A DNA stretch of 64,000 bases from Warburgia ugandensis. Lineage: Eukaryota > Streptophyta > Magnoliopsida > Canellales > Canellaceae. The notes beneath the pieces were generated by a model. It ran no database searches. It was not told where the DNA came from and saw only the letters and a list, made by a program, of their open reading frames with translations. Shown here piece after piece: positions 1-64,000 of the stretch; the stretch's first letter is position 1, and every line of letters starts with the position of its first letter. The stretch covers positions 25,689,445-25,753,444 of the forward strand of contig CP141132.1 of assembly GCA_035236585.1 (NCBI GenBank), written 5' to 3'. Made by a program: the position numbers and the translations under genes.

Positions 1-1100
1 AAAAGTTTAGTCTCACTTACTATTCTCTTAGCAACCTTTTTAGCATTCTTATACTATTCATAGTTTTCATTATTTCTAGTCTTCTGCCACACTTTAAAAC
101 ACACATGTTTTTCTTTAATAACTTTTTGCACTGTTTCACTCCACCACCATGTTTCCTTTACGAATTGCCTTTTACCTTGAGATATTGCTAAGACATCTTT
201 TGCCACTTTCTTAATGGACTCAACCATATTAGTCCACATGGTGTTTACTTCAGTTTCATAGTTCCAGTTTTCTTCTACCATCAACTTATTTGTGAATGAG
301 GTTATTTCTGTCCTTTGAAGTAGCACCATTTAGTTTTTGGATACCTATTAAGTTCATTTCCTTTCTTCAATCTTTTAACATAGATATCCATAACCATTAA
401 CCTATGTTGTGATGTTAAACTCTAATTGGGTATCATTATAGAATCCTTACACATTGATCTTTTAGTATTCCTATGTAGAAAAAAGTCTATTTGGCTTTTA
501 TTCAGTCCACTTTTAAAGGTTATTAAGTGTTCATCCCTCTTCTTAAAGATTGTATTTGCAATGACCAAGTTATATGACAAAGCAAAATCAAGGATAGTTT
601 CCCCCATCTCATTTCATTCTCCTATATCATACCTTCCATGTATCTTATCATATCCTTCCTTTTCTTTTCCTACATAGCCATTTAAGTCTGCTCCTATAAA
701 TATCCCCTCAGTGTTGGGAATTTCTTATATGACTCCCTCCATATCTTCCCAAAACTATCTCTTGATTATATCTTCTAGCCCTACTTGTGGTGCATATGCA
801 CTTATAACATTTATGATCTACTTCTTAGAACAAGTTTTATTATTATATTTCTTTAATGATACTTTTAACATCCACAACTTTATCCTTTAATTCTTTATTT
901 ACTATTATTCCTACTCCATTTATGCTATTATCCTTTCCTACATGCCAGAGTTTATACCCATCAATTTCTCTAGTTTTAGCCCCTTTCCACTTGGTTTCTT
1001 AGATATAAGTGATGTTGACTCTCTTATGTTTCAACGTATCTACTAACTCCAAACTCTTACCTATCAATGTCCTTATATTCCATTTGGTGATATGAATCTT
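1..1100 (-). pseudogene. RTE-like LINE: endonuclease domain and start of linker, cut by window edge
   Basis: On the minus strand this reads as the 5' half of a non-LTR retrotransposon polyprotein. The apurinic-endonuclease domain runs from about 1095 down to 420. Its opening WNIRTLIGKSLELVDTL lies near 1020-1091, the ETKW motif with the catalytic Glu at 980-998, ADLNG with the metal-binding Asp/Asn at 678-694, and the SQIDFF motif near 480-500. From about 330 to 54 follows the linker to the reverse transcriptase (TWWWSETVQKVIKEK, then KKVAKRIV), which continues past base 1. In-frame stops are seen before ETKW, before EIPNTE, just before the GETILDFAL stretch and after NENYE, so the copy is dead. 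The endonuclease wording matches plant RTE-type LINEs often mis-annotated as 'craniofacial development protein 2-like'. RTE rather than L1 is my judgement from motif wording. Confidence 0.85.
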
Positions 1101-1262
1101 ATGCTCTTAAGATATCATATTTGCCCCTTTTTTACTACACCCAAGATCTGATGGAGGGTGTTGCTTCTGGGGAAATGGCCTAGCAGCCCTTGCCCATTTT
1201 TCACTGCACTTAGGATCTGATGTAGCATGTCACTTATGGGGGTCACCCTAGCTTGAGGGAAT
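1101..1262 (-). repeat. LINE 5' leader with two near-repeat units
   Basis: Directly upstream of the LINE endonuclease frame on the minus strand are two diverged copies of a roughly 69-bp unit. Each contains the plus-strand string GATCTGATG (1145 and 1214) followed by a GGG/CACCC-rich stretch. They probably belong to the LINE 5' untranslated region. No reading frame is seen. Confidence 0.5.
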
Positions 1263-1559
1263 GTCAGTATTTGATTCATGTCATGTTAGGGTTGCCATAC
1301 TTTTAAGAGGATGGAGATGATTTTTATTTCTTACTTACAAACTAATTTACAAATGCATATTCATTTGCAAGTAGGAATGAAATAACAAAATCATGTTCAA
1401 CTTCTTCCTTCTCGGCTGGCACCTAAAGCAAGACCCTCCTACTTTTTCATTTGGATCCCTAACTTGAAAGGCCAATTTGAGATAGGGTCAAGTTCTCAAA
1501 ACCTTAACCATCATGAGCATGCCATGTTTATAACCACCATGAGGAGTAGTTGTTAGATC
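1263..1559. other. Unassigned AT-rich spacer
   Basis: No convincing coding, repeat or terminal signal was seen. It may be non-coding sequence of the Athila/Tat fossil that follows, but nothing ties it to that element. Confidence 0.4.
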
Positions 1560-4262
1560 GATAACAAAATAGGGCAAGCTAGGGAAACTCTAGAGGAAAA
1601 AGAGGCAAACAAAACATAGAAGAAAGAGAAAAGACATAAAAACCCTGTAGAACCTATAGTGGAGGCACCCTATGTGCCTAAAGCTCCTTCTCCTCAGTTA
1701 CTGGATAAGGCTAGAAAGGGAACAAACTTCAACAAACTAATGATGTATTTAAACATGTCCAAATCAATATTTTATTGCTTACTGCAATTAAAGACATCCC
1801 CACCTATGCCAAGTTCTTAAAAGAGCTCTGCACAAGAAAAAGAATGCTAAATGTACAAAATAAAGCTTTCCTCAAGAAGCAAGTAAGCTCTTTGATTCAA
1901 CACAAGATCCCACTGAATTTTAGAGACCCTGGGTGTCCTACCATTTAGTGCATTATTGGAGATCACATCATAGATAGGGCATTACTTAACCTAGGGGCGA
2001 GTGTTAACTTGTTGCCATACTTTGCCTATACGCAACTAAGGCTCGATGAGTTAAAACCAACCACTACCATGTAATAATTAGAAGATAGATCTGTGAAGGT
2101 ACCTCATGGTTTGGTTGAAGATGTCTTGATACATGTGGACCAGTTTTATTACCCAGTTGATTTCATTGTACATGACACCCAACCTGTATCTGATCTCGGC
2201 AGCTAGCTTCTGATCATCCTTGGACGTCCATTCTTGGAAACATCCACTGCCATTATTAATGGTAGAAATGGTGTAATGAAATTTTCACTAGGCAACATGA
2301 AAGTTAAGTTAAATGTTTTTAATGCTAACGCTGATTAAAAACATTTTGACCTTGATGATTCTTGTGATGTCAATTTGGTCATGAGTCCAATTAATGACAT
2401 TCATCCACCATTGTCCATCTCTAACCCACTAGAGGCTTGTCTCATGCACTTTAATGGAGAGTTTGATCTAGGCAAGTCTATTGAGGAGGTAAACAACCTT
2501 TTAGAGATTATCCAATCATAGATACCTTCAAGTGGGGTCCATATGTGGAACCACTCTTACTTATGAATTTGTCCCCATACCCTCGATATTGCAACCACCA
2601 TCTCTAGACCTAAAACCCTTGCTTGACAACTTAAAATATTCATACCTATGCCCAGATAAAACCTTACATGTGATAATAGCATTAGACTTAGATAATGAAT
2701 GAGAGGGTAAGCTTTTATATGTGATTAAGGAACATAAAACTGCTCTAGGGTGGACGATGGTAGACATAAAAGGGATTAGTCCAGTCGTTTGCATGCATAG
2801 GATACGCTTAGAAGAAAATGCAAAACCTTATAGGGAAACTCAAAGATGACTTAATCCCCACATGAAGGACATGGTTAGAGATGAAGTCCTAAGCTTTTAG
2901 ATGTTGATGTTATATCTCCTATCATTGATAGTACTTGGGTCAGCCCTGTTCAGGTTGTACCTAAGAAATTTAGGGTCACGGTAGTAAAAAATGAGGATAA
3001 TGAGTTAGTTCCCACTCACATGACCATTGGATAGAGAGTTTGTATTGACTATCGAAAGTTGAACATGGTCATGGGAAAGATCACTCTCCTCTACCTTTCA
3101 TTGACCAAATGCTTGAGAGGTTGGTAGGACATAGTTATTATTCTTTACGAGATGGATATTCTTGTTACAACCAGATTCCGATAGCACCATGGATCAAGAG
3201 AAGACCACTTTCATTGGCCTTTTGGAACCTTTGCTTACCAACGTAAGCCTTTTAGGCTTTATAACGCTCCTGCTACATTTCAAACGTGTATGTGTAGCAT
3301 TTTCTCTGATATGGTAGAAAGATTTCTTGAGGTGTTTATGGATGACCTCAGTATTTGAGTCATCATTTGATGAGTGCTTGCACCTCTTAATATTAGTTCT
3401 AGGAAGGTATCGGGAGAAAAGTGTTATTTTAAACTAAGAAAAGTGCCATTTTATGGTACTAAGTGGGCTAGTTTTAGGCCACATAATATCACCTATTAGG
3501 ATAGAATTCGATAAGGAAAAAGTGGATTTAATAGCCAACCTTTCTCCACAAAGGACAGTGAAAGAAATCCACTCCTTTTTAGGACATGCTGGCTTTTACA
3601 GATGCTTCATCAAGGATTTTAGCAAAAATGACAAGGCCCTCTATAATTTACTTACAAAGGAGGCCATTTTTGACTTTGATAAGGACTGTAAAAAAGAATT
3701 TGAGCGACTCAAGGCTGAGTTGACTTCTGCTCCCATTATTTGACCACCAGATTGGAACACACCTTTCAAGATTATGTGTGATGTGTCGGATTATGCGATT
3801 GGAGCTGTTTTGGGGCAGTTTATCAATAATCTTCCCCATGTAATGTATTACGTTAGTAAAACACTAAATGACTCGCAACTTAATTATTCAACCACAAAGA
3901 AAGAGTTGTTAGCTATAGTGTTTGCTTTGGATAAGTTTAGACCTTACTTGTTATAGTCTAAAGTTATAGTATACTTAGATCACATGGCTTTAAAGTACCT
4001 TCTTTCTAAAAAGGATGTGAAACCTAGATTGATTTGTTGGATTCTACTACTACAAGAGTTTGACTTAGAAATTCGGGACAAAAAAGGTTTAAAAAATGTT
4101 GTAGCAGATTACTTATCTAGATTAGTGGTGGAGCATACTAGCAATTACATGCCTATAATTGAATCCTTCCTAGACGAATAGTTATTGTATATTTTCCAAT
4201 TGCCTTGGTATGGTGATATTGTTAATTATCTTATTACAGGACAATTGCCTAATCATTGGACC
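1560..4262 (+). mobile_element. Ty3/Gypsy Athila/Tat-type fossil: protease, reverse transcriptase, RNase H
   Basis: This is the internal part of an LTR retrotransposon, coding on the plus strand. The protease neighbourhood (about 1930-2340) reads DRALLNLGASVNLLPY, typical of Athila/Tat elements, followed by a stretch like the 'VEDVLIHVDQFYYPVDF' family block. Reverse-transcriptase sequence lies about 2880-3420. The RT/RNase H connection (FLGHAGFYRCFIKDFSK) is near 3570-3625, RNase H (YVSKTLNDSQLNYSTTKKEL) near 3848-3907, and the end of RNase H (VADYLSRL) near 4100-4125. It is an old, broken copy with many breaks. The integrase that should follow is absent; an unrelated LTR fragment follows instead. 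Lineage is inferred from wording of the protease and RNase H blocks. Confidence 0.88.
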
Positions 4263-5515
4263 AAAGTGGGACCATGAAGTAAGCCATGCATTCTCACCAC
4301 CTTTGCATGGAAGCCACTTAAGCAACCTTAGCCATATATGCCATAAGAGAAGGTGGTAAGCTAAGGAATTCAAGCCAAACTGACAAGCCACTCAAGCCAA
4401 GGGATGGATCCAAGAAGTCAAGCCAAGAAAGCTTCCAAAGCTAGTCATGAAGCCTAGCCAATGGAACTTTCAAAGTTAGACATTTAAGCCATCAAGTTGA
4501 GTTAAATGGAAGGCAAGGATTGGAGGAGAATCAAGAGAATTATCCATGAGATACTTTGAAGATAATTAAGGAAAATCTTATTAGAATAAGATGGTATGTA
4601 CACCAATGGGATAAGAGCATTCCATTTTTAGTGTTTTTCTCACTTTTCTCCACTTTTTCCTCAATTTTCACCTCACCCTTAAGATGCACTACGAATTTCT
4701 ATTATAGAGTTGTGTCTTTCCAAAACTCTATCACATTCCACCTCACAGGAAACTTCCCAACCAACCATAACTCTCCACCTAACACTCTTCATCTCATTCC
4801 CACCCACTTTCCTAAAACAAAGGAGGCTTACAACTTTGGAAGGGGGGAGACACCCTCCTTAAGACATCCACCTCCTTCCACACACTTTCCTATTTGATAT
4901 CCTAACCTTTGCCCAATCCTAGCCATTCAAATTGACACACTTTAATCCCCACCATACCTTAGCATTAGGAATACCTAGGAAAATTAGGAGAACAAGCATA
5001 AAAACCTAGCAAAATCCAAGCAAAAGGAGGACTTTCACTTAAGGGAAAAAGGCATCTTCCTACAGCCATCTTTCATCTTTTTTGCTTATTGTTTTATGGA
5101 ATCCTTGGGTATTGCCACTCCTTTCGAAGGTGTATGCTTCTTCCTCAAGTGTTCAACCTAGGATTTTTGTGATATTTGATGCATATTTGAAGGTTAGTTA
5201 GCTTCCTTGTTCTCTTTGTTGGAATATACATCTTTTCATGCTAGTTTTCTTTATTTTTCTTTATCTTTCCTTGCTTTTAAAACTAACATTCAAGGCTGGT
5301 TTTCCCTTGGAGTGTTAGCCAAAGGAAGTGATCTTGAATCTAGATTTTCCTTTCACCTTTCATTGGATCTTTTTTTATCTCTTTCAGCCCTCTTGATTTC
5401 CAGCTTTGCTTGCTTGAGTTTCCATTAGTTGTTGCCTTATTATTCCATAGGATTTTCCCTTGATTTCAAGCACACTTATTCATGAGTAATTGTTGGAACA
5501 ATTGAAGAAAGATTG
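4263..5515 (+). mobile_element. LTR family X, partial copy, left part
   Basis: This non-coding stretch matches 58880-60290 in the same order, including the shared strings ATTGGAGGAGAAT and AAGATGCACTACGAATTTC. It is therefore a partial copy of the long LTR that is complete at 58508-61114. It directly abuts the RNase H end of the preceding fossil. The copy is split by the solo LTR at 5516-8566 and resumes at 8572. No coding content; the small open frames inside are chance. Confidence 0.85.
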
Positions 5516-6035
5516 TGTGACGACCCGGGTTTTCTCATGCATTTTTAAATGCAATGTCTAATTTCCTAAGGTGGGATTTATCCCTATTTGAAAACCATTT
5601 TATAAAAACCATGCAATGTAGTGGAAAACCTTTAGTTTTAAACTCATTTTTGAAAACCCCGAGTGTCATTTGCTTTCACAACAACTAAGGTAGTTTTTGA
5701 AAAACTTCAGAAATCATAAATGTTTTTCCCCAGGTCTTTCCAGTCACAATGCACAGCCCAATTGTAACTAAGTACAAACACATGTCCAAAGGGTTGAGAG
5801 TTTACTTACATGTGTATTTGTTTCCTTTTGGATTTACTTGCTCATAGCACTAACATAGATGTCCTCTTTTTGTGAGTAAAGCTGTCCTGAACCATGATAT
5901 ATACGGACGTATCCTGTCCTTGAGTACTTACTGATGTCTGAAAAATGTTAAGGATTGAGTGAGTATATAATATACTCTGTAGGAGTCTATCACTACTAGT
6001 TTTATAAATGCATGAGATGTTTCAAAATCATATGC

Positions 6036-6169
6036 TCATTCAAAACATGCGTATGTTTGAATACTCGAGTTCAATATCAGTATAAGAATTCATAATCAAC
6101 TGAAATTCAAAATATGTGTATGTTTGAATACTCGAGTTCAACATCAGTATAAGAATCCATAATCAACTG
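6036..6169. repeat. 67-bp tandem duplication inside solo LTR D1
   Basis: Two adjacent copies of a roughly 67-bp unit contain GTATGTTTGAATACTCGAG (first at 6051, second at 6118). They differ at only a few bases. The related LTR at 53823-56595 shows one copy here, so the duplication is private to D1. Confidence 0.8.
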
Positions 6170-7845
6170 AATTCTCATAACTTAAAAGATGACATAATCC
6201 AAAAGTGAAAGTATCATATATATATGGTGACATCAGGATATGCAATAGATGCTTCATGGAGTCCAACTCATGGACCTCTAGTATGGTATGGTCGACCAAC
6301 CTCATATCATGCTATATGAAATGCACATCAAACCATAGGGTCCACTATGCCCACAACCTCACCGCCGTGTGGTCCCCGGGTACCTGAGGACACTTGGTCA
6401 TAGCCTCCACGGGGCCTGTGACACGCCGACCCAGTGCCGTGACACCAGTGGTAGCCCCCTGTACCACATGCAGTCGACGTAGGGACTTGCCTCTTTCTAG
6501 GCGTGGTACCCATCCACCTACTAGTGGTAGAGGCCGGGTGGCCAACCCAGACCCCTCGGCATAGCACCCACGGGCTTACTTGCCCAAATCACATAAGATA
6601 AGCCAAAACCTTTTGTTAAAACTTGTCCTCTTTTGGGTCCCTCACAACTGCCTGGCCCTCGGCACTCCAGCGTCTTTTGGCAACCCTCAAGGACATGCAA
6701 TCTTTGCAAGTACTTAAATCATGCAATCATGCACTTGTTTGCAACACATATATGTGCATAATGTATATGCAATCATTTCAAAACATGGCTATGTACAAAA
6801 CATCTATCATATGCATGCTGAATCAAATCATGCTAAACAAGTCATATGCTTATAACATATGTTCTCAAAACAATAATAGATCTTTTTAAAATAATCTAAT
6901 AGTGCTAGAGCACCTACCTGATTAGGTTGCGTTAACCCCTTTGTCCTCGTACGCTCCTGAACATGGTTTGGGGACTCAAGGTTAGTTTAACCTATCTTTG
7001 ATGGGTTTAGAGTAGTTGGGTCTTATTACTTAGGCATTAGGGGTCCATCCCTATGCCTATGAGTGTCCTAAGGTCCTAATTGGGCCTTGGTATTCTCAGT
7101 TTTCCAAAGTTCTAGTGGTCACGCGCCACCACCCTATTCTAAGGGTCATGCCCTACTTTGATTGGGCATTGATTAGGGATTTTATGATTTGGATGTGTCT
7201 GCGTTGTCGATACGGACATAACACCTTTTGCAGCGCCTCAATCGGAGCTCTATATCTCAAGTTATAAGCGTTTTAGTGTCCTATGTACATAGTCTTTAAA
7301 GACAAAAAGTCGGAATGCTAGGGCGCTGCGCGTCAGCGTCATGCGCCTTGGCTTCCTTAACAACCAAAAAAATGACGCTCTGCTAGTGCACTACGTGTCT
7401 GCGACGTGCGCCTCAGCGGGCGCGTCTTCAGATGCGCTCAACTTCTCAGCCGTCTTCCTCTTTAGCGGGCGCGTCCCTGGACGCGCCCGTTTGGTTTTTC
7501 AAACAGGCGTCGACCTGCGTCGACGTGGGACGTTCCTATTGGATCGTCCCGCCCGTTAGTGACCAGGGTGGTCCTTAGGTCACCCTGGTTCGACCTTGTC
7601 GAACCAGTGCGGCCCTGGGGACGTCCCAGGGTCCTTGGTGGCGCTCCCAGGCTTCGTTTTGCATGGTTTTTCATGTAAAAACTCAAGGGAATTGAGCCTA
7701 AGACTATGGGTGAGATGGGTTTGGGGAGTTTTTGAGCATACCTGCTTCGTGGGTGGTTTTCTCTCCCCGTTTTCCCCTCTTGGTCACTGCTCCGCGATGG
7801 GTTTTCTCCAAGGTTTTGGGCTTCCATTAGAGGCACCCAAGAGCT

Positions 7846-7854
7846 CTATTTATA
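7846..7854 (-). promoter_or_regulatory. Probable LTR core promoter (TATA box) of D1
   Basis: The minus strand reads CTATAAATAG just upstream (in minus sense) of the CpG-rich island. An equivalent CTATAAAAAG lies at 56231-56240 in the sister LTR D2. This supports a minus-strand LTR promoter; activity today is not implied. Confidence 0.5.
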
Positions 7855-8256
7855 GGGCTTTTAAAGAGGGTTCTGAAGGGGTTCTAACCACCTTTGAATG
7901 GCGGTGGAGAAGCCTCCAGAAGGGCGGTGGTTTCTCCTTGAAACACCGCCGTTCCAGAAGCCTCTAGGAGCTTGAAGACGACGGGGTGCCCATATCAAAA
8001 TGGGCACCTGTGTTTTTCAGGTTAAGTCGTTTTTGTGAAATTTACAGTTTTGCCCTTGAACTTCAAAGGGCCATATCTTGCTCATTATAACTCCGTTTTG
8101 GGTGATTTTGGTCTCGTTGGATTCCTTTTTCTGATACGAATATAATGGAACCACTTTTAGGACCAAATTCATGGGTTTAGTCAAGAAAACTAGTGAAATG
8201 ACCAAAATGCCCTTATCTTTAAAACTGAACTTTTCATGGGATTTTAATATTACAAG

Positions 8257-8567
8257 AATTGGGGTCATTACAGCATATCACCTCCATCTCAAGAAATCTC
8301 ATATCATCCCTAGCCTCAGTAAAGAGAATCATTTATTCAACTCAACAACACCTTGTATTTTACTTTTATATCATGTCATCTCAACTATTTCTTTCAACTC
8401 ATGTTACGCTAACTTAAGTGATACTTTTAGTCACATCCGTTTTATCTCATGCTGGATTTAAGTCATCTTTATCCAGCTCAAATAATCTCACTCAAGGTCT
8501 TATCTCATGTCATCTCAAGTTAGCTTATTTTGCCTCTAACACCAGCTAAAAATTGGGGTCATTACAG
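8257..8567. repeat. 17-bp direct repeats bounding a 277-bp segment at the D1 end
   Basis: The string AATTGGGGTCATTACAG occurs at about 8257-8273 and again at 8551-8567. The LTR terminus is thus present twice, separated by sequence that D2 lacks. The segment contains repeated TCATGTCATCTCAA-like strings and no frame. Confidence 0.75.
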
Positions 8568-8571
8568 ATTG

Positions 8572-9575
8572 ACTTTGATTAAGATTGAGTAGACATCATT
8601 GTAATAGAATTTAAATTTTAGTTGGATTACATGAATGGAGTATTATGTTGATGACTTTTTGATTTGATTCAATGAAGATAGTTGGAATTTTCAATTCATG
8701 TTTGTGTTCGGAAGTTAATTATCTTTGTTATTGAATGTTTGATTGCATTATAAGTGATTAAATCCATGTTTTACATGTTCTATTCACTGAATGATTCAAT
8801 TACCATGTTGTTGGAATTTCTTTTTGCATGAATGGTTTATGTTAATTTCCAGTGTCATACAATCATGTTCACTTGATTTTCAAGAACCCCACTAAATTGT
8901 TAGATAGCTTAGTTAATGTTAGAATAAGATTGTATGCTTGGGTTTCCAAAGTAGTAAATTATACTATTCAATGGTTACATGCATGATGCTTGGGTAGTTT
9001 TCCTTTCATTGTTTGTTAGTGGTAATTTTTTCTTCAATTCTCTTGATTAGTTGAAGTTAGATTCCATTAGTTTGCATCTTAGTTAGTTTGGAAAGTAATT
9101 AATTTTGTTACACTTACTAAAGTAGTTGATTTGGTTACTTAGTTTGCTTAGTTTTGCATGATTAGGAAAGTAGTTTGTTAAAGCATATTTTCCTTTGATT
9201 AGCTGTTAATTTTATATTTAGGAAAGTTAGTTTAGGAAATTTTCTTAATTACATTTTAGGAAAATTTTTAGTTAGGAAAGACATAAAATTAGAAATTTTG
9301 AATTTAGGAAGTTTTAATTTTAGAAGGTGCATGTTTTAGGAAAGTTTTCAATTTTGCATGTTTCTTGTTTTTCCTTAGTTTCCAATTTTATGTGTTATTT
9401 TTCAATTCTAGTTTAGGTTAAAAATATCTCTTAAATTCTGTCTAGGTTAAATAGTTTAAGGTAGGGACCATTAGCATCACATTAGTTCAACTCCTTGTGG
9501 GATAGACCTCACTAGCGTACTATATTGCAAACTAGTCGTGTGCTTGCGAGTTTTATTTAAAATTAAAAAACAACA
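8572..9575 (+). mobile_element. LTR family X, partial copy, right part
   Basis: Continuation of the family X LTR after the D1 insertion; it matches about 60290-61114. It ends in the typical Athila/Tat-like LTR tail (GGGATAGACCTCAC, then a CTTGCGAGTTTTATTT stretch and ACAACA at 9571-9575). The rest is noncoding AT-rich sequence. Confidence 0.82.
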
Positions 9576-10050
9576 TACTCAACCCTACAACATTTCAGGT
9601 GAGCTTAGCAAAGCAATAGATTGCATGCATAGGAAGGATTGTAGAAGATGAGTGATTTTGGAGAAAAAGTATGTAGAAAGATTAGTTCTCCTTACTTGAA
9701 TTTAGCCATTTGACATTGTATTTTAACATTTATTGTTGATGGACATGAAATAACATTTGGATTATTATGTGTGTGGCACTTTATGGATTTATTACTTAAT
9801 TGGGGCTATTAGCAGTGGGTCCTATATGTGCTCATATGGTAATATCTATTTTGATTATATGTGAAGTTTTCTAAAAGGACACATAGGCTTGAAGAAGTGG
9901 TTTTGGAAACTAATGAATGTGTATTGTTATCTTTCAAGAAAGTTTTTTTATTTTATTTTAAATTTTCTAAGGGCACATTGATGTTTTCAAAAAAGAATTT
10001 GTAGTGAAACTGGAAAAATCGGGGTCATCACGGTTAGTATTAGAGCACGA
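9576..10050 (+). mobile_element. Ty3/Gypsy LTR 3' end with initiator-Met priming site
   Basis: An LTR terminus CGGGGTCATCAC ends near 10032 and is followed at about 10034-10045 by TTAGTATTAGAGC and ACGATTTAG, a diverged form of TGGTATCAGAGC, the primer-binding site complementary to plant initiator-Met tRNA. The terminus resembles the reversed end of D1/D2, so this may be a plus-strand relative of that family. No coding interior follows; LTR Y begins about 150 bases later. Confidence 0.6.
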
Positions 10051-10197
10051 TTTAGACTATTCAAAGTGACACAACTAGTGCCATAAAGCATCAACAATAA
10101 ATTTATACCTTTTTAGAAGGTAATAAGCCAATTCCATCATCCAAATTTACTAGATTTAAGAGTCTAGCACCCTCTAACTTCAAGAAGAGGAAAGATG
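10051..10197. other. Junction sequence between LTR fragments
   Basis: Short noncoding stretch between the priming site above and the point where similarity to LTR family Y starts. Probably a remnant of the internal region of the preceding element. Confidence 0.35.
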
Positions 10198-12652
10198 CAT
10201 CATACCGCTACATTTAGTAGGTTTAAGCCCTAGAAATCACTTAATCATCACTAATAATGGTTAATTCTACATTTTTATGTCCATGGTATAATGAAAAAAT
10301 GCACAAAATTGAAAAATTTTCCTTTGAAAGAGAAATTTTGACTTCCAAGCTACATTGTCAACCTACACATGCCAATCATGAAGTTTGGGAGTTCAAACAG
10401 GAAATTGGATGTCAAATACAAATTTAGAGCAGTTAGAAACCCTTAGTGAATAACAAGCCTTATCCGATCAAAATAGGACGTTCTTGTCAAAAGTAAGGTG
10501 ATAGAACTTCCCATAACAAGTATGGACCAATAACAAGTTAGATTGCAATCCTAGGCTGCCAATGAAGATACATTCAAGTAGGTATGAACCAATAACAAGT
10601 TAGATTGCAATGAAGAAAAACAAGGAGGAGAAGAGAGAGACAATTTACGAAAAATCAATGGTTGAAATTCATCTTACACTGCAAGCACTTAAAACCTATC
10701 AATAAAGATACATTCAAGCAAGGATGGAGTAATAAGAAGTAAGATAGACATGAAGCCCAAACTAAGAACCTATTGGTGGACAATATTTTGATGGATTGCC
10801 CACATATTTTCAATGAGACTCCTACCTAAAATAAGGAAAAAGATATCCAACTTTAGGGAAATGCTATCGGTTGGAGAAAATTATGGTGGGCTGGGAGAAA
10901 AACATGGGAAAAGTGGATAAAGAAATCTCAAAGGTATCTAGGCCATCCATTATGGGTAGTCTAATCCAACAATGGAGAGTAAAGAAGCCTCATAATAAGA
11001 TCTTTTTGGATAGGATCACTCAAACCAAATCTTAGCAACTCAAGATTGGATAATGATGATCTGAGGGCCGAGAATGAAGTTTGAAAAGATAAAAACCCCA
11101 GCCACCTTGTCCTTGTTGAAACATTAAATCAAGTCTTACGGTAAGAAAGATCTCCACCAATCATTATCATCTAATAGACAAAATTCATTACAAAATTAGA
11201 GACTCCACATACACTTAAATGGTTTCCACGCCTCCCACTTAATCCACTTTCTAAATTCGACCAAACTTCCTAGATTCTCTCCCTTCCTTTCTCTCTTCTT
11301 TTTGTTAGGCAATCACCTTTTCAATCTAAGCAAATACATTTTCATAGCCTTCTTTATCTTCTTCCTTCTCCGACTTTCCTATTTATAACACCTACCACTT
11401 TGATTTCACATCAAATCCACTTTCTAAAGAGGATTCCACCTAAATCCCATCCTTAGCTTCCCTTCTTCTTATCTTCTTCTCATCCATTCCATCTCAACCC
11501 TTCTTTCCTTCTCCCTTAGATTCTAGCCAACCGTTCCTAGGGCTTCCACTCCTAAAACTCTATAAATAAATGGTTAATGACAAGGAGAAGGGGATCTCTT
11601 ACCTTTCCCTTGACCTTAAAAGCTAAACCTAGGAGACAGAGAGACGGAGAGATCACCTTTGCCAAAGTGCCCTCCAGATGAAAGTCAAACCATTGGAGAA
11701 GACATAAGAAAGCTCAACATTCTACCATCCTTTTTCTTTCTTCCATCTTCATACACATTTCTCCCTTCTTTCTTTTCCATGCTTTGATACATCCACCCAG
11801 CATAACATGCATAGCGCTTGCCTTCATCATCTCTACACACCCTCCTTTCCCCACCTCTCTATTACATGCATCTTTTCTAACAACCCTACGTCCTTTCTTC
11901 CTCGCATGCACTAGGCACCACTCTCTTTATATCACATGAAAACACCCCCTCTACATTGCATCTCTTCCGTGCCTAGTCCTTCCACCTTCTAGCCTTCCAT
12001 GCTTCTTGTTTTCAATTCTTTAAGGATTTGGGAATAAAGGATCAGGAAAAGAGACCTCGTGCTCTTCTATGTTAACTAAGGACTCTTCAAAATCCTAAAG
12101 CATGGTTGAGAATTACATTAGCTTTGTGCCATGTTGGGTTAAGGAGATGAGAAATGCTTGGTTTTAGATTAGTACTCAGATTGAAAAGAAGTGTATGGAC
12201 ACTTGTTGAGCAACACAATAAGAAGACCATAAAGCAGAGTTCAAGCCTAGGAAAGAAGAAGAGGACGTGTAAAGAGCCTTGTTGAGTTACACAATGAAGG
12301 ACTCCTATAGTATCCACTTCAAGTAAGTTTCTCACTTACTTTGTTTTTCTTCTCTTCATGTCTTTACTTTCTATTATAACCAAAGTTAGATTAATGAAAA
12401 AGTTGGTTTCCTTCCCTTAGTTCAATTCTTTACTTGCTTACTTGTTTTCCTAGATAGTTTCCTTGCATAGTTTATTTTCTTGCTTTGATTTACTTTGCTT
12501 AGATTAGTTATCTAGTTTAAACTTCTTTCCTTAATTGGCTAGGTTAGAGTAAAGCAACTTAGTTTTAATTAACTCTCAATGGATCAACCCATATTTGATG
12601 ATCTTATACTTCAACAAAGTTGTACTATTGCAATAATAATTAAATCACATCA
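10198..12652 (+). mobile_element. 5' LTR of Athila/Tat-type element Y
   Basis: Matches LTR copies beginning at 22599 and 26870 in order over most of its length (for example TTAGTAGGTTTAAGCC, CTTCCAAGCTACATTG, and the GAGTTCAAGC and GAAGAAGAGGAC region near 12240). A plus-strand TATAAATAA box lies at 11561. The LTR ends CACATCA at 12652, directly before a tRNA-Asp-type priming site. It is noncoding and C/T-rich in its second half. Divergence from the other two copies is considerable by eye, so the element is old. Confidence 0.85.
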
Positions 12653-12653
12653 A

Positions 12654-12682
12654 GTTTTTGGTGCTATTGTTGGGGACTCGCA
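12654..12682 (+). promoter_or_regulatory. Primer-binding site of element Y (tRNA-Asp type)
   Basis: TTTTTGGTGCTATTGTTGGG is a diverged form of the priming site starting TGGCGCCGTTGCC used by Athila/Tat elements. It sits immediately after the LTR end. Confidence 0.8.
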
Positions 12683-13576
12683 ACATAGTTTGATTAAAAT
12701 ATAAGTTTTTTTTACTTTACCACTAGATGTAATTGCTTTTTTTACATAGTTAGGATTACATATAGAATAATTGCTTTTCTTTTTGCATACTTTCCTTAAT
12801 CTTGAAAGAATTTTGTACTTTCCCATTTATTTGTGCAGGAATTTAAAGGAGAATAAAGATTTATAGGAAGACTTATGATAGTTTTTATTTTTTATTTGAG
12901 TGGATTGTAATGAGAACGTGCATGTAAATTTTCCTATACCGCATCTCATTTATTTAGAAAATGATTATAATAATACAGATCAATGGTGGGCCATCCTAAT
13001 CTACAAGAGGAGGTGGCACGTACATGGACCCACCCTTGTACAAGAAAACTCTACCTAAGACCAACTTATGAGACTATTCTTCCCTTCTTTCCATTTCCTT
13101 AATTTAGTTGCATTTGGTTGGTAGTGTAGAGCCAATAGAAACATTTCCTTACCTATTGTATTATAGGGTTTGTATTAGATTTATTGCTTTCCCTGCATAT
13201 CAGGGCATGTTTAATTGAATTAAGATGAATATATGTTGATCAACAACATGTGAATTCTCACTAACCCCTACAAGATCAAGGGTGAATTTAGTCACCATCC
13301 CTTGGCCCACTTACATTAATCATCATCCAACATGTAACCCTAGCCTCAATAATTAAATTAAAATCAATCTAGAAGAGACCTTAGCAATTTATGAGTCTCT
13401 TAGAAAGAGGGGACTTATTGCCACTCTAGTGGTTTCAATCTAATCGATTGCATTGATATTTAAATGACTAGCTATACCAACACATTTAATAACTTAGATC
13501 ACTTACAGATGAACAAGGAGGGAGTGAAGCAATTGATTACATTAGGATCTTGAGAAATAAGGCAAGTTTGAGAGAG
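12683..13576 (+). mobile_element. Leader region of element Y
   Basis: Noncoding internal sequence between the priming site and the hAT insertion. It resumes after the hAT element at about 18462 and leads into the gag region. Confidence 0.6.
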
Positions 13577-14029
13577 AGGAGTAGCTATGTAATCGAAGGC
13601 GTGACTAGTCGCATGACTTGTAGCTAGGCGTCAGCTTAGGACTCGAGTTTGGGTGGGCACAAGTGCCATAACTTGCACTATGACTGTTAGCAACTAGTCA
13701 CATGCCTAATTGCACCTTGCGCTTAATGTCCCCTCAATTCCACACACAGCATAAGTGAAATAAAGCCCTACTTTTCATTTCTTTCTTTCTACTTCTTCTC
13801 TGAGAGAGAGGAGTAGCTATGTAATTGAAGGTGTGACTAGTCGCATGACTTGTAGCTAGGCGTCAGCTTAGGACTCGAGTTTGGGTGGGCACAAGTGCCA
13901 TAACTTGCACTATGACTGTTAGCAACTAGTCACATGCCTAATTGCACCTTGCGCTTAATGTCCCCTCAATTCCACACATAGCATAAGTGAAATAAAGCCC
14001 TACTTTTCATTTCTTTCTTTCTTTCTTTC

Positions 14030-14033
<4 letters not shown>
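13570..14033. repeat. 232-bp tandem duplication of the hAT 5' end
   Basis: Two adjacent copies, starting at 13570 and 13802, run from GAGAGAGAGGAGTAG through the terminal inverted repeat to the CTTCTT microsatellite. They differ by about three substitutions plus microsatellite length. The unit includes about 15 bases of flanking DNA, so the duplication happened after insertion, and its near identity makes it one of the youngest events in the window. Confidence 0.88.
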
Positions 14034-14061
<28 letters not shown>

Positions 14062-14064
14062 CTT
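14029..14064. repeat. CTT microsatellite
   Basis: About eleven perfect CTT units at the right edge of the second 232-bp copy. Confidence 0.9.
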
Positions 14065-14220
14065 CCCCATTCCATTGCTTTCTTCTTGTGAGAATATTGA
14101 ATGGATGATCTTTCATCATTGATTAAAACTCATTTCAAATTATTCAGGTAAGATTCTAACTTCTATTTGTTTCCTTTTTTATTTTAGTCTTTCTATAAAA
14201 ATACGATAAAAATAGTACCA

Positions 14221-14242
14221 TTTTTTTTTTTTTTTTTTTTTT
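14221..14242. repeat. Poly-T tract
   Basis: A run of about 22 T inside the 5' noncoding part of the hAT element. Confidence 0.9.
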
Positions 14243-14439
14243 CCAGTTTTCTTGTGCAATGTTTTAGTTTTCTTTGAAATATCAACATATCTATACTTTA
14301 AAGCTAAAATCAAAAAATCAATTTCATTCTTTCCATCTATTTTCATTGATTTATTGTACTATTTTTATAGTTTTTTATATTTTTATAGAAAATGTAAAAT
14401 ACATCAGTATTTTGTATTTTTTAAAGCAAATATTTATAT

Positions 14440-14912
14440 TCTCATTGTTATAATGCTACAAACAACAGACCTATGAACTCCATTGACAGTTTTATTGCTA
14501 TCTTTTTATTTTCATCATTTTTCACTAAAAATAGTGAAAAATAGTACTATTTTATTTTTTGTATCAAATTTGTAAATGTCACCATAAGAATGCTAAAAGA
14601 AACTTATTAATGAAAACTTTTGATATTTTTCTTGCTATTTTTTGTTCTTGTTACTCAACCATTAATTTTGTAATTTAGTAATTTTTTTGTAGAAAATGTG
14701 TAAATGTTGCTGTTATAATGCTACAAATGAGTTAGTCATGGACTCCTTTGATTTGTTTCTCCATTTTTTCATTATTTTTCACCAAAAAATAGTTAAAAAT
14801 AGTAATTTTTTGTTTATTGATTTGTTTTTGTAACAAATTGTAAATGGGACCATTATAATGCTAAAAACAATTGATCCATAACTATAATGCTAAAACAATT
14901 GATCCATAACTT
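14440..14912. repeat. Degenerate ~134-bp subterminal repeats of the hAT element
   Basis: The marker ATAATGCTA and its variants recur at about 14449, 14588, 14718 and 14855, each followed by TTTTCAC/AAAAATAGT-like sequence. A short extra duplication of ATAATGCTAAAA with AATTGATCCATAAC lies at 14855-14910. hAT transposases of known families bind subterminal repeats, so a binding role is possible but only inferred. Confidence 0.6.
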
Positions 14913-15149
14913 TGTTTTCATATTTTGCATGTTTCTTTTCACTTTTCTTAAGTTTTGTTTCCATAACCTTCTTACTTTTCTATATTTCTTGTCTTTGTGC
15001 TGCTATGTATTTTGTTCTGTTTGTTTGTATGGTTCATCTTCTAATTCTTGATTTGTTTCCATTCCACTCTATGAGTAGAGTATTAGGTTCCTATATTCCT
15101 ATGCATTAATACTACAATATTCATCATCAAGGGGCTCCACCAATGTTTC

Positions 15150-17995
15150 TTCTAGATTGATGGATCCAGGGTGCAAATATGGAGAGGCAAGGGATCCAAA
15201 TGACAAAAATTTGGTATGGTCCAGCTTTGTGGAAATAGGTATCGTGTGGAATATTCATATTTAAGCAGCATTTGAATGGTAGCATAGGAATGCCAAAAAA
15301 TGAACTCTAGTCACTCCTGAGATATCTAAGAAAATTTAGATTATATGAATGAAGCAAAGAAGAAGAAAGAGAATAGAGAGAGAATAACAAAGGAGATGGA
15401 ACGACTAGAAAATTTGTTTGGCTTGATGATGAAGATGATGATGATGAGGGTGAGGTGGAGAAGATTGATAGTACCAAGGCTACTAGTATTTCCATTGGGG
15501 GCAAGAGGCATAAGATGCCCACACAACAAATAATGAGGCCCATTGACTATCTCTTTGCTCCCAACCTTGAGGCTTAGTGAAAGGCAAAAGTACCCATGCA
15601 GCTCATGACAATGAGCAGAGCATATAAGGAGTTTAAGACAAGAGCATGTGATTACGTTGCCTCTTAGTTCTATGAACATAGCATTGCATTGAATGTGCTT
15701 GTAGTCGTTTCTTCTAGACCATGTTAGAGGCAGTTGCGCAACATGGTCTAGGTATATATCTTATATTTTAAATAATTAATAGCTTAATACTTGTTTTACC
15801 CTTTTACCTATTCTTACATCCTATAATATTATATGACTAAGGTTTCAAGACACCCTCATATGATGATTGAGGGTGAGTCTTCTTTAGAAGTAAGTAGAGA
15901 AGACAAAAGAGTACATAGATCAACATAAAGCTCTTTGGATTAGGTATGTGTTCAATGTTCTTTTTCACACCTTATAATATTGTATATTCCTTTCAAGTCT
16001 CAAGGTGACACTGATGGTAAGAGTTCTCCATTATGCTTTTATAGTATGGGTGCTCCATCATGTCAGGTTGGTGCATAAATTGCAATGGTCACGCCCTTAT
16101 CAACTTTTTGGTGAACTATCTAGCTAGGGCAGTTTTTTTTAAAATAAAATAAATAAATCTATTGATGGGTTTGCGCAAGTTAAGAGTGCAAACTTAATAC
16201 TTGATATGCTGGAGAAGGAAAATGATGAAGTCGGAGACAACAATGTATTTTAAGTAATTGTGTAGTTTTATATCTATAATCTATTAAGTATTTTAACTTA
16301 TTTATGATGTAAGTTAAACCTATATAACTTTTCCTTGTTTTTCAAATTTAGATCATAACTGACAATGCCTCCAACTACGTGGATGTGGGAAGGGAGTTGA
16401 TGGTGAGGAGGCCACATTTATATTAGACCCCTTGTGTGGTTTACTGCATAGATATGATGTTAGAAGACATAAGCAAATTGCCAATTATGAAGAATATTGT
16501 GGTAGAAGCTAGGGTGATGATAGTTTATATATATATAGCCACACACATGTCTTCATCTTATGAGAAGATTTACGAAGAAAAAAGATTTGGTCAGACTTGT
16601 AGTGACGCTCTTCACTACCAACTTCTTAAGGTTAGAAAGCGTTCACAACTTCAAGATAGACTTGAGGGCAATGTTCTAGTGTTCGGAGTGGATGAACAGT
16701 AAGTGGCTAAACATGCTTGAAGGTAAAAGAGCTGAAAGAATTATGCCATGTACCAGCTTCTGGAACCATGTTCTCTTTTGTTTGAAAATTATGACTCCAC
16801 TTGAAGAGGTTTTGAGGGTGGTGGATAGTGAGGAGGAGATGGAAATGTGATACATATTTAAGGTTGTAGCCAGGGCCAAAGAAAAGATTCAAGCCAATCT
16901 AACAGGGGATGAGCATCAGGTCACTCATATTTGGGAGATCATAAATAGTTGATGGAGTTTTCAACTTCACCAAGCTTTGCTTGCATCTGGATATTACCTC
17001 AACCCATCCTTCTGATGCTACCATGACATTGAAATTGAGTGCAACAACGACATTAAGAATTCTCTAATGCATGCCATTAGTAGGTTATATGATGAAGAGG
17101 AGGCTGACATGGTGGTAGATGAGATATTCACTTATAGACATGCCAGAGGCTTGTTTGGCAATGACCTGACAATATGCAGGAGAAAAAACCTAGTCCCTTG
17201 TAAGTGTTTTATGTTATTCTATGTTTTAAGTTTTAACTTCTAAATTTTATTTTATAATATTCTAATTTTATTTTATTTTTAACTTTAATTTTCTTCAACT
17301 TTTGTAGGTGAGTGGTAGATTAACTTTGGGGCTGAAGCGTCACATCTTCAAACATTTCCCATTAAGGTCCTCTCCCAGATATGCAGTGTATTTCCAAACA
17401 TAACTGAAGTGTCTTTGAGAACGTAAGCTACTTATATATTAAGATTTAGTACTTATTAGTACTTATTTATTTAGTATACGTTCATTATATTCTAAATTTA
17501 TAAGTATTTTTTCTTTCTAGATCCACACTAAGAAGAGGAATAGACTGCAGGATAAGACATTGAATGATCTAGTATATGTTTAGTACAATCAGCACTTTGT
17601 CAATGAAATGAAGATCGTTCAAAAACGCAAACATATATAGATCCTATTCCATTAGAAGAGGTCGACAAAAGTGATGAGTGGATTGTTCCAGAAGATGCTG
17701 GAGATGATCTACTACATCCAAGTGATGACCTCAATAGGCTAGATGTTGACCTCTTTAAAGGATCAAGTGAATGTGATGCTCCATCTACTAGGTAATATTA
17801 GAGGTAGGGGATGGGGTGAGGGGGAGCTGCATTTCTCAGTATCAAACTCATCAAGAACCAGATGAGGATGTTGGAGAAAAGTAGGATGATGAGGAGACAA
17901 AGGAGGAGGATGTTGACATCTCTCAGGAAGATGATTTGTGTGATGATCTTGATCTTCCTGATGAGGAAGAGGTACAGGAAGATGACTCTTAAGTC
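15150..17995 (+). pseudogene. hAT transposase gene, decayed, probably intron-containing
   Basis: The N-terminal block (about 15150-15330: MDPGCKYGEARDPNDKNLVW) resembles the BED zinc-finger start of plant hAT proteins, though the metal-ligand pattern is not preserved. A central block at about 15535-15760 includes ACDYVAS and FYEHSIALNV. LINFLVNYLARAVFFK lies near 16095-16143. After a probable intron ending near 16351 comes DNASNYVDVGRELM, then the longest open piece (16436-16702, 88 residues, CIDMMLEDISKLPIMKNIV), which is typical DUF659/hAT sequence. KVVARAKEKIQ and ASGYYLNPSF follow to about 17200. Later exons start near 17308 (INFGAEASHLQTF) and 17521 (TKKRNRLQDKTLNDLVYV), the conserved hAT C-terminal region, with an acidic tail to about 17990. 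Several stops and frame shifts are present. Transposase would cut and paste the element by recognising its ends. Confidence 0.8.
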
Positions 17996-18461
17996 TTAGT
18001 AGTTAACTCTTAAATTTTCTTTACTTTATTTATATAACCATTGTTTAATTGTATATTGTTCCTAGATTTATAGGTCGATGGTGGTGATAATGACAAGGCA
18101 ACCAGATATTGAGGGAGTAGTAAGAAGACTGGTATTACTTTTATGACAACATCACTATCAATGTATTTGTATGTTTCTAAACTTATTTATGTATGATTGT
18201 TTCGTTTAACCTTAGGTTGTTGTTATTGAAATGTTGATTTATTACTTAAGAATTCCATTTCATTCATTTTACAAGTATTTATTCATATCTTTATATTTCT
18301 ATGTTTTCTTTTTCTTTTTTTTTGAGATTTTTTGTAATTTTTGGGATTTATTTAAAATTTTTCTTTTTTAAAAATTTAAATTACCTAATTTTGTACCTTG
18401 ACACCTACTCCCTCTAGGTGCAAGTCGCACATCTTGTGCTTGCAACTACATAGAGGAGGAG

Positions 18462-18770
18462 CTATCTAGGTTAGAAGTAAACTAAAAGCTACTCCGTCAA
18501 AGAAATTAAAGAGAAATCAACCTTTAACTTATTTGACATAGAGTTAGGATTTATTGTTTGCCTTTGTTTGTTTGCATCATTAAGCATATAGGTTGCATTA
18601 TCTAGTTTAGGCTTCCATAGACTAGGTGGAAAAAATTTGGTATTCTTTCCTTATCTATAATGAATATCTTTTGTTGTATACAAAGTTGAGTCGACTTATT
18701 GAGGACTTAGGATCAAGAAGATTCAGAAGCCCTTGTCAAAAACATGACCAATGAACCAGCTGAGGTTAAA
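18462..18770 (+). mobile_element. Leader region of element Y, continued
   Basis: Noncoding internal sequence resuming after the hAT target duplication; it leads directly into gag-like sequence. Confidence 0.55.
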
Positions 18771-21340
18771 CCCTTAAGAGACTATTAAATTCCAATACAA
18801 TTTAATTCCCCATCCTATATATAGTGACCTTCAACTAATACAAAGTATTTTTAGTTAAAATTGGGTGTCATCCAACTGCCAACCTTTTATGGTCTAGGTG
18901 GAGAGGAACCCTACCACTATGTCAAGGAATTCCTTGACATGTATGCTATACTTTGATACTAATGACTCAATTAGGTTGCAGCTATTTCCCTTCTCTTTAA
19001 AATATAAAGCCAAGGCATGGCTGAATTTTTAGACGGAGGTTCCATCATTACTTGGGAGCAATTGTCTGAGAAATTCCTGAACAATTTTTTTCCTATCTAC
19101 AAAACCAATGACCTCTATATAGAAATTACAAATTTTCAATAGAAAGAGGTGAGAATTTTTATGAATGATGGGAAAGGTGGAAGGACACATTGCTCAAATC
19201 TCCTCACCAATGTTTTGAGAAATGACAACAAATACAATATTTCTATGAAGGTTTGACTCCACAGAACTGACATACAATTGATACCATTAGTGGTGGGGCG
19301 TTTTGGACCAAAAGTGATATAGAGAGATGGAATTTCTTTGAAAATCTATCTAAGAATTCCTAGCAATGAACTATTCTACCCAAACAAAAAAATTTCCACT
19401 ACCTCTAAGGAAAAGTGGTATATACGAGATAGGGGACACACTTGACCTCTATAACACAATAGACACATTGACAAATTAGATGGATAAGTTTGGAAGTATT
19501 CTTACTAAATTAAGGGAAGTTGTGTCGACATGAGAAATCCACTATGTAACCACCACCACCACCACAGGTGTGTTTAATTTGTACTAGTGCGACACACCTA
19601 TTGCTTCATGCCCCTCCAACTCCACCTTTCGTGAATTTTTTTTGGAACAAGTGAATGCATTAAATGCATTCAAACATCCTGGCACCCATAATCCATATTC
19701 TAAGACATGCAATTTTGGATGGGATAAGCATCCCAATTTCTCATGGTCTTAGAATCATCATGGAGGACCATCTAGGATTCCCCCTAATAAACCTTTCCCT
19801 TGAGCTTCAACTCCATAGTAACATTTACCACAACAATAGTTTCCTCTACAACATGGGAAGAATCTTTAGAAGAGATCATGAGTTTATTTATGTAGAATTT
19901 AATAGAATCCTGCAATAGTGTTAAACAAAAAATGCAGGCCCACTTGCAATCTATTGTGCAGTTGGAGCACCAATTTGGTTAAATAGTTGCTTCTCTTATT
20001 GAGAGAGAAAAGGAAAAATTTCCTAGTCAGCTTAAGCCCAAGCCTAAGGGTTTGCATGAGATTGGCAAAACTACTAATGAGAAGACATTTTATGAACACA
20101 TCCAATCCATAACTATCCTAAGGAGTGGAAAATCAATAAATAATCTGGTAGGGACATTGAAAAACTTCATAACAATGTGAGCCTTGTAAAGAATTAAAGC
20201 TCCTCACCCTAATCCTAAACCACATTATATTCCAAATGCTCCATTTCCTTAGTGTCTCAGAATGGTTAAGAAGGATAATAATTTTGATAAGTTAGTACAT
20301 GTGTTCAAACAAGTGAATATCAATTTCCATTACTTAATGTAATCAAAGAGATCCCTTCTTATGCCAAATTTATGAAAAACCTCTATACCCATAAAAGAAA
20401 ACATCAGGTGCAGAAGAAAGCCTATCTTGCCGTATTAAGCAAGCTTAATTATGAAACACAAAATCCCATTGAATTATAGTGATTTTGGATGCCCCACTAT
20501 ATCATGTGTGTTTGTGGACCACACAATTTATAGGGTATTACTTGAATTGGGGTAAAGTATTAACCTATTACCTTATTCTGTATATAAGGAATTAAGTTTA
20601 AGTAAGATGAAAAGGACTACCATCATACTACAATTGACACATAGGCCAGTTAAAGGTTCTCATGGTGTGGTAGAGAATGTATTGCTTCATGTTGAGAAAT
20701 TTTTATTTCTAGTAGACTTTTAGTCTTAAACATATTGCCTATAGCACATTCTTGTAGTCAAATTGTACTCATTTTGTGATGGACAACCAAAATTTTAAGA
20801 TTGTTATGAAGTAAATACGATATAGAGTCTACCATCCCTATCATCCTCTAGTACTTATCCTCTTGAGGCCTGTCTAGCTCATTTTGGTTTTGATGATTTC
20901 GATATAGATATCTCAAATGACGAAGTAAATGTTTTACTTAATACTGCGCCCTTAATGGACATTATAAAATGGAAAGCCCAAGTAGGGTCTATCACATTTC
21001 CTGACTTCCTATTTGAGCCCTTCCTTACATAAAATACACATGATTTGAACCTATCACTTGTCATAGAAAGTGCACACTACGACAAGTTCAGTTCATCCAA
21101 TCCCTTGCCTGTTACCCTAGAGTTTGATATAGAACTAGAAGGAGAGTCAATTGTGTTATGACCAAACATCTACAAACTCCAGGGTATATAGAAGATAGTA
21201 CTAAGGGTATAAACTCCATTGCTTCTGTACATCAAGATACCAATGAAGAACCTTTTAGGGAAATGCAGAGTGAGCTTAGCCCTAACTTTTAGGAAGATGT
21301 AACAAAGGACGATTTTTAGCTTTTTGATGTTGGCATCACA
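18771..21340 (+). mobile_element. Element Y gag and protease region, fossil
   Basis: The gag region at about 18850-19400 contains PTFYGLGGEEPYHYVKEFLD and LQLFPFSLKYKAKAWL, the usual capsid-region wording of plant Ty3/Gypsy gag. The protease neighbourhood at about 20350-20720 reads YAKFMKNLYTHKRKHQVQKK and later INLLPYSVYKELSL, parallel to the block at 1800-2080, so both belong to the Athila/Tat group. Broken, many breaks. Reverse transcriptase, RNase H and integrase are not seen in this element. Confidence 0.82.
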
Positions 21341-22598
21341 TATTGTTAATTTGACAAGTGGAGACTCTTAACCCATGTGAGCTTTAGAGGCATTCTTTCT
21401 TTTCGAGGGTAATATATTAATTCCAATCTTTCTTTAGTAGATATTAATTTCTTCGTTGGTCTCATTATTCTTCATCATGGTCAACTATTGAGAAATCATA
21501 TTAGAACTATACCATAAATCTCTTGAGTTTATGGTCATTTTGAAGTCATATGAAACATGGGAGATGACAAAGGACATTATCTAGTGTTTTTGGAAATATG
21601 TAGAGATGGTTGAAAAATATCTTGAGAAAAGTATGAACAACACACGTCAAGAGATGAACACATTAAGCGCAAATTTAGAAAGAATGGCTATATAAAAAAG
21701 TCAAGGAAAAGGAGAAAAAAGTGAAAAAAATTTATAGTCAATAGAAAAGGAAATGATCACTCTAATGGGTAGAAAAGAAAATTGAGAATACTTGGTAGTA
21801 GACCTTTACATATTTTTCAAAAAACCTTTGTTTACCCTTATGCCATTCCTTTGATAACCCTATCCTAAGCCTATGTTTCAACCTAGTAGAACTCCTAACT
21901 TGATCTTAGGGTTAGTATGGCTTTGATTTGGTTATAGATGAGTAGGAATTCTGGTGGAGTAACACTTTGTTTAATAATTGTTATCCTTTTCATGACACCA
22001 TATCATATTCTTTCTAAGTTATCATTCTTTAGGATGTAAACATGTGAGAATTTGGCTTTGTTGAACATTGTTCTACTCACATATTAAATAGTGTGTAACA
22101 CACTTTTGAGAGACTTCTTTTTTTGTGCTAAGTATATCCTATGAGATTTGATGCCATAACATACTTTTGGATGGTAATTTAGGTTATACTTTACTTGAAA
22201 ACTAATAATTATATATGTATGGGTTATACTCATACAATCACATTCTAAAATTTGGTGAAATGATGAGATATCTTCAGCATAAGGGTAGGATTTTGAACTG
22301 TTGGCCATGTCTATTAGCATGCTAAAGTTAAGAATTTAATGATTTCCCGATATAAGAAAATTCTCTCATATACATGAAAGACTTTCATATGAGATTTTAA
22401 AAATGTTTATGGGTATCATTTCTAGAAACCCATACAAGAGTATAACTCATCCACTAGGGGCAACCTAAGGGTTTAAAGGCCTTTTGCATATGCTAAATGT
22501 TGATAAGAGAATTAGTGAAATTGGTTAGGATTTATTTTTTATTTCTATATTTGTTTTCATTTTGGTCAAGGACTAGCAAAATCTAAGTATAGGGTATT
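21341..22598 (+). mobile_element. Element Y 3' internal region and polypurine tract
   Basis: Noncoding sequence before the 3' LTR. The last 20 bases, AAATCTAAGTATAGGGTATT (22579-22598), are in the position and style of an Athila/Tat polypurine tract. No convincing frame lies between. Confidence 0.65.
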
Positions 22599-24165
22599 TG
22601 ATATATACAAAGCTATTACATACATACCTCTATATTTAGCTATTTTTAGCCCAAAAAATTATTCCATCATCACTAACTAGGGTAATTCTACATTTTCTAG
22701 GTCTAAGGTACAAATAAAAAAATGCAAAAAATTAACAATTTTATCACTGAAAGAGGAATTTTACCTTCCAAGCTACATTGGGGATCCACACATACCAATC
22801 ATAAAGTTTATTAGTTTAGACTAGAAATTGGATGTCAAATACAATTCTTGAGTAGTTAGAAACTAAAGTGGAATATCAAGCCTTATCCAATCAAAATAGG
22901 GTGTTTGTACCAAAAGTAAGGTAGCAGAACTTCCACGCATGCATATGGGATGGCCACTACCTTAGGAAGCTTCTAAGAGAAGCCCAAATTATATACAATG
23001 AGAACAAATACAATGAGAGCTTTTGAAATAAAACAAGTTAGAAGACCAGGGCTTGCAAAAGACTTTTTTCGTACTTTCTCTCTCCTACTCAACCAATGCA
23101 ATGGACAAACTAAGGAGGTGCATGAAATTTTCATGAAAATGTGGTTATTCTCACTTAATTCTAAGTAGAATACATGAATAAATAAGAGGATTGGTGGAGA
23201 ACAAGGAGGAGAAGAGAGAGACAATTTATGGGAAATCTATGGTTGAAATGTATCTTACACTTCAAGCACTTAAAGGTCAAGATTAAACCTTGGAGATTCA
23301 TATCCTAAGTAGCAAATGAAAGCATATTCAAACACATATGGACCAATAAGAAGATAGATTACAGTGAAGACCAAACAGAGATCCTATTGGTGAGAGTTTT
23401 TTCGGTGGAGTAGCCACTAATTTTCAAGGAGATTCTCACATAAAAACAAGGAAAAAGACATCCAACTTTGGGAGAATGCTATCCGTTGGAGAAAATTATA
23501 GTGGTCTGGGATAGATTTTTTAGAAACCTATAGTGGTTAAAGAAATCTCAAAGCAATCTAGGCCATCCACTCTAGGCAGCCCAATATAACGTTGGAGAGT
23601 AAAGAAGCCTTAAAAGAAGATCTTTTTGGATAAGATCACTCTAACCAATTCTTGGTCACACAAAATAGGATAAGGATGATCTAAGGGCCAAGAATGAAGT
23701 ATTCAAATGATCAAAACCCTAGCCACCTTCATCACCTCTACACACTCTCCTTCCCCCACCTCTCTATTACACACATCTTCCTAGCACGCCCATCTCCTTT
23801 CTTCCTTGCATGCACTCCACCACTCGCTCTATATCACATGCAAACACCCCCTGTGCATCACATCGTTGCCACTCCAATTCCTTCTACCTTTTGGCCTTCA
23901 TGCTTCTTGTTTTCACATCTTTTGGGATTTGAGAATAAAGGATGAGACAAAGAAACCTTGTTCCCTTCTATGGAAGCCATGGACTCTTCCAAATCCTAGA
24001 GCATGCTTGAGAATTTAATTGGATTTGTGGCATGTTGGGTTAAGGAGATGAGAAAAGCTAGGTTGTAGATTAGTATACATTGCATTAAAAATAAGTATAT
24101 AAGTACTTGTCGAGTGACACAACAAGAAGACTGTAAAGCAAAATTCAAACTCAGGAAATAAGAAG
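22599..24165 (+). mobile_element. 3' LTR of element Y, left part
   Basis: Begins TGATATATAC directly after the polypurine tract and follows the 10198-12652 LTR. A solo LTR of family X is inserted in it at 24171-26638, after which Y LTR sequence resumes at 26644 and runs to about 26869. Confidence 0.85.
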
Positions 24166-24170
24166 AGGAC

Positions 24171-26638
24171 TAGTCTATCTTTAAAATTATTCACAAGTGG
24201 ACAAATAAATGTTGTAATTTGATGCGAGAGAGGTCGATCCCACGAGGAATCTCAAAAATATGGATATTGGTTGGATTTTATTTAGATTACTTAGCCTAGC
24301 CAAAGAGAGATGGATTTGGATTAAACTAGGAATTTAAACAACATGAAACATGCATAAAATTAGAAACATGAACTAAATGAAACTTTCTAAAAGTAAATAT
24401 TTTCAATGGAACTAGAAACTTTCCTATTTATCATGTACTCAATAAAAAAACTAATGCAACTAGACCGAATGAATCTTGGAAACTAGCTAAAAATGAACTT
24501 TCCTAAACACAAAATTTGAAACTTACTAAAAATAAAAATTTCTAAACTAAAATATAACACATACAACTTCCTAAATAATGCTAAACTATCATGAGATCAA
24601 AAAACAAACAACCATTTAAAGGGAAATCACCCAATCACCATGCGCATGACCTTGGAGTTGTGCACATTGTTCATGAGTGAGAAGATGGCTGAATGCATGA
24701 ACTACAAGCTTACTAGCTTGAAATCTAACCAAAGAACTAGTAAAATAACTAAAAATCTAAGTTTTTTCCTAGGAAATTAAGTAAACAAACTATATGGACT
24801 GCTGAAAATTATGCACGATTCATGAAATGAAAAATTCTAGAAATAGTATGCATGAAACTCAAATCAAACAAGGCATGACTTGAAACTTAGCAAGCACTTT
24901 TCATTGAAGATAACACTCAAGAATTAAAGTACTTTACTATGGAATCAAATAGCGACAACGATTTTATAATAATTCTATTGATTGACTTGAAATTTATAGC
25001 AAATTCGATGCACATATAATAGAAGGAAAACTGAAAAGTGTGCACTATTCTTAGGCCTAGAACTTGATACAACTCAATGGAAAAAAGTACTCCAATGATT
25101 ATAATCTGAACTCAGATGTCATTCAAGTGAAACCTACAAGAGAAATCAAGAGACTAAGGGCATGAAAGATGGGAATGAACATGCAAAGTAATGCCCAAAA
25201 CTAGCTCTAAATCTAAGTGAAAAAAGAGGAAATGAAGGAGAGGAACAAGTTGATTCAAGGTAGTATTTCTCTTGGCTATCACTACTAGAAAAGAAGTTAC
25301 TTTGATCTTAAAAGATTAGGCAAGAAAAAAATAGAGAGATGGAGGCAAAGAATAGCTAGTTCTATACTTACAGTAATGGAGAAACAAAACAATGAAAAAA
25401 ACAACCTATGAAATTAAGGAATGAAATAAAGAAGAAAATCTAGAATTGAAGTGCAAAAGAAAAGGAAAGACTTGAAGAATACAATGAAAATAAGGAAAAA
25501 GAAATCCAAAGTCAAAAGTTCCAAAATCCTCAACATAATGTACCTATTTGAAGGAGTTTAGAACAAACTCTTCTACTTAAAATTGTGTGGAACTTATAGG
25601 GTTTTATCGAGAATGTGGTTTCCAATTTGATGAGATCTTATTCTAGGAGGAAAATAGAGAATTAGACTTATAGGTAGGAAAGTTAGGTGGGGATTGGAGA
25701 TAACATAGAAAGTGAGGTGAGGTGGGATGACTGGAAATTAGAAAGTGGCTAGCTAAGGTAGGTGGGAGGCGCCACTTTTTTAGGAGGTGCCTTCTCCTTA
25801 AGTGAAATTTGTTGTTTTCATGGGAGGTTTTAAATGGAACATTGACAAAAATTAGATGTGAATGGAAGGTAGATCATGGAGTGAAGATTGGAAAGTGAAA
25901 GGATGAGTGGTGATGAGATGAAACCCTAACAAGCTAGTAAAGTGGGAGACACCATTTTCTGAGGAAGGAGTCGTCTCCCTCCTTTGTGCTTGATGTGGAA
26001 TTCAAAGATGATTGGTGGAGATAGACAGAAAGATGGGAAAGAGGTATGTTGGTGGAGGACTCTTCTCTCATTGGTTCACATGTGCATGATCTTTTAACCA
26101 TATACAAATCTCCCTCAATATCTTCTAATTATCCCATGAAAATCATATTTTTAGTCATAGATAATTGCTTGAAATAATGCTCCAATCATGCGACTCCAAG
26201 TGGCATGGCTGTCATGGCTTGAATGACTCACTTTGATGGCTCCTTTGGCTTGGCTTGAGTGGCTAACTCCCTTGGCTTCAAAGCTTTGCTTGCTTTTATG
26301 ATAATTTTTAGGACTACTGCAACACAACAGAGCATGATTTTTTTGTGGACCTTTTACTAAACCCATGGAAAACTCTGCAAAGCACAATATAGGTCATTGT
26401 ATCATCTTCTCACTTCCTACAAAAGAGTAAAAATCCTAATTAAATCCTATAAAATCATGATGATTCACATACTTACTCTGGTTTAGTTCTTGAACATGCC
26501 AAATATTAGACTTTTGAATTATTAGGTTAGAAATGCACTTGTTATAAAATTTCAAAAAAATCCTAGAATAATGCCTATATTTTATGACACATGGACTACT
26601 AATTGGATACTTTTTTATACAAAACTGAATACTTATCA
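24171..26638 (-). mobile_element. Solo LTR of family X, antisense, inside LTR Y
   Basis: Read on the minus strand it starts TGATAAGTATTC (26638 downwards) and ends in the same GGGATCGACCTC-type tail as the X copies at 9480 and 61050. It has a perfect 5-bp target duplication AGGAC (24166-24170 and 26639-26643) and exactly interrupts the Y LTR between sequences that are continuous at 12260-12280. No internal region is present, so this is a solo LTR. Noncoding. Confidence 0.9.
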
Positions 26639-26643
26639 AGGAC

Positions 26644-26869
26644 ATGTAAAGAGCCTTACTGAGTGACATAATGAAGGACACCTATAGTTGCCACCTCATG
26701 AAATTTTCTTATTTTCTTTGTTTTCCTTTTATGAATGCCATTAATTTTTATTGTAACTAAATTAGTTTAATGAAAATGTTGTTTTCCTTTCCTTTTCTAG
26801 TTTAGTTCTTTATTTACTTGCTCCCATAGATAGTTTCCATAGTTTATTTTCTTGCTATGTGATATATAT
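26644..26869 (+). mobile_element. 3' LTR of element Y, right part
   Basis: Matches 12276-12490 of the 5' LTR (GTAAAGAGCCTT, TTGCATAGTTTATTTTCTTG). It stops where a further Y-family LTR begins. Confidence 0.8.
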
Positions 26870-29224
26870 AGAAATATTACATATATACCTCTATATTTAG
26901 TAGGTTTTAGCACTAGAAATCACTTATTTATTACCAATTAGGATTGATTATACCATTTTGCATCTCCAATGTACAAATTAAAAAATGTATAGAATTGCTA
27001 ATTTTAACCCTGGAAGAACACTTTCACCTTCCAAACTACATCATGGGCCACACATGCCAAAAATGAAGATCTGGAGGTTCAGAATAATAATTGGGTGACA
27101 CCACCAAAGTTAGAGCAATTAGGAACCCCATGTACAACTTTTACTCAAATGAGGGTGAAAAGGTGGCAAATTCCACATCCATGCATACTTGCATACATTT
27201 TACTACCTTATGAAGCTTATGGGAGAAGTTCAATTCATATACAATGGCTTCATATTCAATGAAAGTTTCTTAGAAATAATAAAAGACTAGGACTCACTTG
27301 AAGACTTCACTTTATTTTTCTCTTACCTAACCAAAAGAAGAAGATCAACCCATGATTGGATGTCTTATCCATGCAAGATAGTGAAGTACTCTTGGTCCAC
27401 ATGAAACATATGAAGATCTACAAGAATCGAGGCCATTCATTTTAGGGCAACCCAATCCAATGGTGGTGAGAAAATGAAGCTCAAGGAAGATCTACATGTT
27501 ATAAAAAAATCCCATCCATTCAAGATAGGGTAGGCATGATCTGAAGTCTAGGAATGAAGTAAATGAAAGATCAAAGTCTTAGCTGCCTTTCGCATGTTCA
27601 AAAGTCAAACCAAAATCCTAAAGAAAGGAAGATCTCAACCATCTATCATGATCCAATGTCCATCTCATCCTATGATTTCTAAAAACACCACATGCACACA
27701 CACCTAAGTTGAGAAACCCAACCCCCCCCCCCCCGGCCTTCTTAGACTTTCTAAATTTGAAATCCTTAGATTTCCTCCATCGATTTTCTATTTCTTTCCA
27801 TTTCCTCATCTTTCCATTCCTACTTATTCCTTTCCTTCCCATTAGCTTACTTCTCTCTTTCCATCTTCCAACCTCCTATTTCCACTCCACTTTCCACATA
27901 TGAAAATAGATGCCTCCCCTACCTAACCACTTACTAAATCAAACCAAAATCCCATCTAATTCCTAGATTCTCTCCTAATCTCCTCTCTTCCTTCCTTACT
28001 AAGCAATCTTCTTCTCTTTCCTAATCAAATCTTATTTCCTTCATTCCCCATTACACTTTATTATCAATTGTTACCAGTCTATTTCAAGTCAAATCCACCT
28101 TCCTAATTAGGAAATCAGCCTACCCCCTTCTATAGCTCCCTTCTTCTTATCTTTCTCTCATCAAATCTCCACCATTCTTTCTTCCCTTCTCCCATTGATC
28201 AGCTATCCATTCTTGAGGCATCCACTTCTTAAAATTTATAAATAACAAGGTGAAAAAAGAAGAAAACTTTTATCTCTTACCTTTCCCTTGTACTTGAAAG
28301 CTAAATCTTGGAGAAATACAGGGAGATAGATTACCTTTGCCAAAGCTCTCACATGATCAAGTTCATTCCTTTGGAAAAGAGGCAAGGAAGCTCTTCCATC
28401 CCCACTTTCCCTTCTTTCCTTCTCTCCTCTTCTCTTTCATTTCCTTCCTCTATCCGTTCAATTCCACACTCACTCCACCACACCTCCCTCCTCTTTGCAT
28501 TACATGCAAACCCTCTTCTTCTCATCCTTCTCTTCCACATGTCGCCTTGCATCCTCTATCATCATCTCCACCTTCCATTCCTCATCCATGGGTTTCTTAA
28601 GATGTATTCTAACTCCTACTAGACTTCCATGTCAAAATCCAAAGAGGGGTTCAATGGTTTCTTTTTTTCCTTAAAAAGTCCTTAGGGTCCACTTTCTAAA
28701 TACAACCCTACCATTTCCTAAGAACATCTTAATCCTTAGATTTCATCTTTTTATCTCACCTTCTAATGATAATCAGGGACTCTTCTAATTCTTAGAGCAT
28801 GTTTAATATTTGCATTGGATTAGTGGCATGTTAGGTTAAGGAGATGAGTAAAGCTTGGTTGTAGATTAGTATACTTTGGGTTGAATGTAAGGGTATAGGC
28901 CCCTGTTGAGTGACACAATAAGAAGACCATAAAGTGGAGTTCAAGCTTGGAAAAGAAGAATAGGATGTATAAAGAGCCTTGTTAAGTGATACAATGAAGG
29001 ACTCTTGTAGTGGCCACTTCAAGGAAGTTCCATTTCTTGATTTGTTTTGTTTGGTCCTTTCACTCCTTGTACTTTTAATGAAGTTTATTGATGAAATTGC
29101 CTTTTACATACCTTAGTTATTTTTAATTTAGTTTCATTTTCTTTCCTTTTGTTATTTTAGATTAGTTTAGCTTAAGTAGTTGTCTTACTTTTATTTCATG
29201 GTTTAGATTTACTTGCTTTGATTT
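26870..29224 (+). mobile_element. Third LTR of family Y, partial
   Basis: Begins TGATATATATAG and follows the other two copies (TTTAGTAGGTTTTAGC at about 26918, GGAGTTCAAGCTTGG near 28935). A plus-strand TTATAAATAA box lies at 28236. It starts inside the preceding Y LTR, so the family inserted into its own copy. It is cut on the right by element Z at 29225. The C/T-rich open frames around 28300-28620 are composition artefacts. Confidence 0.82.
27722..27734. repeat. Poly-C run
   Basis: Thirteen consecutive C; the length is likely to be unstable and sequencing-sensitive. Confidence 0.9.
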
Positions 29225-32114
29225 TGTAACACTTGCTATTTTTAAATTCTGCAAATGCGTAATTGTGTAGAATTTTGGAAATTTGTGAAAATTGAGGAAT
29301 TGGAGATTTGAGAATTTTAAAGATTAAATCACAAGCTAAAACCTCAATATTTGAAATGTACTCGAGAAATGTGCAAAATTAGTTGATGGGAAGGTCATAA
29401 AGTGAATGTATGTGAAAAACTGATCAAAATGCTATAAAATTGCAACTTTTGGGCAACTCGGCATCATCAACGGCAATCAGAGTTTGGTTGTCATCTTCAG
29501 CAATGATGAACAAAGCGGGACACACTTGAAGAGGCGCAACACGTAACCCGTGTGTGTAGGCAACATGCGGGTTGCCGCTTGGCACGATGGAATGTGCATG
29601 TGTCCCGGAGACTGTCATGCATGTAGAGGCATGTTACGGAGTGTGTTGCATGTGAGTGCATTGCTATGACAGTGACGCATGCAGGGCGGGTCTTGTATGC
29701 ACTTTGTGCGCGCGTGCGTCATCATGAAGCCATTCCTATTTTCATGATTAATTTAGGCTGTCCATTCATTAAAAACTTGATTTTGGGAGCTATAGAGGTC
29801 CAAATCATGATCCCAAAGATCCTTTATGATCGTATCAATGACAAGGACCTAGATTTGAGATAAAAAATTTGTTTTGACCACTTTTAAAATAGTCAAATTA
29901 TAAAATACTATTCAATGACCTACATCAGGTTGATCAAAGGATGATTAGGCCTTAGAAATTGATTGTATGCATTAAATATAAGGTAATATAGGGGATTAGA
30001 AGAGTAAATCTCAATTGATTGCCAATAAAAGTGATCTTAATTGTTGAACTAATCAGGTGCCTTAGGATTAGCTGATCAAAGAACGATCTGACTGTCAAAT
30101 TGATGTGCAATCATAGAGATACATGTAAATCACTAAAAAAAACATTTGAATTAGGTGGATCATGATGGGAATAATTAGAATTGATGATCATATGTCAATT
30201 GTAAGTGATAAGGAGTGATCCAATGGTTGGATTGTCTCCAAATCCCATGAGATGTTAGAGATTGACCCTTTATTGATTAAGGGACGTCAATTGAATGAAT
30301 TATAACATAAATTGTTGATTAAAGACCATGGATGATTGTCTAGATGTTAGAAAAACCAACATCTATGTCAAGATTGACCAAATGGAGGGTTAATTAGATG
30401 ATCTGGTCCGTTAATCTAGAATTAACTGCAGATCAGGGAAATTATCACTTGAACTTGTTTATTTTGAGATGTGAGAACACCAAGTGATCGATGAATTATG
30501 ATGTTACAAGTATGTCATAGTGCAGAACTTGACATTGCTTGTGCACCTGCTTTGGGGTATTGCATTTTTGAGGTAGGTGATTACATTTGGGATTTTTCCT
30601 TGATTTCACTGATCATGACTTATTATCTGAAGTTCTTAAGGCATGTGTTTTATACCCTATCATGATTATATAAATGTGCTCACTATTTCATGTTCGATAG
30701 CATGACATTTGATTTTACAATTATCCATGTTTGACATGTGATGGACTATACTTTATCATAGGTTTTGATTGAGCCTATTGAGGTTTATTTCACATGAGAG
30801 TTTTCCATGATTTATAGTATGTTTGTTGATTTATGATGGTTGCTTTAGCCTGGTGGGTACTATGCTAGGAGGGTAGTAGGGCTGGTCACCCACCATCTGA
30901 CTTTGTGATGATGATGACTAGACACTCGCCCCTGAGAGGGCCATGTATGTAGGTGGTGGTATTATGGGTAGCCCGCCCTACGGGTCCTTTTTCCCCCATG
31001 TGGGAATGGAGGAAGTCTCCCGCTATGGTGTCGATGGGGAGCGGCAGTGGTTGAGATCCTGGTGTGGTTGCCACTGCAACATAGTAGCCCATACTCTTAT
31101 TCTATATGCTCATGTGACATGGATATATAGGGTGAAGTAGGGTAAGCTAGGCTTGAGGATTGAAGCGGGCTACACGTGAGGGACCCAGGGTTGGAATGAG
31201 TACTCATTACCATTTTCGTCAATGTAGTGGACACACTCATAGGGCTTGATTGTGCACAGTGTACTGTTTATTATGACATGTGTTATATTATGATGTGGTC
31301 ACAAATTTTTATTGCTTGTCATGGATGCTTATCCATGTATTTCTCATGCCTTGCATGCCATAATGATGAGATTTGATATTGATTTGCTCAGACTTAAGAT
31401 TGCCATGTGTTATTCGTTATGGACATTTGTTGATTTGACGTACCTTGTACATGTTTTATCTTATGAGATTCGCCATGACATTGATATTTCGTACCACATG
31501 ATTTTATTATGCTTTTAATAAATGTGATCACCTACACAAGCGATAGCTTGTTGAGGCATTGCTCTATTTTACAATGCCTCAGATTTGGAGCGCAATAGTG
31601 TTAAGGGCAAGCAGGTGGAGTAGCATCGATTGAGCGAGGACCTCGAGGACCATCTACCTTTTTGTGCTTTAGAGATTGATTAGTGTATGTCTCTTTGACT
31701 TGTGTATAGACTTTTTGGGCTACACATGGATGTTGATATTTTGCATAGATTGGACCCAGACTATTTGTATAGTGTACCTTTACTTGGTGATGTGTGTATG
31801 AAGTTGTGATCATGGATGGACCCTGGGGGATTTTGGACTTATTGTTATTATTGTCTTTTCATGACCAGGTTTGATTTGTCATGGTTTTAGATTGAGCATG
31901 TTCAGTGTACTGATGATTTGATTTTTGTTTATTGTCATGGTTTTGGATCTTAGATGACCCTCAGGGTTTTCGTTTGGACATTTCTTTTGAATGCTGCGTT
32001 AATTATGTGAATGTAAGTTTTCACTTTCAGGGATCCCGCCTAATTTATAAAAGCAAATTACTATTCTTATTATATGAAATTGGAAAAAGGTTTAGAAAAC
32101 CAAAGGTGTCACAA
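29225..32114 (+). mobile_element. 5' LTR of chromovirus-like element Z, 2.9 kb
   Basis: Starts TGTAACACTTGC followed by TTTTTAAATTCTGC, a common beginning of plant Tekay/Del-type LTRs, and ends GGTGTCACA at 32114, three bases before a perfect initiator-Met priming site. It interrupts LTR Y. A CpG-rich island lies at about 29455-29740 and a second GC-richer stretch at 30900-31050. Noncoding. Confidence 0.88.
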
Positions 32115-32117
32115 TTT

Positions 32118-32129
32118 GGTATCAGAGCT
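32118..32129 (+). promoter_or_regulatory. Primer-binding site of element Z (initiator-Met tRNA)
   Basis: Perfect TGGTATCAGAGC directly downstream of the LTR terminus; the best-preserved priming site in the window. Confidence 0.92.
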
Positions 32130-35100
32130 AAGGTTTATTCCATCATCACGACTTTAAGGGTCCAATTAGATTGACGACCCATGAGTTTAGGTTGAGATTA
32201 AGATAAGAGGAATACTTATATAATGTGATATTTAAACCTTGACAAATGCTCCTTAATAGAAGACTAGGTCCACCCCGCTCCACTAGTTGCCACCCCTACC
32301 GAGTTATCAGGGCATGAGGACCGTGGCATAGATTTAATGGCCTGAGAAGTATAGGGCCTAATATCACATATATAGTCCATTGAGTGAAGTAATTCTTAAG
32401 TATGTGTTATAGAGAACTCATGTGGGAGATGTTGTTGATTGCAAAATAGTTGATGCTAGGAGAATTGGTAGACCTTTTTCAGTAAAGATGAGAACTTAAT
32501 CCTCATATGATTATGGGGGAACATGCTTTCAGGGAAAGTGTGTGATTCTTGTAGTATAAAATCTAAATGGAGAGTATAATTGGTAATTACAAATGAGAAC
32601 TTTATTATATGATGGAAGGTCTATTCACATGGACTATCTTATGAGAGTTCAAGCCTAAATTTGGGCAGTATGTATGAACATGTGAAGAGGCATAATGACT
32701 ATTGTACAACAATTGTGGGATAATAATGGAAAAGGATCAGAAATGATTACAACTAATGAGAACTCAAGAAAGTTGACAGGATATTGTATTAATTTAAATT
32801 GGAAGTGGAATTAATTGACAAATAAATACTGATATGGTGGAAATTATTAAAAAGTTGATGACGTAAGATCCTAATGTTCTATGGATGAATATGAACTATG
32901 AGGTGAAACTTAATGAATTCTTGTACATATAGAAATTTTGACAACCAGTCATCAATGCAAAGTCAATACTCATGAATTATTCTAAGGATTTTATTTAAGA
33001 TTTGGAGGCATATAACACTTTGAGGAAATAACAACTATTTTACAATAATGGTTAGTAGTAATGATGTAATCAAGTGATGAGTAAGAAATGATATTAAACA
33101 ATCACCTAGTTAGGGGATGGGATGGTAGAAACACAAAAGATTAAATTTAAATATCATACTATATATGAGTGTTTGACAAGACTGGTTATTTGATTTCAAA
33201 TCAGAGGCGCCTATCATATGAAGGGAACGAGTTAGGATGAAATTAATTATAAATGACTTACATCCAAAATGGATAGAATGATAATGTGATGGCTAGGAAA
33301 GTTATTGTGAAAGATCTATTTCATTGGATTTGAAATCGAGAGAGTTGTAATTGATTTTGCTTATTATGAGCATGAAAGGAATTATTAGTTTAAGGAAATC
33401 TAAGGATAAAGATGAGTATACCTAAAATTTAATTACAAGGATTCTAATGATAGTCATATGACAAGATGTGTTTTACCCATTTTTGAGATTTTTATCTAGA
33501 AGGCTCTTGTGAAGGCATGTAATGATCAATATTTTGTCATACAAACAGTTAGTAATATTGCTAGAGGTTGCCATTGTAGAACAGAGGAAGTTGATGATTT
33601 AATGGTATTAAGCTTGTTTACACTGCTAAAAATAATTATCCTAACCCGATCATGAATAAGAGGCTACTGATCAAATTGTTGATGTGTTGATACCTGAATT
33701 GTGGAGGTAGTTGATCTTGGTCACATTGGTGATAAAGGCAATAAACATAACTTTTATGTTGAGGAAAAAATTCTCTTAGGCCAACGGGGTGGATCGTAAA
33801 GATGTGGATGTGGATGATTAGAGTCAGCCTAGTATGGGCAAGAGACTCTTTTGTCAATAAGTTACATAGGCTATTGAGCTAATGACATCTTGGTGGGCAA
33901 TGTTGGAATGTGGATGTGAGAAGGTGCACTAGTCATAGGGACAGGCACCTAGACAATACTGTACGAGAGTGATAGACCGCCACAGTAGTGGTAATAGCAT
34001 CAGTAGCCTCCATCACAGTGGAAATCCTTCAAATGTTTTGATCATGGAGAGTTAGGATATTTCTTTAGAGACTATCCTAGAGGATAATGGGTCAGATAGG
34101 CTGACATTAAAGATAAAATAGAAATGGCCCTACATTGGTAATGAGGAGTATTATCATTACTGGAAGAAAGTACAAACCTCAACCCATGTTATGAAAGGTA
34201 CTCTTTTAATTGTTGATAGACACACTAGGATCCTCCTGGATCTAGGATCCAGTCATCCTCATAGTTTGAGTGTTGGCACTCTTATGAATGTGCTTGTATA
34301 TATATTTAACAATCCTAGGGTTGGAGGTTATGACATTGATTGGCAAGTATTTGAAACATGCAAGTACATTTAGGGAGTATTGATGGAGATGATAAGTGAG
34401 AGAAAGATCTTAACCTTATCCTACTCGATTTGATTAGTTATGATATCATCCTTGGGATAGATTCCATTGCTGGAGGATAGTTGATTTTAGTAAGAAGAAA
34501 GGTACTTTTAGTATACCTGGATAGCTATTGACCTCGCTCCTAAGTAAGAAAGGGGCATCACTGAGGTTGTGTTAATTTTGCATTGGAGGCAATATGGTAC
34601 TCATATGACACATCAAGTGCTCTTGGTTTTGTGATTGTGGATGACAGATAGCGGCCACTAATTGAGCATACATATGGTGTGCTAGAATTCATAATCTTTT
34701 TGAGGATATTTTAGGATTTTATGCTGCGAGAGGTTGAATTTTTTATTTTTTTATTTATATTGATGTGGCATCAGACATAGTGGCATTTTCTAAGGTTCCA
34801 TACAGGATGGCCCAGCTGAGTTGGAAAGTTTCTAGCTATGGTAGTTATATGACAAGAGTTTATCAGACCTGGTGGGTTCTTCATTGGATGCATTAATCCT
34901 CTTTGTGAAAAGAAAGACAAATGCTTATTGCTATGTGCAGATTATTGATTTTTGATAGCTCTACAGTGGAGAATTGATATTCTCTATCGTGTATTGATGA
35001 TCTATATGATCAACATAGGATAGTGCATGGTATTGGTGGATATCAATTTGAGGTTTGGTTATCACTGGCTGAGGAATTGTGATTGAAATGTCTTTAAGAC

Positions 35101-36654
35101 TATTTTTAGAACTTGTTATGATTGTTACAAGTTCTGGGTGATACCAATTGATGAAATTAATACACTGATGGTATGTATAAATATGATGGACTGAATTTCT
35201 AAAGGTTATTAAGATGAGTCATGATTATGTGGTGAATGATGTTTTTGTATGTTCCAAGACTTTGAGGAGTACAAGAAGTCCTTGTGCATTATTTTGAGTA
35301 TCTAAAAGACTCATCTTTTGTGATAAATGTATGTGAGTATGGATTATGGTCAAAGAAGATGAATTTTCTTGACCGCGATATCTCTATTAATAGAGAGACT
35401 GTTTATCGAGACTGTGATGAACTGAGACTAGCCAAACTAGTGACTAAGCTTGATAGTCTCCTTAGTCTGGTGAATTATTATCGCTGGATGATTGCATATA
35501 TTAGCCTAATTTCTCATGAAGGTGAGAAGTGTGACTGTAAAGTATGTTAGAATGAAAGAATTTTCTTATGTGTAATCTAGTTCTCAATTATGGCGTATAC
35601 TTGTGAGTAGCCGATGAGGGCGGCTGATGAGGGTGGGTGCTAGAGGTAGGCTTCTAGTTGGTGAGCTTTTAGGTGGCATGCTTCGAGGTACTGACAGTAC
35701 GATCGTGTTGTGAATCTGATTTTGATTGGCATATGATTGCCTATTATTGAGTTGGTATGCTCTAATTTTGAATGGCATATGATTGCCTATTATTGAGCTG
35801 GTATGCTCTAATTTTGATTGGCATATGATTGCCTATTAGTGAGCTAGTATGCTTTGATTTTGTTTGGCATATGGTTGCCTATTTGTGAGTTGGTATACTC
35901 TGATTTTGATTGGCATATGATTGCCTATTATTGAACTGGTATGCTCTAATTTTGACTGCATATGATTGCCTATTATTGAGCTGGTATGCTCTAATTTTGA
36001 TTGGCATATGATTGCCTATTAGTGAGCTAGTATGCTTTGATTTTGTTTGGCATATGGTTGCCTATTAGTGAGTTGGTATACTCTGATTTTGATTGGCATA
36101 TGATTGCCTATTAGTGAGCTAGTATGCTCTAATTTTTATTGGTCTATGATTGCCTATTAGTGAGCTAGTATGCTCTAATTTTTCTTGGCATGGATTGCCT
36201 ATTGATGAGCAAATATGATCAGGGTTGGATTGGCATATATTGCCTGTTTATGAGTTGAAATAACATGATTCAGTTGAGATGCATTACACATTGGCGAGGA
36301 ATTGTGCTCTGGTATAGATTGGGAGAAGATTTATGTATATATGTGATGAGATGCTTAGATTGTATTGATTTGGTGATTTACTTATACTAGTTCTTGGATG
36401 AGAGTGTGATTTATGTTAAGTGCATTATATGTGGTTATGACATGTTCTAACCATAATATGTGTTAGTTATTTTGGAAGGGTTGAAATATACCCTGATTTA
36501 TTTATACAAGTTGCTATATGAGGGGATGACATGGCATGGAATTGTTATTGATATTGACTGGGGGAAAATTTTGATATAATATATAGATTTTATGATGTGG
36601 GGATGTTTTTTCAGAATTATTGAGGAATGATATGTGCAAAATTTTTGGATGAAA
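32130..36654 (+). mobile_element. Element Z internal region: gag, zinc knuckle, protease, reverse transcriptase fossil
   Basis: The gag-like region runs from about 32270. Near 34024-34085 there is a CCHC-knuckle relic (CFDHGELGYFFRDYP). Protease follows at about 34200-34370 (TRILLDLGSSHPHSLS, a variant of the aspartic-protease D-G-A/S block). Reverse-transcriptase pieces lie at about 34780-35100, and from about 35290 to 35520 is the end of RT (NFLDRDISINRE, then LVNYYRWMIAYI). The lineage is chromovirus (Tekay/Del type) by wording and by the priming site. Old, many breaks. From about 35560 the sequence is noncoding and includes a minisatellite. Confidence 0.83.
35715..36265. repeat. 46-bp minisatellite, about 12 units
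   Basis: A unit of 46 bp built on GGCATATGATTGCC and TATGCTCTAATTTTG recurs at about 35728, 35774, 35820, 35866, 35912, 35957, 36003, 36049, 36095, 36141, 36186 and, degenerate, 36231. Units 3-5 and 7-9 share private variants (TTTGGCATATGGTTGCC, GGTATACTCTGA), giving a second period of about 184 bp. It lies inside the 3' part of element Z. Confidence 0.92.
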
Positions 36655-36673
36655 TTTCTATGAGGGGAGGTAG
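36655..36673 (+). promoter_or_regulatory. Probable polypurine tract of element Z
   Basis: CTATGAGGGGAGG occurs where a Tekay/Del-type element would have its polypurine tract before the 3' LTR. The sequence after it does not resemble the Z 5' LTR, so the 3' LTR is not recognisable here. Confidence 0.5.
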
Positions 36674-36898
36674 TTCCAAAGTGTTAGGGATGGGTATTTA
36701 CCTTGACTACAGACAAGGCACGCACCTCTAATGCACTTGATGAAAGTAACCTTCTAATCTTTCATAGACATGCTAAGTACCTAAGTATTCTAGTTTTATA
36801 CATTCCTTTATATCTTGTGATTTTGTTGCATGTATGGATTGTGCAACCAAATAGTTAGGTTGGTGTTTAAAAGTTAGTGTACTTAGAGTAAATATAAT
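36674..36898 (+). mobile_element. Short LTR remnant before element S
   Basis: A 225-base noncoding stretch between the polypurine tract of Z and a priming-site-like sequence at 36899. Probably the end of an LTR belonging to element S. Confidence 0.4.
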
Positions 36899-36912
36899 CT
36901 TGGCATCAGAGT
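36899..36912 (+). promoter_or_regulatory. Diverged initiator-Met priming site of element S
   Basis: CTTGGCATCAGAG resembles TTGGTATCAGAG and precedes the protease end of the next fossil. Confidence 0.5.
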
Positions 36913-38682
36913 TTCTGGTGGATGCGTGATCATTGCATCAACATAGCAAATAAGGAACATAGAGTTTACTTGATTGTCCTTAGGATCTCAAATTATGATG
37001 TTATCTTGGGCATGGACTGGTTAACCCAGCATGGAGCAATGATTGACTATTGCAAGTAGAGAGTTACTTCCATGAACCAAGAGGGGACTCCTATATTTTT
37101 CAAGGGAGATTAAATATGGTAAGAATGGTTGTCATTTCAGTCATGAAGGCTGCATGATTGATTCCTATGTGGTGATAAGCCTACTTGGCCAGTATAGTTT
37201 CTTGGGAAGGAACTTAATAGAAGATAGATGATATTGATGTTGTTTAGGAATTTGAGGACGTCTTGCCAGTGCAATTGCCCTAATTGGCACCTAGAAGGGA
37301 TATGGACTTCACCATTGAATTGATGCCAGGGATTGCACCCATCTCCAAGGAACCATATAGAATGGCACTAGTAGAATTGAAGGAGTTAAAGGTGCAATTA
37401 CAAGAGTTGTTGGACTAAGGATTTATTCATCAAGGTGTTTCACCTTGGGGAGCCCTAGTCTTATTTGTCAAGAAGAAGGATGGGTCATTGAGGCTATGCA
37501 TATATTATCGATTACTGAATAAAGTTACGATTAAGAATAAGTATCCCTTACCTCCCATCAATGACCTCTTCGATTAGTTGCAATCTAGTAAGATCTTTTC
37601 AAAGATCGATTTGAGGTCAGGGTATTATTAGTTGAGGATCTGAGATGAGGACATCTACAAGATAGTTTTTCATGCATGATATGGCCATTATGAATTTCTA
37701 GTAACACCATTTGGCCTAACAAATGGTCCTGCTATATTTATGGATTTTATGAATAGAATATTCAAGGAATATGTTTAAAAATTCAGCATTGTATTTGTTG
37801 ATCATATTATTATCTATGGTAAGATTTTGGAGGAGTATAGGGAGCACTTCCAAATTGTATTAATAACACTTCAGATTGACCATTTTTATGTAAAATTTAG
37901 TAAGTGTGAGTTTTGGCTCAATCAAGTCTAATTCCGTGGTCATATCATCTTCAAAGATGGAGTAGCGATAGTTTGTAAAAATGTAGAAGCCAATAATGAT
38001 TAGGAGAGACCTAAAGTGGTTTTTGAGATTCATAATTTTTCTTGTTTAGGTGGGATATTATAGGAGATTCATTGAAGGATTTTCTTGCATTGCTCAGCCT
38101 TTAACATAGTTGACCTCGAAGGAAACAAAATTTCAATGGACAAATGAGTGTGAGCAGAGTTTTCAAGAGTTGAAGAGAAGTCTCACCACAATGTGGGTTT
38201 TGATCTTATTAGTGGGTTGTGGTGGATTTGTTGTGTACAATAATGCTTTTGGCAAGGGTTTAGGTTGTGTATCATTGTAACATGGTAAGGTAATCGCATA
38301 TGCATCTAGACAACTAAACACTCATGAGGTGAATTGTCCCACACATGATTTGGAGTTAGCTACAATGGAAGTTGGACCACATCATGATGGACTTTATAGT
38401 GTGACTACTAAGAACTTCTTGCAGACACAACATCATATGGGTGATTGCGGACATATTGACTAAGTTTCCACATTTCCTTTGTATTAGACAGAAGTAGTCA
38501 CTAGAGAGTCTATCCAAAATACATATCAAAGATGTCATGAGTGTACATGGTGTGCCTTTGACTATCATATCGAATAGAGATAGTAGGTTTATTTCTAATT
38601 TCCAGCAAAGTGGACAAGAAGGTTTGGTATTTCTACTGGATTTAGTACAACATTTATCTTGCAGATTCATCAATAGTCCAAG
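36913..38682 (+). mobile_element. Chromovirus-like element S: protease end, RT, RNase H, first part of integrase
   Basis: At about 36985-37065 is ISNYDVILGMDWLTQHGAMI, the protease-to-RT junction of chromoviruses. The RT region (37240-37980) includes [13 protein letters not shown]-type sequence near 37535. RNase H ends near 38370 with [20 protein letters not shown]. Integrase-core sequence (VHGVPLTIISNRDSRF) lies at about 38540-38595. The integrase region is interrupted at 38683 by the small-element cluster and resumes at about 47963. Broken, many breaks. Confidence 0.87.
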
Positions 38683-38769
38683 TGTAAAGCCTGGGCTCCC
38701 ACAGTCACAATATTGTTTGCTATCGAGTAAGTGGATAATATTGTGATTGTGGGAACCTTGGTTATTACA
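38683..38769. repeat. 87-bp mini-module with long inverted termini
   Basis: TGTAAAGCCTGGG and CACAGTCACAATATTG at the left are mirrored by CAATATTGTGATTGTG-like sequence, then CCTTGGTTATTACA, at the right, leaving a loop of about 18 bases. An initiator-Met-like priming site TTGGTATTAGAGC follows at 38771. This is the smallest complete module and a strong hairpin. Confidence 0.8.
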
Positions 38770-38998
38770 GTTGGTATTAGAGCAAGTTCCCCTCATGGTG
38801 GGGCTAGCTACTCATTGTTAGTGAGGATGCAAGTTCCCTAAGGGGGGAAGAGGGGGCCTTGTGGCTCTAAGCTTGACAGGTCCAAGGTGGGCTCTCAGGG
38901 GGGTGTTTGCCTAGGTGACCCCTAGAATTAGTCCCATACTTCTCGAGGATAGGGAGCTGTGTGGGTTATAAGTGTTCGGGGAACTCGTAAGGTCACAA

Positions 38999-39370
38999 TG
39001 CATTTTGCAGGCAGTCCCAATGTGTGGTTCTTGATAGAAACAAAACCTTGCAGGCTGTGCCAAGGTGGCATTCCCAAAGAGAACAATATTGCATCTGCTA
39101 TGCACTCTGATACACAAAACAACGCATTCTATAGGTTGTCTTAAGGTGGGATCTTGATAGAAGCAAAACTTTGTAGGCTGTGCCAAGGTGGCATTCCAAA
39201 AGAGGACAATATTGTATCTGCTTTGCACTCTAATATGTAGAACAAGGTGTTATATGGGCCGTCCCAAGGTGGGATTTCTGATAGAAGAAAAACCTTGAGG
39301 GTCGTGCCAAGGTGGCATTCCTAAAGAGGACAATATTGTATCTACTATGCACTCTAATACATAGAACAAT
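38999..39370. repeat. 124-bp tandem subrepeat, three units
   Basis: Markers GCAGTCCCAATG (39011), GGTTGTCTTAAGG (39135) and GGCCGTCCCAAGG (39258) define a 123-124-bp period. Each unit carries AGAAGCAAAACC-like, CCAAGGTGGCATTCC and GAGGACAATATTGTATC strings. The same subrepeat recurs at 44511-44880 and about 45930-46230, and in inverted form inside the 270-bp modules. Confidence 0.85.
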
Positions 39371-39860
39371 GCATTTTCCCTTCAGAGAAGAGCAAAGCCA
39401 TGTAGCTTCGGCTAGAGTCAACAATATTATGACTGTGGGAACCCTGGCTGGTAATAGAGCCAGTTGCTCTTGTGGTGTGGGCTAACCAATCGTTGTCTCC
39501 CCAAGGGGGCCTTGCAGTCCTAAGCCTGACTAGTGCAAGGTGGGATCTTAGGGGGGTGTCTACTTGGGTGACCTCGAGAATTAGTCCCATACCACCTGGG
39601 GAGAGGGAGCCGGGGGAGTTATAAGAGTTCGAGGAACGCTTACAATCACAACACATACTACAGGTAGCCCAAGGTGGGATTCCCAATAGAAGCAAAACCT
39701 TACGGGCCATGCTAAGGTGGCATTCCTAAAGAGAACAATATTGTATTTATTGTGCACTTTGATACACATAACAACACAATTTTGCTTGGGGAAGAGCAAA
39801 GTTGTGCTGCTTTGGCCAAAGCGGACAATATTGTGATTATGGGACCCCCCACTGATACAA

Positions 39861-39925
39861 TTAGTATCAGAGCCAGTTCCTCTTGTGGTGTGGGCTAGCC
39901 TCTTATTACAGTTGCTCTAATACCA
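39861..39925. repeat. Face-to-face priming-site junction, copy 1
   Basis: TTAGTATCAGAGCC on the plus strand and, 40 bases later, GCTCTAATACCAATTG, its inverse. The spacer contains CAGTTCCTCTTGTGGTG and TTATTACAGTT. The same arrangement occurs at 46631-46694. Confidence 0.75.
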
Positions 39926-40767
39926 ATTGCAACTGTAACACCCCAGGATTCCAACAGTCACAATATTATCCGCTTTGGGGCCCCCATACACCCCTCATGG
40001 ATTTGTTCTTCTCTAGTTTAAGGAAAAACACATTGTGATCGTTAAATTCCCTGAACTCATATAAACAGCCCAGTTTCCTCTCCCTAGGCGATGTGGGACT
40101 AATTCTCTATCCTTCACCCTAGCTTAAAAGCCTCCAACCTTCTCTTGGCCTGCTCTCATTGGCCCAGAGCGTCCTCGCGTGATAGCCATAACCAGGCACC
40201 CATGTGCGGCTAGCTACCACACTGCGAGGGGAACTGGCTCTAATACCATTTCATATGTGTTTTGGCTGGATCATAGGGGTTTTCAATGGGTTTATTACAA
40301 GTATTTACATTATACATGTCAACATTTCTAGACAAAAGATCATGTATAAAACACGTACTTCTCATGTAGATGCATTCATAAAATTCTCCTACCTTCAAGT
40401 AGTGATCCATCTCTTCAGATCTTCCATGATCCTGACTGACGTATCTAATCTGTAAATCCATACATACTGTTAATATTTATACAATCTGAATAGTCCTATC
40501 TACATCCTTTGTCTGATCTTGTCCTTTGATATAAAGGATCTAGATCTTGTGTATTCCTTTCTTTGATCTTGATCTTTCATAGATCCTTTGATCAACAATT
40601 TATACTTGTTGATAAAGATCAAGGGCTTAGATCTTCTATCATCTAGTTCTTCTTTGAACTAAGTTTAGTTGTTTGATCATCCCTAAGGAGGATGATCTTG
40701 GTTCTCTTCCTTGAACCATAATTGATCAAGGGTTCAGATCTTTTATTCTACTTGATCTATGTTGCAA

Positions 40768-40805
40768 GCAATATATATATATATATATATATCATCATCA
40801 TCATC
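40768..40805. repeat. AT and ATC microsatellites
   Basis: An AT run of about 22 bases followed by four to five TCA units. Confidence 0.85.
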
Positions 40806-40925
40806 AAGAAGTATTTATTTCTTTTTATTGTTCTTGATCATTCAAGATCCAATGGATCTTGTTTGATCTTCCTTATCTTACTTACAATTTTTATTAGGGT
40901 TAGATAATTTACTAACCTTTTATGC

Positions 40926-40927
40926 TC

Positions 40928-40957
<30 letters not shown>
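40926..40957. repeat. ATT microsatellite
   Basis: About ten TTA/ATT units. Confidence 0.88.
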
Positions 40958-40958
<1 letters not shown>

Positions 40959-41485
40959 ACCAGTTAATGTTTTACTGGTTGAAGATAACTTATTTCAGCC
41001 TAAGTCTACACTGCTCCTCTTATTTCCAATTGGAGAAGGCTTATTAGCTGAATGGGTGAACACAAAGTGGTTACTTCAATCCTCATGTAAGGAGGCATTT
41101 AGACCTCACAAACGTCAATGGAAAGTAGGAGAAGAGCGAGGTTCTATTAGAAAACCCCCTTAACCACTATGTTCACCATTCACTAGAGTGGCCTTAGCTC
41201 AACCTTTCATAAGGTTCTTATGAACATGTTAACCCTAGGTACTCTATCTAATTGATTTTAATTAAGTCCATGAACATTTAAAATTTCATTCATGGGGTTT
41301 ATTATTCTCCTAGTTTGGGCCAAGGATTTGATGATCCTTATATTGTCCTACTAACTATAGCCCTTACTAATTAAGTCCAAGTCAAATAATTCACTCTTAT
41401 TTGTGTCATGAAACTCTACTTTCTCATTAGATTTCATTTTTGGTGTTTTATGCTCTTTATCTCATAACTAGTTTAACAATTAAAG

Positions 41486-42517
41486 TAGTTATAGGGGTGA
41501 GCTAGGAGATGTTAGTTAGGTAGTTGTGAGTCAAAAGACCTTAAGAGTTAGTTTCATATCGCTAATGGGAAAGTGACTGGGCTGGTTATAAGGGTTTCAG
41601 GAACTCTATCTATCACAATGCATTTTCCCTGGGAACTTGGTTTTCATGGGGGAACAAAGCCATGACTACTGTCGGTGTATGGGCATCATCCATGGACAAC
41701 AGACAATATTGTGACAGTTGGACCCTTAGGGTGTGATAAATGGTATCAGAGCCAAACCTTCACCCGGTGTGTGGCTGGTTGGCAGACGGGGACGTCCATT
41801 CTGTAGTGGGGGTGAGCCAAGAGATGCTAGTTAGGCAGTTGTGAGGCAAGAGACCTTAAGAGTTAGTCCCATATCGATAAGGGGAAAGAGACTAGACTGG
41901 TTATGAGGGTTCAAGGAACTCTACCTGTCACAATGCATTTTCCTTGGGAACTTGGTTTCTAGGGGGAACAAAGCTGTGACTACTGCTGGTGTATGGGCAC
42001 TATTAGTGGACAACAGACAATATTGTGACAGTTGGACCCTTGGGGTGTTATAAATTGATAAGAGTTAGGAGGACTTTACATGCAACAAGGCCTTTTCCCA
42101 CAAGAGAAGAACAAAGCTATGCGGGGCTGGGTGATATGGGCCCCAGTCTCCAAAGTTGACAATATTGTTGTGTATGGGCCCTCGGGCTATTATAAATGAT
42201 ATCAGAGCTGACCCCTGACCCGATGTGTGGTTGGTCAGCGGACAAGGACGTCTGTTCCCTAGTGGGGGTGAGGGGTGAGCCAAGAGACGCTGGGTAGGCA
42301 GTTGTAAGGCAAGAGACTTTAAGAGTTAGTCCCACATTGCTAAGGGGAAAGTGAGTGGGCTGGTTATAAGGGTTCAAGGAACTTTACCTGTCAAGGTCCC
42401 TTTTCCCTGGGAACTTGGTTTCCATGAGGGAACAAAGCTGTGACTGCTGTCGGTGTATGGGCACCATTAGTGGAAAGCGGACAATATCTTGATAGTTGGA
42501 CCCATGGGCTGTTATAG
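41486..42517 (+). repeat. Three tandem copies of a second small-element subtype
   Basis: The string GGGGTGAGC followed by AGAGAC/GCTAGTTAGGCAGTTGTGAG-like sequence recurs near 41488, 41808 and 42265. Each copy leads into a TAGTCCCA(C/T)AT block, a GGGAACTTGGTTTC block and a GACAATATTGTGACAGTTGG-like end, then TGGTATCAGAGCC (41741) or TGATATCAGAGC (42197). Spacing is about 322 and 457 bp. This looks like LTR-internal-LTR concatemers made by unequal recombination. Confidence 0.75.
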
Positions 42518-43250
42518 TAATAGTTGAGGGTCCCACAGCCACAATATTATTTGCGTTGGGTTTTCCCTCATAGCTTTGCACTCCCTCAAAGGGAAAACAC
42601 AATGTTTTGTGTATCAGAGTGCACAACAAATACAATATTGTCCTCTTTGGGAAGGCTACCTTAGCACATCTTGTAAGGTTTTGCTTTTGTAGGGAATCCC
42701 ACCTTGGAACAGCTAGTAGAACGCATTGCGATAGTTAGAGTTCTCTGAAGTATTATAACTAGCCTAGTTCCCTCTCCCCTAGCAATTTGGGTCTAACTCT
42801 TAGGGTCACCCCCACAATCCTATAGCTTGACCCCCACCAAGACAAGCACGTCAGGGCCCCCTCTTCCCCCCTTAGGGAACACACAACCTTGTGTGCATGA
42901 ATGCTCACATGCAGTTAACAGCCACACCATAAGGGGAACTAGCTCTAATATCAGTTGTAATAACAAAGGTTCCAATAGTGAGATATTGTCCACTTTGGCA
43001 CAGATTGCCCCACGGCTTTAAAATGCACCATAAATGTTGGAGATTCCTGAACTTCTATAACCTGCCTAGGTCCCTTTCCCCTAATAGTATGGGACTAACT
43101 CTTGGGGTCACCTAGGCAGATAGCCCCTTGAGAACCCACACTAATTAGGTTTAGGGTCACAAGGCCCCCTCTTCCATCCTAAGGGAACCCGCATCCTCGC
43201 AGACAATGAGTGGCTGACCCACACCACTAGGTGAATGGGCTTTGATACCA
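42518..43250 (-). repeat. Composite module pair C-B, copy 1
   Basis: Minus-oriented module C (about 42518-42955) followed by minus-oriented module B (42956-43250). Their priming-site-like ends are GCTCTAATATCA (42942-42953) and GCTTTGATACCA (43239-43250). The same pair in the same order lies at 46697-47447. Confidence 0.7.
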
Positions 43251-44018
43251 ACTGCAACTACTAGGGGTTCCAAAGTCACAATGTTGTATTTGCTGTGCAC
43301 TCTGGTACACGAAACAACATGTTCTATGGGCTGTCCCAAGGTGGGATTCTTGATAGAAGTAAAACCTTATGGGTCGTACGAAGGTGGCATTCACAAAGAG
43401 GACAATATTGTATATGTTGTGCACTCTGATACATGGAATGTCACATTTTTCTTACAAGGAAGAGCAAAGCCATGCGACATTGGCCAAAGCAGACAATATT
43501 ATGACTGTGGGAACCTTGACTGTTACAATTAGCTGCATGGCTTATCTATTACGTGTAGGAAAAATGTGTTATTCTATGTATAAGAATGCATAAAAAATAT
43601 AATATTGTTGTGTCTAGGAATACCACCTTGGCACAGCCCAAAGAATGCATTGTTCCTTGTATTAGAGTGCATAGCAGATACAATATTCTTACTGCGGGAC
43701 CCCTGATTGTTACACTTCGTATCAGAGCCAATTCCTCTCTTGGTGTGGACTAGCTGCTTGTTGCGCACGAGGACATGGGTTCCCTAAGGGAGGAAGAGGG
43801 GGCCTTGTGGCCATAAGCCTGATTGGTCCAAGGTGGGCTCTCAGGGGGGTGCCTTCCTGGGTGACCCCGAGAGTCAGTCCCATATTGCCTGGGGAGAGGG
43901 AGTTAGGCGGGTTATAAGTTTTGAAAATTTTAATAGTTGTGATGTGTTTTAAAGCCGTGAGGTACTCTTTGCCAAAGCAAACAATATCACAAAATTGGAA
44001 CCCTAGTTATTACAATAT

Positions 44019-44291
44019 TGTAAGAGTCGGGGTTCCACAGTCACAATATTGTCTGTTCTAGGTTTTCCCTCATAGCTTTGCTCTTCCCTGAAGGAAAAAT
44101 GCATTGTTTAATGTATCAGAGTGGACATCAAATACAATATTCTCCTCTTTATGAATGCCACCTTGGCATGGCTTATAAAGTTTTGCTTCTGTCAAGATCC
44201 CACCTTGGGATGGCCTGTAGAACACATTGTTTCATTTATCAGAGTGGACAACGAATATAATATTGTGACTATGGGACCCTCGACTGTTACA
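44019..44291 (+). mobile_element. Complete LTR-like module A, copy 1
   Basis: Starts TGTAAGAGTCGGGG, ends CGACTGTTACA, about 273 bp, with inverted termini, and is followed one base later by TTGGTATTAGAG. Its left neighbour ends TTACA four bases before, giving a near-palindromic junction around 44005-44040. Confidence 0.78.
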
Positions 44292-44510
44292 GTTGGTATT
44301 AGAGTCAGTTTCCCTCATGGTACGGGCTAGCTGCTCCTTGTTCGTGAGGATGCAGGTTCCTTAAGGGGGGAAGAGGGGGCCTAACTGGTCCAAGGTGGCC
44401 AGTTAGGGTTTTTTTTTTGCCTAGGTGACCCCGAGAATTAGTCCCATACTACCCATGGAGAGGTAGCAGGGTAGGTTATAAGAGTTTAGGGAACTCTTAT
44501 AGTCACAATG

Positions 44511-44880
44511 CATTTTGCAGGTAGTCCCAAGGTGTGATTTCCGACAGAAACAAAACTTTGTGGGCCATACCAAGGTGGCATTCCCAAAGAGGACAATATT
44601 GTATTTGTTGTGCACTCTGATACAAGGAACAATGCATTCTGCTAGTTGTCCCAAGGTGGGATTCTCGATAGAAGCAAAACCTTGTAGGTTGTACCAAGGT
44701 GGCATTCCTAAAGAGGATAATATTGTATCCGCTTTGCACTCTAATACATAGAACAATGAGCTCCGCAAGCCATCCCAATGTGGGATTCTAGAAAAAAGCA
44801 AAACCTTGTGGGTCATGCCAAGGAGGCATTCCTAAAGAGGACAATATTGTATCTGCTATGCACTCTGATCCATGAAGCAA
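44511..44880. repeat. 124-bp tandem subrepeat, second array
   Basis: Units marked GTAGTCCCAAGG (44521), GTTGTCCCAAGG (44645) and CCATCCCAATG (44770), with a period of 124-125 bp. Confidence 0.85.
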
Positions 44881-45247
44881 TGCATTTTCTCTTCAAGGAA
44901 GAGCAAAGCCATGAGACTTTGGTCAAAGTCAACAATATTGTAACTATGAGAACCTCGTCTATTACAATTAGTATTAGAGCTAGTTCCCTGCGTGGTGTGG
45001 GCTAGCCACTCATTGACTACGAGGATGAAGGTTTCTTAAGGGTGGAAGAGGGGGTTTTGTGGCCCTAAGCTTGAATGGTCCAAGGTGGCTCTCAAGGGAG
45101 TGTCTCCCTGGGTGTCCTTGAGAGTTAATCCCACATCACCCAGGGAGAGTGAGCTAGGTGGGTTATAAAAGTTTGGGAAACTCTAACCGTTGTGATGCAT
45201 TTTAAAGTAGTGAGGCACTCAGTGCCAAATCGAACAATATCACACTA

Positions 45248-45292
45248 TTGGGACCCTAGCTATTACAATATTGTAATAGTCAGGGTCCCACA
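45248..45292. repeat. Palindromic module junction
   Basis: GGGACCCTAGCTATTACA and TGTAATAGTCAGGGTCCC face each other across ATAT. Two modules meet end to end in opposite sense. Confidence 0.85.
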
Positions 45293-45542
45293 TTCACAAT
45301 AATGTCTATTTTGGGTTTCCCCTCACAGCTTTGCTTTTTCCCATGGGAAAAGCATTGTTTTGTGTATCAGAATGAACATTGGATACAATATTGTCCTCTT
45401 TGGGAATGCTACCTTGGCACAGCCCACAAGGTTTTGTTTCTATTGGGATTCCACCATGGGACAGCTTGTAGAACACAGTGTTTTGTGTATTAGAGGTCAC
45501 AATGGATATAATACTGTGACTGTGGGGCCCCCGAATGTTACA
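45272..45542 (+). mobile_element. Complete LTR-like module A, copy 2
   Basis: Starts TGTAATAGTCAGGG, ends CGAATGTTACA, 271 bp, and is followed by a good initiator-Met site TGGTATCAGAGC at 45545-45556. Same organisation as 44019-44291. Confidence 0.8.
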
Positions 45543-45682
45543 GCTGGTATCAGAGCTAGTTCCCCTCGTGGTGTGGGATAGCTACTCTTTGTCCGCGAGG
45601 ATGCAAGTTCCCTAATGGGGGAACGAGGGCCTAGCTACCCTAAGCCTGACTGGTCCAAGGTGGGCTGTTAGGCATGTTTCTG

Positions 45683-45834
45683 TGTAGCATCCTTGATTTT
45701 TAGAACTCTTAATGTTCTTAAATTAAGACTTAAATATACATAAAATATAGGAAATTTAATATATTCTTTTTCATCCCAATTTAATATTTTCCAAACTTTA
45801 CCAAATTTGGGATTTAAAAATTAGGGATGTTACA
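45683..45834. mobile_element. 152-bp miniature element inserted in the cluster
   Basis: Begins TGTAGCATCCTTGATTTTTA and ends TTAGGGATGTTACA, so its ends are inverted repeats of about 20 bp. Flanks TTCTG and GTCTG agree at 4 of 5 bases, and removing it restores the GTGTCTGCCT(G/A)GGTGACC string seen elsewhere in the cluster. It could be a MITE or a very small LTR-like element. Confidence 0.7.
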
Positions 45835-46630
45835 GTCTGCCTAGGTGACCTTGAGAGTTGTCCCATACAACTCGAGGAGAGGGAGCAGGGAGGGTTATAA
45901 GAGTTTGAGGAACTCTTACGGTCACAATGCATTCTGTGGGTAGTCCCAAGGTGTGATTCTTGTATTTGTTGTGCACTTTGATACTTGGAACATTGCATTC
46001 CACTGGTCATCCTGAGTGGGATTCCCAATAGAAGCAAAACTTTGCAGGCCATGCCAAGGATGCATTCCTAAAGAGGGAAATATTGTATCCACTTTGCACT
46101 TTAATACACAGAAGAATGCTTTCTACGGGCCATCCCAAGATGGGATTCTTGATAGAAGAAAAACCTTGCAGGTCGTGCCAAGGTGGCATTCCCAAAGAGG
46201 ATAATATTGAATATGCTGTGCACTTTGATACATGGAACAATGCATTTTCCATTCAGGGAAGAACAAAGCCTTGTGACTTCGGCTGAAGTCGACAATATTG
46301 TGATTGTGGGAACCTTGGCTATTACAATTGGTATTAGAGCCAGTTCCCCTCATGGTGTGGGCTAGCCACTCATTGTTTGCGATGATGAGGGTTCCCTAGG
46401 GGGCCTTGCTACCCCAAGCCTGACAAGTCCAAGGTGGGATCTCATTGGGGTGTTTGCCTAGGTGACCCTTAGAGTTAGTCCTATATCGCCCGGGGAGAGG
46501 GAGCTGGGTGGGTTATAATAGTTCATGGAATTCTTATAGTCACATTTTTCCTTTAAGGAAGAGCAAAGTTGTGCAGCCTTGGAAAAAAAGTGGACAATAA
46601 TATGACTGTGGGATCCCTTATTGGTATAAT

Positions 46631-46694
46631 TGGTATCAAAGCTAGTTCCTCTCATGGTATGGGGTAACCACTTATTACAGTTGCTCTGATATCA
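46631..46694. repeat. Face-to-face priming-site junction, copy 2
   Basis: TGGTATCAAAGC, a spacer with TTATTACAGTT, then GCTCTGATATCA. It parallels 39861-39925 closely, so the arrangement is inherited rather than accidental. Confidence 0.75.
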
Positions 46695-46696
46695 AC

Positions 46697-47447
46697 TGTA
46701 CTAACTAGGGGTCCCATAGTCACAATATTGTCTACTTTGGGTTTCCCCTCATAGCTTTGCTATCCCTCGAAGGGAAGATGCATTACTCTATGTATCAGAG
46801 TGCACAACAGATACAATATTGTCCTCTTTGGGAGTGCCACCTTGGCATAGCTAGCATGGTTTTGCTTTCGTAAAGAATCCCACCTTGGGACAGCCCGTAG
46901 AATGCATTGTAACAGTTAGAGTTCTTGAAATTCTTATAACTAGCTCAGTTCTCTCTCCCTAGGCAATGTGGGACTAACTCTTAGTACCACCCCCACAATC
47001 GTATAGTTTTACACCCACCATGGGCCTCCCACCAAGATAGGCATGTCTAGGCCTCCAATTCCTCCCTTAGGGAACACGTGTCCTCGCTTGTGTGAGTGCC
47101 CACGTGTGACTAATAGCCACACCACGAGGGGAACTAGCTCTGATACCAATTGTAACAGCCAGGGTTCCAATAGTGTGATATTGTCTACTTTGGAACAAAG
47201 TCTCTTAAGGCTTTAAAACACATCACAATTGTTGGAGTTTCCTGAACTTCTATAACCTGCCTAGTTCCCTCTCCTCGGGCAGTATGGGACTAACTCTCTG
47301 GGTCACCCATGCAAACACTCGCCTAGGAAGCAACCTTGTACCAGTCAGGTTTAGGGTTGCAAGGCCCCCTCTTCCCTTAGGGAACCCCCGTCCTGGTGGA
47401 TGACAAGATTTTAGCCCACACCCTGAGGGAAACGAGCTTTGATACCA
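46697..47447 (-). repeat. Composite module pair C-B, copy 2
   Basis: Module C (46697-47150) followed by module B (47151-47447), both minus-oriented, with priming-site-like ends at 47137-47148 and 47436-47447. Same order as 42518-43250. It is followed directly by a short module A (47450-47661) whose other end has a rightward priming-like site. Confidence 0.7.
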
Positions 47448-47962
47448 ATTGCAATATTTGAGTGTCCCACAGTCACAATATTGCATTAGAGTGCATAACA
47501 GATACAACATTATCCTGTTTGGGAATGCCACCTTCACACGGCTCGTAAAGTTTTGCTTTTGTCAAGATCCCACCTTGGGACGGCCCACAAAGCACATTGT
47601 TCTATCCATCAAAGTGTATAATGAATATAATATTGTGACTGTGGGATCCCCAGCTATTACAGTTTGTATCAAAACTAGTTTCCCTTGTGGTGTGGGCTAG
47701 CCGCGAGTTGTCCATGAGGATGTGGGTTCCCTAAGGGGGGAAGAGGGGGCCTTGTGGCCTTAAGCTTGACTAGTCCAAGGTGGGTTGTCAGGGGGTGTCT
47801 GCTTGGGTGACCTCCAGAGTTAGTCCCATACTGGCTGGGGAGAGGGAGCTAAGCGGGTTATAAGAGTTCGGGAAACTCTAGTAGTTGTGACGCATTTTAA
47901 AGCTGTGAGGCTCTCTATGCCAAAGCGAACAATATCACACTGTTGGAACAGCAACTACTACA

Positions 47963-48392
47963 TGAAGACGACCATATAAACACTTGAAGATATGCTACAA
48001 CCATGTGCTTTGGAATGGAAAGGAAGTAGGGATGAACACTTACCTTTAGTAGAGTTCACCTACAATCATAGCTATCACTTTGGTATAGGCATAACACCTT
48101 ATGAGGTGTTGTATAGCCAACCATGTCGAACATCTGCTTCTTGGAGTGATGTAGGGAAATGCTAGTTTGTGAAGCTAGAGTTGATAGAATAATGTATGGT
48201 GAGAATAACTCAGAAGAGAATACTTGTAGCTCACAGTAGACAAAAGTGCAACGTGGAGAATAGGCATAGAGATTTAGAGTTTGAGCAAAGACTGTGTGTT
48301 CCTGAAGATCTTGTCGATTAGAAGTGTGAAAGAGAAGTTGAGCCCCAGATTTGTAGGACCCTTTAGAATTCTCAAGAGAGTTGGCTGAGTAG
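47963..48392 (+). mobile_element. Element S integrase region, second part
   Basis: After the small-element cluster, integrase-type sequence resumes in the plus sense. Recognisable blocks are LEDMLRA-like sequence near 47978, PLVEFTYN-like sequence near 48045 and a PRFVGPF block near 48341-48361. It is cut at 48393 by element W. Broken. Confidence 0.75.
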
Positions 48393-49741
48393 TGTTGTTC
48401 TACCACAAGTGCATGGGCAATTGTAGTGTAGCGTATGCAAGTACGGGTCGATCCCACAAGACTCACCTTGATAATTTGGAGTTTAAATACAATTTAATTA
48501 TTAAAAATTAAAAATAAGTGACACAAATTAAATGAAAGTGCAATCAGAATTCAGATATATTTAATCAATGAAAATTACAGAGTTCCAAATTCAAAAAGAC
48601 AGGAAATTAAATAAAAAATAAATATTTACTTCCCTAGCTTCATACTGCCAATTTGTTGAAATCTGGTCATTTTGGAGTCGGCCAACCTTCATAAATCTCT
48701 CCAACATGTCCATGATTAAAGATCCAATGGTTAGAATAGGTAGATTCTCAAAAATCTTAAAGATTTGGACTAAACAGTGATTTTGGGTTTTGATCAGCTT
48801 AGATTGATTTTTGGAGTTCAGATTAAAGGTCAGGGATGTTGAATAAGCTAAGTGATGTCCTATGAATGCAATGTAAAAGTTAATTAAAAATTTGATATGA
48901 AACAGAGGAGAAACAGAGAGATCTTGTTTGTTAAGGCTAACCCATTAATTATGTTAAGCCTTAATTAAATCAGCTCAGATTGTGCAGTTCCTAGATAATA
49001 GATCACAGACAAAATAAAATTGGAATAGAAATAGGGACATAAAAGGAATTAAAACTGGGATACAGGTGGAATTTTAATTAAAGGGGGAACAGTAAAATTG
49101 GAATTTGAGGGAAAAATTAGATTTAAATGAGAAAATAGAAAATCTATGAAAGGGAAGATGATGAAGATGGAGGAGAAGGGAAGAGGAGGAGAAGAAGGGA
49201 GAAAGAGGAAAAACAGAGGAAACTCATGTCGGGTTTCTTCCTTTGGGTCGTTCGGTGTGATGAAAGGAAAGGAGGTGGAGCAAAGCGATAGAGAAAGATG
49301 GTGGAGTGTAGAGGGAGAAGGAGGAGCTGGGCTGTGACAGACAAAGGGGTCGAGCAATTACTAGTGCTGAGTTGTGTGGATAGAACAGAGAGGGTGGTTG
49401 GGTAAAGAGAGAAAGGGAGACATAGGAGGTGTTGACTTTGGGTTGTGGTTTGGTAGTGCTAGGCCAGTGTGGTGGAGTAGTGAAGTGGGAACAGAGAGAG
49501 GGAGTGAATGAAGGGGTGAAGGAGAGGGAACGCAGGGGAGACGATGCTGGTGCAATCTGTCTGGTAGTGCTAGACCGACAACGTTGGCACTGTGAATAGA
49601 GGGGCAGTGAAGTTTAGGAATATGCCTGCTAGTGAAGCAAAGAGATGAGACAGAGCGGATGCCGGCCGACATTGGAGATAGAAGAGAGCTGGGTAGAGAG
49701 CAGAGAATGGTGGGATTAATCAGGCTGCATCGGTGTGTTAG

Positions 49742-49804
<63 letters not shown>

Positions 49805-50945
49805 AAAGGGGGAACGAGGAGTAGAGAGAAAAGAATAAGGAGAAGAGAGGAAAGAGTGGATGTCATGAGACAAAGGAAATTGATCCGTAAGAGTGGATGT
49901 CATTATCAAGAATAGTGGGGTCTTTTATCGTAATTCCTTCTTTTTATCTTCTCTTTAAGGCTATGTTCCACCTAAGATCAATAGGTCTTTAACTAGGATG
50001 AAACATAGGCTTATGATAGGTTTATAAAAGAAGGGTATAAGGATTTTAAAGGGTCAAAATTGAGTAGAGGTCTTTAATGAATATTTGTTAGGACAACTTT
50101 CCTTTTGGGTTGTACTTGAAGTGAATATTTCTTTGTATTTTTGTCTTTCTCTTTCAATTTTTATCCTCATTTTATATTTTTGATACTTCTTTCTTTTTAC
50201 TTTTCCTTTTCTTTGGCCTCTTTAGAAGAAAGATGGGTAATTTTCACACTTCATTAATCTTTTGTCTTCTTTTGAACTTTTCTACTAACTCTACGCATTT
50301 TCACAATGGGTAATGGATATTTATTTTACTAGCTTGTTCTGGGTTAAGGTAAATGGGGTTAAGAAAGAAAAGGCTTAATATTAGGCTCAAATGGGCTAAC
50401 TAGTGATATGATATACTAGGTAGGCTTTATATCTCTAGGTTGAATAAAGGTGGCCTATATCACTTCCTAGGTTTCCTACAGCCTATCAGATTTAATAAAT
50501 TTTCTAGAAATAAAGCTATTACTCCTATTTATTCTTGATGTTTAACCAAAACAAGGATAACATGATCACATTAATTTATATATGCTGAAGAAATTGTGGA
50601 ATTACTTATAACTCTTTGAAAGAAGATAGTCCTTAAACTCACTAGGTCATAGGTCTCCACTTATTTTTCTCTAGGTCTCTAAGCCTTACCTCTCTATTAG
50701 TCTTGATTATGTGCTATGTGTAAATGCTTCTCAAGAATTATCTTTCATAAAATGCTTTAACACATGAATAATATGCAAAACTAATCATATCCATTACCAT
50801 CAAGAGATGAAAATAGTGGAATTACTAAATTCTAAACATCTAGTTCTCATCACAGTAAGGGAACTCTATCTTAAAAGCATATATATATATTTTTAAAAGA
50901 ATCAAGAAAACATAAGAAAATTCAAAATCTCTATGTGCATGTACA
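48393..50945 (-). mobile_element. 3' LTR of minus-strand element W, 2.55 kb
   Basis: In minus sense the LTR starts TGTACATGC at 50945, directly after a polypurine tract, and ends in a GGGATCGACCCGTACTTGC-type tail and CAACA at 48393. It matches 57091-58430 well (about one difference in ten over the first 200 bases by eye). It contains a long GA microsatellite. Noncoding; the open frames at 49050-49910 are purine-tract artefacts. Confidence 0.85.
49746..49803. repeat. AG/GA microsatellite, ~29 units
   Basis: A perfect dinucleotide run of about 58 bases within LTR W. Confidence 0.93.
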
Positions 50946-50961
50946 CCCCCCTCAACCTGAA
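50946..50961 (-). promoter_or_regulatory. Polypurine tract of element W
   Basis: The minus strand reads AGGTTGAGGGGGG directly before the LTR start, preceded by GAGGACAGTGTTTCATTC, a context familiar from Athila/Tat elements. Confidence 0.8.
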
Positions 50962-51684
50962 TGAAACACTGTCCTCAATGTTTGTAAACATATGATCTTA
51001 TAAGAAAAGATGTAGAAGATGGTGATTTGAAAAAAATTGGGTTGCCTCCCATGAAGTGCTAAGTTTTTCATCTTCAATCAGATATGGCCTAACCTAACTT
51101 TCTAAACCTAGTGCTAACTGGGTCTGCTTATTTGTCCTAATCTTAACCCTAAGATGAAATGACGAGATTTCTTAAGCCACTTCAAAATCTTAGGGTAATC
51201 TACATATTGCCTGCACCCTAAAATTTTTGGTGTTCGTAACATTAAGACAATGAAAATCACCACAAATTTTAATTGTGGAGAATCATATTGAAGATCCCCC
51301 ATCTTCAAAATTTCACGATAGTCAAAATAATTCCTCCACCTTGAAAATTGAGGTGATGCTAAGACAATGACATTGTGTACTACCGTGCATTTTGTTGGAC
51401 CATTTGGAGATGAATGGTCCTTTTCTTAACCAAATTGAGGGATAACAAGGACTATTATATTCAGGTTAACTTTTTCCTCTGTTTCCCTAACATTGTCCTA
51501 AAATAGGAGTATAAGTTGACTCTGCCTTTCTCAAAAGGTTTTTCTTGTATTGCTAGAGGTGAGGACAAGGTTTGGCTTAAACCCTGATTATCTTTTGATG
51601 TATACACTAAAGTAGGTTGATGTACATCAACTGACTCTTTTTCTTCCTATTTTATTGACATAGGTAAGGTTGCAAATGGGCATA
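50962..51684 (-). mobile_element. Element W internal sequence, 3' part
   Basis: Minus-strand internal sequence with the phrase CATGGGAGGCAACCCAATTT near 51035-51055, characteristic of the 3' untranslated part of Athila/Tat elements. No protein domain is recognisable. Confidence 0.65.
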
Positions 51685-53640
51685 TGTAATAACCCCAATT
51701 TTTATAAATTGATTAAGAAAATCAATAAAGTTTGAGTTTTCAGAAATTCTAGGCTAGAATAATAGGTTATTGGAAATTCTTTTTTATAGAGATTAAAACA
51801 TGATTTAAAACTCATAAATTATGAATGTACTTGAAAAACCAATCAAAATGACACTAAGTACATTCAATTCTGAGTAAAAATGAAAATTCCCTAATTTTCT
51901 TCATGTTTATGAATAAAAGGGTAAAATGGTAATTTTATCCATAACTGAGATCTAAGACATCAATATTTATAATGTACTATAAAATATGATTCCAACGCCA
52001 CTAAGTACGCTCAATTTTGAGTTCAAGAGAATAAAATGGATTTTTCTTCACAAAAGGGCAAAATGGTCCTTTCACAACCTGTGGGGCCCACAAGGGCCCA
52101 CAAACGAATCCAACGCCTAGAAAACATGTAATGAGTGGTCAAACACTACTAGCTGCTAGTGGAGAAGGAGGTGGTAGTGGAGGATCTAATGTTAATTTAA
52201 TATTTAAAAGAATTAAAACATAATTATTAGAAGTAATTATGAAAAATGTAAAACACCTATAAATACCCCCATAAATCCTCCATAAATGTTCAATAAAAAT
52301 TCCAATAAAATTATCTTTCTTACTGTAAAAAACCAGGTCTAGATTCCTCCTCGAAATTCCAAAACTCCCAAAAATCTCCCTTCTTGCATTTTCTCTCTCC
52401 TCTCTCTAATTGGAACAAGAGACCTAAATTCAATTAGACACTATTCCAAATTGAATCTCACAAATCTACCATCCATACAATCCTAGAATGCCTTATCTAC
52501 AAAACCCCCAAATCAATTTCAAGATCCAATGGTGCAATCAATGGACAATCACAAAACAAGGGACTATCGAGCTATCTTACCATCACCGGGTATTTATTTC
52601 AAATTGGCTTCAAAATTATGTTATTTCTCCAATCAAGTAGTTGGAATTACTTCTTAAACTTATTTCATGTTGTTTTATGTAATTTTTATTTTTCTGTAAT
52701 TAGTTAGTTTAAATTTCTAAAAATAAAGTAAGGACCAAAACCCTTCAATTCTAGATGATGAAGAGCTCAGTTGGAAAATCTAAGCTACCCAATTGATCCA
52801 GAAGGGTCCAAAACCCATAGGATAAAATTTTTATGAATTTGTATTAAGTTTTGAGCCCTTAATTGTAAAGGTATTGATTAAACGGTCCAAAATGGACTGT
52901 CCGATCTCCCAAATCAAAGCGGGATGGCGGGATGCGCTACAAAACACCATACAGAGATGCACCTTGTGGTAATGTCTCTGCACACACGTGCTGTGTGTGA
53001 CATCGTCTCGAGGGGACGATCGTGTGACAGTGTTTGTCCCGGGTGGATTGCGTCATGCTTGCGTCTTGGTGGCGGGAGCACCCCGACCCTTCTGCCTAAC
53101 TGACCTGCTCTGCCTGATCAATCCGGGCCATCTGTTCCGCTAGGCCCAGATCAAATCTGGACCCTATGAACAACTGTGAATTTCATAGTTCAATTGTGGA
53201 GTCATCTGATCTCCAAATTGAGATAAGAGAGAAGCTATGGAAAGCTTATAATGTCTATTTTCTTCTGAAGCCATAATATTGATAAAAACATTCTAGAAAC
53301 TTTCTATTTTCAAGAATTAAGTTTCTAATTATTATGATCTTCAAGATCTGAGATGATCAGATCATGGGGATTTGATTTATTGACAATATAATGTCGAAAA
53401 CAAGTGAAATCCATGATTTATTTGGACAGATCTATGATAAATTGAGGGATCTACCCTTTATAGTAGAAAAACCCTAAATACAAAGGGACCTACTTGATCA
53501 ATGAGATCAAGTATGATCAGATCCTTGAAAGGTGTGGGAAAATTACTTGGATTTTAAGACATCCACTGTAACCACAGTGCTCAGAAGCTACTGGAGTGAC
53601 AGTAGATTGCATCCTTCTAAAAGGGTCCTACAGAATCTTA
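51685..53640 (+). mobile_element. LTR V (Ty3/Gypsy-like) inserted in element W; right end uncertain
   Basis: Starts TGTAATAACCCCAATTTTTA, a typical plant Gypsy LTR beginning, with a plus-strand CTATAAATAC box near 52257. A CpG-rich island lies at about 52915-53130. The right end is not certain. A GCATA flank at 51680-51684 recurs at 53641-53645, but the preceding bases are not CA and such a 5-mer match is easily found by chance. No internal region or priming site was seen, so a solo LTR is likely. Confidence 0.6.
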
Positions 53641-53645
53641 GCATA

Positions 53646-53817
53646 CAATGATGTTGATTGATTCCTAGATGGGCTAAGGATCTGGTGATGAAATCTAGTC
53701 CTTATCTTATATGGGTTCCTGTAGGGCCCTTACTATCATTAATTCCATTCCACCATAAAGCAAATAAATGTGCAATGTAAAACAAAATCAAACTAATGCA
53801 ACCTATATGCTCCTAAT
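53646..53817 (-). mobile_element. Element W internal sequence, middle remnant
   Basis: Noncoding stretch between LTR V and the target duplication of solo LTR D2. It is continuous with 56601 onwards once D2 is set aside. Confidence 0.45.
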
Positions 53818-53822
53818 CTATA

Positions 53823-56595
53823 TGTGACGACCCGGGTTTTCCCATGCATTTTTAAATGCAAGATCTAATTCCTAAGGCAGGATGCATCCCTATTTGAAAA
53901 CCATTTTATGAAAACAATGCAATGTAGCGGAAAATAAAAAACAATGCAATGCAGCGGAAAATCTTTTGTTTTAAACTCATTTTGAAAACCCCTAGTGTCA
54001 TTTGCTTTCACAACAACCAAAGTAGTTTTTGTAAAACTTCAGAAATCAAAAATATTTTTCCCATGTCTATCCAGTCACAACTCACAACCCAACTGTAAAT
54101 AAATACAAATACATGTCCAAAGGGTAGAGTGTTTACTTACATGTATAATTGTCTCCTTTTGATTTCCTTTCTCTTGAGGCGTCTTCTACTCGTGAGTGGA
54201 GTTGTCCTGAAAAATGATATATTTGGGCGTCTTTTGTCACGCGCGTATTCTGTCCTTAAGTGCTTTCTTGTGTCTGAAAAATGTTAAGGATTGGGTGAGT
54301 ATATACTATACTCAGTAGGAGTCTATCACTACTAGTTTTACAATGCATGATATGTTTAAAATCATATGCTCTTTAAAACATGTGCATGTTTGAACACTCA
54401 TGTTCAATATCTGTATTAAAAACCATTGTTGAATTGGAATACTGACGACTTAAAGAATTGCATAATCCAAGTTGAAAGTATCATATATATATATCATAAA
54501 CATAATGATATGCATAAGATGCTCAAGTGAATCCAACTCATGGATATATGGTATGATCGACCAATCTCATGTCATGCCATATGCAATGCAAGTAAATCCT
54601 CAAAACATAGGGCCCACTATGCCCACGACCTCACTGCCGTGTGGTCCTCGGGTACCTGGGGACACTCGGTCATAGCCTCCACGAAGCATATGACACATCG
54701 ACCCAGTGCCGTGACACTAGTGGTAGCCCCCTGTATCACATGTAGTCGATGTAGGGACATGCCCTTTTTGGGCGTGGTACCCATTCCACCTAATAGTGGT
54801 AGAGGCTGGGAGGACACCCCAGACCTCTTGGCATAGCGCCCACGAGCTTACTAGCCCAAATCATATATGATCAAACAAGCAAAAACCTCTTTTTCAAAAC
54901 CTATCCTCTTTGGGTCCCTCACAACTGCCTGGCCTTCACAACTGCCTACCCAGCGTCTTTTGGGCACTCCAACGTCTTTTGGTAACCCTCAAGGACATGC
55001 AATTTTTCAAAAACTCAATGCTCACAAATCATGCAATATATGCAATTGTTTGCAAAACATGTCTACGCATAATGTATTGGTCATATGCATCCTGAATTCG
55101 TTTATAAAATTAAGTCATGCTAAACAAGTCATATAACTTAAACTTAAAACATGCATTCTCAAAACAATCATGGGTTCTTTTAAAAAGTCTAGTAGTGATA
55201 GAGCACCTACCTCGAAGTCTCTTGGAGTCGCGTCCTTCATCACTCAACCCGACCCTGGGTCTCATTTATAAACTCCTGGATATGAATGGATACAAGGAGT
55301 CCTTATCAATTTCGATCTATTTAGAAATTAGATCGCTAGATCTACCTTTTAGGGTCCATGGGTCCTTGCCTAATTCATTGTCAGGCTAGATCCTATGATA
55401 TGGATCTACTATTCAATGGTTAAACTCTGTAAATTGTCCTCTGATCCTAACTTTATAGTCTCATTAGGTCCGCGTGTCCCAGTTCCCATGACGCCCGTGC
55501 ATCCCAGTCGAACCGCGATCGCCTCATGTGCGTGCGTGCCCAAAGGCCGTGCCAGGGATCGCGTTTGCACGCGCACATGTATGCCTAAGCGACGCGCTAT
55601 GACGTGCGTCCTAGATGGCATCGCACGGACGCACCTTTGGTATAGCATGGTGCGTCTCAGCTCCCAAGGCACCCTGTGCATCCTTGTTGAGCAGGGACCC
55701 ATGCCCCACGTCGCGCATGCACCCGAAGGCCGCACCAGGGACAGTGTATGTATTGTCGTGTGCCTGGAACCCGTCCCAGGGACCCTGTCCCAGGCGCACG
55801 TGAAGCATGGCGTCCCTAGGACGCCTTGTTCACACAGAGCCGGCTGGAACCGGCTTGGTCGTTCTCTGGTTGGAAAACTGGCTGGGAAAAACCAGATCCG
55901 GCATGGATCTGGCCTAGGGGAAGTAAAACAGAGAGAAAGCGAAAGAGGGGCTTACCTGGGTAGCCGGGGATGCCCTCATTCGGGTGGTGTGGCTCCCTCT
56001 TTTCCGTCTAAAAACCCTATGTCTCCAGAACCCATGAAGAAGGAGGAAAACCCCAACTTCCGATGAGGCTAGAGGAAGAAGAGGGGAGGTGGAGAGATGG
56101 AAATGGCTGGCCTAACTCGAGCCTAGCCGGAATGTGTAGGGAAAGCTAGAGATGGGTTTTCGATTTTTGCCAGAAACCCCAGTCCCAAAATAGCCAGAAA
56201 AATCATGATTTGAAGAGGGGGGAGATTGGGCTTTTTATAGCCTTGCTATGGCGGTGGTAGAAATCTCTGGAAACTAGGGTTTCTGGAGAAATCTAGAGGA
56301 AGAAGAAGACGGGGTTCCGTTATCAAAACGGCCCCCCCTACGTTTTCTGTCTTTTTCGTTTTTAATTTAAATTATAGAAATGCCCCTAATCTTTAAACAA
56401 CCATAACTTCTTCATACGAACTCCATTTTTGGCGTTCTTTGAGGTGTTGGATTCCATTTTTCAAGTAGAATCTAATGGTATCAAGTTTCCTTACAAATTC
56501 CTTCATTTACTATTTTAAATAAATTAAAATATTTAACAAAGGTCATTTCCTATAGAATGTCCAATTCAATAGCGTAAATTGCTCGGGGCATTACA
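53823..56595 (-). mobile_element. Solo LTR D2 (Ty3/Gypsy, chromovirus-like), 2.77 kb
   Basis: Plus-strand ends TGTGACGACCCGGG and CGGGGCATTACA, with a perfect 5-bp duplication CTATA at 53818-53822 and 56596-56600. Sister of D1 (5516-8566), with shared blocks such as the CCCACGACCTCACTGCCGTG region near 54622 versus 6350. A minus-strand CTATAAAAAG box lies at 56231-56240. A strongly CpG-rich island spans about 55470-55870. A short 27-bp duplication (AACAATGCAATG) lies near 53915-53960. Noncoding; no second LTR or interior. Confidence 0.9.
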
Positions 56596-56600
56596 CTATA

Positions 56601-57064
56601 TGATCTAGACTACCATCTAAATTCAAACCTAAACTAAATGCAATTTAAACTAAAAAGAAAGTTAAGGGATACTTACAATGGGGTTTCTGATGAAGATCAA
56701 GGGTTTGCACCATACCCCACACTTGTCCTCTATTATTACAACCCATTGAAAATTAAAATTGAAACAATTGTAAATTACAATGGGGACTCACTACAAGTTT
56801 CACTCCAAAGTAAAAATACCTATTCTAGGAAAGCAAGGAAATCCTATTTAGTTGATGAAGATCTACTTGCCAAATTCCTAAAACATAAAAATAGCAATAA
56901 GTACCAAATTTAGGAATTAGAGTGATTATGCACTATGAAAAATTGAAAAATGCACCTAAAAATGCCTAAAATACTAAAGCAATGCAATCCTTAAAATTTT
57001 TTATTTGTCTGAATTTTTGTATTTTCTTGAATTTTTAATTAAAATTTATGAAAACTCCATTGTA
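56601..57064 (-). mobile_element. Element W leader region
   Basis: Minus-strand noncoding sequence just inside the priming site of W. A 91-residue open stretch on the plus strand (56638-56913) has no recognisable family and lies antisense to the element. Confidence 0.55.
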
Positions 57065-57090
57065 GGTCCCCAGTAAAGGTGTCAAAAACT
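57065..57090 (-). promoter_or_regulatory. Primer-binding site of element W (tRNA-Asp type)
   Basis: The minus strand reads TTTTTGACACCTTTACTGGG, a diverged TGGCGCCGTTGCCGGGG site, directly after the LTR end at 57091. Confidence 0.8.
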
Positions 57091-58430
57091 TGTTGTTTTA
57101 CCACAAGTGCATAGCCTATTGTAGTGTAGCATATGTAAGTATGAGTCGATCCCACAGGACTCACCTTAATAATTTGGAGTTTAAATAAAATTTAATCATG
57201 AAAATAAAAAATAATTGACACAAATTAAATGAAAGTTGAATCACAATTCAGATATATTTAATCAATGAAAATTACAGAGTTCCAAATTGAAAATGATATG
57301 AAATTAACTAAAAATAAAGAAATATCTACTTCCTTAGCTTAATACTATCAATTTGTTCAAATCTGATCATCCTGGAGTCGGCCAACCTTCATAAATCTCT
57401 CCAACATATCCATGATTAAAGATCCAATGGTTGGAATAGGCAGATTCTCAAAAATCTTAAAGATCTGGACTAAACAGCGATTTTGGCTTTTTATCAACTT
57501 AGATTGATTTATGGAGTTCAGATTAAAGATCAGTGATGTTGAATAAGCTAAGGGATATCCTAAGAATGAAATCTAAAAATTAATTAAAAATTTGATCTAA
57601 AATAGAGGAGAAATAGAGAGAGATCTTGTTTGCTAAGGCCAACCCATTGATTAGGTTAAGCCTTAATTAAGTCAGCTCAGATTGTACAGTTCCTGGATAA
57701 CATATCATAGACAAAATAAAACTAGAATAGAAATAGGGACACAGAAGGCATTAAAATTGGGACATAGATGGAATTTTAATTAAGGGGGAAGGGTAAAATT
57801 GGAATTTGAGGGAAAAAATCAGATTTAAATGAGAAAACAGGAAAATCTATGGAAGGGAAGATGATGAAGATGGAGGAGAAGGGAAGAGGAGGAGGAGAAG
57901 AAGGGGGAGAAAGAGGAAAAATAGAGGAAACTCATGTCGGGTTTCTTCCTCTGGGTTGTTCAGTGTGATGAAAGGAAAAGATGTGGAGCAAAGAGACAGA
58001 GAAAGATGGTGGAGAGTAGTGGGAGAAGGAGGGAGTTGGGCTGTGATAGACAGAGGGACTGAGCAATTACCAGTACTGAGTTGTGTGGACAGAATAGAGA
58101 GGGTGGCTAGGAAAAGAGAGAGAGGGAGATAGAGGAGGTGCTGATTGTGGGTTGTGGTTTGGTGGTGCTGGGCTGGTGCGGTGGAGTAGTGAAGTGGGCA
58201 CAGAGAGAGGGAGTGAACTAAGGGGTGAAGGAGAGGGAACGTGGGGAAGATGATACCAATGCAGTCTGTCTGGCAGTGCTAGACCGACGACGCTGGAGCT
58301 GTGAACATATGGGCGGTGAAGTTGAGTAATATGCCTGTCAGTGAAGCAATGAGATGGGACAGAGCATATGCCAGCTGTCGTTGGAGATAGAAGAGAGCTG
58401 GGTAGAGAGCAGAGAATGGTGACATGGCCA
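57091..58430 (-). mobile_element. 5' LTR of element W, partial
   Basis: Minus-strand LTR matching 48393-49711 in order. Similarity stops after AGAGAATGGTG. The LTR end lies at 57091 beside the priming site, which fixes the orientation of W. Confidence 0.83.
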
Positions 58431-58507
58431 TAGAGGTAAGACATTTCACCTTTCCACACTTCTTGAAGACTTCCATCTTGCTCACATGGAAGAAGAAGAG
58501 TTTTAGT
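58431..58507. other. Short unassigned sequence before solo LTR X
   Basis: It has no match to the other LTR W copy. The last five bases are the left copy of the X target duplication; the host sequence resumes at 61115. Confidence 0.4.
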
Positions 58508-61114
58508 TGATGAGTGCCTAATTTTGCATAAAAACCACCCAATTAGTAACCCATGTGTTATAACTTATAGGGGGTAAAATAGGATTTTGACCAAAATTTG
58601 TAACACATGCATTTTTGACCTAATGTCTCAAAAGTTTGATATTTTGTAGGTGTAGAGGCTAGAATGAGGTAAATATGTGATTTATCATATTTTTCTATGA
58701 TTAGTTAGAGTTTTTAACTTTTTGTAGGAAGCGAGATGATAATCAGATGGCCGAGATCGATCAGGATCAAAATGGAAGATCAAGTCCAAGCCTAAAAATT
58801 ATCAATGCAAAGTGAGATAAAAGATCAAGTTCATCTTTAGGACAAACAATGGATGCCATTAGAGAAGCCAAGGGTGGCCAAAGTGGGCTCATGTACAAGT
58901 CATGCAAAGTCCATTACCTTTATGTGGTGTTCACTTAAGCCACTTAACCATATTTAAGCCATCAACAAGGTGACAAGATTAGGAGGCAAGCTAGCCCCCA
59001 AAGTCAAGGATTTGAGGCATTAAACTAAGCTAAGAAAACCATTTAAGCCAGCCATGAATCCAAGCCAATGGAGCTCTCAAAAAGTGATCCATCAAAATCA
59101 AATAAGCTAAGCCAAATGGAAGGCCATGATTGGAGGAGAATCCAAAGAATTATCCTTTATATTAATGGATATATTTTAAAGATAATTAATGAAAGGTTCA
59201 TTAGGATAAGGTAGCATGTGGACCAATAGCAAGAGACCCCTTCAAATTTTATGTTTTTCCAACTTTGTCCTCACTTTCCACCTCACCACTAAGATGCACT
59301 ACGAATTTCACTTTGCATTCAAGAGTCCTATCTTTTTAAGACTTTCCCACCTTCCCAAATTTCTATTCCAACCATCCAACCAATCCCCATTTTCTAGTAA
59401 ACCACCTAGACAATCACTTTTCCCCACCTCACTTCTCTTTCCTATTTTTTCCTATCACTTTCTTTCATCACATCTTCTTTTCTCTATCTTACCTAATCCC
59501 ATTCAACTAAACATTCTATTTTCAAAAAGGTTTCAAAGTGTTTTGAAGGAGTGAGATGTCTCCTCCTAAAAAAATGGCATCTCCCCACCTTAAGACAACC
59601 AAAAAGGGGCAGCCCTTATTTCCTCTTTGATAGAAACCCTAGGCAGCCCTTCAAAACTTCAACCTAGCCATCCAATTCTCTTTATTTTTCATCCCCACCA
59701 TACCTTAATCTTAGGATACCCTGGAAAACTTTAGAAACAACCTATAAAAGAGGATAGAAAGAGAAGAATACAAGAATTTTAAAGATAGGAAAATAATGCC
59801 TCCTTCAAGGTAGGAGGCATCTTTTTCCTAAACCCCTTTCTCTTACCTTTTTGCATTGAATCTTCTTCTTCTTTGGGTGGATGCTATCCTCTCCAAGATG
59901 GGCTACTCTTCCCCACCTTGGTCGTTGGTCTTGTAGTCTTCCTTCAAAGGTTAGTTGGTCCTATATGTGATCTTTCTCTCTTTGTTCGTTTTTAACTTCC
60001 ATTGTTTCCTAGTTAATCTTTTCCTTTCTTTTAGTTCTTGTTACTTATTTATTCAAGATCCAAGGTTGCTTTTCCCTTGAAGTGACAGCCAAGGGAAAGC
60101 CTCCTTGAATCTAGTCTTTTAACTTGTTTTAATTGTCTTTAGATCTCTTTTGATTCCTTTGATTTCCTTCATGCTTTCCTTAATGTTCCTTAAGTGCGTT
60201 TACTGTCTAGTGGAATTTTCCCTTGACTTCAAAGCATGCTTATTCATGATTGATGTTGGACCATTGAAGAAGATTTATCTTGCAGTTTTGGGCTGATTGA
60301 GATCAAATAGCATTCCTTATAATAGGACTTAGGTTTCAGATTCGGATTACATATATTGTGAGTTTTAGTTGATGGATTTTAATGTAATTCAATGAAGTAA
60401 ATTGGAGTTTTCAATTCATATTTGTGTCTAGCAGTTATTAGTCTACACTCTTGAATGTTTCCTTGCCTTAGAATTGCTTAATTCCATGGTTTTCATGTTC
60501 CATTCATTGAATGATTCAAATAGCATGTTGCTGGAATTTGTTTAGATGGATTGTTTATGTTAATTTCTAGCACCATACAATATATGTTTACTTGATTTTT
60601 CAAGAACTCAACCAGATTATTAGATTGCTTATTTAATGCTTGCATAGGATTGCAAGTCTAGATTTCCAAAGTAGTTGATTAGATTTGTTCCTACCCAATG
60701 AATCATGCGTACTATGCCATGATCACATGCATGATACTTGGGTAGTTCTCATTTCATATCTTGTTTAAGTGATTATTTTCCTTTATTTCTCTTGTTTAGT
60801 GTATTTAGATTCCATTGTTAACTAGTTAGCACCTTAGTTAGTTTGAAATTCATTGTAAGAATAATTTTGTCATAGTTCTTAAATCTTATGTGTAGTTAAA
60901 TTAGGAAGATAGTTGATTTGGTTGCTTAGTTTCCTTAGACTTGCATGATTTAGGAAAGTTTCTATATTTTATTTTTAGAAAGTTTCAATTTAAGAAACTA
61001 TTTATTATGGACTACTAGTGTCACATCCATTCGAATCCTCATAGGATCGACCTCCACATGTGAATTACTGTAATTGAGTCATGTGCTTGCAAGTTTTAAC
61101 TTAAAATCACAACA
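58508..61114 (+). mobile_element. Complete solo LTR of family X, 2.6 kb
   Basis: Starts TGATGAGTGCCTAATTTTGC, ends AAAATCACAACA, with a perfect 5-bp target duplication TTAGT at 58503-58507 and 61115-61119. A plus-strand TATAAAAG box lies at 59743. The tail carries GGATCGACCTCCAC and CTTGCAAGTTTTAACTT, typical of Athila/Tat LTRs. It is the reference copy for the partial X at 4263-9575 and the antisense one at 24171-26638. Confidence 0.92.
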
Positions 61115-61119
61115 TTAGT

Positions 61120-61439
61120 TGTAGAAAAATTTTCACCCTCTGACTTCTTTGGTTTCTTAGCTATAATGTAAGCCTATCCTCTTACTCAAATAATTTGGCT
61201 TTCAAAATGTGTACGTGGCATGAGATGTGAGAGAAGTCACTAGGGTGTATGCCAAATAGTGATAAGAAATCCACATTGAGACATATGTAAACAGCAACAA
61301 ATATTTGCATTGATCTTGGGGACAACAAGGAGACTGAGATCACTCTTGAAGAAGCCAAACATCCTCCCAACCCATAAGAAAACATTTGGATGTCCCACAA
61401 ATCTTGTTATGTGCTTTTTGGTATTTATATCTACAATAA
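61120..61439. other. Sequence between solo LTR X and the next Gypsy fossil
   Basis: AT-rich, no recognised domain; probably 5' internal sequence of the fossil that follows. Confidence 0.4.
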
Positions 61440-62400
61440 TTGTGCAAGTGATAGATAGTGCTTTTGAACAATAGGTTTCCATTGCTATTGATAATGGGAG
61501 TATTCACAGTTTCATTAGTGAGTCATTAGCCTACTAATATGGAATTTTAGTTATTATTTATGATGGTTGCTAATGGTAATAACTTGGACTACTTGGTAAT
61601 AGTAGTAATTTCTTCAAGACTTATACCTAGTTCCATTAATGGCGTGGATGTGGTCTTAAGTATCCATTCGCTTGAACAATTTGGCTTTGTTAGGTGTGAT
61701 TGGAAGGGCTCTTTGTGGATTTTTTCTTAGAGTCGTCAACATCATTTGGAAGAGGCACCACATTCTAGAAAACCATTCAGTCAAACCTTAGTCTATTCAA
61801 AATATATTTAAGAATACATCTCATGCTTCTTCAAATGAATGAACTACATCATTCTTCTTCACATGCTTTACCACCAGATTTGGACACCTTAGTTATAATT
61901 AACAAGTTGTTTTTAGCTAGGCAAAAGGATTGTTATCGATCTAGGTTAAATGATCATAAAATTGTAATTTACAGTAGAATGGGCTATGTACAATCCAATC
62001 GTTCCTCATACTTTCAAAAAAATGAGATTAAAGGATTGTTTGAAAAATGATACATGTTTGTATTATACGACACAATACGAGCACTTATTCCCTGATCTTT
62101 TCTTGTCATACTAGAAAGGTATGGATTCTAGAAATTTTGTGTTGATTACCATGCCTTGAATGAAATAATGGTGAATGATCAATGTCCTATACTGGTGATT
62201 GATGAATTACTTGACCAATTTCATTGTTGACCTTTAAGGTTGTCATGGGCATTTTGGTATTCTTGGATGCAAATTTAATTATGATGAGCATCTAGTCTGG
62301 TTTTGGGAATCATTTAACTTCATCACTTATGAGAAGATTTCAAAGTGCATTTTTTACTAGGGTTTAAACTATCTAATTTCGGTTCGATTCCATGAAAAAT
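61440..62400 (+). mobile_element. Ty3/Gypsy fossil (chromovirus, possibly Reina-like): protease and RT pieces
   Basis: A protease-like stretch lies near 61475-61660 (MVANGNNLDYLVI, the usual VVANG block). An RT-entry block lies near 61970-62045 (SSYFQKNEIKGLFEK, matching the PHFQKxEIExLV signature), followed by a CVDYHALNEIMVNDQCPI-like core near 62130-62200. The wording suggests a Reina- or Tcn1-like chromovirus. Old and broken; RNase H and integrase are not seen. Confidence 0.75.
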
Positions 62401-63332
62401 CATAGTAATTGGACCACTAAAGTTTTAGTATCTTGTTATTCTAGTCCAATTTTGGGTATTTATTAGTTCTAATAAATGAAGCATGGAAAAGGCAGACAAT
62501 TTAATAGGTTAAAAGATAAATTATGCATCACTTTTGTTTATTTAATGACTATAGACTAGTTAACCATGAAATTTTTGGTTAACTAGTATGTCCGCAGACA
62601 AGAATGCAACAAAAAAACACACACAAAGCTAAAAATACATCATTTCATTAACCATAGTATATAGAAGTTAGGATAGCATGAGTCCAAAATAGGCAAGAAA
62701 AATAGAAACATGAAAGAGGAAGAGGGACGATTAGGGGAATTTGGAGTTGGGAAAATAGGGAAAGAGGGAAGAAAGGAATATAAATTAAGGGATTTGGCCA
62801 CAAAAGAGAAGATTAGAGGATTTTGTTGGAAATTTATTGTATCTAGCTAGTGATGAGAAGAATTTGGGAGTTGGGTTAGGGTTGACACACGCACACAGAG
62901 TCAATGAGTTTGAGGGAGTATACATTTCATTTTCCCATTCTTTTGCAATTGGAATAGTGATTTACAAATAAAGCACAATGGTTCATTCATAAATAATGTC
63001 AAAACTAGGTCAAAGAATACAATGAAATAAATTAAAAATGTATTGAACATAAGAAAAATTAATTATTAATAAAAATTTATTAATTTTAAACCACTATTTT
63101 ACTATGATAAACTTGAGTTTAAATAACATTGTAAGGGCATTTTACTCTAGTGATTTATATTTCTTGTTTCTTGGTTGAATAATGTACTCTAAATTTTCAA
63201 TTAGATTTTTGTTGATTTTTTTAGTTTAGGGTATACTATTGACAACCGTAATTTTTACTCAATATGTGGTGACTTATCTGGGCATATTGTGCTCAAGGAA
63301 GAAAGTTTAGAGAAAATTCAATTCATGCTTGA
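62401..63332. other. Unassigned AT-rich noncoding sequence
   Basis: Contains an imperfect inverted pair GACTAGTTAACC / GGTTAACTAGTA around 62555-62590 and an A/G-rich stretch at 62700-62830. No domain, LTR boundary or repeat shared with the rest of the window was recognised. Confidence 0.4.
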
Positions 63333-63650
63333 CTAGCTAGAAGCAACAAATGTGAAATAGTTACAAAGGTTTTCGTGGACTAACTTGTTTTTATCACATT
63401 TTGCGTACCACTTACTAATTTTATTAAACACTGACATCTCTATTTGGATAGAAGATGCTTCAAGAACTTTCTCTTCCCTAAAACAAGTAATAACATCTAC
63501 GCCTATTTTATTGCTTCCCAAAATTTTCTAACCATTTACAATTGAGTCTCATGCTTTAATAACTTGCACATGAGTAGTCCTATTGTAAAATGAGTGTTCC
63601 TTATCTTTTTCAATCCAATCATTATCTGGATATTTGATAGGTTTGTTATG
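63333..63650 (-). pseudogene. Unrecognised minus-strand open stretch, possible exon relic
   Basis: Minus-strand translation gives a 62-residue open piece with ordinary protein composition (KIGVDVITCFREEKVLEASS, then FNKISKWYAKCDK). A similar-looking stretch precedes it, separated by stops, and includes YPDNDWIEKDKEHSFYNRTT. I do not recognise a transposon domain in it. It could be a decayed host exon, an unfamiliar transposon protein or chance. It has no Kozak-type start or splice sites that I can defend. Confidence 0.25.
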
Positions 63651-64000
63651 ATAAAGAGGTGATGGACATTGTTTTAGCTATCCAAAATGTTAGCCATGCT
63701 TGTTGGATAAGTAGTTTTAAACTTGAATAGATCACAAAGCCTTTATTCAAATTGGGCAAAGACTAGATATACTATAGATGCATTGTTATGGTTACCCATT
63801 ACTTGCAATTTCCTACCTCAAATCTAAAGTCTTGGATGAGAATCTAAGGGAGTGCTAATGAAGAAAGTGATGAATTACTCAAGCTTTGACATAAAATTAG
63901 GATACATCATAATTCCTTTCAAAATTATAAGATAAAAGGGCTTCTACATGCTTTGAGTGAGGCATATACTTACCAGCAAATTTTGAACTCACTAAAAAAC
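63651..64000. other. Unassigned AT-rich sequence to window end
   Basis: No frame, repeat or terminal signal was recognised. Confidence 0.4.

Follow-up and report, generated by a model that had tools for sequence, protein, structure and literature searches.

How a block of small LTR units, pointing in both directions, came to lie inside a decayed Ty3/gypsy-like integrase frame is the question raised by a locus in the 64-kb stretch of DNA analysed here (the window). A preliminary description had placed a two-way cluster at 38683-47962; self-comparison and a primer-site scan reproduced these coordinates exactly, and the self-comparison, which that description had called for, showed repeats in both orientations throughout the cluster. 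Among the best-scoring matches listed, these repeats are ~68-86% identical in either orientation; 169 inverted pairs of at least 40 bp were counted, and long terminal inverted repeats, a trait of MITE and foldback elements, are present. At E ≤ 1e-5, self-comparison found one 35-bp match between the cluster and the rest of the window. Among the ORFs listed, the longest one wholly within the cluster has 131 aa and lies in repeat sequence; judged on ORF length, the cluster lacks coding capacity, as TRIMs do. The TRIM anatomy that had been claimed alongside a foldback structure was also recovered, with PBS, PPT, a U3 with TATA and direct LTRs around a short interior occurring together, and the order of units bears out the proposed concatemer-like arrangement. 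The cluster is a non-coding block in which TRIM-type LTR units face both ways; it is an old accumulation of protein-less miniature retrotransposons joined end to end. It may resemble a cucurbit TRIM.

Scanning for initiator-Met PBS 12-mers with up to two mismatches gave 11 plus-strand and 8 minus-strand sites inside the cluster; exclusion of the minus-strand match at 44614, which lies within a 124-bp repeat, leaves 11 and 7, the numbers of right- and left-facing sites described before. A twelfth plus-strand site at 47664 is weak, with three mismatches. The PBS usually starts 2 nt past the LTR end, next to the 5' LTR as in TRIMs. Because the PBS count at three mismatches was not above chance in the whole window (50 versus a shuffle mean of 45.3), motif density was tested within the cluster against 100 dinucleotide shuffles. 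Here, the PBS 15-mer (up to three mismatches) was found 17 times (shuffle mean 0.33, maximum 3), the U5 end (up to four) 21 times (mean 0.01, maximum 1), and the PPT (up to four), which precedes the 3' LTR in TRIMs, nine times (mean 0.23, maximum 3). An example of the latter is GGGGGGAAGAGGGGGCC at 47735-47751 on the plus strand; the PPT is lost or altered in A2, A3 and B2 and in the units of the T3 subfamily. A USE-gap-TATA pattern (up to four) matched 18 times (mean 0.3, maximum 2), 14 of these in register with a unit and four off register.

The USE-like box lies 24 bp before TTATAA in all 16 scored units (example at 47822-47863, plus strand), and its majority sequence, GTCCCATATTG, matches the plant USE consensus RTCCCACATCG at 9 of 11 positions. 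In plant U6 and U3 genes, according to the accessible part of one report (PMC9845283), this consensus is combined with a TATA box and the USE sits one helical turn closer than in Pol II genes, where the distance is four turns. Measured against this, the gap in the cluster units is near the U6-type Pol III spacing. USE and TATA are common to the cluster units and the type 3 Pol III promoters of plant U6/U3 snRNA genes, but the units have no snRNA downstream, and a search of the cluster for U6 or tRNA content gave no match. Since several units carry a TTTT run some 30-40 nt past the TATA, a useful Pol III transcript from the putative USE-TATA element is doubtful.

At a larger scale, the cluster resolves into two copies of one ~2.7-kb composite, A (38683-44014) and B (45272-47962, 2691 bp), and a shorter derivative D (44019-45267, plus strand). 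Copy A is colinear with B in pieces and measures ~2.74 kb once one duplicated 5-mer and a nested element, N, are subtracted. D comprises a module, LTR1(+) and LTR2(+), and its order LTR1(+)-PBS-interior-PPT-LTR2(+) is that of a TRIM, with direct LTRs around a short interior. An example LTR1(+), which contains tandem repeats of 123/124 bp and measures about 580 bp, lies at 44382-44964 on the plus strand, its start blurred by a deletion in that copy; an example LTR2(+) of 210 bp (TGTGG...ACA) lies at 47753-47962 on the same strand. J2, a junction of facing primer sites, and unit A4/B4 are common to A and B (tree support 95/92), and A6 is nearest to B6 (81.1%). Pairing of A with B fails for most units, A1 being nearest to B2 (83.2%) and A5 to B6 (77.1%), and 3 of the 12 inner branches of the unit tree are well supported. 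Both copy junctions read TTACA-ATAT-TGTAA, with ATAT spacers at 44015-44018 (A|D) and 45268-45271 (D|B), and at 47149 that U5 end precedes AT and the PBS. The junction sequence is the product that would be expected from ligating unprocessed cDNA ends, each with CA and two pre-primer bases; alternatively, the ATAT on either side of D may be a target duplication of 4 bp.

Noncoding TG...CA modules of ~80-460 bp had been reported, and we found five, ranging from 87 to 462 bp, two of which start with TGCAA instead of TGTAA. M_A1 (38683-38769) is an internally shortened 87-bp hairpin with a fold z of -11.2; M_A2 (43253-43714, 462 bp) consists of one reversed module and a truncated one; M_D (44019-44291) has 273 bp; M_B1 (45272-45542, 271 bp) joins a reversed R-U5 to the tip of a forward U5; and M_B2 (47450-47661, 212 bp) carries outward-facing PBSs on both flanks. 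The R-U5 of LTR1 matches the modules in both senses, and comparison of the modules with 12 U3 pieces gave matches of only 9-17 nt, where the U3 control matched 12 of 12. Judged from the sequence, the modules are inverted R-U5 fusions joined at the palindrome ACAATATTGT, with no detectable U3. The preliminary description was right that they are inverted, but they stand as R-U5 fusions in the 5' LTR position and are not the ordinary LTRs of the family. All five placeable inversion points, read by eye, fall at a palindrome like ACAATATTGT, which has 20 exact occurrences in the cluster. Because the five module junctions are alike and probably go back to one ancestral event, they are not independent switches.

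Two modules form the centre of symmetrical units with the order LTR2(-)-int-PBS(-)-module-PBS(+)-int-LTR2(+). The unit in copy B (47150-47962) has arms 75.3% identical over 296 columns and that in copy A (42956-44014) arms 75.4% identical over 293 columns. Each composite also contains one J2, a PBS(+), a short loop and a PBS(-), at 39862-39925 in A and 46631-46694 in B. The nested element N (39934-42516, 2583 bp) in copy A has outward U5-type ends, TGTAACACCCC and TGTTATA, and is flanked by GCAAC and GTAAT, a decayed 5-bp duplication with 3 of 5 positions identical; the homologue in B of the site split by N is colinear and has a single copy of the 5-mer. A second TRIM subfamily, T3, is represented inside N by three LTR copies (41499-42516, plus strand), the first two of which are 86.7% identical. 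N also contains a 1.24-kb AT-rich stretch at about 40255-41490, for which no target duplication was found by eye. N and a 152-bp element are later insertions.

The flanks of the whole cluster are CCAAG (38678-38682), exactly where the left gypsy frame ends with ...STTFILQIHQ*SK, and TGAAG (47963-47967), from which the right frame continues as (TG)K TTI*TLEDML. The two 5-mers are identical at 3 of 5 positions, and since the left and right frames have the same codon at the break, a short duplication is indicated; a decayed 5-bp target duplication around the whole cluster is probable. At 3 of 5 identical positions, each of the two target duplications, that of the cluster and that of N, is weak taken singly. 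Pfam and PDB sequence searches with both cluster flanks gave no matches, so that the flanking frame is a putative gypsy integrase, identified by a motif. Self-comparison, in which an LTR pair around the gypsy remnant was sought for dating, found none.

To account for these features, we lean towards a decayed TRIM array shaped by a strand switch at a palindrome, symmetrical units, end-joined composites and a single entry into the gypsy-like integrase gene. During reverse transcription, the nascent minus strand may have switched strands at ACAATATTGT, which reads alike on both strands; this would have fused a reversed R-U5 with the tip of a forward U5 and left the module with U5 tips on both sides. 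Second-strand transfer from the primer sites on both sides of the module could then have produced the symmetrical unit, which could serve integrase because both of its outer ends are U5 ends. Composites would have been joined end to end before integration, a process whose trace may be the CA and the pair of pre-primer bases that each end retains (TTACA-AT and AT-TGTAA). A single insertion of the array into the integrase gene, duplicating 5 bp, would have followed, and N and the 152-bp element would have come in later, as the copies diverged by roughly 20-25%. The proteins for this would have come from an autonomous LTR element of the host. A possible but less probable course is that an ordinary TRIM array was rearranged after insertion, with nested insertions, unequal crossing-over and template switching at chromosomal forks giving rise to the duplications and inversions. 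The later arrival of N and the 152-bp insert, the roughly equal divergence of the units and the resemblance of D to a deletion product between direct repeats are in line with such scrambling, as is the fact that palindromes provoke chromosomal rearrangement. Scrambling alone, however, predicts neither that both copy joints carry an ATAT spacer with the two pre-primer bases, nor that modules are restricted to R-U5, nor that the block as a whole is flanked by a duplication.

It appears improbable that an array located elsewhere was transcribed as one read-through RNA, reverse transcribed and integrated whole, with its odd joints inherited. Multi-unit Cassandra transcripts (PMC7215508) and tandem arrays of TRIMs that share one target duplication (PMC4717578) are reported in the accessible parts of these papers, but canonical reverse transcription would place U3 at the left end, where a reversed U5 tip is observed. 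A MITE or foldback element devoid of LTR-element signals is contradicted by such signals all through the cluster. That a foldback or MITE family was moved by a DNA transposase, its retroelement motifs being incidental, is hardly credible: the small TG...CA modules and the length of the inverted ends would suit it, but PBS, PPT, USE-TATA and U5 recur in LTR order, with 11 and 7 PBS copies, and the duplications are of 5 bp and not clearly of a transposase type. Returning to an array formed by strand switching and end joining, and provided that its joints are what they seem, the locus would record reverse-transcription intermediates that are normally lost (a palindrome strand switch, unprocessed ends and end joining), and would indicate a route by which LTR elements gain two equal U5 ends and a concrete source of hairpins that target the primer site. 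Taken simply as a TRIM array, it is ordinary.

Such hairpins lead to a speculative and rather unlikely extension, in which inverted TRIM dimers arise time and again as a by-product of reverse transcription and the PBS(+)-loop-PBS(-) junctions within them are the starting material of miRNA genes (miR845, miR1511) by which LTR elements are silenced at the primer site. The MIR845 precursor consensus (Rfam RF00901) has the J2 layout of LTR-end CA, AU and PBS on one arm, a loop and then the reverse on the other, differing in loop length (36 against 19). Scores with its model were 22.5, 18.8 and 17.6 bits, against a gathering score of 81; because mir-4504, a human family with no relation to it, reached 26.7 bits on J2 of B and so outscored it, any hairpin may score. 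A rival origin is tRNA-iMet, to which both miR845 and miR1511 have been linked in evolution (as cited in the accessible part of PMC8215267). Mature miR845a (PMC1790633) continues past the CCA end of the tRNA, and the bases that follow resemble an LTR end in reverse, an extension not expected from descent from the tRNA alone.

Comparison with known families places the cluster among TRIMs and also sets it apart. The Rfam matches in it are 13 sub-threshold hairpins at E ≤ 10; no 5S rRNA, as in Cassandra, was found at gathering level or at E ≤ 10, and no hammerhead ribozyme, as in retrozymes, at E ≤ 10. One cluster pattern searched against prokaryote contigs and two against viral contigs gave no matches, which carries little weight for a plant element. 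The literature searched, in part sparsely, describes neither composites of the U5-U5 type in TRIMs nor ATAT joints, a USE-TATA within TRIM LTRs or a descent of MIR845 from inverted TRIMs. The preliminary view that known TRIMs lack an inverted arrangement does not hold: the accessible part of Gao et al. 2016 (PMC4717578) reports tandem arrays of TRIMs in 35 of 43 plant genomes, as well as a maize Zma-SMART array "with two inverted TRIMs" and the TSD CTTCA. Both these arrays and the cluster are made of gene-less small LTR units, the former with one 5-bp target duplication. The cluster differs in its ~9.3 kb, its two composites and derivative, its R-U5 fusion modules between opposed units and its ATAT joints, of which that part of the paper gives no description. 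Cassandra TRIMs, from what is accessible of PMC7215508, share with the cluster the initiator-Met PBS, a short interior, long arrays and the idea of a Pol III promoter; Cassandra carries 5S rRNA, whereas the cluster has the USE-TATA promoter-like element instead. TRIM arrays as such are not unusual, but the symmetrical ends, joints and promoter layout of this cluster are out of the ordinary.

Self-comparison of the window showed that 38683-47962 is filled by repeats in both orientations, which are scarce elsewhere, bearing out the dense two-way cluster of the preliminary description, whose coordinates were exact: TGTAAAGC starts at 38683 and ...CTACTACA finishes at 47962. LTR-element signals inside the cluster lay far above those of shuffled sequence, while across the window as a whole the primer-site (PBS) pattern at three mismatches did not exceed chance. 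It is near certain that the cluster is an array of TRIMs, small gene-less LTR elements. Each unit consists of a U5 end (...ACAATATTGTGACTGTGGGACCC...TTACA), 2 nt (usually AT or GT), an initiator-Met PBS, a short interior and a polypurine tract, followed 3' by an LTR (starting TGTGG in several units) with a USE-like box, TATA box, R and U5. LTR1 (~580-590 bp) contains 123/124-bp tandem repeats, LTR2 measures ~210 bp and the LTR of a second subfamily, T3, ~235 bp. Alignment of interior and U3 blocks from 15 units set T3 and unit A3 apart (~52-60% to the remaining units) and paired A4 with B4; the others shared ~71-83%, and the tree was poorly resolved.

In 16/16 units the best TATA-like box follows the best USE-like box at a gap of 24 bp, with one to five combined mismatches per unit. 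At 9/11 positions the majority box, GTCCCATATTG, agrees with RTCCCACATCG, and at the other two it has T for C; PMC9845283 states both this USE consensus and the shorter USE spacing of U6/U3. This layout could suggest a Pol III role, although TTTT runs near the TATA-like boxes argue against a long Pol III transcript.

Two copies of one composite, A (38683-44014) and B (45272-47962), flank a shorter derivative, D (44019-45267). B reads module, LTR1(+), LTR1'(+), J2, LTR1(-), LTR2(-), module, LTR2(+), and A follows the same order once a nested element, N (39934-42516), is excluded (~2.74 versus 2.69 kb). Colinear matches join 42528-43290 with 46709-47487 (783 bp, 75.7%) and 38905-39650 with 45835-46544 (770 columns, 71.9%). 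Unit A1 is nonetheless closer to B2, and A5 to B6, than to their matching units, which is evidence against a simple copy history. D retains only a module, LTR1(+) and LTR2(+), consistent with a deletion. Unit B1 carries an inserted 152-bp TG...CA element of another family (45683-45834; ~20-bp inverted ends), flanked by TTCTG and GTCTG (4/5 identical).

J2, common to A (39862-39925) and B (46631-46694), sets a PBS opposite a reversed PBS across a short loop, and gave sub-threshold MIR845_1 matches (39851-39936 and 46614-46711). Against RF00901 (gathering score 81), J2 of B scored 22.5 bits (minus) and 18.8 (plus) and J2 of A 17.6. These scores alone mean little, because J2 of B gave a higher score with mir-4504 (26.7 bits) and MIR7526 reached 29.8 bits on the hairpin of module M_A1; what counts is how the MIR845 consensus is laid out. 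J2 folds more strongly than shuffles (z -3.4 to -7.9), PBS pairing with PBS in the best fold of B but not of A.

The five TG...CA modules (M_A1, 38683-38769; M_A2, 43253-43714; M_D, 44019-44291; M_B1, 45272-45542; M_B2, 47450-47661) match, over most of their length, R-U5 of LTR1 in one sense and also a U5 tip in the opposite sense. Compared with 12 U3 pieces they gave only 9-17-nt matches (best E 0.003); a U3 control matched 12/12. Read by eye, a ACAATATTGT-like palindrome stands at all five placeable inversion points (M_A2 both sides, M_D, M_B1, M_B2 right side), M_A1 is too short for this, and on its left side M_B2 carries a same-strand deletion. Because several module junctions are so alike, they likely go back to one ancestral event. 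Exact ACAATATTGT occurs 20 times, and 10-bp palindromes of every kind number 4.2 per kb in the cluster versus 1.4 in the rest.

Both A|D and D|B read TTACA-ATAT-TGTAA. Where a PBS follows the same LTR2 end, as at 47149, the sequence is TTACA-AT-TGG, so that each joint equals two ends still carrying the two bases that precede the primer site; retroviral-type integrases trim such bases. Alternatively, D may be an insertion with a 4-bp ATAT target duplication. On balance, we favour a cluster formed during reverse transcription and joined before integration. N likewise has two U5-type ends (TGTAACACCCC and TGTTATA); its flanks are GCAAC and GTAAT, and the homologous unbroken site in B is colinear with a single 5-mer. 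Within N, 40255-41490 is a 1.24-kb AT-rich stretch with a reversed PBS on one side and the T3 units on the other.

Around the cluster runs a frame that, from an integrase motif, we take to be gypsy-like; Pfam and PDB sequence searches of the flanks did not score. The left frame ends ...SK and, past TG, the right frame picks up on that same codon, which yields the outer 5-mers CCAAG and TGAAG. An exact initiator-Met PBS (32117-32128), 3' of a ...GTCACA end, may be the one used by the gypsy host element. A 1.3-kb direct repeat pair (48393-49712 and 57091-58421; 87.9% identical) probably represents LTRs of another element adjoining the gypsy remnant. The window also holds a 46-bp tandem repeat (35715-36245, 11.6 copies), a 232-bp tandem duplication (13569-14022, 98% matches) and a minus-strand snoR71-like plant C/D snoRNA (19110-19215; 42.1 bits, gathering 40).

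According to Gao et al. 2016 (PMC4717578), tandem-array TRIMs occur in 35/43 genomes, and one maize array, with a 5-bp duplication, is inverted. Long arrays are also known for Cassandra (PMC7215508), and no inverted arrays were seen in passages of the 2012 SMART paper (PMC3281118). Given the Gao et al. and Cassandra arrays, a tandem or inverted TRIM array is of an already known kind; from those arrays, as described there, the cluster differs by its joints, R-U5 modules and two-U5 composites.
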